From Thermanaerosceptrum fracticalcis (GTDB lineage Bacteria > Bacillota > Peptococcia > DRI-13), in assembly GCF_000746025.2 (NCBI RefSeq), contig NZ_CP045798.1:792501-856500 (forward strand): a DNA stretch of 64,000 nt. The letters run 5' to 3'. Positions 1-64,000 of the stretch are shown here, one piece after another (the first letter of the stretch is position 1; each line of letters starts with the position of its first letter). The notes under the pieces are model-generated. The model was not told the DNA's origin, made no database searches, and saw only the letters and a list, made by a program, of their open reading frames with translations. A program made the position numbers and the translations under genes.

Positions 1-105
1 CAGGATCACCAAACTGTACTCTTCTTAGAAGCACAAAAAGAAAAGGATGACAGGGAGGAAATCATTAAACTCAAGAGCGAGATTGAACAGCAGCAGCAAG
101 AACTC

Positions 106-543
106 TTGAAAATAAAACAATTGAATTATCAGAGGATGGCTGTGCGAATGGCGCCTCCTATGACAGTATTGCGAAATGCTATCCTAGCCTTTGTCGTCGG
201 TGGTTTAATTTGTGTGATTGGTCAGGTCATGTTTGCTTTATTTCAACAGGGAGGACTAGTGGAAAAAGAAGCCAGTACAGCTACGTCGGCGACTTTAGTC
301 TTTTTCGGCGCTCTTTTTACCGGTTTAGGTCTTTATGATGAACTGGGGAAGTTTGCCGGCGCCGGTTCTATTATTCCGATTACGGGTTTTGCTAATTCTA
401 TGGTGGCGCCAGCCCTGGAATTTAAAAGAGAGGGATTTGTCTATGGCGTAGGGGCACGACTCTTTACCATTGCCGGGCCGGTAATTACTTATGGTACGGT
501 GGTGTCTATCTTTATTGGTCTTATATATTACTTTATAAAGTAG
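106..543 (+). CDS. spoVAC: Stage V sporulation protein AC (SpoVAC), 5' end uncertain
   Basis: SpoVAC is a small inner-membrane protein of the SpoVA complex, which moves dipicolinic acid into the forespore and releases it in germination. The protein has the family signature of alternating hydrophobic segments, with GGLICVIGQ near residues 32-40 and a second glycine-rich membrane stretch around residues 80-100. It is followed 9 bases later by spoVAD, the normal order. The start is unclear: the TTG used here has no ribosome site, an in-frame ATG lies at 136, and the frame is open back to base 1. The upstream in-frame residues are charged and Gln/Glu-rich, like a coiled coil, so the real gene may start outside the window. 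Expected control by forespore sigma-G is from family knowledge only. Confidence 0.9.
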   Translation: MKIKQLNYQRMAVRMAPPMTVLRNAILAFVVGGLICVIGQVMFALFQQGGLVEKEASTATSATLVFFGALFTGLGLYDELGKFAGAGSIIPITGFANSMVAPALEFKREGFVYGVGARLFTIAGPVITYGTVVSIFIGLIYYFIK

Positions 544-552
544 GGATTAGAC

Positions 553-1560
553 ATGGTACTGAAAAAGCTGGGAAAACAAACGTTACAATTCAATAGTATA
601 CCGTCTATCAAATCCTGGGCTTCCGTGGTGGGGCCCATGGAGGGGCAGGGTCCCTTGGCTGATTACTTCGACGTGATCTGGGATAATACATTAGGCTCGG
701 AAAAAACCTGGGAAAAAGCCGAACAGAAGTTAATGCAGTACAGTATGGAACTGGCTTTGGAAAAAGCAGGGCTATTACCCACTGACCTGGATTTTTACCT
801 GGCGGGTGATTTACTGAACCAAATCATTACGGCCAATTTTACAGCCGGTTCCCTGGGAGTTCCCTTTTTCGGACTGTTCGGCGCTTGCTCCACTTTAGCG
901 GAGGGTTTGGCCTTAGCCGGAGTTCTTATTGATGGGGGTTATGCCGCCAAAGTGGGGGTTTCGGCCAGCAGTCATCATGACACGGCGGAGAGGCAATTTA
1001 GATTTCCCACGGAACTTGGTGTACAGCGTCCCAAGACGGCCCAGTGGACCGTAACGGGCTGCGGCTCTTTTGTTGTAGAGAATAAATCCCATGGGTTTAA
1101 AATAACCCAGGCTACCATTGGTAAAGTGGTAGACATGGGGACAATGAATGCCAATGATATGGGAACAGCCATGGCCCCGGCCGCCTTTGATACCATCCAA
1201 ACCCATCTTCAGGATACTGGAAGAAAAATAGATGACTATGATCTGATTATTACGGGGGATTTAGGCCTCTTGGGCAACAATATTTTAAAAGAACTACTTA
1301 AAAAACAGGGTATGGATACAGGAAATGTATCTGATTGTGGAATTCTTATTTACAGTCCTGAACAGGACACTCATTCAGGGGGCAGTGGGTGTGGTTGTTC
1401 TGCCGTGGTGCTTGCAGGGTATCTTTTAGAGCAAATGCGAAAAGGTGTATACAAAAGAATTTTTCTGGTAGGTACGGGAGCACTTTTAAGTCCTACCAGT
1501 AGCTTCCAAGGCAACTCCATACCCTGTATAGCCCATGGGGTTGTTTTGGAATACAGCTGA
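553..1560 (+). CDS. spoVAD: Stage V sporulation protein AD (SpoVAD)
   Basis: SpoVAD is the soluble, thiolase-fold subunit of the SpoVA channel that binds dipicolinic acid. The 335-residue length is typical. The thiolase-like core shows a conserved FGACSTLAEGL stretch near residue 100, followed by several Gly-rich turns, one of them a Gly/Ser/Cys-rich segment near residue 275. It starts 9 bases after spoVAC and ends 13 bases before spoVAE, so the genes are surely co-transcribed. The identification is by clear family resemblance over the whole length. Confidence 0.96.
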   Translation: MVLKKLGKQTLQFNSIPSIKSWASVVGPMEGQGPLADYFDVIWDNTLGSEKTWEKAEQKLMQYSMELALEKAGLLPTDLDFYLAGDLLNQIITANFTAGSLGVPFFGLFGACSTLAEGLALAGVLIDGGYAAKVGVSASSHHDTAERQFRFPTELGVQRPKTAQWTVTGCGSFVVENKSHGFKITQATIGKVVDMGTMNANDMGTAMAPAAFDTIQTHLQDTGRKIDDYDLIITGDLGLLGNNILKELLKKQGMDTGNVSDCGILIYSPEQDTHSGGSGCGCSAVVLAGYLLEQMRKGVYKRIFLVGTGALLSPTSSFQGNSIPCIAHGVVLEYS

Positions 1561-1573
1561 GGGGTGAAAAGAG

Positions 1574-1933
1574 ATGGAAGATTTAATTAAGGCTTTTTTG
1601 GTAGGTGGGGCTTTATGTTTATTTGGTCAACTCATAATGGATTTAACTCCTTTTAACATTACTCCGGGTCATATTTTAGTAGGTTATGTAACCGTGGGGG
1701 CAGTATTAAGTGCCCTGGGTCTTTATCAGCCGTTGGTTGAATGGGGGGGAGCCGGTGCTACCGTACCGCTCTCAGGTTTTGGCCACTCTCTAGCCCAGGG
1801 AGCTATTGAATCTGTAAAAAATAAAGGTCTTTTAGGCGCTTTGGGAGGAGGACTGGAAGCCACTTCTGTAGGTATTGCCGCTGCTGTTGTCTTTGGCTTA
1901 GTGGTGGCTACATTATTTAATCCCAAGGGATAG
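1574..1933 (+). CDS. spoVAE: Stage V sporulation protein AE, membrane subunit (SpoVAEb)
   Basis: A 119-residue integral membrane protein with about four hydrophobic segments, the family sequence LVGGALCLFGQLIMDL at the start and a Gly-rich central membrane region. It belongs to the same family as SpoVAC and completes the channel part of the SpoVA complex. The ribosome site GAGGGGTGAAAAG lies just upstream of ATG 1574. The next gene begins within about 10 bases of its stop, so coupling is likely. Confidence 0.94.
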   Translation: MEDLIKAFLVGGALCLFGQLIMDLTPFNITPGHILVGYVTVGAVLSALGLYQPLVEWGGAGATVPLSGFGHSLAQGAIESVKNKGLLGALGGGLEATSVGIAAAVVFGLVVATLFNPKG

Positions 1934-1943
1934 GGTGAGGGAC

Positions 1944-2555
1944 ATGATGGAACCGTCTGCAGGCAAACACAGAGTCATCTTTGTCACTGATGGTGACGAT
2001 ATAGCCCGGAAGGCAGTAGAAAAGGCGGTCAGCAATATTGGGGGAAGGTGTATTTCGGCCTCGGCTGGAAATCCTACACCGATCAGTGGACAACAGTTAA
2101 TAGATCTTGTCAAAAAGGCGAACCATGACCCTGTCGTGGTCATGGTTGACGACAAAGGTTCGTGCAGGAAGGGGAAAGGGGAAGAGGTACTGGAATACGT
2201 GGCTCAACACCCTGATATTGAGGTCATCGGTGTCCTGGCTGTAGCTTCTAATACCGAAAGTATCGAAGGCATACATGTTGATTATGCGGTGACTAAAAAC
2301 AAAGAGGTAGTGGATGTTCCGGTAGATAAATGCGGGAACCCCGCTTACAACAACGATGCGCTTATGGGGGATACTGTCGATGTATTAAATGAATTGGAAG
2401 ATGTCATCCCCGTTGTGGTCGGTATCGGAGATATCGGGAAAATGGAGGGTAAGGACAGCGCCTATAAAGGAGCGGAAATAACCACGAAAGCTTTAGAATT
2501 AGTCATTAAAAACTGGGAGGCTCAGCAGTGTGACCACAACAACACAACAATATGA
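1944..2555 (+). CDS. spoVAEa: Stage V sporulation protein AEa (SpoVAEa), soluble
   Basis: This soluble protein of about 204 residues matches SpoVAEa, a component of the spoVA operon of poorly known function. It opens with a HRVIFVTDGDD stretch, has a Rossmann-like alternation of strands and helices, and shows a conserved VMVDDKG segment and a VVVGIGDIGKMEG segment near the C-terminus. An in-frame GTG at 1935 is possible, but the GGTGAGG ribosome site at 1934-1940 fits ATG 1944 or 1947 better. The 3' end overlaps a possible tiny gene in another frame. Confidence 0.9.
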   Translation: MMEPSAGKHRVIFVTDGDDIARKAVEKAVSNIGGRCISASAGNPTPISGQQLIDLVKKANHDPVVVMVDDKGSCRKGKGEEVLEYVAQHPDIEVIGVLAVASNTESIEGIHVDYAVTKNKEVVDVPVDKCGNPAYNNDALMGDTVDVLNELEDVIPVVVGIGDIGKMEGKDSAYKGAEITTKALELVIKNWEAQQCDHNNTTI

Positions 2556-2625
2556 ACTGGGGAAAGATTTAAAACAGAATATGGAATTTTTTGATGCAGA
2601 ATTAGGTGGGAAAGATAAGGAGTAA
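2530..2625 (+). CDS. Candidate 31-residue protein at the end of the spoVA operon
   Basis: A GTG start at 2530 sits 9 bases after a strong ribosome site (GGGAGG, 2515-2520) and overlaps the end of spoVAEa in another frame. The product has 31 residues, begins MTTTTQQYELGKDLKQN and ends in a charged tail. It has no membrane segment, and I do not recognise a family. A ribosome site in the right place and a short overlap suggest translation coupled to spoVAEa. With only 32 codons it could be chance. Confidence 0.4.
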   Translation: MTTTTQQYELGKDLKQNMEFFDAELGGKDKE

Positions 2626-2688
2626 AAGGTTTAGAACTAAAAATATATGTTAAAAATATAGAAAACGTACGATTAAGGGTGGTGCGTA

Positions 2689-3717
2689 TTGACTAAAAGC
2701 ATAGGAATTCCCAGAGGACTGCTTTTTTATAATTTTTCCCCTCTATGGTCTTCTTTTTTTGAATCTTTAGGCATGGAAGTTGTTACCACATCTGAAACGA
2801 ATAAAGGCATTATGGATAAAGGAGCTAGTAAGGTTGTAGATGAAGCCTGCCTTCCCGTAAAAGTGTTTTACGGGCATGTGGCTGAATTAGCCGGAAGAGA
2901 ACTGGATTATATTTTCGTCCCCAGATTGGTGAGCATTGAAAAAGGTTCTTATATATGTCCAAAGATCATTGGCATTCCTGATATGGTAAAGGCCAACATA
3001 CCGGCTAAATCGGATTTTCTTTCACCGAATTTAAATATGCGGGCAAAGGAAAACCATCATCAATTTTTAAAGGAAATTGCCGAGCTAATGGGGGAAAACT
3101 TTAATCGGGTGCAGAAGGCCTGGCGGTCAGCCATGAAAGTGCAACAAAAGTATGAACTTGACCTTTTGCAGGGGATCTATCCGGAAGAGGTATTTTTCAA
3201 AAGTGAGACCCTGGATAACAGCGGTGATCTTAATATTTTGCTTTTAGGCCACGAGTATAACCTCTACGATGATTATATAAATATGGGGATTAGAAACAAG
3301 TTGAAACAAATGGGGTGCAACCTTATAACGTCCAATCAAGTTCCTAAATATGTCCAGCAGGTAGAGTCGCGGGTTTTATCCAAAAGAATGTTTTGGACTT
3401 ACGGGAAATCACTCTTGGGTACCGCCAGGTATTTCCGGGAAATGCCTGGCAACAAAGGAGTGGTCATTTTAACTTCTTTTGGTTGTGGTATTGATTCTAT
3501 CGTAGGGAATATGATAATTAGGTATTTAGGGAAAATGAAAATACCCTATCTTAATATCACTTTGGATGAACATACCGGTGAAGCAGGAATTAATACGAGA
3601 ATAGAGGCTTTTCTGGATTTACTCAGGTGGAGGAGGGAGATAGATGAAAATAACATTTCCGCATATGGGGAATACCTGGGTAACCATCAAAGGTATGCTG
3701 GAATATATGGGTCTTGA
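2689..3717 (+). CDS. Acyl-CoA dehydratase activase-related protein (COG3580/DUF2229 type)
   Basis: The protein resembles the DUF2229/COG3580 module found with activators of 2-hydroxyacyl-CoA dehydratases. It begins with the family's IGIPRGLLFYNFSPLW segment. Conserved cysteines at about residues 54 (EACLP) and 90 (YICPK), plus a third in TSFGCGID, are plausible Fe-S ligands. The C-terminal LDEHTGEAGINTR segment recurs as DEQSGEAGIGTR in the next protein, so the two are paralogous modules. In many Clostridia these modules are joined to a BadF/HgdC-type ATPase. None is present here, so the biochemical role is open. TTG start; GGGTGGTG lies upstream. Confidence 0.8.
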   Translation: MTKSIGIPRGLLFYNFSPLWSSFFESLGMEVVTTSETNKGIMDKGASKVVDEACLPVKVFYGHVAELAGRELDYIFVPRLVSIEKGSYICPKIIGIPDMVKANIPAKSDFLSPNLNMRAKENHHQFLKEIAELMGENFNRVQKAWRSAMKVQQKYELDLLQGIYPEEVFFKSETLDNSGDLNILLLGHEYNLYDDYINMGIRNKLKQMGCNLITSNQVPKYVQQVESRVLSKRMFWTYGKSLLGTARYFREMPGNKGVVILTSFGCGIDSIVGNMIIRYLGKMKIPYLNITLDEHTGEAGINTRIEAFLDLLRWRREIDENNISAYGEYLGNHQRYAGIYGS

Positions 3718-4738
3718 TGTGGTAGTACCTCCACCCAGCAGTAAAAATACCTTAAATTTAGGTGTGCAACATGCACCCGAGTTTGCCTGCCTGCCGCTTA
3801 AAATCAACCTGGGTAACTTTATCGAAGCAAAAAAACTGGGTGCAGACACGATTTTAATGGCCGGCGGGGTAGGCCCCTGCAGATTCGGGCTCTACGCCCA
3901 GTTGGAAAAGGAAATACTGGTGGACATGGGCTATGATTATGAATCCCTTGTGATTGAACCACCTGATGTCAGTGTGTGGCAGTTTATTAAAAGGGTGAAA
4001 AGAATTGTGGGCCCCGTCTCCTGGTGGAAGGTCATACAGGGTATTCGTTTTGGCTACCATAAGGCCTGTCTTGTCGATGAACTGGAAAAACTGGTACAGG
4101 AAATTAGGCCGCGGGAATATGTACAGGGTACGGCCGACAAAATCTTTGCCCATTCCTTGTTAACTATAGACAGGGCCCAAAATATTCCGGACTTGAACGA
4201 TGCTTTTGGTCTAGCCAAACAAAAACTGCTCCATATTCCTCAAGATACTACGAAGCCGGTTTTAAAGATTGGCCTGGTAGGCGAGATTTATACTCTACTG
4301 GAACCTTTTGCCAGTGTGGATATAGAGAAAAAACTGGCTCACTTGGGTGCCCATGTTACCCGGTCCTTGTATTTAAGTGAGTGGATTGAAAGCCATTTGC
4401 TCATAGGTCTTTTTCGTAGGAAAGCAAAGATTTCTTTCAGTGATTTCGCAAACCCTTTCCTTAATCATTTTGTGGGGGGGCACGGCCAGGAAACCATAGG
4501 GGCAGCAGCATCCTTCGCCTTACAGGGCTATGACGGTATTGTCCAGGTGGCGCCTTTAACCTGTATGCCCGAAATCGTGGCCCATACCATTTTCCCCAAG
4601 GTCAGCGAATATTATGGCATACCGGTACTTACCATTTATGTCGATGAACAGTCAGGTGAGGCAGGCATTGGGACGCGTTTAGAAGCCTTTGTGGACTTGT
4701 TGCAAAGAAAAGTAGAAAGCAAAACCCAATGCGGGTAA
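3644..4738 (+). CDS. Acyl-CoA dehydratase activase-related protein (COG3581 type)
   Basis: A 364-residue partner of the preceding gene, overlapping it by 74 bases in a different frame. Cysteines at about residues 49 (FACLP), 79 (GVGPCRFG) and in the later LTCMPEIV segment look like Fe-S ligands. The ATG has a long purine-rich site (GGTGGAGGAGGG) in front. Taken together the pair forms a two-gene version of the multidomain CoA-protein activase. The unusual feature is the lack of the ATPase and dehydratase subunits nearby. A strong terminator follows directly. Confidence 0.8.
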   Translation: MKITFPHMGNTWVTIKGMLEYMGLDVVVPPPSSKNTLNLGVQHAPEFACLPLKINLGNFIEAKKLGADTILMAGGVGPCRFGLYAQLEKEILVDMGYDYESLVIEPPDVSVWQFIKRVKRIVGPVSWWKVIQGIRFGYHKACLVDELEKLVQEIRPREYVQGTADKIFAHSLLTIDRAQNIPDLNDAFGLAKQKLLHIPQDTTKPVLKIGLVGEIYTLLEPFASVDIEKKLAHLGAHVTRSLYLSEWIESHLLIGLFRRKAKISFSDFANPFLNHFVGGHGQETIGAAASFALQGYDGIVQVAPLTCMPEIVAHTIFPKVSEYYGIPVLTIYVDEQSGEAGIGTRLEAFVDLLQRKVESKTQCG

Positions 4739-4755
4739 GTGTTTTAAAACCGTTA

Positions 4756-4784
4756 AAACCAGGGGTTACCCTGGTTTCTCTTTT
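4756..4784 (+). terminator. Rho-independent terminator after the activase pair
   Basis: Perfect 9-bp stem (4756-4764 with 4769-4777), 4-base loop, followed by CTCTTTTA. Confidence 0.85.
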
Positions 4785-4879
4785 AGGTGAGTAAAAAAGT
4801 ATAAACACAAGGAACATGCTTCCTCCGCTTATTTGTGTTATAATAAAGCAAATTATGCAAAGATTTGGGACAGGAAAAG

Positions 4880-6073
4880 ATGCTGGATCAGGACCTTATC
4901 TTAACCCTTTGCCGCTTCTTGCATTACGGCCCTTTCTTTCTCGTGGGAGGGTCAGTGCGTGATCTCCTCTTGGATGGTGTCATACGCGATTACGATTTTC
5001 TTCTAGAGGGTGATGTTTTTGCCCTGGGGAGAGAATTAGGGACTGTACTCAAAGGTGAGGTAAGCATCAACAGTGACTTTTTAACAGTTTCCATTGTAAC
5101 GGGGCGTTATAACATTGATATTGCCCGGGCCCGGAAGGAAGTTTATGAAAAACCTGCCGCTCTACCGAAAGTTTCACCGGCAAGCTGGCAAGAGGATTTG
5201 GCCAGGCGTGATTTTACGGTTAACGCCATGGCTATGCCTGTCCGGAAGAGGGACTGGGGCCCCTTAATTGATCCCTTTGGCGGAGAGCGAGACCTGCGGC
5301 AGAAAATGATCCGTTATTTACACAAGGGGAGTTTTCGTGACGATCCCACCCGTATTCTGCGAGCGATACGTTTTAAAAACCGTCTCGGTTTCACCATAGA
5401 AGAGGGCACGTTAGCTTCCCTTCGAAAGGATTGGCCCTATCTCACTCAGGTGTCCCCGGCCAGAAGGTTCCATGAGTGGAAATTACTATGTGAAGAAACG
5501 CGGATAAGCGCCTGCCTAAATGATATCTATGAGCTGGGCGGCTGGCCTTTTTTGTTCATCAATGTATCCTTTCAGCGGGAAAACACTGAGGAGATAAGTG
5601 CATTTCAAGATTTCCCAAACACGAGGAAGATACGTCTCTGGTTCATCTATTTACTGTTTCTGCTCAAAACACAACCGGATAAACTCCCCGCTTTAAGCAA
5701 TTACTGGGGGATTAGCAAACGTGATGAGCAAGAATTGGCCCATACCCTGTCCGTGCTTACTTTAGTAAAAACAGGGCCAGGCCTCCCCGAAAGAAAGATT
5801 TATCATGCTTTGCGGGATCTTCCCCCGGAGGGGATTTATTTCTGCTATTACCATCTCCGGGAGCGGGCAGGCAGCTGGCAGGAGTTTTACGAAAAAGTGC
5901 AGGCTGCGGAGCTGCCTTTAACCGGGAAAGACCTGATCCGGGCAGGATTCAAAGAAGGTCCTGAAATAGGAAGACTTCTCATTACAATAAAAGAGGCTTT
6001 TTTTCATGGTAAATTTACGACGAGGGAGGAAGGCCTGGCTTACCTACGACACTATATAGAAAGGGGGAAATAA
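4880..6073 (+). CDS. cca: CCA-adding tRNA nucleotidyltransferase / poly(A) polymerase family
   Basis: This enzyme adds or repairs the 3' CCA of tRNAs. The N-terminal nucleotidyltransferase head shows GGSVRDLLL, then the DYD catalytic pair in RDYDFLLEG, the [10 protein letters not shown] motif, a [11 protein letters not shown] segment, and the [17 protein letters not shown] neck motif. The C-terminal half is divergent, as is usual. An in-frame TTG at 4865 would add five residues, but AGGA lies at a good distance from ATG 4880. A TATAAT box at 4839-4844 is a likely -10 element for this transcription unit. The next gene begins 2 bases after the stop. Confidence 0.92.
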
Positions 6074-6075
6074 TA

Positions 6076-6687
6076 ATGCTTTCCATCACCAAATTATTGA
6101 TCAAAATACCGGTAATACTGATAGCCGTAACCATACATGAATATGCCCATGGGCGAATGGCGGCCTTCCTGGGTGACCCTACCCCTAGCCAGCAAGGGCG
6201 GTTAACCCTAAACCCCATCCCACATCTTGATCCCCTGGGTGCTTTGCTGCTTTTGGTGGCAGGCTTCGGCTGGGCCAAACCTGTAGAGGTGAACCCCTAT
6301 TATTTCCGGGGCAACCGGCAAAGGGGAATGATGCTGGTAGCTTTAGCCGGTCCTTTATCTAATCTGTTGGTTGCTTTGCTGGGTGGCATATTGTACAATC
6401 TATTTGACAAATATACGTATCTTGCTGCGTTTTCTCTGGCCTTGACCAGCATTAACGTCTATTTGGCTTTGTTTAACCTGATACCCGTACCTCCCCTTGA
6501 TGGCTCCAAAATTGTTTTTGGTATCTTACCGCGCCATCTGCATGGATTTTTATATCAATTAGAGGCCTATGGCCCTTTGCTTCTTATGTTATTGATAGTC
6601 ACAAACATCACAGATTTTCTTATCACTCCTGCACGGGGAATTATCCTTACTATTTTACGCTTTGGCCAATTGATCATAGGAAGTTAA
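6076..6687 (+). CDS. Site-2-protease-family membrane metalloprotease (M50)
   Basis: A 203-residue membrane protease with the zinc motif HEYAH near residue 22 and the second conserved M50 motif [10 protein letters not shown] near residue 137. These place the catalytic site in the membrane. It is a minimal form, without a PDZ domain, like the stand-alone family often found next to trpS and scpA in Firmicutes. About five to six hydrophobic segments are visible. The substrate is unknown. It lies tightly between cca and trpS. Confidence 0.9.
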
Positions 6688-6704
6688 TTTAAAGGAGGAC
6701 AGTA

Positions 6705-7691
6705 ATGAAGAAAGGCACAATTTTTAGCGGCATGCGGCCAACGGGAAAACTTCATATCGGACACTTGAGCGTCCTGGAAAACTGGGTTAAATTACAGGAT
6801 GAGTATAATTGTTTTTTTGGCATTGTGGATTGGCATGCCCTTACCACGGCCTATGAAGATACATCGGAAATAAAAGAGAATATCAGGTTGATGCTTTTAG
6901 ACTGGTTGAGTGTGGGTTTAGACCCGGAAAAAAGTACAATTATTGTACAATCCCATGTGAAAGAACACGCTGAGCTTCATCTCTTATTTTCCATGATTAC
7001 TCCTCTATCCTGGCTGGAAAGAGTACCTACCTACAAAGACCAGATTCAGCAGCTGGGTAAAGAAGGGAAGGATATCTCCACCTATGGCTTCCTGGGCTAC
7101 CCCCTTTTACAGGCGGCAGATATTTTAATCTATCGTGCCAATGCCGTTCCCGTAGGGGAAGACCAGTTGCCTCACTTGGAGTTGTGCCGGGAAATAGCCA
7201 GGCGCTTTAACCACCTCTACCAGACTGATATCTTACCTGAACCTCAGGCCATTTTAGCCAAGGTGTCTTTGCTCCCGGGTGTAGATGGCAGAAAAATGAG
7301 CAAGAGTTATAATAACTTTATTCCCCTGGGTGCGGCGGTGGAAGAGATCCTGGAGAAAGTACAGATGATGGTTACAGACCCCGCAAGAATCAGGAAAACT
7401 GACCCCGGAAATCCCGAAGTTTGTTTGGTGCACACCTATCAAAATATCTATAATCCCGCTGAAATTGAGGAGATACGCTTATCCTGCCGGAGCGGCAGCA
7501 TAGGCTGTGTGGCCTGTAAAAAGCGGTTGGCCGGCAGGCTTGAGGAATTTCTGACACCTATCCGTGAAAGAAGAGTTTATTATGAAAACAAGCCTCAGCT
7601 TTTAAAGGAGATACTGGAGAACGGTGCGGAAAAGGCCCGGGCGGAAGCACGGAAAACCCTGGATTTAGTACGTTCTGTTATGAAAATATAA
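6705..7691 (+). CDS. trpS: Tryptophanyl-tRNA synthetase
   Basis: Class I synthetase that charges tRNA-Trp. HIGH motif at residues 17-20 (KLHIGHL), KMSKS motif in GRKMSKSYNN at about residue 195. The 328-residue length is normal. AAAGGAGG lies ahead of ATG. No T-box leader fits in the 17-base gap upstream, so expression seems to depend on the operon promoter. Confidence 0.97.
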   Translation: MKKGTIFSGMRPTGKLHIGHLSVLENWVKLQDEYNCFFGIVDWHALTTAYEDTSEIKENIRLMLLDWLSVGLDPEKSTIIVQSHVKEHAELHLLFSMITPLSWLERVPTYKDQIQQLGKEGKDISTYGFLGYPLLQAADILIYRANAVPVGEDQLPHLELCREIARRFNHLYQTDILPEPQAILAKVSLLPGVDGRKMSKSYNNFIPLGAAVEEILEKVQMMVTDPARIRKTDPGNPEVCLVHTYQNIYNPAEIEEIRLSCRSGSIGCVACKKRLAGRLEEFLTPIRERRVYYENKPQLLKEILENGAEKARAEARKTLDLVRSVMKI

Positions 7692-7703
7692 AGTGGTGAA
7701 AGT

Positions 7704-8465
7704 ATGTCCTACAAGGTACAATTGCCTGTATTTGAAGGGCCGTTGGATCTCTTACTTCATCTCATCGATAAGAACGAAGTTGATATCTACGATATTCCCA
7801 TTGCCCTCATTACACAGCAGTATTTAGAATATTTATCGGCGGCAGAGGAGCTGGACCTGGAGCTTACCAGTGAATTTCTCATTATGGCCAGTACCCTTCT
7901 CTCTATCAAAGCCAGGATGCTGCTCCCCAAATCCACTATGCAAAATGAGGAGGAATTTGGCGGTGACCCCAGGGAGGAACTGGTGGAAAAACTTCTGGAA
8001 TATAAAATTTTTAAAGAGACAGCGTCGGTTTTTAAAGAAATGGAGTATAGTCAAGCTAAAATTTTTATGCGGCACATTGATGAGGCAAAATTACTAAAAG
8101 ATTATCCACCGCCCAACCCCGTAGGTGATGTAACTTTACAGCATTTAATCTTTGCCTTTCATAAAGTACTGGCCAGAATCGAGAAAAAAAAAGAAGTTCT
8201 CACACTGCCACGTGAGCAGGTTACTATTCGCAGCAAGATTTCTTATATTTTATTACAGGTAAAAAATAAACCCCTGGGACTGCCTTTTCGAGAGCTCTTT
8301 ACCGAAGCAGCCAGTAAAGAGGAGGTCATCGTCACCTTCCTCGCCTTATTGGAACTGATTCGTTTAGGGCGTATCCACATCAAGCAACCACAATTATTTG
8401 AGGAAATTCTCATATTCTCAAGCCAGATTGAAGGGGGACACACCAGTGCCCACGCTATTTCCTGA
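7704..8465 (+). CDS. scpA: Segregation and condensation protein A
   Basis: Kleisin subunit of the SMC-ScpAB condensin. The N-terminus has the typical FEGPLDLLLHLIDKNEVDIYDIPI motif (residues about 9-32), and the C-terminal winged-helix part follows. Length 253 residues is as expected. It overlaps scpB by 20 bases, so the two are translated together. Confidence 0.97.
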   Translation: MSYKVQLPVFEGPLDLLLHLIDKNEVDIYDIPIALITQQYLEYLSAAEELDLELTSEFLIMASTLLSIKARMLLPKSTMQNEEEFGGDPREELVEKLLEYKIFKETASVFKEMEYSQAKIFMRHIDEAKLLKDYPPPNPVGDVTLQHLIFAFHKVLARIEKKKEVLTLPREQVTIRSKISYILLQVKNKPLGLPFRELFTEAASKEEVIVTFLALLELIRLGRIHIKQPQLFEEILIFSSQIEGGHTSAHAIS

Positions 8466-8982
8466 AGAGGTTAGGAGCATTATCGAAGCTTTGTTGTTTG
8501 TTTCCAGTGATCCTTTATCAGCCAAAACTATCGCTGAAATCGTGGAAATTGATGAAAAAGACGTGGTAGCCGTTGTCAGTGAGATCAAGGCCCAGTTAGA
8601 AAGAGAAACCAGAGGATTTAGACTGTTAGAGGTGGCAGGGGGTTATTCTTTCGCCACAAGACCCGAACATTCCGTATACTTGGAAAAATTATTAAAGCCC
8701 CAACTTAGCGCCCTTTCCCAGGCTGCTCTGGAGACTCTGGCCATTATTGCTTATAAACAGCCGATTACCCGTAGTGAAATTGATGAAATACGGGGTGTAA
8801 AGAGCGATAGTTCCGTAAGCACCTTACTGGAGCGGGGCCTGATCGAGGAGGTAGGCAGAAAGGACGGACCGGGTCGTCCTATTCTTTATGGAACAACACA
8901 GGAATTCTTAAAATATTTCGGTCTTAAATCTTTAGCGGACCTCCCCCCTCAGCAAGAAGAGATGTTTTTAACCGCTAAATGA
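8446..8982 (+). CDS. scpB: Segregation and condensation protein B
   Basis: Winged-helix dimer subunit of the SMC-ScpAB complex. The family stretches IEALLFVSSDPLS and ALETLAIIAYKQPITRSEIDEIRGV are present. The frame is open from an ATG at 8398, but that would overlap scpA by 68 bases. GTG 8446 has GAAGGGGG in front and gives the normal N-terminus, so it is chosen. Length about 178 residues. Confidence 0.95.
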   Translation: MPTLFPEEVRSIIEALLFVSSDPLSAKTIAEIVEIDEKDVVAVVSEIKAQLERETRGFRLLEVAGGYSFATRPEHSVYLEKLLKPQLSALSQAALETLAIIAYKQPITRSEIDEIRGVKSDSSVSTLLERGLIEEVGRKDGPGRPILYGTTQEFLKYFGLKSLADLPPQQEEMFLTAK

Positions 8983-9063
8983 AATTTTTGCTCCTCCCCC
9001 CCGACTACCGACGTAGCGAGACTTGCGCCTGTGATGCATCCGATTTTCAAATAAATGGTTAAG

Positions 9064-9096
9064 AACTATGGCTTTCAGCTATAGTTTTATTTTTTC
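9064..9096 (+). terminator. Terminator after scpB
   Basis: Nine-bp stem with one G-T pair (9064-9072 with 9078-9086), followed by a T-rich run. Confidence 0.7.
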
Positions 9097-9098
9097 TA

Positions 9099-9122
9099 TT
9101 CGGAAGTCGGAGATTGGAAAGC
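9099..9122. repeat. Short dispersed GGAAGTCGG-type repeat
   Basis: The sequence TTCGGAAGTCGGAGATTGG resembles, on the opposite strand, a segment at 24678-24715, and related CGACTACCGACG bases lie at 9002-9013. These look like members of a small intergenic repeat family. No coding sense is visible. Confidence 0.35.
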
Positions 9123-9199
9123 GGACATCCCACAGCGTATAGCCCATAAAAATACCAGGAATACTAATATATGGTAATAAGCTGTAAAGGGGGTGACTT

Positions 9200-9844
9200 A
9201 TGCTTAAAGCAATAGGCCTTTTTTTCATCATTATCCTTGGCATAAGTCTACTTCCCATCAAATTATTTTTTCACTTTTATCGTGAACCTAATTTAATCCT
9301 CATTGAGGCAAACATTCGTGTGTGGTTCATACCCATTCGCATAAAACTGGTCAACCCCATGACCGGTCTTTTTTGGAACCTTTCCCGGAATCGTCCCTGG
9401 AAAAAGAAACCTCCTGAGGATTTACGGGCCGCAAATTTACCCTGGGCCCGTTTTTTTGCTCGCCTGTGGCGCTTGTATAAGATATCCCGGGGGGTTTATC
9501 TCGGTACTTTTCAATTCATCAAAAAAATCGCTAAACCTGTAAAAGTTAAGAAGCTTCGTATATATACGGAAATCGGCCTGGAAGATGCGGCAGAAACAGC
9601 TATTGTTGTGGGGGTAGTATGGGGTTTGCTTGGTAATATCTACAGTCAAATGGCAAAATTTTTTGATATGGGCTGTGCCCAAAACGAACTTGCTGTCATT
9701 CCTAATTTCAAAAGAACTAATCTGGTTGTCGTCGATTATTCCTGCATATTTGAACTGCGTATGGGCCATATTATTATTGTCATTTACCAATTGTTGAAAT
9801 ATATTGGGCAGATACGGAATTTATTAAGGGGGGTAAGCGCATGA
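9200..9844 (+). CDS. DUF2953 domain protein (YtfI-like)
   Basis: A 214-residue protein with one N-terminal membrane anchor (residues about 4-22), a basic segment and a soluble part. It matches the DUF2953 family, which sits next to ytfJ/gerW in many spore formers. The ATGA overlap with the next gene supports co-translation. The function is unknown; the neighbourhood suggests a role in the spore. Confidence 0.8.
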   Translation: MLKAIGLFFIIILGISLLPIKLFFHFYREPNLILIEANIRVWFIPIRIKLVNPMTGLFWNLSRNRPWKKKPPEDLRAANLPWARFFARLWRLYKISRGVYLGTFQFIKKIAKPVKVKKLRIYTEIGLEDAAETAIVVGVVWGLLGNIYSQMAKFFDMGCAQNELAVIPNFKRTNLVVVDYSCIFELRMGHIIIVIYQLLKYIGQIRNLLRGVSA

Positions 9845-10293
9845 GCGAGCATCCTATTGAAGGACTGATGAAGACAGCCATGGAAAGTATTAAAGAAATG
9901 GTTGATGTGAACACAGTAGTAGGTGATGCTGTCGAAGCTCCGGACGGAACTGTCATTATTCCCGTATCCAGGGTGGCTTGCGGTTTTGCCGCCGGAGGAA
10001 GTGAGTTTGATCCCGGTGTCAATGAAAAAGGCGAAGGTACATCTTTACCTTTCGGCGGAGGCAGCGGAGCCGGTGTATCGGTACAGCCTGTGGGCTTTTT
10101 GGTCGTGGGGAATGGACAGGTCAGGTTAATGCCCGTAGACAGTAAGAACGCCTTTATGGAAAGACTGGTAGATTTGGCACCGCAAGTAGTTGACCGTATC
10201 CAGGGCATGGTAAGTGGACGTGGCAAGGAACCAACAAAACCGACACCTGAAGCAAGGGCCGAGAATGCAGGAACTACCCGTGAAGTACAATAA
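9841..10293 (+). CDS. gerW: GerW family sporulation protein (YtfJ)
   Basis: A 150-residue cytoplasmic protein with the family start HPIEGLMKTAMESIKEMVDVNTVVG, a PDGTVIIPVSRV stretch and a Gly-rich middle (GGGSGAGVSVQPVGF). GerW is needed for normal lysozyme-sensitive spore germination in Bacillus. It overlaps DUF2953 by 4 bases and is followed by a terminator. Confidence 0.93.
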   Translation: MSEHPIEGLMKTAMESIKEMVDVNTVVGDAVEAPDGTVIIPVSRVACGFAAGGSEFDPGVNEKGEGTSLPFGGGSGAGVSVQPVGFLVVGNGQVRLMPVDSKNAFMERLVDLAPQVVDRIQGMVSGRGKEPTKPTPEARAENAGTTREVQ

Positions 10294-10319
10294 CCGGTGA
10301 AAAAACCGGTTATTTTTTT
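10292..10319 (+). terminator. Terminator after gerW
   Basis: AACCGG (10292-10297) pairs with CCGGTT (10306-10311), followed by ATTTTTTT. It overlaps the gerW stop codon. Confidence 0.75.
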
Positions 10320-10401
10320 GGATAAAAATAGAGCCATCCATCTTTGTTCTAGGCAGCACTATTTTTTCATAAGTTTACAAGAGAACAGGATGGAGGTAGT
10401 T

Positions 10402-10980
10402 ATGATTAATATCATTTGGTTATTCATGATTTTATCTGGTGTTTTCATGGCCGCCTGGCAGGGGAAACCCCAGGTTGTCACAGACGCTGCTTTTCAGGCG
10501 GCACAGGTTGCCGTTAGGTATGCCTTAGAGTTAATCGGTATCATGAGCTTCTGGTTAGGTGTCATGAAGGTAGCCCAGGAAGCTGGATTGATTACAACAT
10601 TAGCTAAGCTCATTAAACCTTTAACCGGGAAGCTATTTCCTTCTATACCTTCCGACCACCCGGCACTGGGAGCTATCCTTCTAAATATTAGTGCCAATAT
10701 CCTGGGTTTGGGTAATGCAGCCACACCCTTTGGCTTGAAGGCCATGCAGGAATTACAAACCCTTAACGGGCAGAGCGATAAAGCCAGTGATGCCATGTGT
10801 ACTTTCTTAGCCTTAAACACTTCTTGTATAACCCTTTTACCCACAACAATTATCGGCATCAGATTAACGGCAGGTTCTCAGAATCCTACGGAGATTGTAG
10901 GTACTACGGTGTTTGCCACTACCCTTGGCATGACTGTAGCCGTTATCGCCGACAAGATATTACGGAGATTTTCTAGGTAG
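10402..10980 (+). CDS. spmA: Spore maturation protein A
   Basis: Membrane protein of the nucleoside-recognition/Gate-like family, involved in spore core dehydration together with SpmB. Several hydrophobic segments and the family stretch LGLGNAATPFGLKAM are seen. The frame is open from 10297, but GGAGG at 10392-10396 selects ATG 10402, which gives the usual start MINIIWLFMI. 192 residues. spmB follows 15 bases later. Confidence 0.93.
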   Translation: MINIIWLFMILSGVFMAAWQGKPQVVTDAAFQAAQVAVRYALELIGIMSFWLGVMKVAQEAGLITTLAKLIKPLTGKLFPSIPSDHPALGAILLNISANILGLGNAATPFGLKAMQELQTLNGQSDKASDAMCTFLALNTSCITLLPTTIIGIRLTAGSQNPTEIVGTTVFATTLGMTVAVIADKILRRFSR

Positions 10981-10995
10981 TCAGGAGGTGGAACC

Positions 10996-11535
10996 GTGCT
11001 GGAACATATTATTAACACCATCTCTTTATGGGCAATCCCTTTCTTGCTTTTTTTTATACTTTCCTATGGGGCTTTGCGAGGCGTTAAAGTATATGAAAGT
11101 TTTGTCAAGGGAGCGGAGGAAGGGTTTAATATTGCTATCAAGATTATCCCTTATTTAGTTGCCATGTTAGTAGCCGTCAGTATATTCCGGCATTCCGGGG
11201 TAATGGATAGTATGGTAAAAATACTGTCACCCCTCTTTTCTGTCTTAAACATTCCCCCGGAAGTACTGCCTTTAGCCATTATGCGTCCCTTTTCCGGCGG
11301 AGGTTCTTTGGGCATAGCAGCAGAACTCATTAAGACCCACGGCGCCGATTCTTTTATCGGTCGCCTGGCATCCACCATGCAGGGAAGTACTGATACAACT
11401 TTTTTTGTCCTTGCTGTTTATTTTGGTTCTGTAGGCATCAAGAAATATCGCCATTCAGTGGCGGTGGGGTTAATGGCTGATCTGACTACCTTTTTGGCTT
11501 CCGTTTATATCGTTAATAAAGTTTTTTTGCATTGA
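10996..11535 (+). CDS. spmB: Spore maturation protein B
   Basis: Partner of SpmA and of the same membrane family; 179 residues with hydrophobic segments and the conserved MRPFSGGGSLGIAAELI and STMQGSTDTTFFVLAVYFG stretches. GTG start with GGAGGTGG in front. Confidence 0.94.
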   Translation: MLEHIINTISLWAIPFLLFFILSYGALRGVKVYESFVKGAEEGFNIAIKIIPYLVAMLVAVSIFRHSGVMDSMVKILSPLFSVLNIPPEVLPLAIMRPFSGGGSLGIAAELIKTHGADSFIGRLASTMQGSTDTTFFVLAVYFGSVGIKKYRHSVAVGLMADLTTFLASVYIVNKVFLH

Positions 11536-11592
11536 AGAAATATAAATTGTGGGGCAAAATAGGTAGTGAGACTGACCGAAAGGTGATTTTTC

Positions 11593-12312
11593 TTGGAACG
11601 ATTACAAAAATATCTTGCTCAGGCCGGTATAGCTTCCCGGCGGAAAGCGGAAGAATTAATTTTGGCAGGCCGTGTCAAAGTGAACGGGATTACCATCACC
11701 CAGTTAGGCAGTAAGATTGATCCAGAGAGAGATATAGTGACCTTTGACCAAAAACCTGTAAAGACTACCAATAAATATGAATATTACCTTTTGCACAAAC
11801 CCCTGCAGGTTGTTACCACCATGCATGACCCCCAGGGCCGGACTAAAGTTACAGATTTGCTCAAGGGAATCAAGACACGGGTTTATCCTGTGGGCAGGCT
11901 GGATTATCATACGGAAGGCTTGCTTTTATTGACTAATGATGGGGAATTAGCTTACCGGCTTATGCATCCAAAATACAAGGTGGCCAAAACTTACTTGGTT
12001 ACAGTGAAGGGTATCCTGGACAAAAACAGTCTCCTCCGGCTGCAAAAGGGAGTGTTACTGGAAGACGGACTTACTATGCCTGCTAAGGTGACTATACTGG
12101 AGACCGGGGAAGATTATAGCCGGTTAGAGATGACAATCCGCGAAGGGCGAAATAGACAGGTGCGGCGCATGTGTGAAGCTGTGGGACATCCTGTAGTGAG
12201 CTTAAAACGCGTTAAATTTGGCCCGCTGTCTTTGGGTCAATTAAAGCCGGGACAATACAGAAAACTGGAGGAAGGCGAAATCAGGGAACTAAAAAAAGCC
12301 TGTCAGCTATGA
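11593..12312 (+). CDS. rluB: Pseudouridine synthase of the RsuA/RluB family
   Basis: Converts specific uridines of rRNA to pseudouridine. An N-terminal S4-like RNA-binding domain (ERLQKYLAQAGIASRRKAEELI) is followed by the catalytic domain with GRLDYHTEGLLLLTNDG, where Asp is the nucleophile. 239 residues. TTG start with AAGGTGA upstream. It lies downstream of spmAB as in B. subtilis. Confidence 0.93.
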   Translation: MERLQKYLAQAGIASRRKAEELILAGRVKVNGITITQLGSKIDPERDIVTFDQKPVKTTNKYEYYLLHKPLQVVTTMHDPQGRTKVTDLLKGIKTRVYPVGRLDYHTEGLLLLTNDGELAYRLMHPKYKVAKTYLVTVKGILDKNSLLRLQKGVLLEDGLTMPAKVTILETGEDYSRLEMTIREGRNRQVRRMCEAVGHPVVSLKRVKFGPLSLGQLKPGQYRKLEEGEIRELKKACQL

Positions 12313-12330
12313 TGACAGGCTGGTTATTTG
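12291..12330. terminator. Bidirectional terminator between rluB and the convergent gene
   Basis: Perfect 9-bp stem AGCCTGTCA (12297-12305) with 12313-12321. On the minus strand it is followed by seven T; on the plus strand by GGTTATTT. It overlaps the rluB stop. Confidence 0.85.
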
Positions 12331-12346
12331 CCTTAAAGAAGAGGTA

Positions 12347-12856
12347 TTAAGGTGATTTGGTAACCTTAGTGTTGTTACCCGTATTTTTATTCCACTTAGT
12401 AATTTCTTTACCTCCATAACTGGATAGTGTGTTCACAACGGCGCTGGCTTTCGTGGAATAGGTGGTGATTAATGTAAAAAGGCAGCCATCTTTAATAGCA
12501 TCCATATAATTTTTTGCGTATTCCTCGGATAATCCGTATCCCATCAAAGCCTGTACCAGACTACGGTCCGAACCGGTAGTGAGGTCACCTGCCAAAGGAC
12601 CGGCAATGTGTATTTGGCCTAACTCGGGAACTGCTAAGGGGCCCATTTGAACCAAATAACCATGAAGACCGCTCATAGCTTGCGGAGTCGGTGCCCCCGT
12701 AGGAGAAAGCTCCGCACCGGCTTCCATGGCAGTTTTTTTACCACGGGGACAAATTAAGCTAATATGGTCGCTGGCCAGATTCTCCAAAGCCACTTCTTTA
12801 AGGGCTAATTTAGCCTGTTCATATCCTTTAAAAAGAGCGGTTATTGTCAGTCTCAT
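12347..12856 (-). CDS. Putative general-stress-type protein (YflT/GsiB-17M-like)
   Basis: A 169-residue soluble protein. Its N-terminus (LTITALFKGYEQAKLALKEV) and the small-residue-rich centre resemble general stress proteins of the YflT type that have a ferredoxin-like alpha/beta fold. The C-terminus is Asn/Lys/Thr-rich and probably flexible. AAGGATG precedes the ATG. No operon partner. The family call is tentative. Confidence 0.45.
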   Translation of the reverse strand: MRLTITALFKGYEQAKLALKEVALENLASDHISLICPRGKKTAMEAGAELSPTGAPTPQAMSGLHGYLVQMGPLAVPELGQIHIAGPLAGDLTTGSDRSLVQALMGYGLSEEYAKNYMDAIKDGCLFTLITTYSTKASAVVNTLSSYGGKEITKWNKNTGNNTKVTKSP

Positions 12857-12946
12857 TATCTCACATCCTTATAAATTATCTGTTTCTTATTTTTTCACCT
12901 GTTACCTGAATTTATTCCGTAGATTTTAGTATTGAGGAGTGAAGAT

Positions 12947-13399
12947 ATGGATAATCGATTAAAGGGCTTGGTTCAGTTATATGCCGGGGAGGGCAAAGAG
13001 ACTTACCTGGCTCCCCTGGGTATGGGTTTAAGAGCTTGGGGACACGGGCTTAAATCCTGTCTTTTAATCTATGAGATAGAAATGGCAGTGCTTGAAACAG
13101 TAACACCGATCTTCACAAACTGTAAAGCATGGCTGGATGTTATTGATTTGCGTCGGAAGGAAAAGTCTGAATCAAATATATATTTGGAAACCATGGGTGT
13201 CATCAGGAGAACGGGATACGATATTATCATGCTGGGGGGATTCACTAACCTCCTCCCTTGTTATACTTTCTATCAAAAACTTTTTGAAGAGTTAATCAAG
13301 GAAAAGAAACAGGAAACAGAACTGGTTTTTATTGGTGGTTTACCACCATCAGAGTACCTTGATTATTTTGCTTTAATTACAAAGATAGAAGAAATATAG
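12947..13399 (+). CDS. Degenerate CobO/BtuR-like protein (corrinoid adenosyltransferase relative without P-loop lysine)
   Basis: The 150-residue product aligns by eye with the BtuR/CobO adenosyltransferases: a strand leading into GEGKETYL where the family has GNGKGKTT, then LGMGLRAWGHGLK for the following helix, YDIIMLGGFTNLL where the Walker-B-like LDE is expected, and a final VFIGGLPPSEYLD where TGR is expected. Thus the P-loop lysine and the acidic Mg ligand are gone, so ATP binding is unlikely. The rest of the fold is kept and the frame is open. GAGGAG at 12934-12939 selects ATG 12947 over TTG 12932. Confidence 0.65.
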   Translation: MDNRLKGLVQLYAGEGKETYLAPLGMGLRAWGHGLKSCLLIYEIEMAVLETVTPIFTNCKAWLDVIDLRRKEKSESNIYLETMGVIRRTGYDIIMLGGFTNLLPCYTFYQKLFEELIKEKKQETELVFIGGLPPSEYLDYFALITKIEEI

Positions 13400-13509
13400 G
13401 GGATAAAGCTGACAGCCTTGCAATAATGCCCCGGAAGATTAAAAAAAATAGTATAGTAAATGAAGGATTTTTTTGAAAAATAGAGAATATTAAATTACTG
13501 ATGGTATAG

Positions 13510-13520
13510 TGGTCTGACAA
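13510..13520. promoter_or_regulatory. FadR/GntR-type operator upstream of the lactate permease
   Basis: TGGTCTGACAA matches the FadR-subfamily consensus TnGTnnnACnA. It lies about 90 bases before lctP. The rest of 13400-13611 shows no gene. Confidence 0.5.
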
Positions 13521-13611
13521 CATGGAATTCAGAAAACTAACAGAAGGGAGGGTAGTGGGGTTATTTCTTCGATGTGTTTTTTTGTAATTTTTGTGATGGG
13601 GAGGTTCTGAT

Positions 13612-15279
13612 ATGTTAGCACTGCTTGCTTTTTTACCGATTATGGTTGTGGTTATTCTGATGGCCAGTTTTAACTGGCCTGCCAAAAAAGCTCTGCCTGT
13701 AGCCTGGGCTCTGACCTGTATAGTGGCTCTAACGGCTTGGGGTATGGAGATTAAAGCGGTATTGGGCGCCACTATTTTCGGTGCTTTGAAAGCTTTAGAC
13801 GTACTCATTATTATTTTTGGTGCAGTTTTAATTCTAAATACCATGAAACAGAGTGGGGCTATGGCTACCATTAACAAAGGTTTCATGGGGGTAACCAAAG
13901 ACCGCCGCATTCAGGCCATTATCATTGGCTGGTTATTTGGTGCGTTTATTGAGGGTGCTGCCGGTTTTGGTACTCCGGCGGCTTTAGCCGGGCCCCTTTT
14001 AGTGGGTTTAGGTTTTCCGCCCCTGGCTGCGGCCATGGTTGCTTTAATTTATAACAGTACTCCCGTTAGTTTCGGTGCCGTTGGTACTCCCATTTTTGGC
14101 GCCATGTCTACGGTATCAGCTAACCTGACTGCGGCAGGTGCACCCATGTCAGCTGATGCTTTTAGATTATTGTTAACAAAATACGTAGCCCTGCCTCATG
14201 CGGTAGTAGGAACATTTATTCCTTTGCTGGGTATTTGTTTCTTAACAAAATATTTTGGCGAAGAAAAATCCATCAAACCCGGTTTGGCTGCTGCGCCTTT
14301 TGCCATTTTTGCCGGTCTCGCCTTTACTGTTCCTTATCTGATTACGGCCTGGTTCCTGGGTAACGAGTTCCCATCACTGGTAGGGGCCTTTATCGGCTTA
14401 CCCATTGTTTTATGGGCAGCGAAAAATGGTATTTTTATGCCCAAGACTACCTGGGAATTTGTTCCCGAAAACAGGTGGGATAACAGCTGGAAGAGTGTTA
14501 TGGCCGCTACGGCAGCCACTAAAGAAAGAAAAGAGGAAGCAACTATGCCTGGTTGGCTGGCCTGGGCTCCCTATGCCCTGATCGCTTTAATCCTGGTAGT
14601 TACCAGGGTTCCTGCCCTGGGGCTTAAGGGCTGGTTAACTAAACAGGTTATCGCTCTTCCCGCCATCTTCGGTTATAAAGCCTTTACCTACAACTTAGCC
14701 TATTTGTATTTGCCTGGTACCGTACCTTTTATTCTGGTCGCCATACTTACCATCTTCCTGCACAGAATGCCTGGCGATAAGGCTGCCCTGGCCTGGAAGA
14801 TGACTTTTAAGCAGCTGGTTGGTGCTACCATTGCCTTAGTCTTTGGTGTAGCCATGGTACAGTTAATGCTGAACTCCAACATCAACCCCAGCAAGATGCC
14901 CAGCATGATGGTGACCATGGCGAAAGCTGCAGCAGACATCTTTGGTGCAGCCTGGCCTCTCGTTGCACCTTTTGTGGGTGTCCTGGGTGCCTTCATATCC
15001 GGTTCCAATACGGTATCTAACATTCTTTTCGCCTCTTTCCAGTTTGATGTCGCTTCTCAACTGAAAATGTCCCATACCCTCATTGTAGCCTTACAGGTTA
15101 TCGGTGGCGCCGTTGGTAACATGATTTGCGTCAATAACGTCGTTGCTGCCTGTGCGACCGTGGGTACTATGGGTGTAGAAGGAACGATTATTAAGCGGAA
15201 TGCCGTGCCTTGTTTTATCTATGCTATTGCGGCGGCATTCTTCGTGATGTTCCTCATGGGTGTAACAAATCTATATTAA
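13612..15279 (+). CDS. lctP: L-lactate permease (LctP family)
   Basis: A 555-residue proton/lactate symporter with about 12-14 hydrophobic segments. Family signatures include [17 protein letters not shown] near residue 110, [13 protein letters not shown] near 155 and [17 protein letters not shown] near 460. It is followed by an FAD oxidase and an Fe-S partner, so the operon imports and oxidises lactate or a similar 2-hydroxy acid. Confidence 0.95.
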
Positions 15280-15370
15280 TTAGGAAAAGTAAACATGGAG
15301 GGTTAGCTGGGGGGAGAATATGCTCCCCCCCTTCTGGTTTTTATCTTATTTAGAGCGGGAGGGAAGTTTT

Positions 15371-16756
15371 GTGGTAAAGCCCATCATTGATGACTTAATT
15401 AAACTGTTGGGAAAGGATAATGTTTTAACGACGAGAGAAGATTTAATTTGTCATTCCTTCGATGCCACGGCTGACATGCCCAGTGAATTGCCCGACGTGG
15501 TGGTGACACCCCATACGAAAGAGCAAATCGTGGAGATTGTAAAACTGGCCAATAAGTACATGACACCTATCTATACCAGGGGTTCGGGCACTAATTTAAG
15601 CGGCGGCACCATTCCCATTAACAAGGGCATTGTCCTGTCCATGCTAAATCTTAATAAAATCCTGGAGATTGATGCGGAAAACCTCACTGCCACCGTACAG
15701 CCTGGTTTGGTCATTCAAAGACTCAATGATGCTGTGGCTCCCTATGGGCTCATGTATCCCCCTGATCCCGGCACAGTCACCACTGCGACCATGGGTGGTT
15801 CTGTGGCCGAGTGTTCCGGGGGCTTAAGGGGGCTCAAGTATGGTGTGACCAAACACTATATTATGGGCCTGGAAGTAGTCATGGCAGACGGCAGTGTGGT
15901 ACGTGTAGGCGGCAAAACCGTCAAAAACGTTACCGGCTATGATTTGACCAAGTTATTCGTGGGTTCGGAGGGGACTTTGGGCATTATCACCGAAATTACT
16001 GCAAAGCTCATTCCTGCTCCTGAATATAGAAAGACAATGATGGCCGTGTTCAGTGACCTGGATAAAGCCGCTAATACCATCCGGGATATTATCGGCAATA
16101 AGGTTATACCTGCCACCCTGGAAATACTTGACAACGTGACCATCCGTACTGTAGAAAATTTTATGAAGATCGGTTTGCCCGTACAGGCTGAAGCCATACT
16201 CTTGATCGAAGTGGATGGCATTAAAGAAGTGGTCTTAAAAGAAGCGGAAATTGTAGAAGAAATCTGCAAGAAAAACGGCGCCGATGAAATAAAGGTGGCC
16301 CAAACCGATGCAGAAAGAGACGGTTTATGGACAGCAAGAAGAGCAGCCCTGCCTGCCCTGGCCCAGGTTAAGCCCACTACAGTTTTAGAAGACGCCACTG
16401 TTCCCAGGAGTAAAATACCTGATATGATCAAAGCGTTGAGGGAAATTGCCAAGAAATATAATCTTACCATTGGCACTTTCGGCCATGCCGGTGACGGCAA
16501 CCTTCATCCCACCATTCTTACAAATGCCGAGGATAAAGAAGAAATGGAGCGGGTCCATAAGGCTGTGGATGAAATCTTTGAAGTTGCTTTGAAACTTGGC
16601 GGGACTCTTTCCGGTGAGCACGGAATCGGTATGGCTAAAGCCAAATATTTAGAATGGGAGTTCGGCAAAGCCGGACTGGAAGTGATGCGGAAAATTAAGG
16701 AGGCTTTAGATCCAAATTATCTTTTGAATCCTGGTAAAATAGTTGGGAGGGGATAG
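15371..16756 (+). CDS. glcD: FAD-linked lactate/glycolate oxidase subunit (GlcD type)
   Basis: Oxidises D-lactate, glycolate or a related 2-hydroxy acid at an FAD. The N-terminal FAD-binding PCMH domain has TRGSGTNLSGGTIP and PPDPGTVTTATMGGSVAECSGG; the C-terminal half carries GTFGHAGDGNLHPTIL and SGEHGIGMAK. The frame is open from 15320, but GGGAGGGAAG in front of GTG 15371 gives the normal N-terminus VVKPIIDDLIKLLG. 461 residues. It is 2 bases from its Fe-S partner. Confidence 0.92.
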   Translation: MVKPIIDDLIKLLGKDNVLTTREDLICHSFDATADMPSELPDVVVTPHTKEQIVEIVKLANKYMTPIYTRGSGTNLSGGTIPINKGIVLSMLNLNKILEIDAENLTATVQPGLVIQRLNDAVAPYGLMYPPDPGTVTTATMGGSVAECSGGLRGLKYGVTKHYIMGLEVVMADGSVVRVGGKTVKNVTGYDLTKLFVGSEGTLGIITEITAKLIPAPEYRKTMMAVFSDLDKAANTIRDIIGNKVIPATLEILDNVTIRTVENFMKIGLPVQAEAILLIEVDGIKEVVLKEAEIVEEICKKNGADEIKVAQTDAERDGLWTARRAALPALAQVKPTTVLEDATVPRSKIPDMIKALREIAKKYNLTIGTFGHAGDGNLHPTILTNAEDKEEMERVHKAVDEIFEVALKLGGTLSGEHGIGMAKAKYLEWEFGKAGLEVMRKIKEALDPNYLLNPGKIVGRG

Positions 16757-16758
16757 TC

Positions 16759-18048
16759 TTGGCAACGGTTTACGATTCCCTTAAAGAGGTCAAAGCGGAA
16801 TTAATGAAATGTATGAAGTGTGGTAACTGCCAGGAAGTCTGTCCCATTTACCTGGAGGTGCGCCGTGAACCCACGGTGGCAAGAGGTAAAATTAAACTTG
16901 TGGAAGCTGTTCTGGATGAAAAACTTGCTTACAGGATTGGGGACGGTTTTGCCGAAAAACTGGCCTTGTGCCTGACTTGTAAGGCCTGTAACGCTAAATG
17001 TCCCTGTGGTGTAAAGGTTGATAAAATCATCCTGGCCGCAAGATCTGCTATCGCCAGGGAAAAAGGCCTCCATCCCATAAAAAGAATGATTTTCTCTGTT
17101 TTAAAGCGTGGCGGGCTTTTTGATTTGGGCCTTAGAACAGGCGCCCTTTTGCAGGGACTGGCCTTTAAAAAGCATCCCACTTTGTTTGCAGGTTCACCCC
17201 GCTTCCCTGTAGGGTTAGACATGAGACGCGTAGTTCCGCCGCTGGCCAGTACCCCTTTACGGCAACAGTTTCCCAAAGAAATAAAAGTTCAGAACCCTGT
17301 AAAGCGAGTGGCTTTATTTACTGGTTGTGTGATGAACTATGTCTACACGGACCAGGGTAAGGCCATCATCGATGTCCTGAAAGAAAATAACGTAGAAGTC
17401 GTTATTCCCGAAGGGCAGCTTTGCTGTGGGGCTCCCGTCTATATCCACGGTGATGTGGGGACGGCCCGGGAGATGGCTAAAGCCAATATTGATGCTTTTA
17501 GCCCCGAAAAATTTGATTATCTTGTCACTGCCTGCGGTACCTGTGGAGGCTCCTGGCAGCATTATTATCAGGAATTGCTGGCCGAAGACAAAGAAGGTTA
17601 CGGGGATAAAGCCGGGGAAATAGGTAAGAAGACTTTGGATATTGCTGATTTTATTGTGAAGATGATTGGTCTGGATCCCAAGAAATTGGGACCTGTAGAA
17701 AGAACTGTTACTTATCATGACCCCTGCCATTTAAACCGGGGAATGGGTGTAAGCAAATCACCGCGCGACATTCTCAAAGCCATTCCCGGTTTAACCTTTA
17801 AAGAAATGAAGAATGCAGACCGCTGCTGCGGCGGGGCAGGTTCTTTCAGTTTGACCCATTATGACCTTTCCATGGATATCCATAAACATAAGACGGAGGC
17901 CATTAAGGCTACCGGAGCCTCCCAGGTTGTGACAGGCTGCGGTGCCTGCAGAATGCAGTTGACAGACGGTTTCAACAGGGGCAATGTGAACCTGGAAATC
18001 GTTCATACCATCATGCTTCTGGCTGAATCCTATAGAAATAGAAAATAG
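16759..18048 (+). CDS. glcF: Fe-S subunit of lactate/glycolate oxidase (GlcF type)
   Basis: Carries electrons from the FAD subunit. Two 4Fe-4S motifs at the N-terminus (CMKCGNCQEVCP and CLTCKACNAKCPCG) are followed by two CCG domains (CTGCVMNY...CCGAP and HDPCHLN...CCGGAG). 429 residues, TTG start. Electron acceptor unknown; no ETF genes are adjacent. Confidence 0.92.
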   Translation: MATVYDSLKEVKAELMKCMKCGNCQEVCPIYLEVRREPTVARGKIKLVEAVLDEKLAYRIGDGFAEKLALCLTCKACNAKCPCGVKVDKIILAARSAIAREKGLHPIKRMIFSVLKRGGLFDLGLRTGALLQGLAFKKHPTLFAGSPRFPVGLDMRRVVPPLASTPLRQQFPKEIKVQNPVKRVALFTGCVMNYVYTDQGKAIIDVLKENNVEVVIPEGQLCCGAPVYIHGDVGTAREMAKANIDAFSPEKFDYLVTACGTCGGSWQHYYQELLAEDKEGYGDKAGEIGKKTLDIADFIVKMIGLDPKKLGPVERTVTYHDPCHLNRGMGVSKSPRDILKAIPGLTFKEMKNADRCCGGAGSFSLTHYDLSMDIHKHKTEAIKATGASQVVTGCGACRMQLTDGFNRGNVNLEIVHTIMLLAESYRNRK

Positions 18049-18059
18049 TAAATGAATTT

Positions 18060-18091
18060 AAAGGAGGATCCTTCCGGGTTTCTCCTTTTTT
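18060..18091 (+). terminator. Terminator after the lactate operon
   Basis: AAAGGAG (18060-18066) pairs with CTCCTTT (18082-18088), followed by TTT. Confidence 0.7.
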
Positions 18092-18175
18092 GCTGCCATT
18101 AGTCAGCTGTTGATTAGCAGGAAAGCTTGTGGGTTATGATAATGGTAAATAAGAACACGTAGGCTGGTCGGGATA

Positions 18176-18655
18176 ATGGTTATGAAGAGAAGAAATATTA
18201 TGGATATCATTGAAAAGGCAGTTTTAAAACTGGTCTATATACTTCTTGTCATACTTATAATGGTTCAAGGATTGTATTTTATTCCCAATATGGGTTCCCA
18301 TTTAAATGCTGCCATAAGAATGGAAGGAGAACCGCTGAATACCCGGGATTTGCTGGAATATGCTTCGGGTATTGCTGCCACACCCTGGGCTACCGTGAGT
18401 CTGCAACTGCGGGAGAATTTGAGTATACCCGAGTTAAAGGTTTTTATTGAGGGTAAAGAGGTTGGGAATTTTCTTCATAAAGAGTTAACCCTTAAGGTTA
18501 AACATGGGGACATCATTATGGTGCAAAATCCCCATACCCAGCTTCCTCTTACTGTCTTTATTGCCAAGAAAACGCCCAATATTACCATACCTCTCCTCTA
18601 CAGCCAGGTACACGGCACCGGAAGGATGTATTTTGACCCTATCGTGATTCGCTAG
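18176..18655 (+). CDS. Membrane-anchored protein of unknown function
   Basis: A 159-residue protein with one membrane segment at about residues 16-38 and an extracytoplasmic remainder of mostly beta character. The residues LSIPELKVFIEGKEV and GDIIMVQNPH are predicted surface strands. I do not recognise a family. Starts at 18182 or 18200 are also possible; the ribosome sites are weak. It stands alone between the lactate operon terminator and hutP. Confidence 0.6.
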   Translation: MVMKRRNIMDIIEKAVLKLVYILLVILIMVQGLYFIPNMGSHLNAAIRMEGEPLNTRDLLEYASGIAATPWATVSLQLRENLSIPELKVFIEGKEVGNFLHKELTLKVKHGDIIMVQNPHTQLPLTVFIAKKTPNITIPLLYSQVHGTGRMYFDPIVIR

Positions 18656-18724
18656 TTGCAATTTCTACCATACTATAATATAATTCCATGTGAATCGGGA
18701 CTAGTATTAAAGGACGGTGAGAGT

Positions 18725-19147
18725 ATGGCCTACGGTTCGAAAAAAATAGCTTCCGCAGCAATCAGAATGGCTCTCACAGAAACGAGAGAGGAAGAGAATG
18801 CTTTAAAAAAGGAATTGGAAAGTTTAGGAATTAAGGCTGCCGCAGTGGATTGCGGTGGTGAATACATAACTTCGGTTAAAAAAATTGTGGAGCGGGCCAT
18901 TGTGGCCGCGAAACGTGAAGGCGTGATTAAAGAAACCCATTATGACGAAGGGGCTATTGCCGGGGCTACGCGTGAGGCCCTTTCGCAAATTATGCCTAAA
19001 GCGGTGGGACTCAATGTAGGCGGTAAAATTGGCATGGCCAGGCAAAACGACCATATCAGTGTGGCCGTATTTCTTGGTATTGGCTTATTACACCTGGATG
19101 AAGTGGCCATTGGTCTAAGTCACCGGGCAGCGCCTTATGCGGGGTGA
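18725..19147 (+). CDS. HutP family RNA-binding protein
   Basis: A 140-residue protein with the HutP family start YGSKKIASAAIRMALTETREEE. In Bacillus HutP is a histidine-activated antiterminator of the hut operon. No hut genes are in this window, so the target is unknown. The frame is open from 18656, but GACGGTGAGAGT before ATG 18725 gives the canonical start. The next gene begins 5 bases after the stop. Confidence 0.85.
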   Translation: MAYGSKKIASAAIRMALTETREEENALKKELESLGIKAAAVDCGGEYITSVKKIVERAIVAAKREGVIKETHYDEGAIAGATREALSQIMPKAVGLNVGGKIGMARQNDHISVAVFLGIGLLHLDEVAIGLSHRAAPYAG

Positions 19148-19151
19148 TTTT

Positions 19152-19532
19152 ATGGTGTTGAGGCTATATGGTATTCGCGGGGCCACCACCGTGAAGGAAA
19201 ATGAAAGCCAGGAGATTCTAAAGGAGACAGGCAGGCTTTTGGAGACAATTATGCAAGAAAACCGGCTGCTTGAGGAAAATGTGGTCAGTATTATTTTTAC
19301 GACCACACCCGACCTTAATGCTGAATTTCCGGCCAAAGCCGCCCGCCAGCTGGGCTTAAACAATACTCCCCTTTTGGGTACCGTGGAAGCCGATGTACCC
19401 CATGGACTGCCCAAATGCATACGTATCCTGATCCATGCTTATCTGGAGACGGGAAGCGAAATAAAACATGTTTATTTGAATGAGGCTGTGAATTTACGTC
19501 CTGATATGGTGCAAAAAACTCTCTCCTGGTGA
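19152..19532 (+). CDS. aroH: Chorismate mutase, AroH type
   Basis: Monofunctional chorismate mutase of the trimeric AroH class, which makes prephenate for Phe and Tyr. The start GIRGATTV holds the catalytic Arg, GTVEADVPHG holds the catalytic Glu, and KCIRILIH holds the second Arg. 126 residues, as expected. GGGGTGA fits ATG 19152, not 19137. Confidence 0.93.
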   Translation: MVLRLYGIRGATTVKENESQEILKETGRLLETIMQENRLLEENVVSIIFTTTPDLNAEFPAKAARQLGLNNTPLLGTVEADVPHGLPKCIRILIHAYLETGSEIKHVYLNEAVNLRPDMVQKTLSW

Positions 19533-19582
19533 ACATCGGGAGATTTATTTTTGAGTACTGTAAACCACGGGGGTAGGAAAGA

Positions 19583-20044
19583 ATGTATCTGATCCTGAGA
19601 GGCGTGCAAACCCAGGAGGAATTAAAATTTGCCCTGGAGTTAAAGATTAACTGTATAGGGTTTGTTTTTGATAAAAAAAATCCTCGCCATATCAATGCGG
19701 AAGCGGCCAGGGAGCTTAGTTTTTTAATGCCCCCTCATCTGGGCCGGGCAGGTTTTTTTGGAGACGATGAGAGATATGAGGTAGAAGAAATAGCCTCCTT
19801 CTGCCGGTTGCAGTGGCTCTTTCTCGATAAAGACCGGGAAGAGGGGGAAGAGGACAAATATTTTCTCCCGGTGGTATGGAACATAGCCAGGGAAAAAGCT
19901 TACGCGCAAAATGTCTACTACTACGCTGATCATACCGGGGAGATGGCTTTAAATTACCCGGAACTGAAAATATTTTTACCCTGGAGAGAAGTACTAAAAC
20001 ATAGAATCATACCTCAGGGTGTCATCCTGGACTTTCCAAGATAA
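19583..20044 (+). CDS. TrpF-like pseudoenzyme (phosphoribosylanthranilate isomerase relative)
   Basis: The first 90 residues align with TrpF: LRGVQTQEELKFALELKINCIGFVFDKKNPRHIN corresponds to the KICGITR...ADAVGFVF..SPRYIS start of the family. However, the catalytic Cys (ICG) is replaced by Arg (LRG), the LHG motif is LFL, and the C-terminus is about 50 residues short, lacking the Gly-rich phosphate loops. It cannot be a normal isomerase. The frame is open, GGGGGTAGGAAAG precedes ATG, and it sits between aroH and aroF, which suggests a kept, non-catalytic role. Confidence 0.7.
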   Translation: MYLILRGVQTQEELKFALELKINCIGFVFDKKNPRHINAEAARELSFLMPPHLGRAGFFGDDERYEVEEIASFCRLQWLFLDKDREEGEEDKYFLPVVWNIAREKAYAQNVYYYADHTGEMALNYPELKIFLPWREVLKHRIIPQGVILDFPR

Positions 20045-20061
20045 AGAAGGTGCCATCACAA

Positions 20062-21066
20062 TTGTTAATCATTTTGGACAAATATATTTCCACGGAAAAT
20101 CTTAATACGGTTATGGCAAGGCTGGAACAGCTCAATGTGATGATTCAGGTCCATGAGGAAAAGGATAAAAAGGTAATTGTTGTATTGGATGGTGCCGAGT
20201 ATCTCTCCCTTGAGACCTTAGAAATCCTTCCCGGTGTGGAAAGAATTATTAACATAAAAAAGCCGTACCGGCTGGTAAGCAGAGAATACAAACCCGCTGA
20301 TACAGTGGTCAAAGTGAATGGTATCCCCTTTGGCGGAGAGAATTTCCAGATCGTTGCCGGGCCTTGCGCCGTGGAAAATGAAGAACAGGTCATGATTATT
20401 GCCAAGGCTGTGAAAGAAGCCGGGGCTGTCCTCTTACGGGGCGGGGCTTATAAACCCCGTACTTCCCCTTACTCTTTTCAGGGGTTGGAAGAAGAGGGCC
20501 TGAAACTGTTGGCTAAAGCCAGAGAGAAAACAGGGCTTCCTGTAGTGACCGAGGTTTTGGATGTTCGCGATCTGGAAGTGGTGGCTTACTATGCCGATAT
20601 GATTCAAATAGGGGCCAGGAATATGCAGAATTTCCCTTTACTTAAGGAAGTGGCACGCCTGGAGAAACCCGTTTTACTGAAAAGGGGATTGTCCGCTACC
20701 ATAGAGGAATGGCTGCTGGCTGCCGAATATATAATGCAGGGGGGGAACCCCCGGATTATCCTTTGTGAAAGGGGAATTAGAACATTTGAAACTTTCACCA
20801 GGAATACTCTGGACCTTTCGGCAGTACCGGCCATAAAAACCCTTTCCCATCTACCCATCATCGTTGATCCCAGTCACGGCTGTGGTAAATGGTTTTTAGT
20901 TCCGCCTTTGGCCAAGGCAGCCTGTGCGGTAGGGGCTCATGGCCTGATGGTGGAAGTCCATCACCAGCCGAGTTGTGCCCTTTCCGACGGGGAGCAGTCT
21001 CTGACCCCCGGCAAATTCCATAAATTGATGCAGGAAATTAATAAAATCAAGCAGTGCCTGACTTAG
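20062..21066 (+). CDS. aroF: 3-deoxy-7-phosphoheptulonate (DAHP) synthase, AroF/AroG type
   Basis: First step of the shikimate pathway. An N-terminal ferredoxin-like regulatory domain (LLIILDKYISTENLNTV) precedes the TIM barrel with VAGPCAVENEEQVM, LRGGAYKPRTSPYSFQG, QIGARNMQNF, LKRG and DPSHGCGK motifs. About 335 residues. GTG 20050 or TTG 20062 may be the start; AAGAAGG fits TTG 20062 better. A terminator follows. Confidence 0.93.
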   Translation: MLIILDKYISTENLNTVMARLEQLNVMIQVHEEKDKKVIVVLDGAEYLSLETLEILPGVERIINIKKPYRLVSREYKPADTVVKVNGIPFGGENFQIVAGPCAVENEEQVMIIAKAVKEAGAVLLRGGAYKPRTSPYSFQGLEEEGLKLLAKAREKTGLPVVTEVLDVRDLEVVAYYADMIQIGARNMQNFPLLKEVARLEKPVLLKRGLSATIEEWLLAAEYIMQGGNPRIILCERGIRTFETFTRNTLDLSAVPAIKTLSHLPIIVDPSHGCGKWFLVPPLAKAACAVGAHGLMVEVHHQPSCALSDGEQSLTPGKFHKLMQEINKIKQCLT

Positions 21067-21096
21067 TTCCCGGTGTATACCGGGAATGTTTTTTTC
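21067..21096 (+). terminator. Terminator after aroF
   Basis: Perfect 8-bp stem TTCCCGGT (21067-21074) with ACCGGGAA (21079-21086), then TGTTTTTTT. Confidence 0.9.
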
Positions 21097-21163
21097 CTAA
21101 ATTTATTTGTAAAAATAATAGTGCTATATGATAAAATAATCTTGGTTTAAATTAAGGAAAGGA

Positions 21164-21844
21164 ATGAGGAACATACAGATTGCAATCGATGGACCTGCAG
21201 GTGCCGGGAAAAGTACGGTGGCCAAGAAACTGGCAGACCTGTTGGGATTTGTTTACATAGATACCGGAGCCATGTATCGTGCCATTACCTATAAGGCCTT
21301 GCGGCAGGGGATTTCTCTCGATAATGCGGAAGCCTTAACCAACACGGCGAAAGATACTGCCATACAATTTGTGCGTACTAAACAAGGCAGGCAGCTTATT
21401 TTTTGTGACGGCAGGGAAGTTACGGAAGAAATAAGAAGCCCCGATGTCAGTGAAAATGTCTCGAAAATCGCACAATTTTCCAGTGTGCGAGAAGTCCTGG
21501 TCCGTAAACAACAGGAACTGGCCAGCAATCAGAATGTGGTCATGGATGGCAGAGACATCGGCACCGTAGTGCTGCCCCAGGCGGAATGCAAGATATATTT
21601 GACAGCTTCCCTTGAGGAGAGGACAGCCCGGCGTTATCATGAACTACTATTAAAAGGTTATACGGAGGAGTATGCCAAGATCAGAGAGAACCTGGCCCAG
21701 CGTGACGAAATGGATAAAAACAGGGAGGCGGGCCCTTTAAAAATAGCGGAGGATGCCGTTATCATTGATTCAACGGACCTTACACAGGAGGAAGTACTGC
21801 AAAAGATCCTGGGTTTACTTGGGCAGAGAAGAGGAGAGTCGTAA
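21164..21844 (+). CDS. cmk: Cytidylate kinase
   Basis: Phosphorylates CMP and dCMP. P-loop GPAGAGKST at about residues 10-18, DTGAMYRA at about 33-40 and DGRDIGTVVLP in the middle. 226 residues. AAGGAAAGGA precedes ATG. Start of the conserved cmk-plsC-ispH-rpsA cluster of Clostridia. Confidence 0.96.
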   Translation: MRNIQIAIDGPAGAGKSTVAKKLADLLGFVYIDTGAMYRAITYKALRQGISLDNAEALTNTAKDTAIQFVRTKQGRQLIFCDGREVTEEIRSPDVSENVSKIAQFSSVREVLVRKQQELASNQNVVMDGRDIGTVVLPQAECKIYLTASLEERTARRYHELLLKGYTEEYAKIRENLAQRDEMDKNREAGPLKIAEDAVIIDSTDLTQEEVLQKILGLLGQRRGES

Positions 21845-21846
21845 AA

Positions 21847-22446
21847 ATGTTTTATAAGGTAATCCATGCTCTCGTATCATTTTATTTAAGGTTGTTTAAC
21901 CGTTGGGAAATAACGGGGGAAGAAAATATTCCCAAAAGTGGACCAGTGGTGCTGGTGGCCAATCATATCAGTTTATGGGACCCGCCTTTCTTAGCCTGCT
22001 CCATTCGGCGCCCTGTTCATTTTATGGCTAAAGAAGAACTGTTTAAGATTCCAATTCTGGGCAGGATAATAAAAGCGCTGGGTGCTTTTCCCGTCAAGCG
22101 GGGTAAGCCTGACCGTAATGCCCTGCGGCTGGCCGCCAAATACCTGGAAAAGGGGGAAATATTAGGCCTTTTCCCGGAAGGAACCCGCAGCAAGAGCGGT
22201 GAACTATTACAGCCCCATCCCGGAGCGGCTTTGTTTGCTTTGCGTTCAGGGGCGCCCATTGTACCTGTAGGGCTTATCGGTACACGAACTACCTTTCCTT
22301 TAACGATAAGAGGGAATGTTCGTGTTAAAATTGGTAAACCTGTGGTATATCCAGGATTATATAATAACAAGATAACTAATGAGGATTTAGAACGTGTCTC
22401 TGCGGAAATAATGCTGAAAGTCAAAAAATTGCTGGAAGAGAAGTAG
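21847..22446 (+). CDS. plsC: 1-acyl-sn-glycerol-3-phosphate acyltransferase (PlsC)
   Basis: Membrane-bound acyltransferase of phospholipid synthesis. Catalytic motif NHISLWD near residue 39, phosphate motif FPEGTRS near residue 108, and VPVGLIG further on. 199 residues, 2 bases from cmk. Confidence 0.94.
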   Translation: MFYKVIHALVSFYLRLFNRWEITGEENIPKSGPVVLVANHISLWDPPFLACSIRRPVHFMAKEELFKIPILGRIIKALGAFPVKRGKPDRNALRLAAKYLEKGEILGLFPEGTRSKSGELLQPHPGAALFALRSGAPIVPVGLIGTRTTFPLTIRGNVRVKIGKPVVYPGLYNNKITNEDLERVSAEIMLKVKKLLEEK

Positions 22447-22572
22447 TATTTATCGGTATTTATAAAATTTAAAAGACTAACTAGCAGGAAAAAGTATTTT
22501 CGTGTTGTATATATAATAAATGTTTAATTTTAACCCAATTTTTCTTTAGTTGTTTTCCGGAAGGTGTAAAAT

Positions 22573-24567
22573 TTGAAGATTATTGTAGCGGAACATGCGG
22601 GATTTTGTTTTGGTGTGAAAAGGGCCATCGAAATGGCGGAAGATGCTGCCATTAAAGGACAGGTATTTAGTCTCGGTCCCCTGATTCATAATCCCCAGGA
22701 GATTAGGCGCCTGGGGGAACGTGGGGTGGAAACTTTAGCTGATCATGAACTCCCCGAAAACTCCCAGGTATTAATCAGGACTCATGGTGTTGGGCCTACA
22801 GTCTATGAAAAATTAGGCCAGGGGAATAGCATAATTATCGATGCTACTTGTCCTTATGTGCAGAAAGCCCAGCGCCTGGCCAAAGAAGCCTGGGAAGAGG
22901 AATTTCAGGTCATTATACTGGGTGATAAGAACCATCCGGAGGTTAAGAGCATTAAAGAGTGGACCAATAATCATGCTCTGGTGGTGGCCGGTGCCCATGA
23001 TTTGGAAGGTTTGCCTCTGGCTCGTAAGGTGGCCGTCTTAGCCCAAACAACGGAGAAAGAAGAAAAATTTAAGGATCTGGTTGAGTATTTGCAGGAAAGG
23101 GTTCCTCATGTCAAAGTTTTAAATACCATCTGTTCCGCAACCCGTCAGAGACAGGACGCCGTAAAAGAATTAGCCAAGATAGCAGACATTATGGTTGTGG
23201 TAGGGGGGAAGGAAAGTTCCAATACCAGAAAGCTCTGGGAAATATGCGAAAAAGCAGGCGTACCCAGTTATCTGGTAGAGGATGCTGCAGAAGTAAAACC
23301 AGAATGGTTTAGAAATAAAAAAACTGCCGGAATTGCCGCCGGTGCATCAACACCACAATGGATTATTGAGGAGGTTATTAAAACAATGGAAGAAATTAAA
23401 ATAGGAGCAACAGAACACAACGAAGCAAATTTTACAGATATGAATGGGGATTTTAACTTAAAAAATATCCAGGTTGGCGAAGTAATCAAAGGAACTGTTG
23501 TCAAAATAGCCAATGATGAAGTTTTAGTGGATATCGGCGGTAAATCCGAAGGGATCATTCCGGCCACAGAGCTGGCTTACAGGCGGGTTGCTGACCCGAA
23601 AACCATGTTCTCTGTGGGACAGGAAATCATGGTAGAGGTTCTGAAAGAGGACAAGGAAGGGAACATTATTTTATCAAGGAAAAGAGCCTTAGCTGATGAA
23701 GCTCTGGCTAAACTGGAAGAAGCCAAGAAAAATAATGCCGTAATTACTGCTCCTGTCATCGAAGTTGTGAAAGGCGGGTTGCTGGTGGATGTGGGTATCC
23801 GTGGCTTCGTTCCCGCTTCCCAGGTGGAACGCACTTTTGTAGATGATTTAAGTAAATATTTGCATCAGGAATTGCGCTTAAAAGTTATTGAGCTGGATAA
23901 AGAAAAGAAAAAAGCTGTCTTATCCCAGAGAGTATTATTGGAAGAAGAGTACCGGGAGAAGAAAAACGCCACCTGGGCCAATATTGCTGAGGGACAAACC
24001 AGGAAAGGTATTGTTAAACGTCTCACCAACTATGGTGCTTTTGTTGACATTGGTGGGGTGGAGGGATTGCTCCATGTTTCCGAAATGGGCTGGGGTCGTA
24101 TTAGTCATCCTTCCCAGGTTGTTAAAGAAGGGGACGAAATTGAAGTATATATCCTGAAACTTGACAGGGAGAAAGAAAAAGTTTCCCTGGGACTCAAACA
24201 GTTAATTAAAAGTCCCTGGGAAGCGGCTAAAGAAAAATACGCTGTAGGCATGGTGGTACAGGGCAAGGTTGTTAGAATTGCTCCTTTTGGTGCCTTTGTG
24301 GAACTGGAGCCAGGAGTAGATGGACTTATCCATATTTCCCAGTTAGCCAATAAGCGTGTCAATAAAGTAGAGGATGTTGTGACAGTAGGGCAAAAAATTC
24401 AGGCCAAGATTATTGATTTTGATCCTGACAATAAACGCATTAGTTTAAGTCTTAAAGATGTTGTCAGTGAAACAGAGAAAAATGAATTTAAGGAGTATTT
24501 GGAACAACAACAGGAAGAAACGGGCACTACCATCGGTGATGTTTTAAAAGAAAAAGAAGAAAACTAG
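22573..24567 (+). CDS. ispH-rpsA: IspH (HMBPP reductase) fused to ribosomal protein S1
   Basis: One 664-residue reading frame. Residues 1 to about 285 are IspH, the last enzyme of the MEP isoprenoid pathway; the three Fe-S cysteines lie in HAGFCFG (Cys12), DATCPYV and NTICSAT. From about 300 on follow four S1 RNA-binding domains, each with the typical F/VxGxV and G(L/I)I(H/P) signatures, for example GIVKRLTNYGAFVDIGG and GLIHISQLA. The fusion is known in Clostridia. TTG start with GGAAGGTG upstream. A strong terminator follows. Confidence 0.96.
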   Translation: MKIIVAEHAGFCFGVKRAIEMAEDAAIKGQVFSLGPLIHNPQEIRRLGERGVETLADHELPENSQVLIRTHGVGPTVYEKLGQGNSIIIDATCPYVQKAQRLAKEAWEEEFQVIILGDKNHPEVKSIKEWTNNHALVVAGAHDLEGLPLARKVAVLAQTTEKEEKFKDLVEYLQERVPHVKVLNTICSATRQRQDAVKELAKIADIMVVVGGKESSNTRKLWEICEKAGVPSYLVEDAAEVKPEWFRNKKTAGIAAGASTPQWIIEEVIKTMEEIKIGATEHNEANFTDMNGDFNLKNIQVGEVIKGTVVKIANDEVLVDIGGKSEGIIPATELAYRRVADPKTMFSVGQEIMVEVLKEDKEGNIILSRKRALADEALAKLEEAKKNNAVITAPVIEVVKGGLLVDVGIRGFVPASQVERTFVDDLSKYLHQELRLKVIELDKEKKKAVLSQRVLLEEEYREKKNATWANIAEGQTRKGIVKRLTNYGAFVDIGGVEGLLHVSEMGWGRISHPSQVVKEGDEIEVYILKLDREKEKVSLGLKQLIKSPWEAAKEKYAVGMVVQGKVVRIAPFGAFVELEPGVDGLIHISQLANKRVNKVEDVVTVGQKIQAKIIDFDPDNKRISLSLKDVVSETEKNEFKEYLEQQQEETGTTIGDVLKEKEEN

Positions 24568-24570
24568 CAA

Positions 24571-24600
24571 AAAAGCTGGCACTGCCAGCTTTTCGATTTC
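24571..24600 (+). terminator. Terminator after ispH-rpsA
   Basis: Perfect 10-bp stem 24571-24580 with 24584-24593, 3-base loop, ending in TTTTCGATTTC. Confidence 0.85.
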
Positions 24601-24677
24601 TTGGATACAACGATACATCCATACTTTTAATCGTGAACAAAGATGTACAGTATATAAATGCCGCTGTGGGGCTGGAT

Positions 24678-24715
24678 TTCCGATTACCGACTTCCGACGT
24701 CTGATTACCGAATAT
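24678..24715. repeat. Dispersed GGAAGTCGG-type repeat, second copy
   Basis: CCGATTACCGACTTCCGACG, followed by TCTGATTACCGAA. On the minus strand this reads TTCGG...GGAAGTCGG and resembles 9099-9122. It lies in the non-coding 24568-24808 interval. Confidence 0.35.
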
Positions 24716-24808
24716 ATTTGAATACTTTTTTCGTCTTTAACTGAGTTATCATTTTCTGTCAATAAAAAATACCAATATAACGTTTTTTTAATGAGGGAAT
24801 GCGTAGTT

Positions 24809-25918
24809 ATGGATTTAAAACGTGAAGAAAGAAAATATCATCACCTGGAACATGCCCTGCGTGAACAAACAGGTCCCAAGCCTGCGGGTTGGTCTGATGT
24901 GGAATTGGTCCACCAGGCCCTGATCAAAGGAAATGCAGACAGTATTGATACAACTATAAAACTTTTTGGCAAAACAATAAATTTTCCTTTAATCATCAAT
25001 GCCATGACGGGTGGAGCCCCCGGGCTGGAACGAATTAACGAAGCTTTAGCCCGCGTGGCAAAAGAAACCGGTATCGCTCTGGCCGTGGGTTCGCAAACGG
25101 CGGCCGTTTATAATCCCGGTGTTCGACATACCTACGAGGTAGTAAGAAAGGTATATCCGGAGGGGCTTATCCTGGCCAATGTGGGGGCCCTGGTTAAACC
25201 TGAATACGCCAAAGAGGCTGTAGAAATGATTGAAGCCGATGCTTTACAGCTCCATTTAAATGTGGTGCAGGAGCTGTTGATGGTTGAGGGTGACAGGGAT
25301 TTTGCCTCCCTTTACGAAAATGTGGTAAAGATTAAGGAAGCTGTGAAAGTACCGGTTATCCTGAAAGAAGTAGGTTTCGGTATCTCCAGAGAAACAGCCC
25401 AAGAGCTGTATCAATTAGGTTTTACCGTTCTCGATCTTGGTGGAGCAGGGGGTACTAATTTTGCAGCCATCGAACTGGCAAGGAACCCCCAGGAGCACCT
25501 TGATTACCTGCGCTGCTGGGGGTTACCCACAGCCATTTCTTTACTGGAAGTGAACAGCTTAGATTTACCCTTTACAGTCATTGCTTCCGGAGGGATTTAC
25601 AACGCCCTGGATATCATAAAAGCCCTGGCTTTGGGGGCTAAAGCCGCAGGTATGGCGGGAGTTTTACTCAAAATATATGACCGCTATGGAGAAAAAGCTC
25701 TTTTGGACTTTTTAAACAGCATGCAGAAAGAAATTCAATATCTCATGCTGCTTACGGGCGCAGGGAAGATGGAAGATATAGCTTCTATTCCCGTGGTAAT
25801 TACTGGTTACACGCAAAACTGGCTCACCCAGCGTGGTATTGACACTAAAAAGTATGCCCAGCGTACCACACTGGGTAATGACAATTTTCGGGGCCTCAAT
25901 AATAAGCCCAAAATTTAA
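24809..25918 (+). CDS. fni: Isopentenyl-diphosphate delta-isomerase, type 2
   Basis: FMN- and NADPH-dependent enzyme that interconverts IPP and DMAPP. Family motifs: MTGGAPG near residue 70, VGSQTAA, QLHLNVVQE, a DLGGAGGTNFA flavin/phosphate segment and SGGIYNALDIIKALALGAKAAGMA. 369 residues from ATG 24809, chosen because GAGGGA precedes it; 24791 lacks a site. It follows ispH, so both serve isoprenoid synthesis. Confidence 0.94.
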   Translation: MDLKREERKYHHLEHALREQTGPKPAGWSDVELVHQALIKGNADSIDTTIKLFGKTINFPLIINAMTGGAPGLERINEALARVAKETGIALAVGSQTAAVYNPGVRHTYEVVRKVYPEGLILANVGALVKPEYAKEAVEMIEADALQLHLNVVQELLMVEGDRDFASLYENVVKIKEAVKVPVILKEVGFGISRETAQELYQLGFTVLDLGGAGGTNFAAIELARNPQEHLDYLRCWGLPTAISLLEVNSLDLPFTVIASGGIYNALDIIKALALGAKAAGMAGVLLKIYDRYGEKALLDFLNSMQKEIQYLMLLTGAGKMEDIASIPVVITGYTQNWLTQRGIDTKKYAQRTTLGNDNFRGLNNKPKI

Positions 25919-25933
25919 TGAGGAGGTGAGGAA

Positions 25934-26155
25934 ATGGGAGAAGTGAACAAAGAGACAAAAAAATATACTGTTGAGGTTAAACAACAATGGTGTAAAAGCT
26001 GTGGTATTTGTTATGCCTTATGTCCTAAAGGCGTACTAATCAAGGACCAGCTGGGCAAAGCTGTAGTCAAAGACCCTGCTCTATGTATTGGCTGCAGGAT
26101 TTGTGAAGAACATTGTCCTGACTACTGTATTAAAATTGGGGGTGAAGAAAAGTGA
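25934..26155 (+). CDS. korD: 2-oxoacid:ferredoxin oxidoreductase delta (ferredoxin) subunit
   Basis: A 73-residue protein with two 4Fe-4S clusters: CKSCGICYALCPKG and CIGCRICEEHCPD. It carries electrons for the Kor complex. GAGGAGGTGAGG precedes ATG. Overlaps korA by 4 bases (GTGA). Confidence 0.92.
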   Translation: MGEVNKETKKYTVEVKQQWCKSCGICYALCPKGVLIKDQLGKAVVKDPALCIGCRICEEHCPDYCIKIGGEEK

Positions 26156-27288
26156 GAAAAGCACAACTTCTGCAAGGTAATCAAGCCTGTGCCATGGCGG
26201 CCATAGATGCGGGTGTCCGTTTTTATGCAGGTTATCCCATCACGCCGTCAACGGAGATTGCGGAATTCATGGCAGAAAATCTTCCCAAAGTGGGAGGAAA
26301 GTTTATCCAGATGGAAGATGAGATTGCCGGTATGGCGGCCATTTTAGGTGCAGCCTTAACTGGTGTTAAAGCCATTACGGCCACGAGCGGACCAGGTTTT
26401 TCTCTCAAACAGGAAAACATTGGTTTCGCTGCTATGACTGAGATACCGTGCGTCATTGTCAACGTACAGAGGCTGGGTCCCAGTACAGGTGGACCAACTG
26501 CTCCTGCGCAAGGAGATGTAATGCAAGCCCGGTGGGGTACCCACGGAGATCATCCCGTTATCGCTTTGTCACCCGCCTCCGTATTGGAAAGTTATGATAT
26601 AACGGTTCAGGCCATTAATTTCTCTGAAAAATTCCGTGTCCCCGTTATCGTCTTACTGGACGAAGTTATCGGGCATATGCGGGAAAAAGTGATTTTACCT
26701 TCTCCGGAAGAACTTACTCTAATCGAACGGAAAAGAACGAATTTGCCACCCGCAGAATACAAACCTTATGAAGCCGACAGCACGAGGATTCCCGCTATTG
26801 CTGATTTTGGAACAGGATACCGCTGGCATGTTACCGGTCTCTTCCATGATGAAAACGGTAATCCCTCTGGCAAGGCCGACACGATTCACAAACAAGCGAC
26901 CCGCTTATTGACAAAACTTGATCCCTATTTGGAGGAAATTACCCTTTATAAGTCCTACTGTACAGAGGATGCCGATTACCTCCTGATTTCTTTTGGCTGT
27001 ACCGCCCGGTCTGCAGCAGAGGCTGTGGATATGGCAAGAAGTAAGGGATATAAGGTGGGACTGCTCCAGCTCCAGACGATCTGGCCTTTTCCTGAACAGC
27101 TTGTCAAAGAGTTTTGTACTGGTAAAAAGGCAGTGATAGTGCCTGAGTTAAATGCCGGACAATTAAGAGGCGAGGTCCAGAAAGTCATCACCAATCAAAC
27201 ATTAAGCGGTGTAAATAAGATAAATGGAGACCTTATTACCCCTGAAGAAATAGTAATGAAAATTAAGGAGGTGGCGGGCCAATGTTAA
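26152..27288 (+). CDS. korA: 2-oxoglutarate-type ferredoxin oxidoreductase alpha subunit
   Basis: 378 residues. GYPITPSTEIAEFMAE near residue 25 is the pyrimidine-domain start; SGPGFSLKQENIGFAAM and GPSTGGPTAPAQGD follow, and the C-terminal domain includes SFGCTARSAAEAV. It catalyses CoA-dependent oxidation or reductive carboxylation with ferredoxin. Whether 2-oxoglutarate or a branched-chain acid is used cannot be told from sequence by eye. Overlaps korB by 7 bases. Confidence 0.93.
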   Translation: MRKAQLLQGNQACAMAAIDAGVRFYAGYPITPSTEIAEFMAENLPKVGGKFIQMEDEIAGMAAILGAALTGVKAITATSGPGFSLKQENIGFAAMTEIPCVIVNVQRLGPSTGGPTAPAQGDVMQARWGTHGDHPVIALSPASVLESYDITVQAINFSEKFRVPVIVLLDEVIGHMREKVILPSPEELTLIERKRTNLPPAEYKPYEADSTRIPAIADFGTGYRWHVTGLFHDENGNPSGKADTIHKQATRLLTKLDPYLEEITLYKSYCTEDADYLLISFGCTARSAAEAVDMARSKGYKVGLLQLQTIWPFPEQLVKEFCTGKKAVIVPELNAGQLRGEVQKVITNQTLSGVNKINGDLITPEEIVMKIKEVAGQC

Positions 27289-28115
27289 TTGATGTGGAAA
27301 ACTTAATGCGTTCCCACCGCTTACCCCATATCTGGTGTCCTGGCTGTGGCAACGGGATTATCATGAAGGCTATTCTGGAGGGTATCCGGGAGAGCAACCT
27401 GGATCTGGATAAAACCGTGATTGTTTCTGGTATAGGATGTTCCTCACGGGCCACCGGTTATCTTAACTTTGACACTATTCACACTACCCACGGCCGGGCC
27501 ATTGCCTTCGCTACCGGTGTGAAATTGGCTAAGCCTGAGCTTAATGTCTTTGTCATCACAGGTGATGGCGACGGCGCCGCGATTGGCGGAAATCACCTTA
27601 TTCATGCAGCCCGCCGTAATATTGACCTTAACGTCATTCTCTTTAACAATAATATTTATGGTATGACGGGGGGACAGTATTCTCCTCTTACGCCCCATGG
27701 TAAATTTGCTACTACCTCGCCCTACGGTAATATGGAACGTTCCTTCGATATTTGTAACCTTGTACAGGCGGCAGGTGCTACTTATGTGGCCCGGGGTACG
27801 GCTTTCCACACCAAAATGCTTATTGACCTGATAAAGAATGCTATTAGCAACAAAGGATTTTCCTTTGTAGAAGCTGTAACCATGTGCCCGATTTCCTATG
27901 GTCGTCGTAATAAGATGGGCAATGCCCCCGATATGCTCAAATGGCAGCGTGACAATGCCGTTAATGTGAAAGCTGCACAAAAAATGGAGCCGGAAAAACT
28001 TGCCGGCAAGATCATCATCGGTGAACTTCATAAAGAAACTGCCCCTGAGTATACGGAACTTTATGAGCAATTGATTGCCCGGTTTAGGAAAGGAGCTGAA
28101 GGGGATGGCCAATAA
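27282..28115 (+). CDS. korB: 2-oxoglutarate-type ferredoxin oxidoreductase beta subunit
   Basis: 277 residues binding thiamine diphosphate. WCPGCGNGI near residue 18, GIGCSSRATGYL, TTHGRAIAFATGVK and the TPP motif GDGDGAAIGGNH...NNNIYGMTGGQ are all present. Confidence 0.95.
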   Translation: MLIDVENLMRSHRLPHIWCPGCGNGIIMKAILEGIRESNLDLDKTVIVSGIGCSSRATGYLNFDTIHTTHGRAIAFATGVKLAKPELNVFVITGDGDGAAIGGNHLIHAARRNIDLNVILFNNNIYGMTGGQYSPLTPHGKFATTSPYGNMERSFDICNLVQAAGATYVARGTAFHTKMLIDLIKNAISNKGFSFVEAVTMCPISYGRRNKMGNAPDMLKWQRDNAVNVKAAQKMEPEKLAGKIIIGELHKETAPEYTELYEQLIARFRKGAEGDGQ

Positions 28116-28644
28116 ACTCTCTATACGCTTAAGTGGTACCGGGGGACAAGGTATTATCCTGGGGGGGATAATCCTGGCCGAAGCTGCCATCCTTGACGGC
28201 AAAGAAGTGGTACAGACCCAAAGTTACGGTCCGGAAGCCCGGGGTGGGGCCAGTAAGGCCGAGGTTATTATCAGTGATGAGACCATCAAATATCCCAAGG
28301 TAACAACACCTGAATATCTTTTACTCATGTCACAGGAAGCTGCCAGGATCTATGCTTCAAATATTAAGGAAGACGGCCTGATCGTAGTAGACAACAGTAT
28401 TGTGCCGGAATTACCGCAAGTAAAGGCTAAAATTGTGAAGGTGCCCGTTTCACAGTTAGCCAGGGAGGAAATAGGAAACGAATTGACAGCTAATATCCTG
28501 GCTGTAGGGGCTTTAGCCAGTGCCGGCAATATTGTTTCTCTGGAGTCCCTGGAGAAAGCCGTGGCTTTGAGGTTACCTAAAGTGGCTGAATTAAATATTA
28601 AAGCCCTTAAGTTAGGATGGGATTGGGGGCAAAAAAGGGATTAA
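28105..28644 (+). CDS. korC: 2-oxoglutarate-type ferredoxin oxidoreductase gamma subunit
   Basis: 179 residues with SGTGGQGIILGGIILAEAA near the start and SYGPEARGGASKAEVIIS. GGAAAGGAGCTGAAGGGG before ATG 28105 selects this start over 28075. Overlaps korB by 11 bases and completes korDABC. Confidence 0.94.
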   Translation: MANKLSIRLSGTGGQGIILGGIILAEAAILDGKEVVQTQSYGPEARGGASKAEVIISDETIKYPKVTTPEYLLLMSQEAARIYASNIKEDGLIVVDNSIVPELPQVKAKIVKVPVSQLAREEIGNELTANILAVGALASAGNIVSLESLEKAVALRLPKVAELNIKALKLGWDWGQKRD

Positions 28645-28672
28645 AGCCGGCTGAGCCGGCTTTAATTTATAT
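28641..28672 (+). terminator. Terminator after korC
   Basis: Perfect 11-bp stem 28641-28651 with 28655-28665, then AATTTATAT. It includes the korC stop. Confidence 0.85.
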
Positions 28673-28778
28673 ATCAGAAAGTACAAGTTTTTAGGTTATC
28701 AATATTTTTTTTTAGAAAAACCCCAAAATATTTGGAGTTTTTCTTTGTAGCAGTCAGAAATACTAAAATGAAATATAT

Positions 28779-28803
28779 AAAGACCCATACTGATGGGTCT
28801 TTT
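28779..28803. terminator. Hairpin terminator downstream of bioF
   Basis: Perfect 10-bp stem AAAGACCCAT (28779-28788) with 28793-28802, loop ACTG. It can act for either strand; position suits the minus-strand bioF operon. A second, imperfect hairpin lies at 28714-28744. Confidence 0.75.
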
Positions 28804-28825
28804 ATGCTGGGCATTATGCGTTCTC

Positions 28826-30010
28826 TCAGGGCTTTATAATGGTCAATTCCCTGGCTACCTGAATTATTTTTGCTAAGGCATAGTTTAAATCCTCCCGGGT
28901 GTGGGTAGCCATTAAGGTGAGCCTCAGACGGCTGGTGCCAGGAGGGACTGTAGGCGGGCGAATGGCAGGAATGTAGATTCCCTCCTCCAGCAGTGCTTGA
29001 CTGAACTGTAACGCTTTCTCAGCCTCGCCGATGATGATGGGAATGATGGGCGTTTTATTCTCCAGGATTTTAAATCCTGCTTCTTTAAGCCGGGTACACA
29101 GCCATTGGGCATTTTCCAGGAGGACCTTGCGCGGTTCCGGTTCCTGCTCTACGATCTCTAATGCGGCCAGGGCCACGGCGACGGTGGCTGGGGCCAGGGC
29201 CGTGGTAAAAATAAAACTCCTGGCCCTGTTTCTTAAATAATCAATAAGGCATTGTTTGCCAGCTACATAGCCACCCTCGCTGGCTAAGGCCTTGCTCAGG
29301 GTTCCCATTTGCATATCGATCTTGTCTTTTAAACCGAAGAGTTCTCCTGTACCTCCACCGTTGGGACCCAAAATCCCGCTGGCGTGGGCATCATCTACCA
29401 TGGTGAGGGCATCAAATTGTTGGGCAATCCGGACAATATCATCCAGGGGAGCAATATCGCCATCCATGCTAAAAACACCGTCGGTGACAATGAGGCTGGG
29501 GCAACCTTGAAATTCTTTTACCTTTTGGTACAGGTCTTCCATGTCGCAGTGTTTATAAATGACAATTTTGGCGCCGCTTAATTTACAGCCGTCAATAATG
29601 CTGGCATGGTTTAACTCATCGCTGAAAATAACCCAGGACTTATCGGCTAAACCGGCGATAGCGCCTATGTTGGCCATATATCCCGTATTGAAGACCAGTG
29701 CGGCTTCCGTACCTTTAAAGCAGGCCAGGGCCTGTTCCAATTCCTGGTGGAGCCGGTAGCTTCCCGTGGTTAAGCGGGAGCCCCCGGAGCCAACGCCGTA
29801 TTCCTGGAGAGCCTTAATGGCTGCTGCTTTGAGCCGCTCATCGTTACAAAGGCCCAGGTAACTGTTGGAAGCCATCAATAAAACTTCCCGCCCGTCTATA
29901 ACGGTATGGGGACCTTGGGGTGCGCTTAAGTATTTTAAATCTCTATACAATCCCTGTTTCTTTATCTCTGTTAAGCGGTCAACGATTCGTTCCATACTCC
30001 TTTTCTCCAA
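28826..30010 (-). CDS. bioF: 8-amino-7-oxononanoate synthase
   Basis: PLP enzyme that joins pimeloyl-CoA and alanine in biotin synthesis. 394 residues with SNSYLGLCND near residue 48, GSGGSRLTTG, VDDAHASGILG, and the PLP lysine in GTLSKALASEGGY. The same family holds the 2-amino-3-ketobutyrate ligase, but the gene overlaps bioW by 32 bases and lies in a biotin cluster, so bioF is the better call. Confidence 0.93.
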   Translation of the reverse strand: MEKRSMERIVDRLTEIKKQGLYRDLKYLSAPQGPHTVIDGREVLLMASNSYLGLCNDERLKAAAIKALQEYGVGSGGSRLTTGSYRLHQELEQALACFKGTEAALVFNTGYMANIGAIAGLADKSWVIFSDELNHASIIDGCKLSGAKIVIYKHCDMEDLYQKVKEFQGCPSLIVTDGVFSMDGDIAPLDDIVRIAQQFDALTMVDDAHASGILGPNGGGTGELFGLKDKIDMQMGTLSKALASEGGYVAGKQCLIDYLRNRARSFIFTTALAPATVAVALAALEIVEQEPEPRKVLLENAQWLCTRLKEAGFKILENKTPIIPIIIGEAEKALQFSQALLEEGIYIPAIRPPTVPPGTSRLRLTLMATHTREDLNYALAKIIQVARELTIIKP

Positions 30011-30815
30011 AGTAATTTTTTAAAGGGAATGTCCCCTGATAGGGGCCAATCTCATTTATGATGGTTATTTGCTCTTCCATCCAGTGGAGGCATTCCTGCA
30101 AATTGGCTTTGCTGGGATCAAAGCAAAAAATCCTGCCTCCTTTGTCGACACCGGCGGGCTTTAAATGGTTTAGCCGCACATAGCCCAAGGTGGGGGAAGC
30201 CACATAGCCTGCTATATATTCGGGGTCATCGGACCAGCAAACTTCGGCCACAATACCCGGGGCTCTGGCCACTTTGCTGGCTAAGGCCAGGGCCTCCCTA
30301 ACATGGGTATTGTTCAGGCCTTCTCCTTCCAGGTAGGCGTGCAGCTGGGGATAAATTTCCGGGGCCCAGTCCATGCCTGTAGCCCTCACTCCCCGCTGGA
30401 GGTCCGGTTCCAGGCGCTTTAAGGTATGGATATCTACTAACATGGCTCCCCGCATAGAGGGAGCTTCCACTAAAAGATTTAAAACGGCTTGGGCTTGCCG
30501 GAGTGACAGCCCGGCGGCTTGTAAGCACTGGATAGCCCCTTTTCTTCCTTCCAGGTAGTCTTTGACTTCCAGGGTGGTGATGGGTAAAGAGGAGAGATAA
30601 ATGATCTCTTCTTTTTTTATTTCTTCCAGTGAGATATTAATAAAATCAGCCTTCCCTTTACTGTGGGTTAAGGAGCGTTTTAAGAGGCTGGACACAGCTT
30701 GAAAAATGTCTTCTTCAGGTACGATCCTTTCCGCCCCGGAGATGTGTTGGCCGCCTTTTTCGTGGCTGCCTCCTTGGGCGCTTCTCATTCTGATGTTATA
30801 CAGTTTTTTCTGCAT
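29979..30815 (-). CDS. bioW: 6-carboxyhexanoate--CoA ligase (pimeloyl-CoA synthetase)
   Basis: Activates pimelate to pimeloyl-CoA. The N-terminus (YNIRMRSAQGGSHEKGGQHI) closely matches Bacillus BioW. The 278-residue length is slightly above the usual about 260. An ATG three codons earlier (30824) is also possible. The gene overlaps its upstream membrane-protein gene by about 20 bases and bioF by 32, so all three are coupled. Confidence 0.93.
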   Translation of the reverse strand: MQKKLYNIRMRSAQGGSHEKGGQHISGAERIVPEEDIFQAVSSLLKRSLTHSKGKADFINISLEEIKKEEIIYLSSLPITTLEVKDYLEGRKGAIQCLQAAGLSLRQAQAVLNLLVEAPSMRGAMLVDIHTLKRLEPDLQRGVRATGMDWAPEIYPQLHAYLEGEGLNNTHVREALALASKVARAPGIVAEVCWSDDPEYIAGYVASPTLGYVRLNHLKPAGVDKGGRIFCFDPSKANLQECLHWMEEQITIINEIGPYQGTFPLKNYFGEKEYGTNR

Positions 30816-31296
30816 AAGGCACATCTCTCCAGGAGGTGGCGTTTTTTATCCTGGCCAGGATTTTCGTAAGGGGCCAGGCCGTCAAGGCCGTAAATATCAT
30901 GCCGGGCAGACTTGCCACCAGCAGGGGCAGTAAACCTTTCCCCAGCAGTAACCATACTACTACGCGGGCGGCAGTAGAACCGAGAGGCCCGGCCAGGCAC
31001 ACAACCCAGAAACGGGGGCCCAAAAGGGCAATGGCGCCTCCCGCCACCAGGCGGAAAGTCATAGCAATCATCACGTTCATGACGGTATGGGTTCCTAACA
31101 AAAGGGTAAGCAAGGAGGCCACCAGGCCTGCCAGTATGTACCTGGTAAAGCCAAAACAGGCGGCGATGGCCACGGCCAGCGGAGCAGACAGTTGAAACTC
31201 CGTGCCGGGAAAAGGACTGGGAACCTTAAAGGAACCGGAGATAGCGATGATGACGGCTAGCAGGCTAATTAAGGCTATGTCTCGAGCTTGGCGCAT
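30796..31296 (-). CDS. Small membrane protein of the biotin operon, possible ECF transporter S component
   Basis: A 166-residue very hydrophobic protein with about six membrane segments (roughly residues 8-23, 38-54, 55-72, 73-95, 97-125, 125-150), few charges and a short charged C-tail. Size and topology fit substrate-binding S components of ECF transporters, though I see no diagnostic BioY motif. It is the first gene of the bioW-bioF operon, has GAGGGGAG before ATG, and overlaps bioW. A role in importing pimelate or a biotin precursor is inferred from this position. Confidence 0.6.
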   Translation of the reverse strand: MRQARDIALISLLAVIIAISGSFKVPSPFPGTEFQLSAPLAVAIAACFGFTRYILAGLVASLLTLLLGTHTVMNVMIAMTFRLVAGGAIALLGPRFWVVCLAGPLGSTAARVVVWLLLGKGLLPLLVASLPGMIFTALTAWPLTKILARIKNATSWRDVPYAEKTV

Positions 31297-31316
31297 AGTA
31301 TGTGTCTCCCCTCTTA

Positions 31317-31349
31317 AATGTAACCTTCGACATGATCAATGGTTCACAT
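31317..31349. promoter_or_regulatory. Candidate BirA operator, site 1
   Basis: AACC (31322-31325), 15-base spacer, then GGTTCACAT (31341-31349). The right half fits the BirA half-site consensus GGTTnACAW; the left half lacks one base. It lies in the leader of the minus-strand bio operon. Confidence 0.5.
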
Positions 31350-31362
31350 AGTTATATACAAA

Positions 31363-31392
31363 ATTATATGGCCTGGAGTTCCTGAACGTCAA
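31363..31392 (-). promoter_or_regulatory. Sigma-A promoter of the bioW-bioF operon
   Basis: Minus strand: -35 TTGACG (31392-31387), 18-base spacer, -10 TATAAT (31368-31363). Confidence 0.75.
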
Positions 31393-31416
31393 CCCATATT
31401 TTTTAGAGGTTGACAA
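31387..31416. promoter_or_regulatory. Candidate BirA operator, site 2, spanning both -35 boxes
   Basis: GTCAACC (31388-31394) and GGTTGAC (31408-31414) form a perfect 7-base inverted repeat with a 13-base spacer; GGTTGACAA fits the BirA half-site. The left arm covers the -35 of the leftward promoter and the right arm the -35 of the rightward promoter. Confidence 0.6.
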
Positions 31417-31438
31417 TTACATTACAGTCCACTACTAT
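31410..31438 (+). promoter_or_regulatory. Sigma-A promoter of bioD-bioA
   Basis: -35 TTGACA (31410-31415), 17-base spacer, -10 TACTAT (31433-31438), 29 bases before the bioD ATG. Confidence 0.8.
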
Positions 31439-31467
31439 TTTTTTAGAATACATATTCGGGAGGTATT

Positions 31468-32178
31468 ATGACGAAAGGTTTTTTTGTGGTGGGTACAGAC
31501 ACGGGGGTGGGTAAAACGGTGGTTACTGCCGGCCTGGTAGGTGCCCTAAGAGCAAAAGGGGTTAATGCCGTTCCCTTTAAACCTGTACAGAGCGGGGCTG
31601 TTAAAGGCCGTTACGGTTTAATTCCACTGGATGTGGAGTTTTACAAAAAGGTTTGCGATTTACCCCCTGATGAATACAATACCTATGCCCTGGAAGCCCC
31701 CTTAGCGCCCAGCCTGGCCGCCGAAATTTCCCGGGTCACCATTGAACGGGATATCATTTTAAAAAATTACGCCGCGCTGGCGGGAAAATACGAACTGATT
31801 GTGGTGGAAGGGGCAGGGGGTCTCTATGTCCCGCTCTCGGGCACCTCTTTTTTACTGCCGGACTTGATCAAAGCCCTGAATTTACCCCTGATCATCGTAG
31901 CCAGGGCCAATTTAGGGACCATCAATCATACGGTGCTGACGGTCAAGTGCGCTCAAGAGCTGGGGCTGGTGATTAAGGGCATTATTTACAACGGCTATAA
32001 TGCGGACAGCGCCACCTTAGCGGAAAAGACAAACCCCAAAATTATTGAACAAATTACCGGTGTGCCCACTTTGGGGGTAATCCCCAAAGGACGTGACATC
32101 GTTGTCGATGCCGGCAAGGCAGGGAACTGTTTGGAACTGATCGAAAACCATGTGAATTTCTCTTTGTTACTGAATTAA
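31468..32178 (+). CDS. bioD: Dethiobiotin synthetase
   Basis: ATP-dependent ring closure of diaminopelargonate to dethiobiotin. P-loop GTDTGVGKTVVTAGL at residues about 8-22, KPVQSG, EGAGGLYVPL. 236 residues, ATG with CGGGAGG in front. bioA follows. Confidence 0.95.
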   Translation: MTKGFFVVGTDTGVGKTVVTAGLVGALRAKGVNAVPFKPVQSGAVKGRYGLIPLDVEFYKKVCDLPPDEYNTYALEAPLAPSLAAEISRVTIERDIILKNYAALAGKYELIVVEGAGGLYVPLSGTSFLLPDLIKALNLPLIIVARANLGTINHTVLTVKCAQELGLVIKGIIYNGYNADSATLAEKTNPKIIEQITGVPTLGVIPKGRDIVVDAGKAGNCLELIENHVNFSLLLN

Positions 32179-32224
32179 ATTTTTGGCGCCAATACTAGAA
32201 TAAACACAGGGTGGGGAAGAAACT

Positions 32225-33574
32225 ATGAATCACTGGCAGCAAAAGGATTTACAGTATGTCTGGCATCCCTGTTCTCAGATGAAGGACTATGAAGATTTTC
32301 CCCCTATCGTCATAGAGAGAGGGGAAGGGCCTTATTTATATGACATGGAGGGAAAAGCTTACCTGGATGCCGTATCCTCCTGGTGGGTAAACCTCTTTGG
32401 ACACAGTAACAAAAGGATTAACGAGGCCATCAGGCGGCAGTGTGAAGAGCTGGAGCATGTGATTTTTGCCAACTTTTCGCATAAGCCTGCTATCCAGCTT
32501 GCTGAGAAAATCGTGGAAATAACGCCGCCAGGGTTACAGAAGGTATTCTTTGCCGATAATGGTTCCTCGGCGGTGGAAGTTGCCCTTAAACTGAGTTACC
32601 AGTATCACCAGCAAGCGGGTCATGGAGCCAAAACCAAGTTTGTGGCCATCTCCGATGCCTATCACGGCGAGACATTAGGGGCCCTGGCTGTCGGGGATTT
32701 AGATCTTTACAGCAGAGTCTTTGAGAAATTGACGATGAGGACATATAAAGCGCAGGGGCCCGATTGTTTCCGCTGTGCCTATGGACAAAGGAGAGAAGAC
32801 TGTTCCGCCCAGTGTTTTGAGAACTTGGAAAAATTGGTAGAAGAGAAGCACCAGGAGATTTGCGGTGTAATCATCGAGCCCTTGATCCAGGGAGCCGCCG
32901 GGATGAAGATTTATCCCCCTGTTTATTTGAGGCGACTGCGGGAACTATGCAGTGAGTATAATATTCACTTAATCGCCGATGAGATTGCTGTGGGTTTTGG
33001 CCGCACGGGAAAAATGTTTGCCTGTGAACATGCCGGAATTAGCCCGGATCTCATGTGCCTGTCCAAAGGATTGACAGCAGGGTATCTTCCCCTGGCCCTG
33101 ACCCTGGTGACGGAGGAAATCTACCAGGCCTTTTACGCCGACTATAGGGAATTGAAAGCCTTTATGCACAGCCACAGTTATACGGGAAATCCCATTGCCT
33201 GTGCCGTGGCCAATGAATCCCTCAACATTTTCCAGGAGGAAAATATCCTGGAGAAAAACCGTCATAAGTCCCGGCTTATTGCTCTCTTATCCAGGGAAAA
33301 AGCGGAAAACCACCCGTACATTGGGGAATTCCGTCAACTTGGGATGGTGGGGGCCCTGGAACTGGTAGAGGACAAGCGCTTGAAAAAGGGCTTTGACTGG
33401 AAAGAGAGGGTAGGCTACCAGATCTACAGGATTGCCCTGGGCAAAGGGGTACTGCTTCGACCCCTGGGCAATGTGATTTATTTCATGCCTCCCTATGTGG
33501 TAGATGAAAAAGACATTGAGTTTATGGTGAATACAGCCTTTGCCGCCATTAACCGGTATTTTGGGATTGAATGA
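32225..33574 (+). CDS. bioA: Adenosylmethionine--8-amino-7-oxononanoate aminotransferase
   Basis: PLP aminotransferase using SAM as amino donor. 449 residues: DAVSSWWVNLFGHS near residue 49, the ADNGSSAVEVALKLSYQY stretch, DAYHGETLGALAVGD, the DEIAVGFGRTGKMFACEH stretch and PLP lysine in LSKGLTAGYLPLA. The cluster holds bioW, F, D and A; bioB is not in the window. Confidence 0.95.
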   Translation: MNHWQQKDLQYVWHPCSQMKDYEDFPPIVIERGEGPYLYDMEGKAYLDAVSSWWVNLFGHSNKRINEAIRRQCEELEHVIFANFSHKPAIQLAEKIVEITPPGLQKVFFADNGSSAVEVALKLSYQYHQQAGHGAKTKFVAISDAYHGETLGALAVGDLDLYSRVFEKLTMRTYKAQGPDCFRCAYGQRREDCSAQCFENLEKLVEEKHQEICGVIIEPLIQGAAGMKIYPPVYLRRLRELCSEYNIHLIADEIAVGFGRTGKMFACEHAGISPDLMCLSKGLTAGYLPLALTLVTEEIYQAFYADYRELKAFMHSHSYTGNPIACAVANESLNIFQEENILEKNRHKSRLIALLSREKAENHPYIGEFRQLGMVGALELVEDKRLKKGFDWKERVGYQIYRIALGKGVLLRPLGNVIYFMPPYVVDEKDIEFMVNTAFAAINRYFGIE

Positions 33575-33578
33575 AAAA

Positions 33579-33604
33579 TGAGGGTCTTTTAGCCCCTCAC
33601 TTTT
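33579..33604 (+). terminator. Terminator after bioA
   Basis: TGAGGG (33579-33584) with CCCTCA (33594-33599), then CTTTTGC. Moderate. Confidence 0.55.
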
Positions 33605-33619
33605 GCTTCTTTACTCAAT

Positions 33620-33934
33620 AGCTGGGAGGAGCTCTACCTGGAGAATGCTGAGGGTCTCAGTGCTTCTGCTATCGATAACTACCTGGAGCGGGCTGGATTA
33701 GCACCTTCGGAAATTAATGCTCTCATTTTTGTATCTTCCATGGGAATTGCCACACCCGCCATCGATGCGCACCTCTTTAACGTGATGGGGTTGAGGCCGG
33801 ATATCAAGCGTTTACCTCTTTGGGGGCTGGGATGTGCCGGTGATGCAGCCGGTTTGGCCAGGGCTTTTGATTTAGCGAGAACTGGTTTAACGTTAATAAT
33901 AACCCAGACCTTTGACTTCCAGCTCTTTAAATAA
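33620..33934 (+). pseudogene. Fragment of a type III polyketide synthase (chalcone synthase family)
   Basis: About 105 in-frame residues starting SWEELYLENAEGL resemble the middle of bacterial type III polyketide synthases: FVSSMGIATPAIDAHL, the LRPDIKRLPLWGLGCAGDAAGLARA segment with the active-site Cys. The normal enzyme has about 350 residues; both the N-terminus and the C-terminal half (with the catalytic His and Asn) are missing, and there is no start with a ribosome site. Clearly a remnant. Confidence 0.8.
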
Positions 33935-34102
33935 GTAAAATCCATGGAGGATAATCATGACAGGCTATTATAAATTAATTTCTTAACTCATAATACGTGT
34001 TGTTTGATGGAAGGAAATTGAGGAGCAACGTAGAAATGAATTTTCATGCTACTAAGTTTGAGAATTTATATAGCCTTGAATAAACAGTGGGAGTGTTTAT
34101 AC

Positions 34103-34870
34103 GTGAAAGAAGCAAAAAACGGGTTAGTACAATCGGTAAGTAGAGCTATCTCAATATTGCAGTGTTTTGAAAGGACGCCGGAGCTAGGTGTATCAGAAAT
34201 AAGCAGGTTGCTGGGTTTAAACAAAAGCACTACATTTGGACTTATCTCCACATTAGAGCAACACCAGTTTTTAGAACAAAATAAAGAATCGGGGAAATAC
34301 CGCCTGGGTATAGAACTGTTTCGGCTGGGTACGAAAGTTAAGGCCGATCTATTAAGTATTGCTACACCCTATCTCAAGAATTTGGCTGATATCTATAAAG
34401 AAACTGTGCACCTTGTTGTGCACAGTGACAGTGATGTCTTATATCTTGATAAAATCGAGAGTCCTCACTCCATGAGGATTTGTTCAAAAGTAGGGGAGAG
34501 GCTGCCGCTTTACTGTACCGGCGTGGGTAAAGTCATTTTAGCTCATTTAAAAGAAGAAGAAATTAAAGATATCTTAAAAAAGACATCCTTTCAAAAACGG
34601 ACGGAAAAAACAATTTGCGATCCGGATTTGTTGTATAAGGAATTATTAAAAACTAGGGAGAAGGGCTATGCTGAGGATGATGAAGAGTTAGAAGTGGGAT
34701 TAAAATGTATCGCCACCCCCATTTTTAATCATCTGGGTAAACCGATTGGGGCTATCAGTGTGGCCGGGCCTACTTCACGGATGAGTGACGAATTGACCCG
34801 AAATATTAGCAAAACGCTTATGGAATACACAAAAGAGATATCGAGAAAGCTTGGTTATATACAAGAGTAA
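34103..34870 (+). CDS. IclR family transcriptional regulator
   Basis: 255-residue regulator. N-terminal winged helix (SVSRAISILQCFERTPELGVSEISRLLGLNKST) followed by the IclR ligand domain, with the GERLPLYCTGVGKVILA and GLKCIATPIFNHLGKPIGAISVAGP stretches. The frame is open from 34046, but GTG 34103 fits the family start and has GGGAG upstream. No target gene is adjacent except the remnant before it, so its regulon may be lost or elsewhere. Confidence 0.88.
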   Translation: MKEAKNGLVQSVSRAISILQCFERTPELGVSEISRLLGLNKSTTFGLISTLEQHQFLEQNKESGKYRLGIELFRLGTKVKADLLSIATPYLKNLADIYKETVHLVVHSDSDVLYLDKIESPHSMRICSKVGERLPLYCTGVGKVILAHLKEEEIKDILKKTSFQKRTEKTICDPDLLYKELLKTREKGYAEDDEELEVGLKCIATPIFNHLGKPIGAISVAGPTSRMSDELTRNISKTLMEYTKEISRKLGYIQE

Positions 34871-34980
34871 GGGAGGTTTTTGTATCTCCCGGAAAGTATT
34901 TTCTGTTTTCCTAATCATTGTTTAAAAAGCAGATTATTCTTTTAATGGAAAGGTTAAGATTTGGAAAAATGCCTGACTAT

Positions 34981-35010
34981 AAAGCCCTTACCGTCTCCGG
35001 TAAGGGCTTT
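34981..35010. terminator. Strong hairpin after the iclR gene
   Basis: Perfect 13-bp stem 34981-34993 with 34998-35010, loop TCTC, T-rich tail short. The interval 34871-35128 shows no gene. Confidence 0.65.
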
Positions 35011-35128
35011 ATAAATAGGAATTGTCAAGTGCCCATATAAGATCCTTAAAGTCAAAATATGATGAAAAAAGTGGTATAATAATACAAAGTAATACACTAC
35101 TTTCCGGTTTATAAAGAAGGTAGAGATC

Positions 35129-36037
35129 ATGAGCATCAAGCAACTCAAAATAGCTAAGAAAACAGCTATAATTTTATTTTTAACCGTCTTCTTAAGTGGA
35201 TGTGCAGGCCAGGGATCAACCCCAGCCGGTTCATTTATTTATATTAGTGATAATAGCACTGCTGATGAGAAGACTTGTAAGCAAAAGACAATTCTTGTAG
35301 AACAAAAAAAAGAAGCGGCCATTGACCAACTGAAAGAAAGCTTGCGGATTAAATATCGTGATAGAAAGCCTAAATTATGGGGAGAAAATGTGCCGGGCGT
35401 TATGACAAAACTTGATACAAGCGAGAAAATAATAGCCCTCACCTTTGATGCCTGTGGCGGGAGTAAATTGAGTAATGGAGTTGATACTGAACTTATTGAT
35501 TTTCTTATACAAGAAGGGATTCCGGCCACCTTATTTTTAAGCGGTAGATGGATTGAAGCTAATCCAGAATACTGCAGATTTTTAGCAGATAATAGTAATT
35601 TTGAGATTGAAAATCACGGTTTCCGGCATAAACCTTTATCCGTTAACGGTAAGTCCGTTTATAACGTTCAAGGGACAACCGGTATTGAGGAAATCATCGA
35701 TGAAGTGGAAACAAATGCACGGCAAATAGAAAAATATACAGGACGGAAACCCAAGTACTTTCGCTCCGGTACTGCCTATTACGATGAAATTGCCGTGCAA
35801 ATTGTCGGTGACTTAGGTTATCAAGTGGTTAACTTTAATGTGATTGGCGATGGAGGGGCTACCTACTCTAAACAACAAGTCAAACATGCTACACTAAAAG
35901 CCCAACCCGGTTCAATCATCATTTATCACATGAACCACCCGGAAGGCTCTACCAGTGAAGGTTTGATAGAAGGGGTGAAAGAGTTAAAAGAAAAAGGATA
36001 TAGATTTGTCAAGTTAGAAGAGTATCGACTTAAATAA
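35129..36037 (+). CDS. Polysaccharide deacetylase family lipoprotein
   Basis: A lipoprotein signal (FLTVFLSGC) near residue 20-32 is followed by a linker and a NodB-type deacetylase domain. LTFDACGG carries the first catalytic Asp; the usual second Asp of TFDD is Ala, as in a known subfamily. ENHGFRHK gives the HxxxH metal pair, FRSGTAYYDE the Arg motif, and IIIYHMNHPEGST the last His motif. 302 residues. Substrate: probably peptidoglycan or another N-acetylated glycan on the cell surface. Confidence 0.88.
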   Translation: MSIKQLKIAKKTAIILFLTVFLSGCAGQGSTPAGSFIYISDNSTADEKTCKQKTILVEQKKEAAIDQLKESLRIKYRDRKPKLWGENVPGVMTKLDTSEKIIALTFDACGGSKLSNGVDTELIDFLIQEGIPATLFLSGRWIEANPEYCRFLADNSNFEIENHGFRHKPLSVNGKSVYNVQGTTGIEEIIDEVETNARQIEKYTGRKPKYFRSGTAYYDEIAVQIVGDLGYQVVNFNVIGDGGATYSKQQVKHATLKAQPGSIIIYHMNHPEGSTSEGLIEGVKELKEKGYRFVKLEEYRLK

Positions 36038-36082
36038 TATTAGTAAAACACCACCATTTTACCGAGAACATGACAGGGGCTA

Positions 36083-36125
36083 TATAGATTAAATCCAGAG
36101 CTTTCAACTGTGGATTTAATCTATA
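36083..36125. repeat. 15-bp perfect inverted repeat in a gene-free stretch
   Basis: 36083-36097 is the exact reverse complement of 36111-36125, with a 13-base loop. It is the only structure I see between 36038 and 36346. It could be a terminator for the deacetylase gene, but no T-run follows. Confidence 0.7.
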
Positions 36126-36346
36126 ATGGAAAAAAGGGGTGAAAAACGATAAGGGACAACTTTGCAGTCATTATTGTAGTGCTAAATGTGTTATCCTTTT
36201 AGCGGAGTCAGCAGATAAGGGCGCTATTATACGCCATCGCGATTGAGCATCCTACCAATTTTCATCTTAATGCCTTGGCTTAAGGAAATAAAATATAAGG
36301 TTGAAGACAAGACTATACTTATAATCTTTGGGGTGAGGTGATAAAT

Positions 36347-36490
36347 TTGTTATTGGAAGTAGCAACTACCGCCATAGAAAAATTAATCGAGGAACTAAGA
36401 AATGCAGAACCAGTAAAAAGAGATAAATTTCTAAAGACAGCTTTATCACTGGTGGAATTCTCTTCGGAAACTTTAAAAAACAAAGGCTAA
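36347..36490 (+). CDS. Candidate 47-residue protein
   Basis: TTG start at 36347 with a good site (GGGGTGAGGTG, 36330-36340). The product MLLEVATTAIEKLIEELRN... is predicted to form two amphipathic helices and is rich in Glu, Lys and Leu. It is followed by its own terminator at 36505-36531, which supports a real transcription unit. No family recognised. Confidence 0.6.
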   Translation: MLLEVATTAIEKLIEELRNAEPVKRDKFLKTALSLVEFSSETLKNKG

Positions 36491-36504
36491 AATATGGAGT
36501 AAAG

Positions 36505-36531
36505 AAAGGTGGCAAATTGTCACCTTTTTTT
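36505..36531 (+). terminator. Terminator after the 47-residue gene
   Basis: Nine-bp stem AAAGGTGGC with GTCACCTTT (one G-T), loop AAATT, then TTTT. Confidence 0.85.
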
Positions 36532-36652
36532 GGGTGTGTATTGTCTAGGTACCTTAACTAAATGGGCTTAGTGTAACATAAAATAGTTGTGGCGAATATT
36601 TTCATTGTATTAAGAAAGGTATTGTATCAGGGGATAGGAAGGGGGAGTAATT

Positions 36653-36907
36653 TTGCTTGAAGGATTAATAGAAGGAAAAATAGTGCACTTTGTGATGCCT
36701 AACGGTCAACATCGTCCTGCTATTGTTGTAAAAGTGTGGGACTGGTTTACAGGCTGCTGCAATTTACAGGTCTTTATAGACGGTACGAACGATGATAAAA
36801 ACTCATCTCCCGGTGTAGTATGGAAATCTGCTGTATTATTTGATAACGCGCAAAAGAAGGTGAATACCTGGCATTGGGTTGAGCAGACGACCTCCAGCAA
36901 AGTATAA
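36653..36907 (+). CDS. 84-residue protein of unknown function
   Basis: Small soluble protein with a TTG start and GGAAGGGGGAG before it. The start LIEGKIVHFVMPNGQHRPAIVVKVWD suggests a small beta-barrel, as in proteins often seen in prophages. No catalytic motif visible. Its own terminator follows. Confidence 0.65.
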   Translation: MLEGLIEGKIVHFVMPNGQHRPAIVVKVWDWFTGCCNLQVFIDGTNDDKNSSPGVVWKSAVLFDNAQKKVNTWHWVEQTTSSKV

Positions 36908-36931
36908 ATAGTCATAAACATTTTTCTTTAC

Positions 36932-36960
36932 GGTGTTTTCTTCTGGAAAACACCCTTTAT
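36932..36960 (+). terminator. Terminator after the 84-residue gene
   Basis: Perfect 9-bp stem 36932-36940 with 36946-36954, then CTTTAT. Confidence 0.75.
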
Positions 36961-37123
36961 TCTGCTTATAATTAAATTTAGTTCTGGTACGTATTGGATA
37001 ACATTTTGATAACATTTTACAGTGGGAGGATAGCGTGAAAACATTCTCGACAAGCGTCGAAGACCCCTGAGCTTAAAAAAGGGTATAGCAAACAAGCCCT
37101 AACGGAAGCAGAGCGCAGAAAGA

Positions 37124-38383
37124 TTAAGCAGGCAGCGTGATATGTTCGGGGTTTACGATACCATGGGCAACCAAGAGTTTAGCAGCTTGCCTCAAAGCTT
37201 TCTCCTTTTGCTTATTGCGAAGCTCCACCGGCATATCAACATGGTAGAGGTCACAAGGATTGAAGACTTCACCTGATTGGAGCATATGATAAGTGGCTGT
37301 AAGTATCATTCTGGCAATGGCGATTATGGCTCGTTTCTTCCCTCGGCGCTTGGATATCCGCTCATATTTGATACGGTAGTAAGCGGAAGAATTCGATTTT
37401 ACAGCGGCATGGGCTGCTTGCACGAGCGTGGGCTTGAGATAAACCCCGGCCCTCGTAATGCGAACGGACTTCTTTTTGCCTGCGGATTGATTGTTGCCGG
37501 GCGTTAGTCCCCCCCAGCAGCATAAGCGTTTCGAGGATGAGAACTGAGACATATCCGTACCAATTTCGGAGAGGATCGTAATGGCTATGTTACGGTCAAC
37601 TCCGGGAATGGTACACAGTAGGGCAATGGCGCTTTCCAAGGGTGCAGCCAACCGGGCGATGGTTTGGTCGAGGTCGGCAATGAGCTGCTCCACGAAATCC
37701 AAGTGTTTGCGGACGAAACGGATGCGTGTCTTCTGTTCCGCAGACATTTGAAAACCCTCAATAGATTCGATGACCTCGTCGGCTTTCTTCTTCAAGGAGC
37801 GTTGCAGCAAGGAAACGCAATGTTTTGGATCGAAAGAATCCGAGTTTACAAGGTAGTCCGTGATGGAAGAGGCAGATTTGCCAAACATGTCGGAAACGAC
37901 AGCATCAAGGGCGACATTGCAAACGGTGAAAGCGTTCTGAAAGCGGTTCTTTTCGCTGGATTTACAGGAAACGAGCTTGAAGCGGTATCGCGTATACTCC
38001 CGCAAAATGCGGATGTTCTTGGACGGGATAAAGCTACCGGGAACCAGACCGAGGCGAAAAAGATCGCCGATCCACTTGGAATCCTTGACATCATCCTTGT
38101 TGCCCTTAACAGCAGCAACCCACTTGGGGTTGGCGACGGTAACCCGGATGCTGTCCTCCAGCAAATTGTATATGGGAACATAATACTTCCCGGTGCTCTC
38201 CATGCAAACGTCAAAGCAGTTGTTGTCAATCAGCCACTGCTTAAACGCCAGAATGGATTTGTTAAAGGTAGAAAAACGCTTTTTTTTGTAACTCGGAACG
38301 ATACCCTGCGTTGTGATGAGCGTAGCGACGAGAAATGTCTTGTGTACATCGACGCCACAACAGATGGGATAAACGATTCTCAG
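37124..38383 (-). CDS. IS110-family transposase (DEDD)
   Basis: About 420 residues. The N-terminal RuvC-like DEDD domain begins CCGVDVHKTF with the first Asp, followed by the Glu in CMESTGKYYVP and by GNKDDVKDSKWIGDL. The C-terminal Transposase_20 domain has LLCTIPGVDRNIAITILSEIGTD and GLTPGNNQSAG with the conserved Ser region. The frame is open from 38443, but AAGGAGGGAG at 38390-38399 points to a start around CTG 38383 or ATT 38386, so the start codon may be non-standard. No frameshift seen; probably active. Confidence 0.9.
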   Translation of the reverse strand: MRIVYPICCGVDVHKTFLVATLITTQGIVPSYKKKRFSTFNKSILAFKQWLIDNNCFDVCMESTGKYYVPIYNLLEDSIRVTVANPKWVAAVKGNKDDVKDSKWIGDLFRLGLVPGSFIPSKNIRILREYTRYRFKLVSCKSSEKNRFQNAFTVCNVALDAVVSDMFGKSASSITDYLVNSDSFDPKHCVSLLQRSLKKKADEVIESIEGFQMSAEQKTRIRFVRKHLDFVEQLIADLDQTIARLAAPLESAIALLCTIPGVDRNIAITILSEIGTDMSQFSSSKRLCCWGGLTPGNNQSAGKKKSVRITRAGVYLKPTLVQAAHAAVKSNSSAYYRIKYERISKRRGKKRAIIAIARMILTATYHMLQSGEVFNPCDLYHVDMPVELRNKQKEKALRQAAKLLVAHGIVNPEHITLPA

Positions 38384-38443
38384 AATTCTCCCTCCTTGCA
38401 ATGAAATTGTGAGGGAGAAGACAGTGACTGGATCGCCGCACAT
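37124..38443 (-). mobile_element. IS110-family insertion sequence (ends not resolved)
   Basis: The element is recognised by its transposase. IS110 elements have no long terminal inverted repeats and usually make no target duplication, so I could not fix the ends; they must lie beyond the ORF, probably between about 37020 and 38660. It interrupts a region of small unrelated genes. Confidence 0.8.
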
Positions 38444-38686
38444 TTAACGCTGAGTTAAAACAATGATTAGCGTGCGGCCTCATGGCACCACTTATTTGTG
38501 CTTGTAAGGCGATCCTTACACTGGTTTTTATACTGATTTAAGCCAAGAGGCAGTCTGCAACTCGCCTCACCGTGCTTTGTAGTGTGCCTTCTCCTCAGAC
38601 AGATTGTACTGTAATCAGGGTGGGTGTGCACCTGTTTTCATTACTATTTGTGTCGCCCGCACCGGCGGCGCGAGATGGAGGTTTTT
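38384..38686 (-). other. Non-coding region 5' of the IS110 transposase, candidate bridge-RNA locus
   Basis: About 240 bases without a supported gene upstream of the transposase. IS110-group elements encode a bridge RNA in this position. I see GC-rich segments able to pair, for example GCGATCC/GGATCGC arms (38512-38516 region with 38431-38436 region), but cannot prove a fold. Confidence 0.3.
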
Positions 38687-39163
38687 ATGAAGCGAACAAT
38701 AACTATCTTTCTTATCCTGATTATTCTTTTGTTTTCCGCGGGGTGTGTAAGTGACAAAGGAAAAGTTGTAAAACCCCAGGACAATAAGAAAGCAGACTCT
38801 TCTATCAATACAAACACAAAACCACAGGCGAGTATTAAAATTGACCAGTCAAAAGATATAGAGGTGGCCAAAGGATTTGTGGAGGCGTTAAGGATAGCAG
38901 ATGCAAACACACTAAAGGTGTTAAGCAAGTTTACCTCCAAAGAGCTTACAGTTGAAAAAGTTTTAAAGGTATACGGAGAGGAATTTTATAAGTATAAGAA
39001 AGATGAAATAAAAACGGTATTAGCTGACATGGGTCCAGACGTAAAAGGAGTTTTTCTTTCCGGTCCCGTTAATGACCCCGGTTTAGTGCTTATCGCCATA
39101 AAAGTTGAGAAGATTAATAACAAATACTATGTTACGGAAATTTTAGAAGATACAGAGAGCTAA
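38687..39163 (+). CDS. Lipoprotein of unknown function
   Basis: 158 residues. Signal peptide MKRTITIFLILIILLFSAGC gives a lipobox Cys at residue 20, then a Lys/Asn/Ser linker and a small alpha/beta domain resembling DUF4878-type NTF2-like domains (KGFVEALRIADANTLKVLSKFTS). GATGGAGG before ATG 38687 selects this start. Its promoter would lie in or next to the IS end. Confidence 0.75.
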   Translation: MKRTITIFLILIILLFSAGCVSDKGKVVKPQDNKKADSSINTNTKPQASIKIDQSKDIEVAKGFVEALRIADANTLKVLSKFTSKELTVEKVLKVYGEEFYKYKKDEIKTVLADMGPDVKGVFLSGPVNDPGLVLIAIKVEKINNKYYVTEILEDTES

Positions 39164-39166
39164 TCC

Positions 39167-39194
39167 AGAGCGGATAAACCGCTCTTATTCTTTT
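39167..39194 (+). terminator. Terminator after the lipoprotein gene
   Basis: AGAGCGG (39167-39173) with CCGCTCT (39179-39185), then TATTCTTTT. Confidence 0.85.
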
Positions 39195-39283
39195 GTGATT
39201 GGGAACAGGAAATTATATTGCATCCCCTACATTGATGAAATAAACTGAATCAGGGAAATATATAAAGCAGCAAGGAGGTTAAA

Positions 39284-39625
39284 ATGCCAATCGTTGTTAC
39301 ATACTTAGCGATCGGTTCAACTCTTTTGGCTTTTCTCATTACCTGGCAGGCGAAAACAGTAAATCCGGATCTTTTTTCGATTGCCAAGTATAATCTTTTG
39401 GTATTACCAGCCATTTACATTGCCAATACTTTGTTAGGAACAGGTATTACCAAAGGACATGATCTTATTGGCAATATGCCCTTACTGATTGCGATCCAGT
39501 CTTTTTTTTATAATCTCCTCATTTTACTTTTTTCAGTGGTTATCTTAAAAGATGATATCTCGGTATTTAAGGCTTTTTTGGCATTTTCTCTAATAACAAT
39601 AGGTATCTATATTCTCAAGAGCTAA
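39284..39625 (+). CDS. Small membrane protein, EamA/DMT-like
   Basis: 113 residues with four hydrophobic segments (about 3-20, 36-52, 66-86, 92-110). The last two resemble one half of a drug/metabolite (EamA) transporter. GCAAGGAGG precedes ATG. Function unknown. Confidence 0.65.
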   Translation: MPIVVTYLAIGSTLLAFLITWQAKTVNPDLFSIAKYNLLVLPAIYIANTLLGTGITKGHDLIGNMPLLIAIQSFFYNLLILLFSVVILKDDISVFKAFLAFSLITIGIYILKS

Positions 39626-39635
39626 GCATAGATTG

Positions 39636-39662
39636 GGGCACCGAAATAGGTGTCCTTTTATT
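39636..39662 (+). terminator. Terminator after the small membrane protein
   Basis: GGGCACC (39636-39642) with GGTGTCC (39649-39655), one G-T pair, then TTTTATTT. Confidence 0.75.
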
Positions 39663-39734
39663 TAATCAAAAGGTCAAGCAAGATCAAGAGATTATGATTA
39701 AGAGAGAGATCTTTGGAGTAATACTTGCTTTTTA

Positions 39735-39786
39735 TGACCAATATTGACTAAAATAGAAACAAAATAACTTTGACCATTATTGACCA
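39735..39786. repeat. Duplicated TGACCA-TGACYA motif upstream of hsp20
   Basis: TGACCAATATTGACTA (39735-39750) and TGACCATTATTGACCA (39771-39786) are near-identical 16-mers 36 bases apart. Their position before a heat-shock gene suggests a regulator site. Confidence 0.5.
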
Positions 39787-39840
39787 ACGGAATAGAATAT
39801 AATTAAAAATCAGATTAAGTTATTAAGGGAGGTAAATGGT

Positions 39841-40260
39841 ATGTTTAATTTAGTACACAGAAACTTATTTTCGCCTTTTTCCCTGCTAAATGACGACTTT
39901 TTCACACTGCCCATGACAGTTTTCAGTAAAACGATTACCCCTAACACATTTAAAGTGGATATCCAGGAAAAGGAGACTGCCTATCAGCTAAATGCGGAAC
40001 TTGCCGGTTATGACAAGGGCGACCTTGAAGTAAAGGTGCAAAATGGCACCGTCACTATTAAAGCTGAGAAAAAGGAAGAAATTAATGAAGACAAAGGAAA
40101 TTATATTCACCGGGAAACCAGTTATGGTTCTGTGACCCGCCAATTTTACCTGGGAACCAATCTTGATGAAGCCAATGCAGAAGCAAAATATGAGAATGGA
40201 ATTCTTAGCATTATTATTCCGAAAAAAACTAAAACAGATAAAACCATTGAAATCAAATAA
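39841..40260 (+). CDS. Small heat shock protein (Hsp20/alpha-crystallin)
   Basis: 139 residues. Alpha-crystallin domain from about 40 to 130 with YQLNAELAGYDKGDLEVKVQNGTVTIKAEK and the C-terminal A-x-x-x-NGIL motif (AKYENGILSIIIPK). ATP-independent holdase chaperone. GGGAGG before ATG. Terminator follows. Confidence 0.93.
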   Translation: MFNLVHRNLFSPFSLLNDDFFTLPMTVFSKTITPNTFKVDIQEKETAYQLNAELAGYDKGDLEVKVQNGTVTIKAEKKEEINEDKGNYIHRETSYGSVTRQFYLGTNLDEANAEAKYENGILSIIIPKKTKTDKTIEIK

Positions 40261-40270
40261 TTTCCGGTAT

Positions 40271-40300
40271 AAAAGGTCTTCGTTGGAAGACCTTTTATTT
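40271..40300 (+). terminator. Terminator after hsp20
   Basis: Perfect 11-bp stem 40271-40281 with 40286-40296, loop GTTG, then ATTTATT. Confidence 0.85.
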
Positions 40301-40301
40301 A

Positions 40302-40649
40302 TTGGTTGTTTCTAAATTTGGCCCCGGATTTGCGACATGTACCACAGTCAGTAATACTTCTTTCCGTAATTCGGGGAGCCAGTTTTCTAAAGAGGAGCAT
40401 CATTTCTTAACCCTGCAAACAGGTCAAGGTCTCAATGAAAGTGAACTTGTTGATGCATTGGTAGAATTGTGGGGAAAAGATGTCAAGGATTTCAAAAAGA
40501 TGGAAGTCCCTATTGAAGAAAAATATGGCGGAAGTTACTGCCAGGGAAAGCTGCCGTTTTTCCGTGGACCGACCATTATGAAAACCCTTGCTGAGTATGC
40601 CAAAAATATAAATATAGGTGTAGATTTACGCCAGCCTTATTTTGTCTGA
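40302..40649 (+). CDS. Unrecognised ORF, possibly a gene remnant
   Basis: 115 codons from a TTG directly after the hsp20 terminator, with no ribosome site and no promoter visible. The product looks protein-like (ELVDALVELWGKDVKDFKKMEVPIEE; KLPFFRGPTIMKTLAEYAK) with three Cys, but I do not recognise it. The missing start suggests the 3' end of a larger lost gene. The following 200 bases before pdxS hold no gene. Confidence 0.35.
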   Translation: MVVSKFGPGFATCTTVSNTSFRNSGSQFSKEEHHFLTLQTGQGLNESELVDALVELWGKDVKDFKKMEVPIEEKYGGSYCQGKLPFFRGPTIMKTLAEYAKNINIGVDLRQPYFV

Positions 40650-40849
40650 GAACTAATTATATCAGCGGACTGACAATCCAATGTCCATAACAGGGGATGG
40701 TTATGCTATGGCTGCATCATCAAAACTGTCCTGTTTAAAATAAACAAAACTGTCACTTTTATAGGAGTCAAATATCTTATATAGTTATACCAACCGGTAC
40801 TTCAAAATACAGGCGCCTTTACAGAAATACAAAAAAGGAGGTTTATGTA

Positions 40850-41728
40850 ATGAATGAAAGGTATGAATTAAATAAGAATTTGGCCCAAATGCTCAAAGGC
40901 GGAGTCATTATGGATGTCACAAATGCCAAAGAAGCGGAAATAGCACAGAAAGCAGGTGCCGTAGCTGTTATGGCTTTAGAAAGAGTACCTGCCGATATAA
41001 GAAAACAGGGCGGAGTAGCCAGGATGTCAGATCCGAAAATGATAAAAGAGATTAAAAGTGCAGTAACCATTCCTGTTATGGCCAAGGCCAGGATTGGACA
41101 CTTTGTAGAAGCGCAGATCCTGGAAGCCCTGGGGATTGATTATATCGACGAGAGTGAAGTATTAACACCGGCTGATGACATGTATCACATAGATAAACAT
41201 AGTTTTAAAATACCTTTTGTCTGTGGAGCCAGAAACCTAGGTGAAGCCCTGAGAAGAATCGGTGAAGGGGCGGCCATGATAAGAACTAAGGGTGAAGCCG
41301 GCACAGGTAATGTGGTGGAAGCTGTAAGGCATATGCGCACTATAATGGCTGAAATAAGGAGACTCAAAAACCTGCCTAAAGAGGAACTAATGACTGCAGC
41401 TAAAGAAATGGGAGCACCCTATGATTTAGTCGTAAAAGTGGCAGAAGAAGGCAAACTACCGGTAGTCAATTTTGCCGCCGGAGGTATAGCAACTCCAGCC
41501 GATGCTGCTCTCATGATGCAACTGGGCAGCGAAGGGGTTTTTGTTGGGTCTGGTATTTTCAAATCCTCCAATCCTGAAAAGAGAGCCAGGGCTATCGTAA
41601 AAGCCACCACATACTACAACAGTCCCGAAATTCTCGCTGAAGTTTCTGAAGACCTGGGTGAAGCTATGTATGGTATAGAAATTTCCCAAATAGCACAGGA
41701 ACAAATTCTTTCCACTAGGGGCTGGTAG
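40850..41728 (+). CDS. pdxS: Pyridoxal 5'-phosphate synthase lyase subunit
   Basis: Builds PLP from ribose 5-phosphate, glyceraldehyde 3-phosphate and ammonia. 292 residues, TIM barrel. Motifs: [50 protein letters not shown] and [31 protein letters not shown] before ATG. pdxT follows 1 base later. Confidence 0.97.
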
Positions 41729-41729
41729 T

Positions 41730-42320
41730 GTGGTAAATATCGGCGTTCTAGCGCTGCAGGGTTCGTTTCGCGAACACCTGTACATGCTCTCCCGCATTGA
41801 GGGAGTGAATCCTTGTGAAGTAAAAACCATTGCTGATCTGAAAAAGGTTTCAGGGCTCATCTTACCAGGTGGTGAGAGTACCACTATAGGTAAACTATTA
41901 CGGGATTTTGAGTTTATAGAACCTCTTATTCAAAGGATAACTACAGGTATGCCCGTGTGGGGAACTTGTGCAGGGATGATTTTGCTGGCCAAAGAAATTG
42001 TCGATGAAGAGTATTGTCATTTAGGTCTCATGGATATTGCAGTACGACGTAATGCCTATGGCAGTCAACTGGATAGTTTCAATACAGCCATGATCATTCC
42101 CCGAGTGTCAAATGAAGAGGTTCCCCTGGTTTTTATCAGAGCTCCCTGGGTTGAAAGGGCCGGAGCTAATGTTGATATTGTAGCAACATTAAATGACCGT
42201 ATTATTGCAGTACAACAAGAAAACATGCTAGCCACATCATTTCATCCCGAATTAACACAAGACTTATCTTTTCATAAATATTTTGCCAGAATGATAATGG
42301 ATAAGGGAAATAGCATTTAG
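41730..42320 (+). CDS. pdxT: Pyridoxal 5'-phosphate synthase glutaminase subunit
   Basis: Supplies ammonia to PdxS. 196 residues: GVLALQGSFREHL, LPGGESTTIGKLL, nucleophile Cys in WGTCAGMILLA, and His-Glu in TSFHPELTQD. GTG start, coupled to pdxS. Confidence 0.96.
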   Translation: MVNIGVLALQGSFREHLYMLSRIEGVNPCEVKTIADLKKVSGLILPGGESTTIGKLLRDFEFIEPLIQRITTGMPVWGTCAGMILLAKEIVDEEYCHLGLMDIAVRRNAYGSQLDSFNTAMIIPRVSNEEVPLVFIRAPWVERAGANVDIVATLNDRIIAVQQENMLATSFHPELTQDLSFHKYFARMIMDKGNSI

Positions 42321-42331
42321 GCGATATTGAC

Positions 42332-42357
42332 AAACCCACATTTTGTGGGTTTTCTTA
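42332..42357 (+). terminator. Terminator after pdxT
   Basis: Perfect 9-bp stem AAACCCACA (42332-42340) with TGTGGGTTT (42344-42352), then TCTTA. Confidence 0.85.
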
Positions 42358-42361
42358 TAAT

Positions 42362-42496
42362 GCAACACGTGCCGTTACCGTTGAGGCTTCGCCAGAACAT
42401 ATATGGTCATGGATAAATAAGATTGGCTGTAAGTGTGCCGGATGGTACAGTTATGATTGGGTACGTCGGATAGGAGCATTGGGATGTGGCGTATAA
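42362..42496 (+). pseudogene. N-terminal fragment of an SRPBCC (polyketide cyclase-like) protein
   Basis: 44 in-frame codons read ATRAVTVEASPEHIWSWINK then WYSYDW, which matches the start of SRPBCC family proteins (TRAxTIxAPPExVWxWLxxIG...GFYSYD). The family is about 150-200 residues; the rest is absent. Confidence 0.65.
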
Positions 42497-42519
42497 CAAA
42501 ACCTTTGCTGACATGCGTA

Positions 42520-42562
42520 AAACAGAAAAACCTCCCCAGGCTTAAGCAACTTGGGGAGGTTT
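42520..42562 (-). terminator. Terminator of the zinc-ribbon gene
   Basis: Perfect 11-bp stem (42552-42562 with 42528-42538), followed on the minus strand by TTTCTGTTTT. Confidence 0.85.
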
Positions 42563-42575
42563 GACCGAAAACTAC

Positions 42576-42881
42576 TTACCAACTATTGCGTCTACGGGGT
42601 TGATAACAATCCCGACAATATACTGGTTTGTCTCCAGTAGGTTGGAAAGGTACTGTAGTGGATTTTCCACATGAAGAACAGGTTGCAGAATACATTTCGC
42701 GTTGAGTACGGCCATATCCACCTTTGTTGGATTTGCCTTGTGCCTTTTTGGCAGAACGACACTCGGGGCAGCGGCCAGGTTCATTCGTAAACCCTTTTTC
42801 AGCAAAGAACTCTTGTTCAGATGCGGAAAAGACAAATTGACGACCGCAGTCTTTGCAACTCAAAACCTTGTCAGTAAACAT
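42576..42881 (-). CDS. Zinc-ribbon protein, four CxxC pairs
   Basis: 101 residues. Begins MFTDKVLSCKDCGRQFVFSA and has further CPEC, CSSCGK and CRDC pairs, so two zinc ribbons are likely, joined by a Lys/Gly/Arg-rich linker. A zf-trcl-like family common in Clostridia; often seen with nucleic-acid functions but not defined. GGAGG before ATG 42881 selects this start over 43010. Confidence 0.85.
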   Translation of the reverse strand: MFTDKVLSCKDCGRQFVFSASEQEFFAEKGFTNEPGRCPECRSAKKAQGKSNKGGYGRTQREMYSATCSSCGKSTTVPFQPTGDKPVYCRDCYQPRRRNSW

Positions 42882-43114
42882 AAAAAAAAACCTCCACGAT
42901 TTTATTGCCCGTCGTAGGAGAAGTATTCCAAAAAACTTCCCAGAGCTTGGCAATCGAGAAGGTTTGGGTATATTCACCAGTATTAACGGGCTTAATTCAG
43001 TATAACCCAAAAGCAGAAAAAGTCAATAGTGAGAAATACCTATTCCATAGTTCCTGAAGCTCTTGGCAAGTTTGAAATATATCATGATTGGGTATTTTGG
43101 CCAGGCGAGACCAT

Positions 43115-43222
43115 GATCTGAATGTTAATGTCATCCATAAAGATACCCTACTGGATGCCGTGGAACAGCCGGAAAAGTACGCAATTCTAACCGTGAGGGT
43201 ATCGGGAGCGGTTATTAAGTAA
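43115..43222 (+). pseudogene. C-terminal fragment of a glycyl-radical enzyme
   Basis: 35 residues: [20 protein letters not shown], then the LTVRVSGAV segment with the radical-site Gly. It matches the end of pyruvate formate-lyase-type enzymes (NVIDKETLLDAQKNPE...VRVSGYA). Nothing of the enzyme's first about 700 residues is nearby. The remaining bases 42882-43114 hold no gene. Confidence 0.7.
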
Positions 43223-43350
43223 AATTTGATATTAAAAACTTATCATCAAACTGGGGAGGGAGTTCGGGAGGGGTCAAAAACGGCCCTGAAACAGGTCAAA
43301 AATTTAGCTAGTTAACATAATACCCATTATCGGAAGTGATAAAATTGTTA

Positions 43351-43378
43351 AAGAGGACCTCAATGGGTCCTCTTCTTA
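43351..43378. terminator. Terminator at the end of the Cys-rich gene
   Basis: AAGAGGACC (43351-43359) pairs with GGTCCTCTT (43366-43374); overlaps the stop of the minus-strand gene. Confidence 0.7.
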
Positions 43379-43564
43379 TCTGTACTTCTTTGCTTCATCT
43401 TCGTTTGTGATAATACCGATAATTTTGATGGCTCGATAATCTTTTTCATCAAGACATTCACAGCAATTGTTGCAGATCTTATTGGTGTCCAGGTCACAGT
43501 ACAAACATTCATCACAGCTGTTACAAACCTTTGTTTCGTTTAGCTGACACAATTTTGCAGGCAT
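43376..43564 (-). CDS. Cysteine-rich small protein, likely metal-binding
   Basis: 62 residues with ten Cys in CxxC and CC pairs (CNSCDECLYCDLD and CNNCCECLD) flanked by acidic residues. Such a pattern binds zinc or Fe-S. GATTGAGG before ATG. A conserved but undefined small family of anaerobic Firmicutes, in my judgement. Confidence 0.7.
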   Translation of the reverse strand: MPAKLCQLNETKVCNSCDECLYCDLDTNKICNNCCECLDEKDYRAIKIIGIITNEDEAKKYR

Positions 43565-43638
43565 ATATATAACCTCAATCTCTATATTAAGATAGTACTA
43601 ATATAACATATAATGCTCACCGCTGCCAGTGACAATAA

Positions 43639-43959
43639 TTAACGCTCAGCAGTGTGAAAAATAGGTACTTTTATTCTTTGACCCGGTTGAAGTACTGTGT
43701 TGTCAAGGTTGTTATATTTTTGAATGATATCAATATATTTGCGTAGATCCATTTTATTGTTATCATACCGGTCGGCAATTTTCCATAAGGAATCACCATT
43801 TTTTACTACTACAGTTAAAACTTCCAATGGCTCCTGGGCTTCGATGGCTTTGGGTTTAAATATAAAACCACTTAATAATAAGCCGATTAATGTAATAATG
43901 CAAAAGATCAACAAGTTATTGTTTCGTTTCCTCTCTTTCACTCTTATCACTCCAAACAT
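43639..43959 (-). CDS. yneA: YneA-like cell division suppressor (LysM)
   Basis: 106 residues: one membrane segment at about 15-35 and a C-terminal LysM domain (VKNGDSLWKIADRYDNN...LQPGQRIKVP). Divergent to lexA, the classical place of the SOS-induced division inhibitor YneA. The promoter carries LexA boxes, so it should be DNA-damage induced. Confidence 0.87.
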   Translation of the reverse strand: MFGVIRVKERKRNNNLLIFCIITLIGLLLSGFIFKPKAIEAQEPLEVLTVVVKNGDSLWKIADRYDNNKMDLRKYIDIIQKYNNLDNTVLQPGQRIKVPIFHTAER

Positions 43960-43966
43960 ATGTTCT
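43953..43966. promoter_or_regulatory. LexA box 1
   Basis: CAAACATATGTTCT; fits CGAACNNNNGTTCG with GTTC intact and an A for G in the left arm. Near the yneA start. Confidence 0.75.
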
Positions 43967-43972
43967 AACTAT

Positions 43973-44001
43973 ACTATAGAAGAACACATGTTTGGTGTCA
44001 A
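43973..44001 (-). promoter_or_regulatory. yneA promoter
   Basis: Minus strand: -35 TTGACA (44001-43996), 17-base spacer, -10 TATAGT (43978-43973). LexA box 2 fills the spacer. Confidence 0.8.
43981..43994. promoter_or_regulatory. LexA box 2
   Basis: AGAACACATGTTTG, dyad GAAC-N4-GTTT, between the -35 and -10 of the yneA promoter. Confidence 0.8.
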
Positions 44002-44031
44002 TAGTTTTTGTAATATTTTTAAAGTAAAGAT

Positions 44032-44045
44032 CGAACGGATGTTTG
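44032..44045. promoter_or_regulatory. LexA box 3
   Basis: CGAACGGATGTTTG, almost ideal dyad, overlapping the lexA -35 element: the autoregulatory site. Confidence 0.85.
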
Positions 44046-44070
44046 TGATTGCTTGATATTATGTTATAAT
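44043..44070 (+). promoter_or_regulatory. lexA promoter
   Basis: -35 TTGTGA (44043-44048), 16-base spacer, -10 TATAAT (44065-44070). Confidence 0.7.
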
Positions 44071-44102
44071 GATACTGATAAATTGTACGGGAGGAATGTC
44101 CT

Positions 44103-44711
44103 GTGTATGAGGATTTGACAGACCGTCAAGTTGCCATTATAAACTATATAAAAAAGGAAATTAAAGCAAAAGGTTATCCCCCTTCTGTACGGGAAATCGG
44201 TGAGGCAGTAGGTCTTAGTTCAAGCTCTACGGTACATAATCACCTTAATCAGCTTGAAAGCAGGGGTTATATCAAAAGGGACCCTACTAAACCCCGGGCT
44301 ATTGAGGTAATAGATCATAACCTGAGGCCCAATAAAGAAATGGTAAATGTACCCATTGTCGGCCGTGTTACGGCTGGCTCTCCCATTTTGGCGGTGGAAA
44401 ACATTGAAGACACCTTTCCCCTTCCTCTGGATTTTATTAAGTCTGAGGATGTCTTTATTTTAAATGTTAAAGGGGATAGTATGATTGAAGCCGGAATTCA
44501 GGACGGTGACCTGGTTATCGTTAAAAAACAAAACACGGCTAGAAACGGGGACATCGTTGTAGCTCTTTTAGATGACGAGGCTACCGTAAAAAGGTTCTAT
44601 AAGGAAAATAGCCATATACGCCTGCAGCCGGAAAACAGTAATTATGAACCCATCATTACCAAAGATGTTTTAATTTTAGGTAAGGTTATTGCCTTGCTGC
44701 GTAAATATTAA
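44103..44711 (+). CDS. lexA: LexA repressor
   Basis: SOS repressor, 202 residues. Winged helix in residues 1-65 with [19 protein letters not shown] as recognition part; self-cleavage site Ala91-Gly92 (VTAGSP); catalytic Ser126 (GDSM) and Lys163 (VKRF), spaced by 37 as in the family. Start is GTG with ACGGGAGG in front. Confidence 0.97.
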
Positions 44712-44747
44712 AAAGCGCATTTTCAAAATGCGCTTTTTAATATTTAC
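44701..44747. terminator. Bidirectional terminator between lexA and larA
   Basis: A 23-bp perfect inverted repeat (44701-44723 with 44725-44747) centred on base 44724; includes the lexA stop codon. T-runs on both strands. Confidence 0.9.
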
Positions 44748-44759
44748 GCTTGTTTTTTA

Positions 44760-46031
44760 TTAAATTTGTTCTGCATCCAGTATTGGTATTGTGGAGGATG
44801 CTTTTGGCATCAGAATAATTTTCGGTTTTTTTGGCAGGTACTGTCTGGCTGTCGATAAAGCCTCGTCGAGGGAAGTAACTCTCTCCACCATCATAAGTTT
44901 TGCCATCTCATCTGTTATGCCTTCTGAGATGAGAATAACTTTGGCTTTGGCCAGGGAACGTGCCCAGAGAAAGGCTTTATGGGCTCCCATTTGAAATTCA
45001 GATTGGGCGAAACGTTCTAGTACTTCCTGGGGTGTATGGCTTAAAGCCATGGTTTCCTCAAAACGCTCCTCCCCTACTCCCTCTTTACACTGGGCTGATA
45101 ATATAATGACCCCTCCCTCTTTTACGACAAGGGCTGCATGGGCTAGAGCTTTTTGGGCCTGATAAAGATTGATATCTTTAGGATAACCGCCGGGAGACGC
45201 TACAACTAAATCAGCGGCTTCGGGAACTTGCACCTGGCAGATTTCTTGAGCTAGTTTTATTCCTTCAGCATGGGCTTTACGGAAGTCTCCGGCCACAGCT
45301 TTGACAATCTTCTTTTCGTTGTTCAGGATGACATTGACGATAAAATCTATGCCAACGATTTCCCCTACTTCGTCTATGTCTGCCCGGGCGGGGTTGCCGT
45401 CTACTACGCCCAGGCGGCAAGTGGGCTGGGTTAGCATGGAGTGGTTAGCCTGGATCAGTTTTTCTCCTCCCAGGCCAATAGCCAGAGCTTTTGCGCCCCC
45501 GCTGATACCCACGATTTGATGGGGGTCAATCATGCCCACCAGGATCCTGGCATCAGCTTCTTGATAATGCTTATTAATCCAGATGGGAGTGCCCCGTGAG
45601 GTTTGGCCCAAGTAGACTAATTGAGACTGGTCTGTAGCATCGTGGGAAATCACGGTAAGTTTTTGAGCGGTTTCCTCCCCTAACAGGGCAGGGAATTCTT
45701 CAGGGGGAGCAGGTCGGTGCAAACCGGTGCCGATTAACACGGTAATCTTCTCATAAGATATTCCTATTCCAGCTAATGCCTCCAGTAAGGGAGGGAATAT
45801 TTCTCTGTTCGGCACTGGTCGTGTTGAGTCGCTGGTTACGATGACTACTTTTTTGGTACCCTTTAAGTCTTCAATGTTTTTCCCCATAGCGTTGGCAATG
45901 GCTTTCGCCACTTCAGCTTGCCCATTGGCAGGAGCCGGCACATCCTTGGGATGGACGGAAAGAAAATAGGGATACTGGTCTGAGGGCCAGGTAAAATGGG
46001 TTTTGCCATAGGGTATGGTAGGGTTATGCAT
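44760..46031 (-). CDS. larA: LarA-family nickel-pincer racemase/epimerase
   Basis: 423 residues. The residues that bind the nickel pincer cofactor in lactate racemase are kept: His105 (TGLHRP), His171 (DPHQIVG), Lys181 (GGAKAL) and His197 (QANHSML), at the same mutual spacing as His108, His174, Lys184 and His200 of L. plantarum LarA. An upstream DSTRPVPNREI motif is also typical. LarA relatives racemise lactate, malate, phenyllactate and other 2-hydroxy acids; the sequence does not tell which. Cofactor genes larB, larC and larE are not in this window. Last gene of the uxaA-tct operon; AAAGGAGG before ATG. Confidence 0.87.
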   Translation of the reverse strand: MHNPTIPYGKTHFTWPSDQYPYFLSVHPKDVPAPANGQAEVAKAIANAMGKNIEDLKGTKKVVIVTSDSTRPVPNREIFPPLLEALAGIGISYEKITVLIGTGLHRPAPPEEFPALLGEETAQKLTVISHDATDQSQLVYLGQTSRGTPIWINKHYQEADARILVGMIDPHQIVGISGGAKALAIGLGGEKLIQANHSMLTQPTCRLGVVDGNPARADIDEVGEIVGIDFIVNVILNNEKKIVKAVAGDFRKAHAEGIKLAQEICQVQVPEAADLVVASPGGYPKDINLYQAQKALAHAALVVKEGGVIILSAQCKEGVGEERFEETMALSHTPQEVLERFAQSEFQMGAHKAFLWARSLAKAKVILISEGITDEMAKLMMVERVTSLDEALSTARQYLPKKPKIILMPKASSTIPILDAEQI

Positions 46032-46061
46032 TATAGGCCTCCTTTAGGAAAATGGTAAGAG

Positions 46062-46094
46062 CAAAGTCCTTGACTTAAGTGGTCAAGGACTTTG
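46062..46094 (-). terminator. Hairpin between tctC and larA
   Basis: 13-bp perfect stem (46062-46074 with 46082-46094), 7-base loop, no good T-run. It could partly end transcription or protect the tctC message end. Confidence 0.5.
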
Positions 46095-46140
46095 ACATCT
46101 TCTCTAATTTAACGCTAATTTAAAGGGCACTAATAAAAGG

Positions 46141-47115
46141 TTATTTGAGACCGTACTTTTCGATGACTGACTTGGCGTTAGCGGTATATTCTTTAACGTA
46201 TTTTTCAAATTCTTCACCGGAGAGGTAAGCAGCGGGCTGACCTATTTTCTCCATTTCTTTCAGGTATTCGGGATCATTACAAATCTTTTGGAATCCTTCA
46301 CGTAGTTTTTGCAGAACCTCAGGTTTAATATTCTTAGGAGCGGCAAAACCCCGGCGGATATCGGCCTTAAAGTTAACATTCATTTCCTTAAAGGTAGGAA
46401 CATCTTTAATCCAGGGATGTCTTTGATCATCGGCCAAGGCTAAAATTTTGAAGTTATTAAGATCACGCATAACGTCGTTTAAGTTACCGAGCATAGCGTC
46501 TACGTGGCCACCTAAAAGGGCAACGTTTTGATCTGCGGCGCCTTTGAAGATAACAGGGTTAACCTTTATTTTTAACTCATCAGCTAACTGGAAAATACCA
46601 ACATGGTGAGCGGTGAAAGGACCAACGATACCAACATTCATTTTTCCATCTTTTTTCTTAGCCTCAGCAATGAAATCATTCAAATTATTAATGGGGCTGT
46701 CTTTTTTCACGGCAAGTAGCAAGGGATCTTTCACAACTTGGGCAATATAGGCGAAATCCTCAGTTTTAAAGGTGGCCTGAGAACTTAGAGCCTGGAAAAC
46801 AATGTGAGGAACGTTAATGCCGCCAATTGTATAACCATCGGGATTTGCTTTTGCAATTTCGGTGAAGCCGACTTGGCCTCCTGCACCTACTTTATAGTCA
46901 AAAACGAGGGGTTGGTTATTGAATTCTTTCTTCCAGAACTTTTCTACAACACGGGCTTGAACGTCGCTGGAACCACCGGCAGTAAAAGCAATAATCATGT
47001 TAACCGGCTTGCTTGGGTAAACAGCTTTAGAGTCTTTGCTCGCGCAACCTGTCAGGGTAAAGAGTAAAGCGGTAATTAAGACGATACCGACTAAGAGATT
47101 AAATTTTTTCCTCAC
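46141..47115 (-). CDS. tctC: Tripartite tricarboxylate transporter substrate-binding protein (TctC/Bug)
   Basis: 324-residue lipoprotein: signal with LLFTLTGCASK, then the Bug fold start YPSKPVNMIIAFTAGGSSDVQAR with the ligand-binding Gly-Gly loop. It captures a carboxylate outside the membrane for TctAB. ATG with GGAGGGATAA in front. Confidence 0.93.
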   Translation of the reverse strand: MRKKFNLLVGIVLITALLFTLTGCASKDSKAVYPSKPVNMIIAFTAGGSSDVQARVVEKFWKKEFNNQPLVFDYKVGAGGQVGFTEIAKANPDGYTIGGINVPHIVFQALSSQATFKTEDFAYIAQVVKDPLLLAVKKDSPINNLNDFIAEAKKKDGKMNVGIVGPFTAHHVGIFQLADELKIKVNPVIFKGAADQNVALLGGHVDAMLGNLNDVMRDLNNFKILALADDQRHPWIKDVPTFKEMNVNFKADIRRGFAAPKNIKPEVLQKLREGFQKICNDPEYLKEMEKIGQPAAYLSGEEFEKYVKEYTANAKSVIEKYGLK

Positions 47116-47214
47116 AATTATCCCTCCCGATTTTAATAGATAGTGGTTAATTGGCGATTTGAAAGAGAATTAATACCCTTGTCACCACCTCACTTTCATA
47201 TTAAAGCAGGAAGG

Positions 47215-48726
47215 TTACTCCGATTCTACCATCATTTGGGCTGCTTTCTTGGGATCGCTGTATCTGGTATAAATCGAGAAACCTGCCAATAACAAAGCGA
47301 TTACAATCAGAGCCAAAGAAATAGGACGTGACAGGAAAATCAAGGGATTACCCTGGGACATACTGAGGGATTGCTTTAATGAGGTTTCAAACATGTCTGC
47401 CAGGATGAGACATAAGATTAAGGGACTGGCAGGAAAATCAGTCTTTTTCATGATCCAGCCAATTAAACCAAAGACTAGGGCGATACCCACGTCAAAGAGT
47501 TTAAATCGTACACTGTAGGCCCCCAAAAAGGAGAAGACGAGAACCATGGGTGCTAAGATAGGATAGGGAACCTTACAAAGTTTGGCCCACAAACCCACCA
47601 GGGGAAGGTTGAGGATCAGAAGAATGACGTTTCCTACATACATGGAGGCGATAACTGCCCAGACAAAATCACCGTGTTTTTCAAAGAGAGTTGGACCCGG
47701 TTGTAAACCATACATCATCAGACCCCCTAATAATACTGCCAGGGCAGGACCAGAAGGTATGCCGAAAGCCATTAGTGGTACAAAGCCACCGCTGGTGGTA
47801 GCATTGTTAGCCCCTTCCGGGGCGACTACACCCAGTATTTCGCCAGTTCCGAATTTCTCCGGGTTCTTGGAGATACGTTTTTCAGTATCATAAGCTACGA
47901 AAGAAGTGACTCCCGGGCTGCAGCCAGGCAAAAGACCCATAAAGAAACCAATTACGGTGGAGCGCAGCATAGCGGGCAGTGTGTAGATGAGATCGCTCAG
48001 CTTAGGCCATAGTCCGGTAAGTTTTGTCTGGTATACGTCTACTGCATTCTCTTCTACGTTGGATAGTATCTCCGTTACGGCAAAGAGGCCTATGATCACA
48101 CTGATGAAGTCTATGCCCGACATTAAATTTAGATTGCCAAAGGAAAACCTGTTAACACCCGTCATAGGATCCATACCTATCGAGGCGATTAAGAAACCAA
48201 CAAAGCCTGAGATGAGTCCTTTTAAAAGGGATCTTCCCGAAAGGTTAACGACAACGCTAAGGGCCAAAACCATGAGTGCAAAGTATTCCGGGGGGCCAAA
48301 CTGTAAGGCCATTTTGGCCAGGTTAGGTGCAAAGAAGGTCAAGCCTAATAAACTTAATGTTCCAGCCACAAAGGAAGAGATGGCTGCCATGGATAAGGCT
48401 AAACCAGCCTTCCCCTGACGGGCTAATTTGTAACCATCCAGGGCTGTTGGTACAGAGGAAACTTCCCCGGGAATGTTTACCAGGATAGCGGTGGTGGAAC
48501 CTCCATACATGGCTCCGTAATAGAGCCCTGCCAGCATAATAATGGCGGCTGTGGGTTCCAGGATTGTGGTTAAGGGTAAAAGCATGGCTATACCGGAGGT
48601 TGGCCCTATACCCGGCAGTACACCGATGAGCGTGCCAAGCAAACAACCGATAAAACCAAATAAGAGATTTTGGGGAGCCAGGGCTATAGCAAAACCATTC
48701 ATCAACTGAGATAAAGTTTCTAACAT
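47215..48726 (-). CDS. tctA: Tripartite tricarboxylate transporter large membrane subunit (TctA)
   Basis: 503 residues, about 12 membrane segments. Family motifs: IGVLPGIGPTSGIAMLLPLT near residue 35, LYYGAMYGGSTTAILVNIPGE, and GLLPGCSPGVTSFVAYDTEKR in the second half. It lies 22 bases after tctB. Confidence 0.95.
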   Translation of the reverse strand: MLETLSQLMNGFAIALAPQNLLFGFIGCLLGTLIGVLPGIGPTSGIAMLLPLTTILEPTAAIIMLAGLYYGAMYGGSTTAILVNIPGEVSSVPTALDGYKLARQGKAGLALSMAAISSFVAGTLSLLGLTFFAPNLAKMALQFGPPEYFALMVLALSVVVNLSGRSLLKGLISGFVGFLIASIGMDPMTGVNRFSFGNLNLMSGIDFISVIIGLFAVTEILSNVEENAVDVYQTKLTGLWPKLSDLIYTLPAMLRSTVIGFFMGLLPGCSPGVTSFVAYDTEKRISKNPEKFGTGEILGVVAPEGANNATTSGGFVPLMAFGIPSGPALAVLLGGLMMYGLQPGPTLFEKHGDFVWAVIASMYVGNVILLILNLPLVGLWAKLCKVPYPILAPMVLVFSFLGAYSVRFKLFDVGIALVFGLIGWIMKKTDFPASPLILCLILADMFETSLKQSLSMSQGNPLIFLSRPISLALIVIALLLAGFSIYTRYSDPKKAAQMMVESE

Positions 48727-48748
48727 AGAATCACCTCACATTAATCCG

Positions 48749-49210
48749 CTAAAAACCCAGAAAACCTGTGGGCAGAGGCATGCTTAAAAAGTTCCGGAAA
48801 ACTTGCACGGAAACAACTGCCACAACAATACCCAGCAGACTGCATTTCCACAGTGCATAATTACCCAATCTCTTACTTAAAAAAGTTACAAGGAATATGG
48901 TGGCGATACCAAATCCGAGATATTCCATAAAAATCATGTACAAAATTAGTGTTAAGAAGATAACGCCTACACTCATCAATTCTTGACGGCTGAGGATGAT
49001 TTGCCCACTGGCATATTTATCGATATTAAGAAGATTGGTGATGAGAAGTAAAGATGAAAGAAAGGCAAGACACAGTGCTAACCAGAATGGAACTACCCCA
49101 GGTCCTAGTCCGGCCCCAGGTATGGAAGCCGGTAGTTTTTTGGCCTGATAAATAATAAAGATAGATAAAGCTAAGAGTGTAGAGGCAACGATAATATTAG
49201 CCTTACGCAA
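48749..49210 (-). CDS. tctB: Tripartite tricarboxylate transporter small membrane subunit (TctB)
   Basis: 153 residues, four membrane segments, start RKANIIVASTLLALSIFIIYQAKKLP and a conserved PGPGLGPGVVPFW-like stretch (GAGLGPGVVPFW). The ORF is open from 49261, but AGAGGGGG before TTG 49210 fits a start without a run-in. Confidence 0.87.
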   Translation of the reverse strand: MRKANIIVASTLLALSIFIIYQAKKLPASIPGAGLGPGVVPFWLALCLAFLSSLLLITNLLNIDKYASGQIILSRQELMSVGVIFLTLILYMIFMEYLGFGIATIFLVTFLSKRLGNYALWKCSLLGIVVAVVSVQVFRNFLSMPLPTGFLGF

Positions 49211-49289
49211 ATATATACCCCCTCTGTTTTGTAATCCGCAGACAATTGTGCAATAATTCACATGTGAAATAAAAATAAACTAACAAAAA

Positions 49290-50033
49290 TCACGTTTTGT
49301 TCATATTGATAAAACCAGTAGATTCATTAACTTTACGAATATCCTCCGCTACCGATTCCAAATGATAATACATTGCCTGACGAGCCTCGTCGCTGTCACG
49401 GGAAGATATGGCATCTACAATTTTTTGGTGGTCATCCAAAGATTTCTTCCCCCTTCCTGGTATCAAAAAGGCTCGTGTTCGTGTTTCTTCGATTAAGTCC
49501 AGGAGGTTTTGCATAACACGTACCAGTACTTTATTTCCGGAAGCTTCGGCCAAGGCATTATGAAAATTTGTATCGTGCTCAGTAAGAATGGCAATACTGT
49601 TGTTTGGATTTTCTGAAATTTTTTGTCTGGTTTCGGCAATGATTTGCTTGAGCTGCTGCAACTGTTGTTCAGATGCCCTTCTCACGGCCCAGACAACGGC
49701 TTGCGTCTCCAGAACTTTACGCAGATCATATAAGTCTTCAAGGCTGTAGTCTTCGGTAAAGACGCGGTTAGAGAGAACTTTATAGATATCCGGCTGAGGC
49801 TGTTCCGCCACAAAGATACCCTGCCCCTGTTTGATGGTGACCACACCTGAGGCAGCCAGAATTTTTAAAGCTTCGCGCAAAGATGTCCTACTGACGCCCA
49901 GATGCTCTGCCAGCGTGCGTTCCGAAGGAAGCTTATCACCGGGTTTTAACTTACCGCGCAGGATGGAAGATTGGATTTCTTTTACGATTTTTTCGTGTAT
50001 GCTTACGGGGTCTTTCGGTATGGGTTTAAACAA
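49290..50033 (-). CDS. GntR/FadR family transcriptional regulator
   Basis: 247 residues. Winged helix at about 10-75 with GKLKPGDKLPSERTLAEHLGVSRTSLREALKILAASGVV, then a seven-helix FCD ligand-binding domain with the metal-ligand type His in HDTNFHNALAEASGN and YYHLESV. It lies inside the operon it probably controls; two FadR-type operators are upstream of the operon. Ligand unknown; close kin bind hydroxy acids such as lactate or sugar acids. Confidence 0.9.
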   Translation of the reverse strand: MFKPIPKDPVSIHEKIVKEIQSSILRGKLKPGDKLPSERTLAEHLGVSRTSLREALKILAASGVVTIKQGQGIFVAEQPQPDIYKVLSNRVFTEDYSLEDLYDLRKVLETQAVVWAVRRASEQQLQQLKQIIAETRQKISENPNNSIAILTEHDTNFHNALAEASGNKVLVRVMQNLLDLIEETRTRAFLIPGRGKKSLDDHQKIVDAISSRDSDEARQAMYYHLESVAEDIRKVNESTGFINMNKT

Positions 50034-50103
50034 AATAACACACCTCTCTAATGAGAGTTTGTGGGAAGGGGCCTGGGTTCAGGCCCCTATTCTTATGAAA
50101 TGA

Positions 50104-51276
50104 TTAGATGCTAAGTCCTATTCTGTGGATAGCAAAACCGGTGTTTTCTTTGAGAATTTCACACTTGGTGAGTTTGCCGTTCAGTACTTCCACTACTTCG
50201 TTGAAGATCATGTCGCCGGCTTCTTCGATAGAAACCTTGCCTGCCAAGATGCCGCTTAAGTCTAAGTCTACGGTATCGCTCATCCGGTTCCAGGAATTGA
50301 TGTTACCGGTAATCTTAATGGTGGGCATCAATGGATGGTTGATGGTATGGCCGCCGCCTGTGGAGAAGACCAGGAGCTGGGAACCGGCTGCAGCTATAGC
50401 GGTGATGGATTCGGAACCGTGACCGGGTGTGTACATCAGGTAAAGACCTGGATCTTTCTTAGGCTTCTCTAAGATCCAGAGAACATCCTGGATGGGCTGG
50501 GAACCACCTTTCTTGGCGCCGCCCAAGGACTTCTCTTCAATGGTGCTGATTCCGCCCACGATGTTGTCACCGGTAGGTTGAGAACCGCGGATGTCTTCAC
50601 CGGTAGCCAGGATTCTCTCTTCATATTGCTTAATATAGTCAAGGAATTTTTGTGCTACTTCCGGTGTAACACAACGGGCAGTGAGCCAATCCTCCGCACC
50701 CATTAATTCGGGGAACTCCGCCAGGATGGAACGACCGCCTTCCCGGTAAATTCTATCGGAACAGGCACCAAGGGCCACGTTGGAGGATAGTCCGGAAGTA
50801 GTATCAGAGGTCCCGCAGTTTAAGCCAAACAAGAGTTCGGAAATGTCTGCTTCTTCTCTGCGCTGTTTGGAGATTTCCCGCATGAGATACATGGCTTTTC
50901 TTGTAGCCTGAGCGGTGGCTTCAATAGCGCCATTGGCTTCACGAATGTTGACGATTTCCACAGGTTTGCCGGTCTTGGCAATTTCGTGGGCAATTTCTTC
51001 AGAAGTACAGCCTTCTTCTCTAAAATGGTCAATAACCACTACTGCCCCTACGTTGGGGTTTTGGCCCATACCAACCAGTGTCCAGAAAGTTTGTCTCAGG
51101 TCAGACTTGGTCTGGCAGCGCCCTAAGTGGTGAGTGATAGGTACAGCACCAGTGATGGTGTTGGCCACCCTTTCGCAAACGCTGTTGGCATAGATGGTGC
51201 CGGAGAGGATTAGAAGATGGTTGCGGCAACCTACGTCGCCGTTTGGACGTCTATATCCCCAGAATTTAGTTCCCAT
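50104..51276 (-). CDS. UxaA-family hydro-lyase, large subunit
   Basis: About 390 residues of the altronate/galactarate dehydratase superfamily (UxaA C-terminal). Family motifs: GYRRPNGDVGCRNHLL, LNCGTSDTTSGLSSNVALG, GAEDWLTARCV, TIEEKSLGGAKKGG and VFSTGGGHTINHPLMPTIKITGN; Cys and Glu residues may bind an Fe ion. Members dehydrate sugar acids or, as SuyB, remove sulfite from sulfolactate. The start codon ATG 51276 overlaps the stop of the small subunit (TAATG). Confidence 0.88.
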   Translation of the reverse strand: MGTKFWGYRRPNGDVGCRNHLLILSGTIYANSVCERVANTITGAVPITHHLGRCQTKSDLRQTFWTLVGMGQNPNVGAVVVIDHFREEGCTSEEIAHEIAKTGKPVEIVNIREANGAIEATAQATRKAMYLMREISKQRREEADISELLFGLNCGTSDTTSGLSSNVALGACSDRIYREGGRSILAEFPELMGAEDWLTARCVTPEVAQKFLDYIKQYEERILATGEDIRGSQPTGDNIVGGISTIEEKSLGGAKKGGSQPIQDVLWILEKPKKDPGLYLMYTPGHGSESITAIAAAGSQLLVFSTGGGHTINHPLMPTIKITGNINSWNRMSDTVDLDLSGILAGKVSIEEAGDMIFNEVVEVLNGKLTKCEILKENTGFAIHRIGLSI

Positions 51277-51602
51277 TATTTGCACTCCCCTTTCTTTGCT
51301 GCGGCGGCTAGGTCACCACGGCCGCGATTGGGTTCAATGTTGTGGACGTGGACATGGTCGCCCACAGCAATATCTGTCATGGCAGTACCAATGCTCAAAC
51401 CGTATTTAAAAACGGTTTCCCCTTTTTTAATGGGTTTGATGGCAACTTTATGGCCGTAGGGGATGTCAGCATTTACTTTGATTTGCAGTTCCTGGCCGGC
51501 GACTGAGACGGGAATGGTCATACCAGCTTTAATCTCAGTGCTGAGGATAGTTGCGACATTGTCTTTTACTTCGTCAACTACCCACGAAATTTTTGTGGAC
51601 AT
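51276..51602 (-). CDS. UxaA-family hydro-lyase, small (SAF-domain) subunit
   Basis: 108 residues; SAF domain as in the N-terminus of UxaA or in SuyA: VDEVKDNVATILSTEIKAG, IPYGHKVAIKPIKKGETVFKYG, GDHVHVHNIEPNRGRGD. AAGGAGGTAACTAGT precedes ATG. First gene of the operon. Confidence 0.88.
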   Translation of the reverse strand: MSTKISWVVDEVKDNVATILSTEIKAGMTIPVSVAGQELQIKVNADIPYGHKVAIKPIKKGETVFKYGLSIGTAMTDIAVGDHVHVHNIEPNRGRGDLAAAAKKGECK

Positions 51603-51713
51603 ACTAGTTACCTCCTTATAAATTATTATTAATATTTACAGTTCTTAGAACGGAACAAGGTTTTGTGTTCTTGATCCGTTGTCATGCTTTTAGGGGAAAA
51701 CAATCAAACACAA

Positions 51714-51767
51714 TTAAGTTTGAAATAGATTTCACTAGTCATCTATAAGCCGTTATTTCAAACTTAA
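51714..51767. repeat. 14-bp perfect inverted repeat upstream of the uxaA operon
   Basis: 51714-51727 is the exact reverse complement of 51754-51767, 26-base loop. Lies between the operators and the first gene in the 387-base leader. No attenuation T-run is visible. Confidence 0.6.
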
Positions 51768-51825
51768 CTTTGTTCTACTGCTTTCCTGCCCAGCTTAACA
51801 ATCTCTAAGAACTGGAATGTTGGTT

Positions 51826-51840
51826 AGTGGTCATACCACT
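51826..51840. promoter_or_regulatory. FadR-type operator A of the uxaA operon
   Basis: AGTGGTCATACCACT: perfect 6-bp dyad around a 3-base centre, containing TGGTCATACCA, which fits TnGTnnnACnA. Confidence 0.75.
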
Positions 51841-51921
51841 TTGCTATACATATTCTTTATAAAATTTAAAATACCTGCTTCTATAATGAATTTTTTACTA
51901 AATATTTTTTCACTTGGTCTG

Positions 51922-51932
51922 TGGTAATACCA
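51922..51932. promoter_or_regulatory. FadR-type operator B of the uxaA operon
   Basis: TGGTAATACCA fits TnGTnnnACnA; its centre is 94 bases from operator A. Confidence 0.7.
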
Positions 51933-51945
51933 GTTTACAAAAAGC

Positions 51946-51973
51946 AACAGGTCAACCTGCAAGTTGACCTGTT
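51946..51973 (-). terminator. Terminator of the ddl-dehydrogenase unit
   Basis: 11-bp perfect stem 51946-51956 with 51963-51973; the minus strand continues GCTTTTTG. It separates the dehydrogenase from the uxaA operon. Confidence 0.85.
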
Positions 51974-51989
51974 CTTAAATTCTTCTATT

Positions 51990-53009
51990 CTAGATAAGTT
52001 CCAATTCTTTAGCTAAGTCTGCACTGATTTTTATTCCTTCTTTACTTCTACGCAAGGTTTCTTTGTACCTTCTTTCACCAGGGATAAGGATCTCATGATG
52101 CCCGTAGGCTAAGGGCTGTTCTTTAATTTCTTCAATCATGTGGAGTAATCGTTCTTTAAAAATTTCTTTTGCTAAAAAGGAGTCGATGTTAATAGCGCCG
52201 ATTAGATGACCGATATTAGCTTTACTCTCAAGATCTGTTACGGGTGGTATGTTTACACCTATCTCTGCACCGCTTAAAAGGGCAGACAGTATTTCTATGG
52301 CTAAAGCCAGGGCATATCCTTTAGCACCCGCCATGGGAAGAACTGCTCCAGCCAGAGCTGCATGAGGGTCATCCGTAGGTTTCCCTTCCTCATCCAGAGC
52401 CCAACCGAGGGGAATCTTTTCCCCTTTTTTTGCTGCCAGGATAATGTTGCCGCGGGCTGTAATACTCGTGGCCATGTCAATAATCACGGGAAATTCACCC
52501 GCCGTGGGAAAACCAAAAGAAATGGGATTAGTGCCGAAATAGGCTTTTTTACTCCCCCAGGGTGGTATTCCCGGCGGTGAATTAGTAAAAGCCATGCCTA
52601 TAAAGTCTTGTTTGGCGGCCATTTGACAGTAGTAAGAAGCCGCCCCGAAATGGTTGCTGTTTCGGACAGAAACGAGACCCACACTTGAAGTTTTAGCTAA
52701 ATCCATAGCCATTTCCATAGCTCTGTGACTTACCACTTGACCTAAACCATTGTCCCCGTCCAGTACAATGCTGGCAGGGTTTTGCTTAACAACGGAAATG
52801 TTAGGACGGGGATTAATCGTCCCCAAATTAATCTTCTTTAAGTAACTGGGAATACGGCTGATCCCATGGGTTTTTACACCCTCTAACTCGGCCTGGACCA
52901 GGATGCGGGAAACGATAAGGGCATCTTCCTCCGGTACTCCGTGTTTTACAAAAAGAGACTGGCAGTGCTTCAGAAGCTGTTCTTCTGTGTAAACAATTTC
53001 TTTGGACAT
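51990..53009 (-). CDS. Malate/L-lactate/sulfolactate dehydrogenase family oxidoreductase
   Basis: 339 residues of the Ldh_2 (MDH/LDH, ComC) family, which uses NAD(P) on 2-hydroxy acids. Family motifs: HGISRIPSYLKKI near residue 49, DGDNGLGQVVSHRAMEMA, VSVRNSNHFGAASYYCQMAA with the catalytic His, MAFTNSPPGIPPWGSKKAYFGTNPI and GAKGYALALAIEILSALLSGAE. Substrate undetermined. It follows ddl by 5 bases and ends at a terminator. Confidence 0.9.
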   Translation of the reverse strand: MSKEIVYTEEQLLKHCQSLFVKHGVPEEDALIVSRILVQAELEGVKTHGISRIPSYLKKINLGTINPRPNISVVKQNPASIVLDGDNGLGQVVSHRAMEMAMDLAKTSSVGLVSVRNSNHFGAASYYCQMAAKQDFIGMAFTNSPPGIPPWGSKKAYFGTNPISFGFPTAGEFPVIIDMATSITARGNIILAAKKGEKIPLGWALDEEGKPTDDPHAALAGAVLPMAGAKGYALALAIEILSALLSGAEIGVNIPPVTDLESKANIGHLIGAINIDSFLAKEIFKERLLHMIEEIKEQPLAYGHHEILIPGERRYKETLRRSKEGIKISADLAKELELI

Positions 53010-53014
53010 GTTCT

Positions 53015-54109
53015 CTACTCCTCATAAGTTGTTATATTTCTCTTTTTATCGGCGAAACGCTCTACAGCTAATCTAACCAACTCGTCAACAAGTTCGGTAA
53101 TGGGCAGGCCGGAGTACTCCCATAACTTAGGATACATACTTATAGTAGTAAAACCCGGCATGGTATTGATTTCATTGATGAGAATTTCATTAGTGTCTTT
53201 GGTAAGGAAGAAATCTACCCGGGAAAGTCCGGCACAATCCAAAGCCTTAAAGGCCGCTACAGCCAGTTCTTGTAATCTTTTTACCGCTTCTTCCGGTACG
53301 GAAGCAGGAATATAAAGGGCTGAGCGGTCATCAATATATTTAGCTCTATAATCATAGAATTCGTTACAGGGTACTATTTCACCGGGCAGGGAGGCCCTTG
53401 GTTGGTCATTGCCTAAAACGCTTACTTCCAGTTCACGGACGGAAAGGCCTTTCTCCACAATGACTTTTCTGTCATAGCGGGCGGCTTTTTTGAGGGCTTC
53501 TTCCAGTTGGCCCCTATTTACTGCCTTAGAAATTCCCACACTGGAGCCCAGGTTGGCAGGTTTGACAAAACAGGGATAACCCAGTTTCTCTTCTATTTCT
53601 GTTATTATTTTATCAATATGATTATCAATAAGTGTTCTCAAAAAGTATAGATAGGGTACTTGGGGTAAACCCGCCTCGGCAAAGATTTTTTTCATAAAGA
53701 TTTTATCCATGCCTACCGATGAGGACAGTACACCAGCACCTACATAGGGTACTTGGGCCAAATCCAACAATCCTTGAATGGTACCATCTTCTCCGAAGGT
53801 ACCATGTAATACGGGGAAGAATACTTCGGCCTGGTGGACAGGTTTAAGACCGGGTAGTTGATAAATAGTACCTCCGCTGGCAGGATGGGGAAGGATCGTT
53901 ATTTTTTTATCCGCGTAATGTTCCGGTACAAATTGTTTTATGTCCTCTAGAGGTACGGGGCCATACCACTCACCTTCTTTGGAAATACCAATGGCAAAGA
54001 CGTCATATTTATCACTTAAAGCCTTAGCCACAGAGTAAGCGGAATTACGTGAAACTTCATGTTCGCCGGAACGTCCGCCAAAGAGGAGGGCAACTTTCAC
54101 TTTTTTCAT
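53015..54109 (-). CDS. ddl: D-alanine--D-alanine ligase
   Basis: ATP-grasp ligase of peptidoglycan synthesis, 364 residues. GGRSGEHEVSRNSA near residue 12, VFPVLHGTFGEDGTIQGLLDL, GLSRVDFFL, and the Mg-binding INEINTMPGFTTISMYPKLWEYSG near the C-terminus; the active site also has KPANLGSSVGISK. Start ATG 54109. Operon with the downstream dehydrogenase is unusual. Confidence 0.95.
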   Translation of the reverse strand: MKKVKVALLFGGRSGEHEVSRNSAYSVAKALSDKYDVFAIGISKEGEWYGPVPLEDIKQFVPEHYADKKITILPHPASGGTIYQLPGLKPVHQAEVFFPVLHGTFGEDGTIQGLLDLAQVPYVGAGVLSSSVGMDKIFMKKIFAEAGLPQVPYLYFLRTLIDNHIDKIITEIEEKLGYPCFVKPANLGSSVGISKAVNRGQLEEALKKAARYDRKVIVEKGLSVRELEVSVLGNDQPRASLPGEIVPCNEFYDYRAKYIDDRSALYIPASVPEEAVKRLQELAVAAFKALDCAGLSRVDFFLTKDTNEILINEINTMPGFTTISMYPKLWEYSGLPITELVDELVRLAVERFADKKRNITTYEE

Positions 54110-54197
54110 GGCTAACCCACCTTTACTTTTTATTTAACATCATTTTATGCTCCCCGGCAAAAAGTATTGATATTATCTACAGCTCTATTTTTCACTC

Positions 54198-54677
54198 TTA
54201 AAAAACCCGTAAAGCAAACCAGACCGTAATAAACAAAGCTAAGATAAACTTAGTCATGTTACCCAGTAAAGTACCGATCATGGAACCAAAGCCCACTTTG
54301 GCTGCCTGGGGAAGGGCTTTGCCGAAGAGGAGTTCACCTAGTACACCACCCAGGAAGGGGCCCAGGAGCAACCCAAGGGGTCCGAGGGATAAAAGGCCGG
54401 CAATGCCTCCCAGTAAAGCTCCCCACACTCCGGCTTTTGTCGCACCTAGTTTTTTGGCTACATAAGGACCGGAGATGTATTCAAGGATAAGTCCCAGTAC
54501 GGTAAGTACGATGCTTATAGTGACAAACCAGGTGTCAATTTTGACAAAACCTTCTCGCCAGCCGTAGACAAGAGCTACGAGGGTTACCAGGGGCAGCCCG
54601 GGCAAAATGGGAAACAAAGTTCCCAGGGTCCCTAATGCCATTAAAGCCAGGGCCAACCATGTCCACAAGGGTTCCAT
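54198..54677 (-). CDS. DUF456 membrane protein
   Basis: 159 residues, Gly-rich, about five membrane segments; the pair of Gly-rich stretches GVWGALLGGIAGLLSLGPLGLLLG and LGPFLGGVLGELLFGK is typical of DUF456. The frame runs open to 54935, but AAAGGAGC before ATG 54677 gives the normal start. Function unknown. Confidence 0.85.
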   Translation of the reverse strand: MEPLWTWLALALMALGTLGTLFPILPGLPLVTLVALVYGWREGFVKIDTWFVTISIVLTVLGLILEYISGPYVAKKLGATKAGVWGALLGGIAGLLSLGPLGLLLGPFLGGVLGELLFGKALPQAAKVGFGSMIGTLLGNMTKFILALFITVWFALRVF

Positions 54678-54691
54678 CAGCAACGCTCCTT

Positions 54692-55963
54692 TTAGGTATG
54701 GAGTATTTCCTGTGCTGCCAGCACCAGGCCTATTTTTATATGGGCAAGATTTAAACCGCCCTGCAGGTAGATATTGAAAGGCGGGCGGATAGGGCCGTCG
54801 GCACTTAGTTCGATGGATGAACCCTGGATAAAGGTACCACCGGCCATGATAACTTCGTTCGTATAACCGGGTAAAAGGGCGGGTTCTGGTCTGGCGGAAG
54901 AGTCTACGGGAGAAGCCTTCTGTAAGCCGCGGCAAAAGGCAATCATTTTTTCTTTACTGCCTAGCTGGATGGCCTGAATAATATCAGTACGTTTCTCCTT
55001 TGCTGAAGGATTGACAGTATAACCCAGGAGTTCAAAAAATTTGGCTGCCAGAACAGCACCTTTGACGGCCTCTCCCACGATGTGAGGTGCCATGAATAAA
55101 CCTTGAAAAGCGGTATGGTTAAAGTTAAGACTCGCACCGACACCAAGGCCTATACCGGGTGCCGATAAACGTGTAGCACTGTTATTGATAAGAGTTTCTT
55201 TGCCCACCAGGTATCCTCCCGTTAAAGCCAAGCCGCCGCCGGGATTTTTAATCAGTGAACCTGCCACCAGGTCGGCTCCAATTTCAATGGGCTCCCGGGT
55301 TTCTACAAATTCACCGTAACAATTGTCAACGAAACAGATTACCTGGGGAAAACGGGCTTTGATGGTACAAATCGCACTCTCTAAGGTTTCAATAGCGAAA
55401 GAAGGACGCCAGTCATATCCCCTGGAACGTTGAAACAGGAGGATTTTCGTGCGCTCGGTAATATGCCTGAACAATGTTTCCAGGTCTATTTTATTATCTG
55501 GAGTGAGGGGGATTTCCGTATATTCTACACCATTATGGATGAGAGAACCATACTCTCCATGCAAGCCAATGACTTTTAACAGGGTATCATAGGGTCTGCC
55601 GGTAACGGCAATAATTTCATCACCTCTTTGCAGGTTGCCCAGTAACCCTATGGCAATGGCATGGGTACCTGAGACGATTTGGACCCGGACAAGGGCCTTT
55701 TCGGCCCGGAAAAGAGAGGCAAAAACATCTTCCAGGGTATCACGTCCACTGTCCCCATACCCGTAGCCGGTAGAACCGTGAAAATGAAAATCACTCACAT
55801 TATTGGCCTGAAAGGCTCTTAATACTTTGAGTTGGTTCATTTGAGCTGTTTCTGTGATAGCTTCAAAATACGGTTGACATGCGCTATAGGCCTCTTCCAA
55901 AGCTTTTAGGATGTGATCGTCAATATGATAATCCTCTTTCAAGGATTGAGAGAAACTGGACAT
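54692..55963 (-). CDS. ynbB: PLP enzyme of the methionine gamma-lyase family (YnbB)
   Basis: 423 residues, formerly called aluminium resistance protein. PLP fold type I: HFHGSTGYGYGDSGRDTLE near residue 58, VSGTHAIAIGLLG, VDNCYGEFVETREP, and the PLP-lysine region GSLIKNPGGGLALTGGY. It follows hflX as in Bacillus (ynbA-ynbB). Reaction not established. Confidence 0.9.
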   Translation of the reverse strand: MSSFSQSLKEDYHIDDHILKALEEAYSACQPYFEAITETAQMNQLKVLRAFQANNVSDFHFHGSTGYGYGDSGRDTLEDVFASLFRAEKALVRVQIVSGTHAIAIGLLGNLQRGDEIIAVTGRPYDTLLKVIGLHGEYGSLIHNGVEYTEIPLTPDNKIDLETLFRHITERTKILLFQRSRGYDWRPSFAIETLESAICTIKARFPQVICFVDNCYGEFVETREPIEIGADLVAGSLIKNPGGGLALTGGYLVGKETLINNSATRLSAPGIGLGVGASLNFNHTAFQGLFMAPHIVGEAVKGAVLAAKFFELLGYTVNPSAKEKRTDIIQAIQLGSKEKMIAFCRGLQKASPVDSSARPEPALLPGYTNEVIMAGGTFIQGSSIELSADGPIRPPFNIYLQGGLNLAHIKIGLVLAAQEILHT

Positions 55964-55966
55964 AAT

Positions 55967-57757
55967 TTACTCCTTCTGCCATATATAGTGCTGTAATTTA
56001 TTTAACCAGGGTTGTGAAAGATAGGCATCGCATAGGATACCCTCCGCCACATATTCTGTTTGAATGACTTCTCCTTCATGATATAGGGTGTTGAGCAGGG
56101 CGGTTTGGTTAAAAGGTATTAATAATCTTACTTGCAGGGGTTTGTTGGGTAAGTGAGCATTAATTAACTCCAGGAGCTCAGGGAGATTGGTCCCTTTTAA
56201 AGCTGAAATGGGGATAACTGCTTCATACTTCCCCGCTACCGGCAATACCTCTAAGGGGTCTTTTACCAGATCCCACTTGTTTAAAACAAGGATGGTGGGC
56301 TTCGTAAGGACCTTTAATTCCTCCAAGACACGGTTAACCGCCGTAATTTGTCCTTCATAAGAGGGATGACTGGCATCTACCACGTGCAAAAGCAGGTCTG
56401 CATGAACAACCTCTTCCAGGGTAGCACGGAAAGCAGCTACCAGTTGGTGAGGAAGTTTGTTGATAAAGCCAACGGTATCGGTTAACAACACTTCTCGCTG
56501 TTTCAACTGGAGCCGGCGGGTGGTGGGGTCTAAAGTAGCAAATAGTTTGTTTTCCGCCAGCACGTTGGCCTGGGTCAGGGCGTTTAACAAGGTGGATTTG
56601 CCTGCATTGGTATAACCTACCAGGGCTACTACAGGTATTTGGGTATGTTCACGCTGCTGTCGCAGGATACCTCTTTGTTTTTTTATTTCTTCTATCTCTT
56701 TTTGCAGGTCGCGAATGCGTAAACGAATTCTTCTCCTGTCCGTTTCCAGCTTGGTTTCACCGGGGCCTCTGGTACCGATTCCCCCTCCCAAACGGGATAG
56801 GCTGGTACCCTGACCCGTTAAACGAGGAAGCATATAGTTCAACTGGGCTAACTCCACCTGGAGCTTTCCTTCTTTGGTTTTGGCCCTGTCGGCAAAAATT
56901 TGTAAGATCAGGGCAGTCCGGTCAATCACGCGGGAGCCCAGGGATTCTTCCAGGTTATTTTGCTGCCTGGGTGATAGTTCGTCATCAAAGATAATGACAT
57001 CAAGCTTGTGCTGCTGCCGGAGCAAAGCCAGTTCCTTTACTTTTCCCGTTCCGATATATAAAGCGGGATCGGGCTTATCCCTGGAGAGAAGGATTTTACC
57101 GGTTATTTCCGCACCTGCGGTCTTGGCCAGTTCTTCCAACTCAACCAGTGATTCTTCGGGAGACAGTAAACCGGTATCTTGTTTTTTTAGACCCACCAGG
57201 AGAACCCTTTCCTGCTCCTGCTTCACCAGATAAGCGGGAGGTTTAGAAATGGCTTTATCAATTTCCTGCAAGATCTCAGTAAAAGGGAATTTGTCTATTT
57301 GCTCAAGACTGAAAGGCCCATAGACTTTAAAGCTTTCCAGATTGGGCTCAAGAAAAGCAACGTTAATGGAGGTAACTTTGTCTTCACTTATGCCAATGGC
57401 TACCATGGCGTCAAGACGAAACTCCCGTAAACTGGTCAAGTCAGGTTCACTTAAAGTGCTGTCGCCGCTGGGATGGGTATGTATACATCTCAGACCCGAG
57501 AGGCGGTCTTCTCCCCGGCGGAGATTTTCTTTAATTAAAGGCGTGGTTTTATCATCACCTATCATGACATGCAGCACATAGCCGTGACGGTCAAGATAAA
57601 CACCTATCTCCCGGTTGATTTTAAAGGTGAGAAAGGCCAATTGTTCCGCCAGTTCCGGACTTACCAGGAGGTCTTTGGGAAAAGTTGTTTCCGCCAGTTT
57701 CTCCAGTTGCAGCATTACATCTTTACGAATGTTTGTTGTATTGCCATAAAGAGCCAC
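55967..57757 (-). CDS. hflX: GTPase HflX with N-terminal JAMM-like domain
   Basis: HflX binds and splits ribosomes. This protein has 596 residues, about 170 more than the common form. The extra N-terminal part holds Glu50 and the full JAMM zinc motif HTHPSGDSTLSEPD (His93, His95, Ser103, Asp106), RadC-like. From about 190 follow the HflX nucleotide-binding domain (GTGKVKELALL, VIFDDELSPRQQNNLE), the GGxGxRGPGETKLE linker (GIGTRGPGETKLETDRRRI) and the G domain: GYTNAGKSTLLN, DTVGFI, NKWD. The start lies after GAGGAGTAAC. Confidence 0.9.
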   Translation of the reverse strand: MALYGNTTNIRKDVMLQLEKLAETTFPKDLLVSPELAEQLAFLTFKINREIGVYLDRHGYVLHVMIGDDKTTPLIKENLRRGEDRLSGLRCIHTHPSGDSTLSEPDLTSLREFRLDAMVAIGISEDKVTSINVAFLEPNLESFKVYGPFSLEQIDKFPFTEILQEIDKAISKPPAYLVKQEQERVLLVGLKKQDTGLLSPEESLVELEELAKTAGAEITGKILLSRDKPDPALYIGTGKVKELALLRQQHKLDVIIFDDELSPRQQNNLEESLGSRVIDRTALILQIFADRAKTKEGKLQVELAQLNYMLPRLTGQGTSLSRLGGGIGTRGPGETKLETDRRRIRLRIRDLQKEIEEIKKQRGILRQQREHTQIPVVALVGYTNAGKSTLLNALTQANVLAENKLFATLDPTTRRLQLKQREVLLTDTVGFINKLPHQLVAAFRATLEEVVHADLLLHVVDASHPSYEGQITAVNRVLEELKVLTKPTILVLNKWDLVKDPLEVLPVAGKYEAVIPISALKGTNLPELLELINAHLPNKPLQVRLLIPFNQTALLNTLYHEGEVIQTEYVAEGILCDAYLSQPWLNKLQHYIWQKE

Positions 57758-57793
57758 CTGTTACTCCTCCCTTTTTAGCCCTGGCACGGAAAA

Positions 57794-57813
57794 ACACTCC
57801 TTAAAAGGAGTGT
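57794..57813 (-). terminator. Terminator between the spoVK unit and hflX
   Basis: 9-bp perfect stem ACACTCCTT with AAGGAGTGT; minus strand continues TTTTTCC. Confidence 0.85.
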
Positions 57814-57868
57814 CAGCTTTGCACAAATTATAGCATACGGGAGGGGTAATTTCCAGTTATTTCGCTTT

Positions 57869-58237
57869 TTAAGGAATTACCCCAAGAAAGACACCTAACC
57901 AAATGACAAAGAAAAAAACAAGCAAAAGAGTACGGTGAAGCAAGCGGGGGTTTTTGGAAAACAGCCTGGGTAAACTTAAAATGAAACTTAAACCCGCCAT
58001 TAAAACCAGGGCCGGGTAATTTTCCGTGAACAGTGAAACAAGGGATAAAAAAGCCAAAAATAAGACAGTAAAATAAAACAAGTAGTTTTTCTTCTTCTCT
58101 CTTTTTGTGCGTCTGCTGGGTAAACTCACATAATCCCCCTCCTCATCCCTAGTATTACACAACAAACCAGGTAATAAATCATCGGGAGGTATAGTGAGAA
58201 AGATATTATAAGCTTTCTGCAGCCAACTTGATGTCAC
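57869..58237 (-). CDS. Small membrane protein of unknown function
   Basis: 122 residues: charged N-terminal half, two to three membrane segments at about 55-70, 74-90 and 101-121. It overlaps the spoVK end by 32 bases if ATG 58237 is the start; a later start is possible. Coupled to spoVK. No family recognised. Confidence 0.55.
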   Translation of the reverse strand: MTSSWLQKAYNIFLTIPPDDLLPGLLCNTRDEEGDYVSLPSRRTKREKKKNYLFYFTVLFLAFLSLVSLFTENYPALVLMAGLSFILSLPRLFSKNPRLLHRTLLLVFFFVIWLGVFLGVIP

Positions 58238-59186
58238 TGGCGATGATGAAAATTAACTCTTCCCTGGAGAGGCTGCTTTCCCCCACTAAACGAACAGCCT
58301 GCTGGCGCAGGGCTTTTTCTATAAAATTCCGGACCAGGCGCGCATTGCCGCTGTGTTCATGGGATTTGGCCAATTTTTCGGTCAGTAATCGCTCCAGCTC
58401 GTTTTTCCCGTCTTCACTGAGTTTATACTGTCTTTTTGTTAACATTTGCTCAGCAATGGCCAGGAGTTCCCGGATGTTATAATCAGGAAAATCAATATGG
58501 ATGGGAAAACGGGACCTTAGCCCGGGGTTAGTTTCCAAAAACCAGTTCATTTCCTGCTTGTAGCCGGCCAGGATGAGAATGAGATTGTCTTTATTGTCCT
58601 CCATGGTCTTCACCATAGTGTCGATGGCTTCTTTGCCAAAATCCTTTTCTCCTCCGCGGGCCAGTGAGTATGCCTCGTCAATGAAGAGGATACCGCCCAG
58701 GGCCCTTTTAAGCTGTTCCCGCGTTTTTAAAGCAGTATGTCCAATATATTCTCCCACCAGGTCCGCCCGTTCCACTTCGATAACGTGTCCTTTCTGCAAG
58801 ATACCCATTTCTTTAAAAAGGCGCCCCACGATTCTGGCCACCGTTGTTTTACCTGTTCCGGGATTGCCGCGAAAAATCATATGGAGAACCAGGGGTTCAG
58901 TGATTAAATTTTCTTTCGCTCTTCTTTTTTGAATTTCCACAAAAGCCTGTATTTCCATGATCAACTTTTTAACAGAATCAAGGCCTACCAGAGAATCCAG
59001 TTCCTGCAAAATCCCTTCTACTCTTTTACGCCTTGTCAGTTCAACTTCACTGACGGGGGGTGTTTTTTCCAATTGTTTGAACATATTAAGATTGGAAAGC
59101 TTCACCGTGGCCTTGGCAGGTTTTGTAACAATTAGTTCGGGGGGTTCGTTTTTCTTTTGGGGATGAAAAGATAATTTCATGGCCAA
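58206..59186 (-). CDS. spoVK: Stage V sporulation protein K, AAA ATPase
   Basis: 326 residues. After an N-terminal 85-residue part comes a CbxX/CfqX-type AAA domain: Walker A GNPGTGKTTVARIVG, Walker [24 protein letters not shown], sensor-1 LILILAGYKQEM and the Arg-finger LRSRFPIHIDFPDY. Required for spore maturation in Bacillus. Normal family length. A partial second copy lies at 60493-60757. Confidence 0.95.
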   Translation of the reverse strand: MAMKLSFHPQKKNEPPELIVTKPAKATVKLSNLNMFKQLEKTPPVSEVELTRRKRVEGILQELDSLVGLDSVKKLIMEIQAFVEIQKRRAKENLITEPLVLHMIFRGNPGTGKTTVARIVGRLFKEMGILQKGHVIEVERADLVGEYIGHTALKTREQLKRALGGILFIDEAYSLARGGEKDFGKEAIDTMVKTMEDNKDNLILILAGYKQEMNWFLETNPGLRSRFPIHIDFPDYNIRELLAIAEQMLTKRQYKLSEDGKNELERLLTEKLAKSHEHSGNARLVRNFIEKALRQQAVRLVGESSLSREELIFIIASDIKLAAESL

Positions 59187-59692
59187 AAACTATCACCTCC
59201 ATGCTGCGAAATCTATTACAAATTATGCATTTTCGGCGGAATGGTGCCTGGAATAGTGGAGCGTGCCCACCTCTAAGTAAAAAGTCCCCGGAATGGGGAC
59301 TTTCGTGTTAGGCTGGTAGTGCCCACATCACTGGCACTCTGGGTCGTATTAATCTCCCGCCGGTAAACCTGGTGCACATGTTCCATGATGCACTCCTCCA
59401 TGGCTAGCCATTCTCTCCGGTTATTCCGGTTTTGAATAAATAAAATTTTAGTGATAATCCGGAAGAAGTCGTAACGCGAAGGGAACCCAAGATTTCAGCT
59501 TTCGAATTTTTAGGGACTTTTAAATAGAGCTTAACGCTCTTCCATCATAGATATAACGTTGCTTTAGCTCCTTGATCATTCCAATGACATGAAATCCTTT
59601 ATTCATCAAAATCTGAAGAAGTGGAGAATGGGTAAACCAACTATACCCCAATGTCCTTTTACAGTGAAAAGCTTACTCTCTGTAATCTTAGA
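59187..59692. other. Gene-poor interval
   Basis: No supported gene. A hairpin with a 9-bp stem is at 59281-59303. On the minus strand an open stretch of about 70 codons (59277-59493) has no start or ribosome site and no recognised family; it may be another remnant. Confidence 0.4.
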
Positions 59693-60181
59693 TTAAGATT
59701 TGTGTTTATCTATTCCTTCTTTGACCTTTTTCCTTACATTCTCTGTAAATCGAAAGCCATTTTGCTCTAGTTTGTTAAAAGTATCATCTATATCCGAAAT
59801 TAGTCCCTTCATTGCAGCAAGACCCAAAATGCCGACAGTTCCCATGATTTTAATTTCTGAATTTCTTCAACTCCTCGGGCTTTCTTCTCGTCTAATAAGA
59901 GGTAATCTGCCTCAAGCTCTTTGCAAGAGCAACAGCCTCGGCTTCTTCGCGATCAAGGTCCATTTGGAGTGTCGAAACAGCAAGGCGATTTTGCACCTCT
60001 TCTTTTATAATCCATGAAGCTTTTGCAATCTCCTCAATACCAGGACGACCTGCTTTTTACAAGATCACCTCGTCGTATACGGCATTAGGTATCATTATGG
60101 TGCCGAATATACTGTGTAGAAGTTTAATTCATTGATGCGGGATAGGGCAATGAGAGGCGTTGAGTCAGACACTACCTTCAT
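59693..60181 (-). pseudogene. Decayed DUF3368 (PIN-type) toxin
   Basis: Read across frames, the minus strand gives MKVVSDSTPLIALSRINELN, then IMIPNAVYDEVIL, a stop, KAGRPGIEEIAKASW, LDREEAEAVALAKSL, a frameshift, and LLLDEKKARGVEEIQ with MGTVGILGLAAMKGLI. That is the order of the DUF3368 PIN-like toxins. At least two frameshifts and one stop break it. The N-terminal Asp of the PIN site (VVSDSTPLI) is still there. Confidence 0.8.
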
Positions 60182-60416
60182 TTTGCAGAAACTCCTTAAC
60201 CATGGTTAAATCTTCTTCTACCTCATCTATATCGTAGTTAAGTGGGATATTATGCTCAGCTAAGAAATCCAAGAAGTCCTGTTTGGACACCTTGGCTAGT
60301 TTGGCCGCTTTGACCAGGGATAAGCTTCCATCAGCGTAAAAGGTTGCGGCCAGCCTTTTTAAAGCCTCAGCTTCGATTAACGCTTGTGTAATAGCTTTAC
60401 CCTTAAAAAATAACTC
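60165..60416 (-). pseudogene. UPF0175 antitoxin, 5'-truncated
   Basis: 83 open codons end 17 bases inside the toxin gene, the usual overlap of such pairs. The helix-turn-helix part YADGSLSLVKAAKLAKVSKQ and the acidic tail NIPLNYDIDEVEEDL match UPF0175. A stop lies right before the first codon and there is no start with a ribosome site, so about 15 residues of the N-terminus are lost. Confidence 0.75.
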
Positions 60417-60492
60417 TTATAGTTTTTCACCTCAATATACAATGCTTTTGTAAGATTATACCATAGGCCTCTTTCAATCTCAATTGTTTATA

Positions 60493-60757
60493 GTCTTGAC
60501 CATGGTATCGATTGCTTCTTTGCCGAAATCCTTTTCTCCTCCACGAGCCAAGGAGTATGTTTCGTCAATAAAAAGGACACCGCCCAGGGCCCTTTTAAGC
60601 TGTTCCCGCGTTTTTAAAGCAGTATGTCCAATATATTCTCCCACCAGGTCCGCCCCCGTTCCACCTCGATAACGTGTTCTTTCTGCAAGATACCCATTTC
60701 TTTAAAAAGGCGCCCCACGATTCTGGCCACCGTTGTTTTACCTGTTCCGGGATTGCC
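60493..60757 (-). pseudogene. Partial second copy of spoVK
   Basis: 265 bases match 58606-58868 inside the AAA domain (Walker A to Walker B). About 14 mismatches cluster in the part nearest Walker B and beyond; the Walker A side is almost identical. A two-base insertion (five C instead of three) shifts the frame. Both flanks of the parent gene are missing. Confidence 0.88.
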
Positions 60758-60797
60758 TTTGTGTATACAAGGGAAAACATTCTGAATATATCTAAAT

Positions 60798-60837
60798 GTG
60801 ACGGTCTCCCCGGACTTCATTCCGCCGAGACCGTTAC
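60798..60837. repeat. 11-bp hairpin beyond the polymerase remnant
   Basis: GTGACGGTCTC (60798-60808) pairs with GAGACCGTTAC (60827-60837), one G-T; possible terminator of the minus-strand remnant. Confidence 0.55.
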
Positions 60838-60870
60838 ATACATTATTTACCAGGAAATATTTTTGATCTT

Positions 60871-61530
60871 CTATAGTATACTTGACATCATACTTGACAT
60901 CATCGGATACTCTTCTTCTCCTACTCCCCCGTTAAGAGCTGGAATCCTAGAGTGGGTAAATATGGCCCTGGTGATGGCTCGGGGTCCATATTTCGACCTA
61001 ATATAATCCACAGCTTTGTCCAGTGCCCGCATTTTTACCGGGTCTTTATGTGAAAAGAGAGACAACTGCACAAAATTACAAGGTGTTAGGTCAGAGACAC
61101 GAACTCCTAAATGCCGTAGGGGTTCTCCTTTCCACATTTCTTTGAATAACTGTTTTGTTATACAGTAAATCTCATCTGTGGAGTCTGTTGGTGAATTAAG
61201 TTTGCACTGGTGCGAATAATATCTAAAATTGTTATTTTTGAGCCCTACCGAGACCAGGCTGCAGCAGAAACCAGCCTCCCTCAGACGTGTTGCAACAGTT
61301 TCAGTAAGGGACAAAAGATACATATTGGCCGTCTGTATATCCTCAACGTCAAAGGGAGTTGTAGTTGAATTGCCTATCCCCTTGATGCCTATATGAGCAC
61401 TACGTACTATTGAGTTTTCTATCCCATTAGCATACTGCCAGATCAACACTCCATGACTTTTAAGCCTCATTTCCAGACTTTTTACATCATATCTGGCTAA
61501 GTCGCCAATAGTCCTTATACCTAACAGGAG
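60871..61530 (-). pseudogene. C-terminal part of a Y-family DNA polymerase (Pol IV/UvrX type)
   Basis: 220 open codons start with a thumb helix-hairpin-helix (GIRTIGDLARYDVKSLEMRL) and continue with the little-finger domain and a C-terminal SKYGPRAITRAIF-type segment. The palm with the catalytic Asp/Glu residues, about 200 residues, is absent and a stop lies directly upstream at 61531. The 3' end has two copies of ATGATGTCAAGT. A translesion polymerase remnant; internal ATG 61470 has no ribosome site. Confidence 0.75.
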
Positions 61531-61634
61531 TTATGCAGTTGGTGGAAATAAATAGAAAATGATAACTCAAAAAATATTTAAAAACTTTATGTTAAACAAA
61601 GAAAGAACCAACCTCGCTTGCCTGCACTTACCTC

Positions 61635-62471
61635 TTATTCTGAAACCTTATATCCGGTTTCTGCAAAAAATTGCTCTAATTTCTGTTTAGTTTCCTCATC
61701 TATAGGTTCATCAACAACTATTTTGATTTCCCTCCTGTCTTTGAATAAACTAGGATTTTTCTTAACTGGTATAATGCTTCTAACTTTTTGAAATAGTGCG
61801 GATGCGTTAGGTTCCAAGTAAATACTGATAGCATATCCGGTTTCCTCTTCCAGCTTGCTTAGCACCTGTTTATATGGCTCAGCTGCCTGGGGTGTGATAA
61901 ATTGAACCCTTATGGAGCCCTCCACTAATGAGGTTTTATATATTTCTGCCCCTTCAGCCTTAAGCCTGTTCTTGATATGGTTAAACGCTGCATTAATCTC
62001 CATTTTGCCGCCGATTGTTTTTGGAATTTCCATTACAGTAGGTTGGGTTTCTGTTTGCACCTCAAGTTTCCATCCTGTCACCTTATTAAAGTCCAGCATT
62101 ATTCTTTGCCACTGGTGTTGATCTGGATTACTCGCTGACATTACTTTTATTTTTACTTTATTTTCTTCCCGGTAAATTGATGGTTCTTTAACAAGCGAAA
62201 CTCCCTCTGGCAGTAATTCTGCCAATTTCAATTTCAGCGCCTCCATGTTAGTTTCCTGATTAATCCGCCAGGTCCAACCGGTTTGCTTTAGCAAGTCAAG
62301 CAGCATGCTGTTTATTTCTTCCGGCAAGGCTTGCGGAAAGTAAAAATAAATTATCACTTCACCGGTCTCAGTATTCATCCCCACTTTATTCAAATCATAG
62401 TTTTTCAGGGCAGCAATAAATATTTCCCGTGCCTGATTCTGTTCCAAACACGAAAACCGTGGCTTTGCCAA
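61635..62471 (-). CDS. Protein of about four repeated alpha/beta modules, partner of the beta-CASP nuclease
   Basis: 278 residues without membrane segments. Four segments end alike: LLKQTGWTWRI (about 70), FNKVTGWKLEV (about 135), LEEETGYAISI (about 220) and FFAETGYKV (end). Each is preceded by a basic/strand part such as NKVKIKV, GSIRVQF or REIKIVV. This suggests about four KH- or ferredoxin-like modules. No named family known to me. Only 5 bases separate it from the nuclease gene, so RNA binding is a fair guess. Confidence 0.65.
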   Translation of the reverse strand: MAKPRFSCLEQNQAREIFIAALKNYDLNKVGMNTETGEVIIYFYFPQALPEEINSMLLDLLKQTGWTWRINQETNMEALKLKLAELLPEGVSLVKEPSIYREENKVKIKVMSASNPDQHQWQRIMLDFNKVTGWKLEVQTETQPTVMEIPKTIGGKMEINAAFNHIKNRLKAEGAEIYKTSLVEGSIRVQFITPQAAEPYKQVLSKLEEETGYAISIYLEPNASALFQKVRSIIPVKKNPSLFKDRREIKIVVDEPIDEETKQKLEQFFAETGYKVSE

Positions 62472-62476
62472 GCCTG

Positions 62477-64000
62477 TCAGCTGTCTCCATGATCAAACAC
62501 CTTAATTCGCAAGTCTTGCACAGAGGATTCCTCCTGGTTAAATAATAATTCTAACCAGTTATTATTGACATTTTCTGGCTGACTTTGTGACAAGGTCCCG
62601 CAGATACCAATAATGTCTTCCGCTTTTATATATACCTGTTCAGCCTGGCCAGGTATTTCAACATTGATCCCATAGTCATCCTGAGAGATGCAATAGGCCA
62701 AACATGGATTATTTCGATAGGTAACTGCAATTAACTTGTTTACCAAATTACCCAAATTATTCATTAGTTCTTTTCTTTTGCCTTGTAAAGCTATTTCCTC
62801 TTCAGACAAGGGAACCCAAATATTCTGATAAATTTCCTTAAACAAGCTGCTCTGTTTAAGTCTTGTCTGCAGCGAACCGGTATCACAACCTATTTTAGCT
62901 GCCATTTCATCCAAGTGATACTCTTTGATACCGCTGGAAAGTAAGGTGTTTTTCCAAAAGGCTGCCAGATCCCCTTCAGCAGCTGCTTTAGCGGTATTCT
63001 GCCTTCTCGTGTACTGACCAAATGTAAAATCCAACACCTCTCCATTATTTGGCAGGTAAACTGCCAAACGGTTTCTTAGGGCTGCTGCCAAAGCTTCCCT
63101 GGCCTCTGCCTGGCCATGGGTTAAGATGACTCTCTTCGGTTTGAGGGCTGTTAAAAACCCAAATATTTCTTGCTGATCGGCATGAGCAGAAAGATTATAC
63201 TTTTCTACTCTACATTTGACAGTTATCTCCTGCCCGTTTAGCAAAATTTTTTTCTCATCAGCCGGCTTGTCCAATAATTCTATCAATCTTCTCCCAGGAC
63301 TTTCTTCATCCTGATAGCCAGTTAATAAAATGGCATTCTTTTCACAGCTTAAGAGTTTTTCAGCATAATAGGCGCTGGCTCCGCCAGTTAACATCCCTGA
63401 ACTGCTAATAAAACATGCGGGTTTTCCTGCCAAGGCTGCTTCTCGTTCATTTTTGACCGGGTTACCGATAGCCCTGACCGAGTCACTGTAAAATGGATGC
63501 TGCCCATTGTGAACCCTTTTTTGCAAGAATTTTGACAATTGGTTAATATGATTTAAATATACTGTATTTATACTTCTAACTAACCCATCAACCCATATTG
63601 GAAATTTTTCATTGTCCTTTTGTCTCAAACGGGCTAAACGAAGCAAATATAATATTTCTTGTGCCCGACCTTGTGCAAAAGCAGGAACCAGAACATGTCC
63701 ACCATCTCGGATCACTTGAAAAATTTTAGTAACCAAATTGTTTTCTTCACGTTTACGATCCGCATGATGGCGGTCACCATAGGTAGCCTCGGTAATGACA
63801 AGATGGGGAGAAAATTTAGGTAATGCCGCCGGCATTATTGTTCTGGTCCCAGATACAGAAAAATCTCCTGTGAAAAGAACTCTTCCTACTGAGGTTTCCA
63901 AACCGATCATGGCAGCTCCTAGGATATGTCCTGCCTGAAAAAAATGCGCCTTTGTTCCGTCGGGCAACAACACAAAACTTCCCATGGGTACGGGCCGTAA
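62477..64000 (-). CDS. Beta-CASP metallo-beta-lactamase RNA nuclease, 5' end outside the window
   Basis: At least 507 residues; the frame is open to the window edge and the N-terminal HxHxDH zinc motif must lie beyond it. Visible: QAGHILGAAMIGLE, FTGDFS, the beta-CASP segment EATYGDRHH, VLVPAFAQGRAQEIL, SSGMLTGG, then motif B His in LSAHADQQE and motif C His in LTHGQAEA. The family (YSH1/CPSF73-like) cuts RNA. After about residue 300 there is an extra C-terminal domain of about 200 residues that I do not recognise. Confidence 0.88.
   Translation of the reverse strand, partial: LRPVPMGSFVLLPDGTKAHFFQAGHILGAAMIGLETSVGRVLFTGDFSVSGTRTIMPAALPKFSPHLVITEATYGDRHHADRKREENNLVTKIFQVIRDGGHVLVPAFAQGRAQEILYLLRLARLRQKDNEKFPIWVDGLVRSINTVYLNHINQLSKFLQKRVHNGQHPFYSDSVRAIGNPVKNEREAALAGKPACFISSSGMLTGGASAYYAEKLLSCEKNAILLTGYQDEESPGRRLIELLDKPADEKKILLNGQEITVKCRVEKYNLSAHADQQEIFGFLTALKPKRVILTHGQAEAREALAAALRNRLAVYLPNNGEVLDFTFGQYTRRQNTAKAAAEGDLAAFWKNTLLSSGIKEYHLDEMAAKIGCDTGSLQTRLKQSSLFKEIYQNIWVPLSEEEIALQGKRKELMNNLGNLVNKLIAVTYRNNPCLAYCISQDDYGINVEIPGQAEQVYIKAEDIIGICGTLSQSQPENVNNNWLELLFNQEESSVQDLRIKVFDHGDS

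Follow-up and report, generated by a model that had tools for sequence, protein, structure and literature searches.

A CPSF/aCPSF1-class nuclease with multiplied KH-like domains at its C-terminus, frameshifted in the Thermanaerosceptrum fracticalcis assembly

Introduction

In eukaryotes and archaea, transcript 3' ends are produced by nucleases of the CPSF73 type, whose cut sites are determined in part by their KH or C-terminal regions. In the archaeal aCPSF1/FttA proteins (TIGR03675; MTH1203, PH1404, Tko FttA), a core of metallo-β-lactamase (MBL), β-CASP and RMMBL domains with all catalytic motifs is combined in the same chain with two tandem type-II KH domains, located at the N-terminus. The distal subunit of the FttA pre-termination complex contacts U-rich RNA, bases included, through both KH1 and KH2 (PMC11616081), and in Methanococcus the KH pair is required for U-tract binding and termination (PMC8716108). 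CPSF73, YSH1 and IntS11 present a homologous nuclease core followed by a C-terminal region. The same core is found in Thermus TTHA0252 and other bacterial β-CASP RNases of the class, TTHA0252 being a protein of 431 residues without added domains, and in Cas14 of the type VII CRISPR system a homologous core is followed by an added C-terminal anchor region.

Here, we describe a family of Bacillota proteins in which a nuclease of the CPSF/aCPSF1 class carries multiplied KH-like domains at its C-terminus. The nuclease class itself is known, whereas this combination is new; no publication on the family was found in the open-access literature, which omits most subscription journals. The family shares with aCPSF1/FttA the complete core with all catalytic motifs and the presence of tandem type-II-KH-like units in the same chain, and KHb of aCPSF1 is the best profile match to these units. 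In contrast to FttA, they are C-terminal and number four to six, all of them lack GXXG, a winged-helix-like insert is present, and the core belongs to another, bacterial branch of the tree. N-terminal KH domains are absent from the family, whose proteins begin directly at the MBL domain, and five members score 289-355 bits with TIGR03675, below its curated cut-off of 580. A C-terminal region following the core is also a feature of CPSF73, YSH1 and IntS11, but that of the family is a KH-like array, and no sequence relation to their dimerisation domains was detected. Unlike Cas14, the family shows no recurrent neighbour across clades that would suggest a CRISPR context, scores below the Cas14 family cut-off and has a tail that is unrelated as far as tested.

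One gene read as two

The window, that is, the whole stretch of 64,000 nucleotides analysed here, corresponds to positions 792501-856500 of Thermanaerosceptrum fracticalcis NZ_CP045798.1 (GCF_000746025.2), a genome (G000) consisting of one contig of 3.8 Mb. An earlier note on this DNA had described a nuclease gene followed 5 bases later by a second gene, and both ORFs are indeed present on the minus strand: the nuclease ORF has its stop at 62477 and is open to the window edge at 64000, and a 278-residue ORF runs from a TTG at 62471 to 61635, 5 bases downstream of that stop. The search of the whole genome places the start of the nuclease frame about 378 bases outside the window (G000:C1:856878). 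Part of the MBL domain lies beyond the window edge; it is intact in the genome, including the HSHFDH motif. Beside the gene, the region 60617-61530 (minus strand) holds gene remnants: an AAA ATPase fragment resembling the intact one at 58209-59189, and 219 residues from the C-terminus of a Y-family polymerase (IMS_C, 1.1e-29), whose catalytic part is missing. Elsewhere in the window, at 33593-33931, a frame of 113 residues resembles by eye part of a thiolase-fold protein (chalcone synthase/FabH type) and is apparently truncated. The features of the gene, all on the minus strand, are as follows.

62477..64000, minus: nuclease portion of the interrupted gene, covering residues 127-633 of the complete frame (ORF and genome context)
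63284..63664, minus: Beta-CASP domain, Pfam PF10996 (E 1.9e-22)
63074..63226, minus: RMMBL domain, PF07521 (E 6.6e-14), holding motifs B (H399) and C (H421) in the numbering of relative L014, invariant in 27 relatives
62480..62977, minus: middle region, linking the nuclease core to the modules, with a winged-helix-like start (PF25255 sub-threshold in a relative)
62477..62494, minus: frameshift site, GATTCATGGAGACAG in relatives and GATCATGGAGACAGCTGA in the window, the absent T lying next to 62492 (junction alignment)
61635..62471, minus: repeat portion of the same gene, 278 residues if begun at the TTG at 62471, frame open from 62492 (ORF and relatives)
62247..62447, minus: module A1, residues 9-75, predicted KH-like alpha-beta-beta-alpha-beta, ends in TGW (profile and model)
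62052..62249, minus: module B1, residues 75-140, predicted KH-like, ends in TGW (profile and model)
61806..62006, minus: module A2, residues 156-222, predicted KH-like, ends in TGY (profile and model)
61638..61808, minus: module B2, residues 222-278, predicted KH-like, with a conserved KNPS motif, ends in TGY (profile and model)

In comparison with the relatives, one T is absent from the window at about 62491-62493, where they have GATTCATGG and the window has GATCATGG. The junction is GTG TTT GAT TCA TGG AGA CAG CTG ACA GGC in the relatives and GTG TTT GAT CAT GGA GAC AGC TGA in the window, and every close relative reads without interruption across it (...KVFDSWRQLTGLAKPRFSCLEQ...). The absence of the T creates a premature TGA at 62479-62477, so that the chain appears as a nuclease of 633 residues and a repeat protein of 278 residues. 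By our count, full-length frames of about 820-1200 residues encoding a single chain are present in 51 genomes or MAGs of Bacillota, with the domain order metallo-β-lactamase, β-CASP, RMMBL, winged-helix-like linker and repeat modules. The fused frame is found in a genome of the same genus (G001, 97% identical), in G154, G129 and G003, and in two MAG contigs (L004 and L005), but also in members with just 24-32% identity. An example of an intact homologue is the protein of 820 residues at L018:3233-5692. The two neighbouring ORFs are one gene, broken by one lost base, and the seeming operon of the window is a frameshifted gene.

The two-gene reading was rejected because the relatives carry a single fused chain. 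Nor is there support for the two-part RNA-cleavage complex suggested in the earlier note: its two parts form a single polypeptide in the 51 relatives and come apart in the window through a 1-base frameshift. A programmed -1 frameshift was likewise rejected, as the relatives do without a shift and the frames of the nuclease and repeat parts overlap by only about 16 bases (TCATGGAGACAGCTGA), an overlap without a slippery heptamer (-1), which makes programmed frameshifting unlikely.

The break goes back either to the deletion of one base in the recent past or to a base overlooked by the sequencing. We give even odds to a fault of assembly or base calling, in which case the strain itself would make the fused protein unbroken. 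The single base was lost in a TT pair, the close relatives are intact, and no relaxed constraint is seen: silent and amino-acid changes on the window lineage stand at 7:2 and 5:1 in the two gene parts, which, small as these counts are, suggests that the break is very recent, a sequencing error, or harmless. Nevertheless, most of the neighbouring genes in the window are intact frames, and a real recent mutation would look identical.

The nuclease core

The Pfam domains Lactamase_B, Beta-Casp and RMMBL are all present in the family. Compared with PDB sequences, the core matches IntS11 (1.5e-54), PH1404 aCPSF1 (1.4e-53), TTHA0252 (1.6e-52), CPSF73 (1.6e-50), Cas14 (2.5e-50) and YSH1 (2.5e-46), whereas RNase J is a much more distant match, at 3e-9 or weaker; with the RNase J model TIGR00649 the core reaches 39-67 bits, below the curated cut-off of 400. 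MBL motifs 1-4 (D, HxHxDH, H, D) and β-CASP motifs A-C (E, H, H) show no variation among the 26-27 aligned members, and the same is true of a GYQDEE segment and the (S/A)PGR after it. Judging from these motifs and matches, the core is most likely a zinc-type MBL/β-CASP endoribonuclease of the CPSF73/IntS11/aCPSF1 class; the previous description of a YSH1/CPSF73-like nuclease had the class right according to the PDB sequence comparison.

In the core tree, the family branches with bacterial sequences from Herpetosiphon, cyanobacteria, Deinococcus, Klebsiella and Priestia, apart from archaeal aCPSF1 and from the second enzyme of the T. fracticalcis genome itself (L067), the separation of the archaeal copies having a support of 100/99. 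Several long branches make the order of branching among the bacterial sequences uncertain. Most of these bacterial sequences have DEESPG (DAESPG in Deinococcus) where the archaeal copies and L067 have QAxGTLG, and this segment of the β-CASP region is a mark of most of the branch. In different phyla, various unrelated added regions occur on the same β-CASP branch, as in the Herpetosiphon plasmid pHAU02 (L150:2348-4840), Crinalium (L180) and Nostoc (L176). Related β-CASP nucleases with a different N-terminal extension are encoded on the Priestia megaterium plasmid pNCT2_2 (L151:1964-6233) and the Klebsiella grimontii plasmid pNY3A (L178:460-4317). In both cases the next gene encodes a hypothetical protein that matches no Pfam family, and in Priestia an Hsp70-family gene comes after it; this set looks like a mobile operon.

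Between the core and the modules, the middle region varies from about 100 to 290 residues across relatives. Its match to PF25255 (wH_RNase_II) is sub-threshold only (E 4e-4, in relative L047).

The repeat modules

The earlier observation of about four similar modules with TGW or TGY ends is borne out, with repeats above chance. In the 278-residue part, the modules end in TGW (64-66), TGW (132-134), TGY (211-213) and TGY (272-274) and form two tandem A+B pairs: one half matches the other with an hhalign E of 6.1e-30 (probability 99.8%), a one-module shift gives 2.5e-9, and module A against module B gives 3.2e-8. Apparently three A+B pairs, and thus six KH-like modules, are present in the Bacilli-like G456 (L122:4817-7852), an assessment based on visual inspection and a second profile match. 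Searches of Pfam, NCBIfam and PDB sequences with the modules yielded no match above cut-off, and none of the Pfam KH models reached its cut-off.

For the profile comparisons, the aCPSF1 KH set comprised seven proteins from haloarchaeal plasmids (L143-L149; plasmid copies only), of which L143 matches Pfam KH_TffA at 1.2e-22. The KHa-KHb pair matched the A-B pair with an E of 1e-6 over 104 co-linear columns. KHb matched module A at 2.4e-7 and module B at 8e-6, and KHa alone did not match the modules (E 0.026), so the KH signal comes mainly from KHb. As controls, the best of 300 column shuffles gave 3e-3 and the reversed alignment 0.66. Among the other KH sets, S3 matched the modules at 5.4e-5 and NusA at 4.8e-4, and the Era set gave no match. 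S3 against aCPSF1 KHb gave 1.3e-5, so the modules differ from these domains no more than type-II KH domains differ among themselves.

In the AlphaFold2 model of the 278-residue part with three relatives, each module is predicted as alpha-beta-beta-alpha-beta. The repeats noticed earlier in this protein reappear as KH-like units in the prediction, whose mean pLDDT is 62 and which is confident in the second half only (pLDDT 70-87); a full-length model from three sequences reached a pLDDT of 40. Residues 155-278 fit best on KHa-KHb of MTH1203 (2ycb residues 2-133; Foldseek, VIA-align), with 121 aligned residues and a Z of 8.8, where values below about 9 may reflect a common arrangement. The two-domain superposition on 2ycb has an rmsd of 9.5 Å and is good for single modules only, which we read as possibly differing angles between the units. 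Single modules superpose on the KH domain of ribosomal protein uS3 at 1.9 Å; the NusA KH domain also fits, and LarE fits one unit equally well. Where S3 and NusA have the GXXG helix pair, the modules have one continuous helix. The viral-structure library gave no match at E 0.001 or better. Together, the profile comparison and the partly confident model indicate that the modules are type-II-KH-like units without GXXG, closest among the tested sets to KH2 (KHb) of aCPSF1/FttA and then to S3. The hint of KH domains in the earlier note therefore agrees with these results, and a fold is now likely for a region without Pfam annotation.

At the KH position, GXXG is absent from all aligned modules, occurring elsewhere by chance, and KHa of MTH1203 also lacks it (PMC3095777). 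The modules are acidic, with a pI of 4.8-6.6. Both features argue against RNA docking and make protein docking a serious rival, in which the array would be an oligomerisation or docking tail anchoring the nuclease to a partner, comparable to the C-terminal domains of CPSF73/IntS11 or Cas14, and not an RNA binder. Indeed, Cas14 is anchored through its C-terminal domain (PMC11786720), CPSF73 and INTS11 have C-terminal dimerisation sequences (PMC11616081), and among the Foldseek matches to the modules are several KH-like scaffold domains that form rings in secretion systems. However, the nearest KH domains by sequence are RNA-contacting, and no neighbouring gene is conserved across clades as a candidate partner, synteny being seen only inside one genus. 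We consider such a protein-docking tail a real possibility, at somewhat more than one chance in three.

Distribution and broken copies

The gene is patchy, being present in 26 of 398 sampled genomes of the phylum. The module region has no plasmid match, phage matches concern the nuclease core only (23-30% identity), and PADLOC gave no match for the family. Several copies are broken. In G333, a complete genome whose sibling G240 has the gene intact, one base was deleted independently at the very same interdomain junction, so that stop and start overlap as TGATG. G592 has a frameshift near the β-CASP/RMMBL border, G521 has a copy with an in-frame stop, and G596 and G310 retain deletion remnants. 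In addition, a broken partial second copy (L015:6457-7263) lies beside the intact one in G129, and L132 and L133 are decayed copies, so the gene seems to be often lost.

A true two-gene, two-subunit system, derived from gene fission and producing the repeat protein by translational coupling, could account for the independent break of G333 and for the predominance of silent changes in both parts. Nevertheless, 51 relatives carry the fused gene, the repeat protein would have to begin at a TTG that has no ribosome-binding site at a suitable distance, and the low change counts are also compatible with a sequencing error or a mutation of very recent date; moreover, the copies broken or decayed elsewhere (G592, G521, G596 and G310) indicate that breakage is not special to this junction. 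Fission is thus unlikely, at roughly one chance in eight.

A tail related to the N-terminal region of PolC, tethering the enzyme to the replication machinery, is very improbable: a weak Pfam PF14480 match (E 0.01) and a co-linear alignment of 118 columns point to it, but the hhalign probability is 15% with an E of 1.7e-3, about the level of the best shuffle, and the KH sets score far better, so PolC was rejected as a relative of the modules. An effector of a type VII CRISPR system has next to no likelihood, as the matches of the core to the NCBIfam Cas14 model NF045584 (210-323 bits) fall short of the curated cut-off of 800 and stop at the core end, the aCPSF1 score is equal or better, and the comparison across clades revealed no recurrent neighbour fit for cas5 or cas7.

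Proposed function

Our preferred interpretation, which we hold to be probable at about two chances in three, is that the window carries one frameshifted gene whose intact form encodes an endoribonuclease with a C-terminal array of four to six KH-like units binding RNA or an RNA-bound partner. The array would hold the RNA strand, or the partner bound to it, and could present the strand to the active site in a manner comparable to the distal-subunit KH pair in archaeal FttA; the MBL/β-CASP core would then cut the held RNA. That the substrate is RNA is suggested by the nuclease family, and its docking by the tail is likewise our inference. A more specific proposal, an FttA-like factor of Bacillota in which the C-terminal array of a CPSF-type endoribonuclease recognises nascent RNA and the enzyme cuts during transcription, is a long shot, at around one chance in ten.

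Under that last proposal, the same kinds of parts as in archaeal FttA would have been joined in the opposite order. With four to six KH-like units at the other end of the chain, this bacterial branch offers a natural way to test which part of the CPSF73-type design matters.
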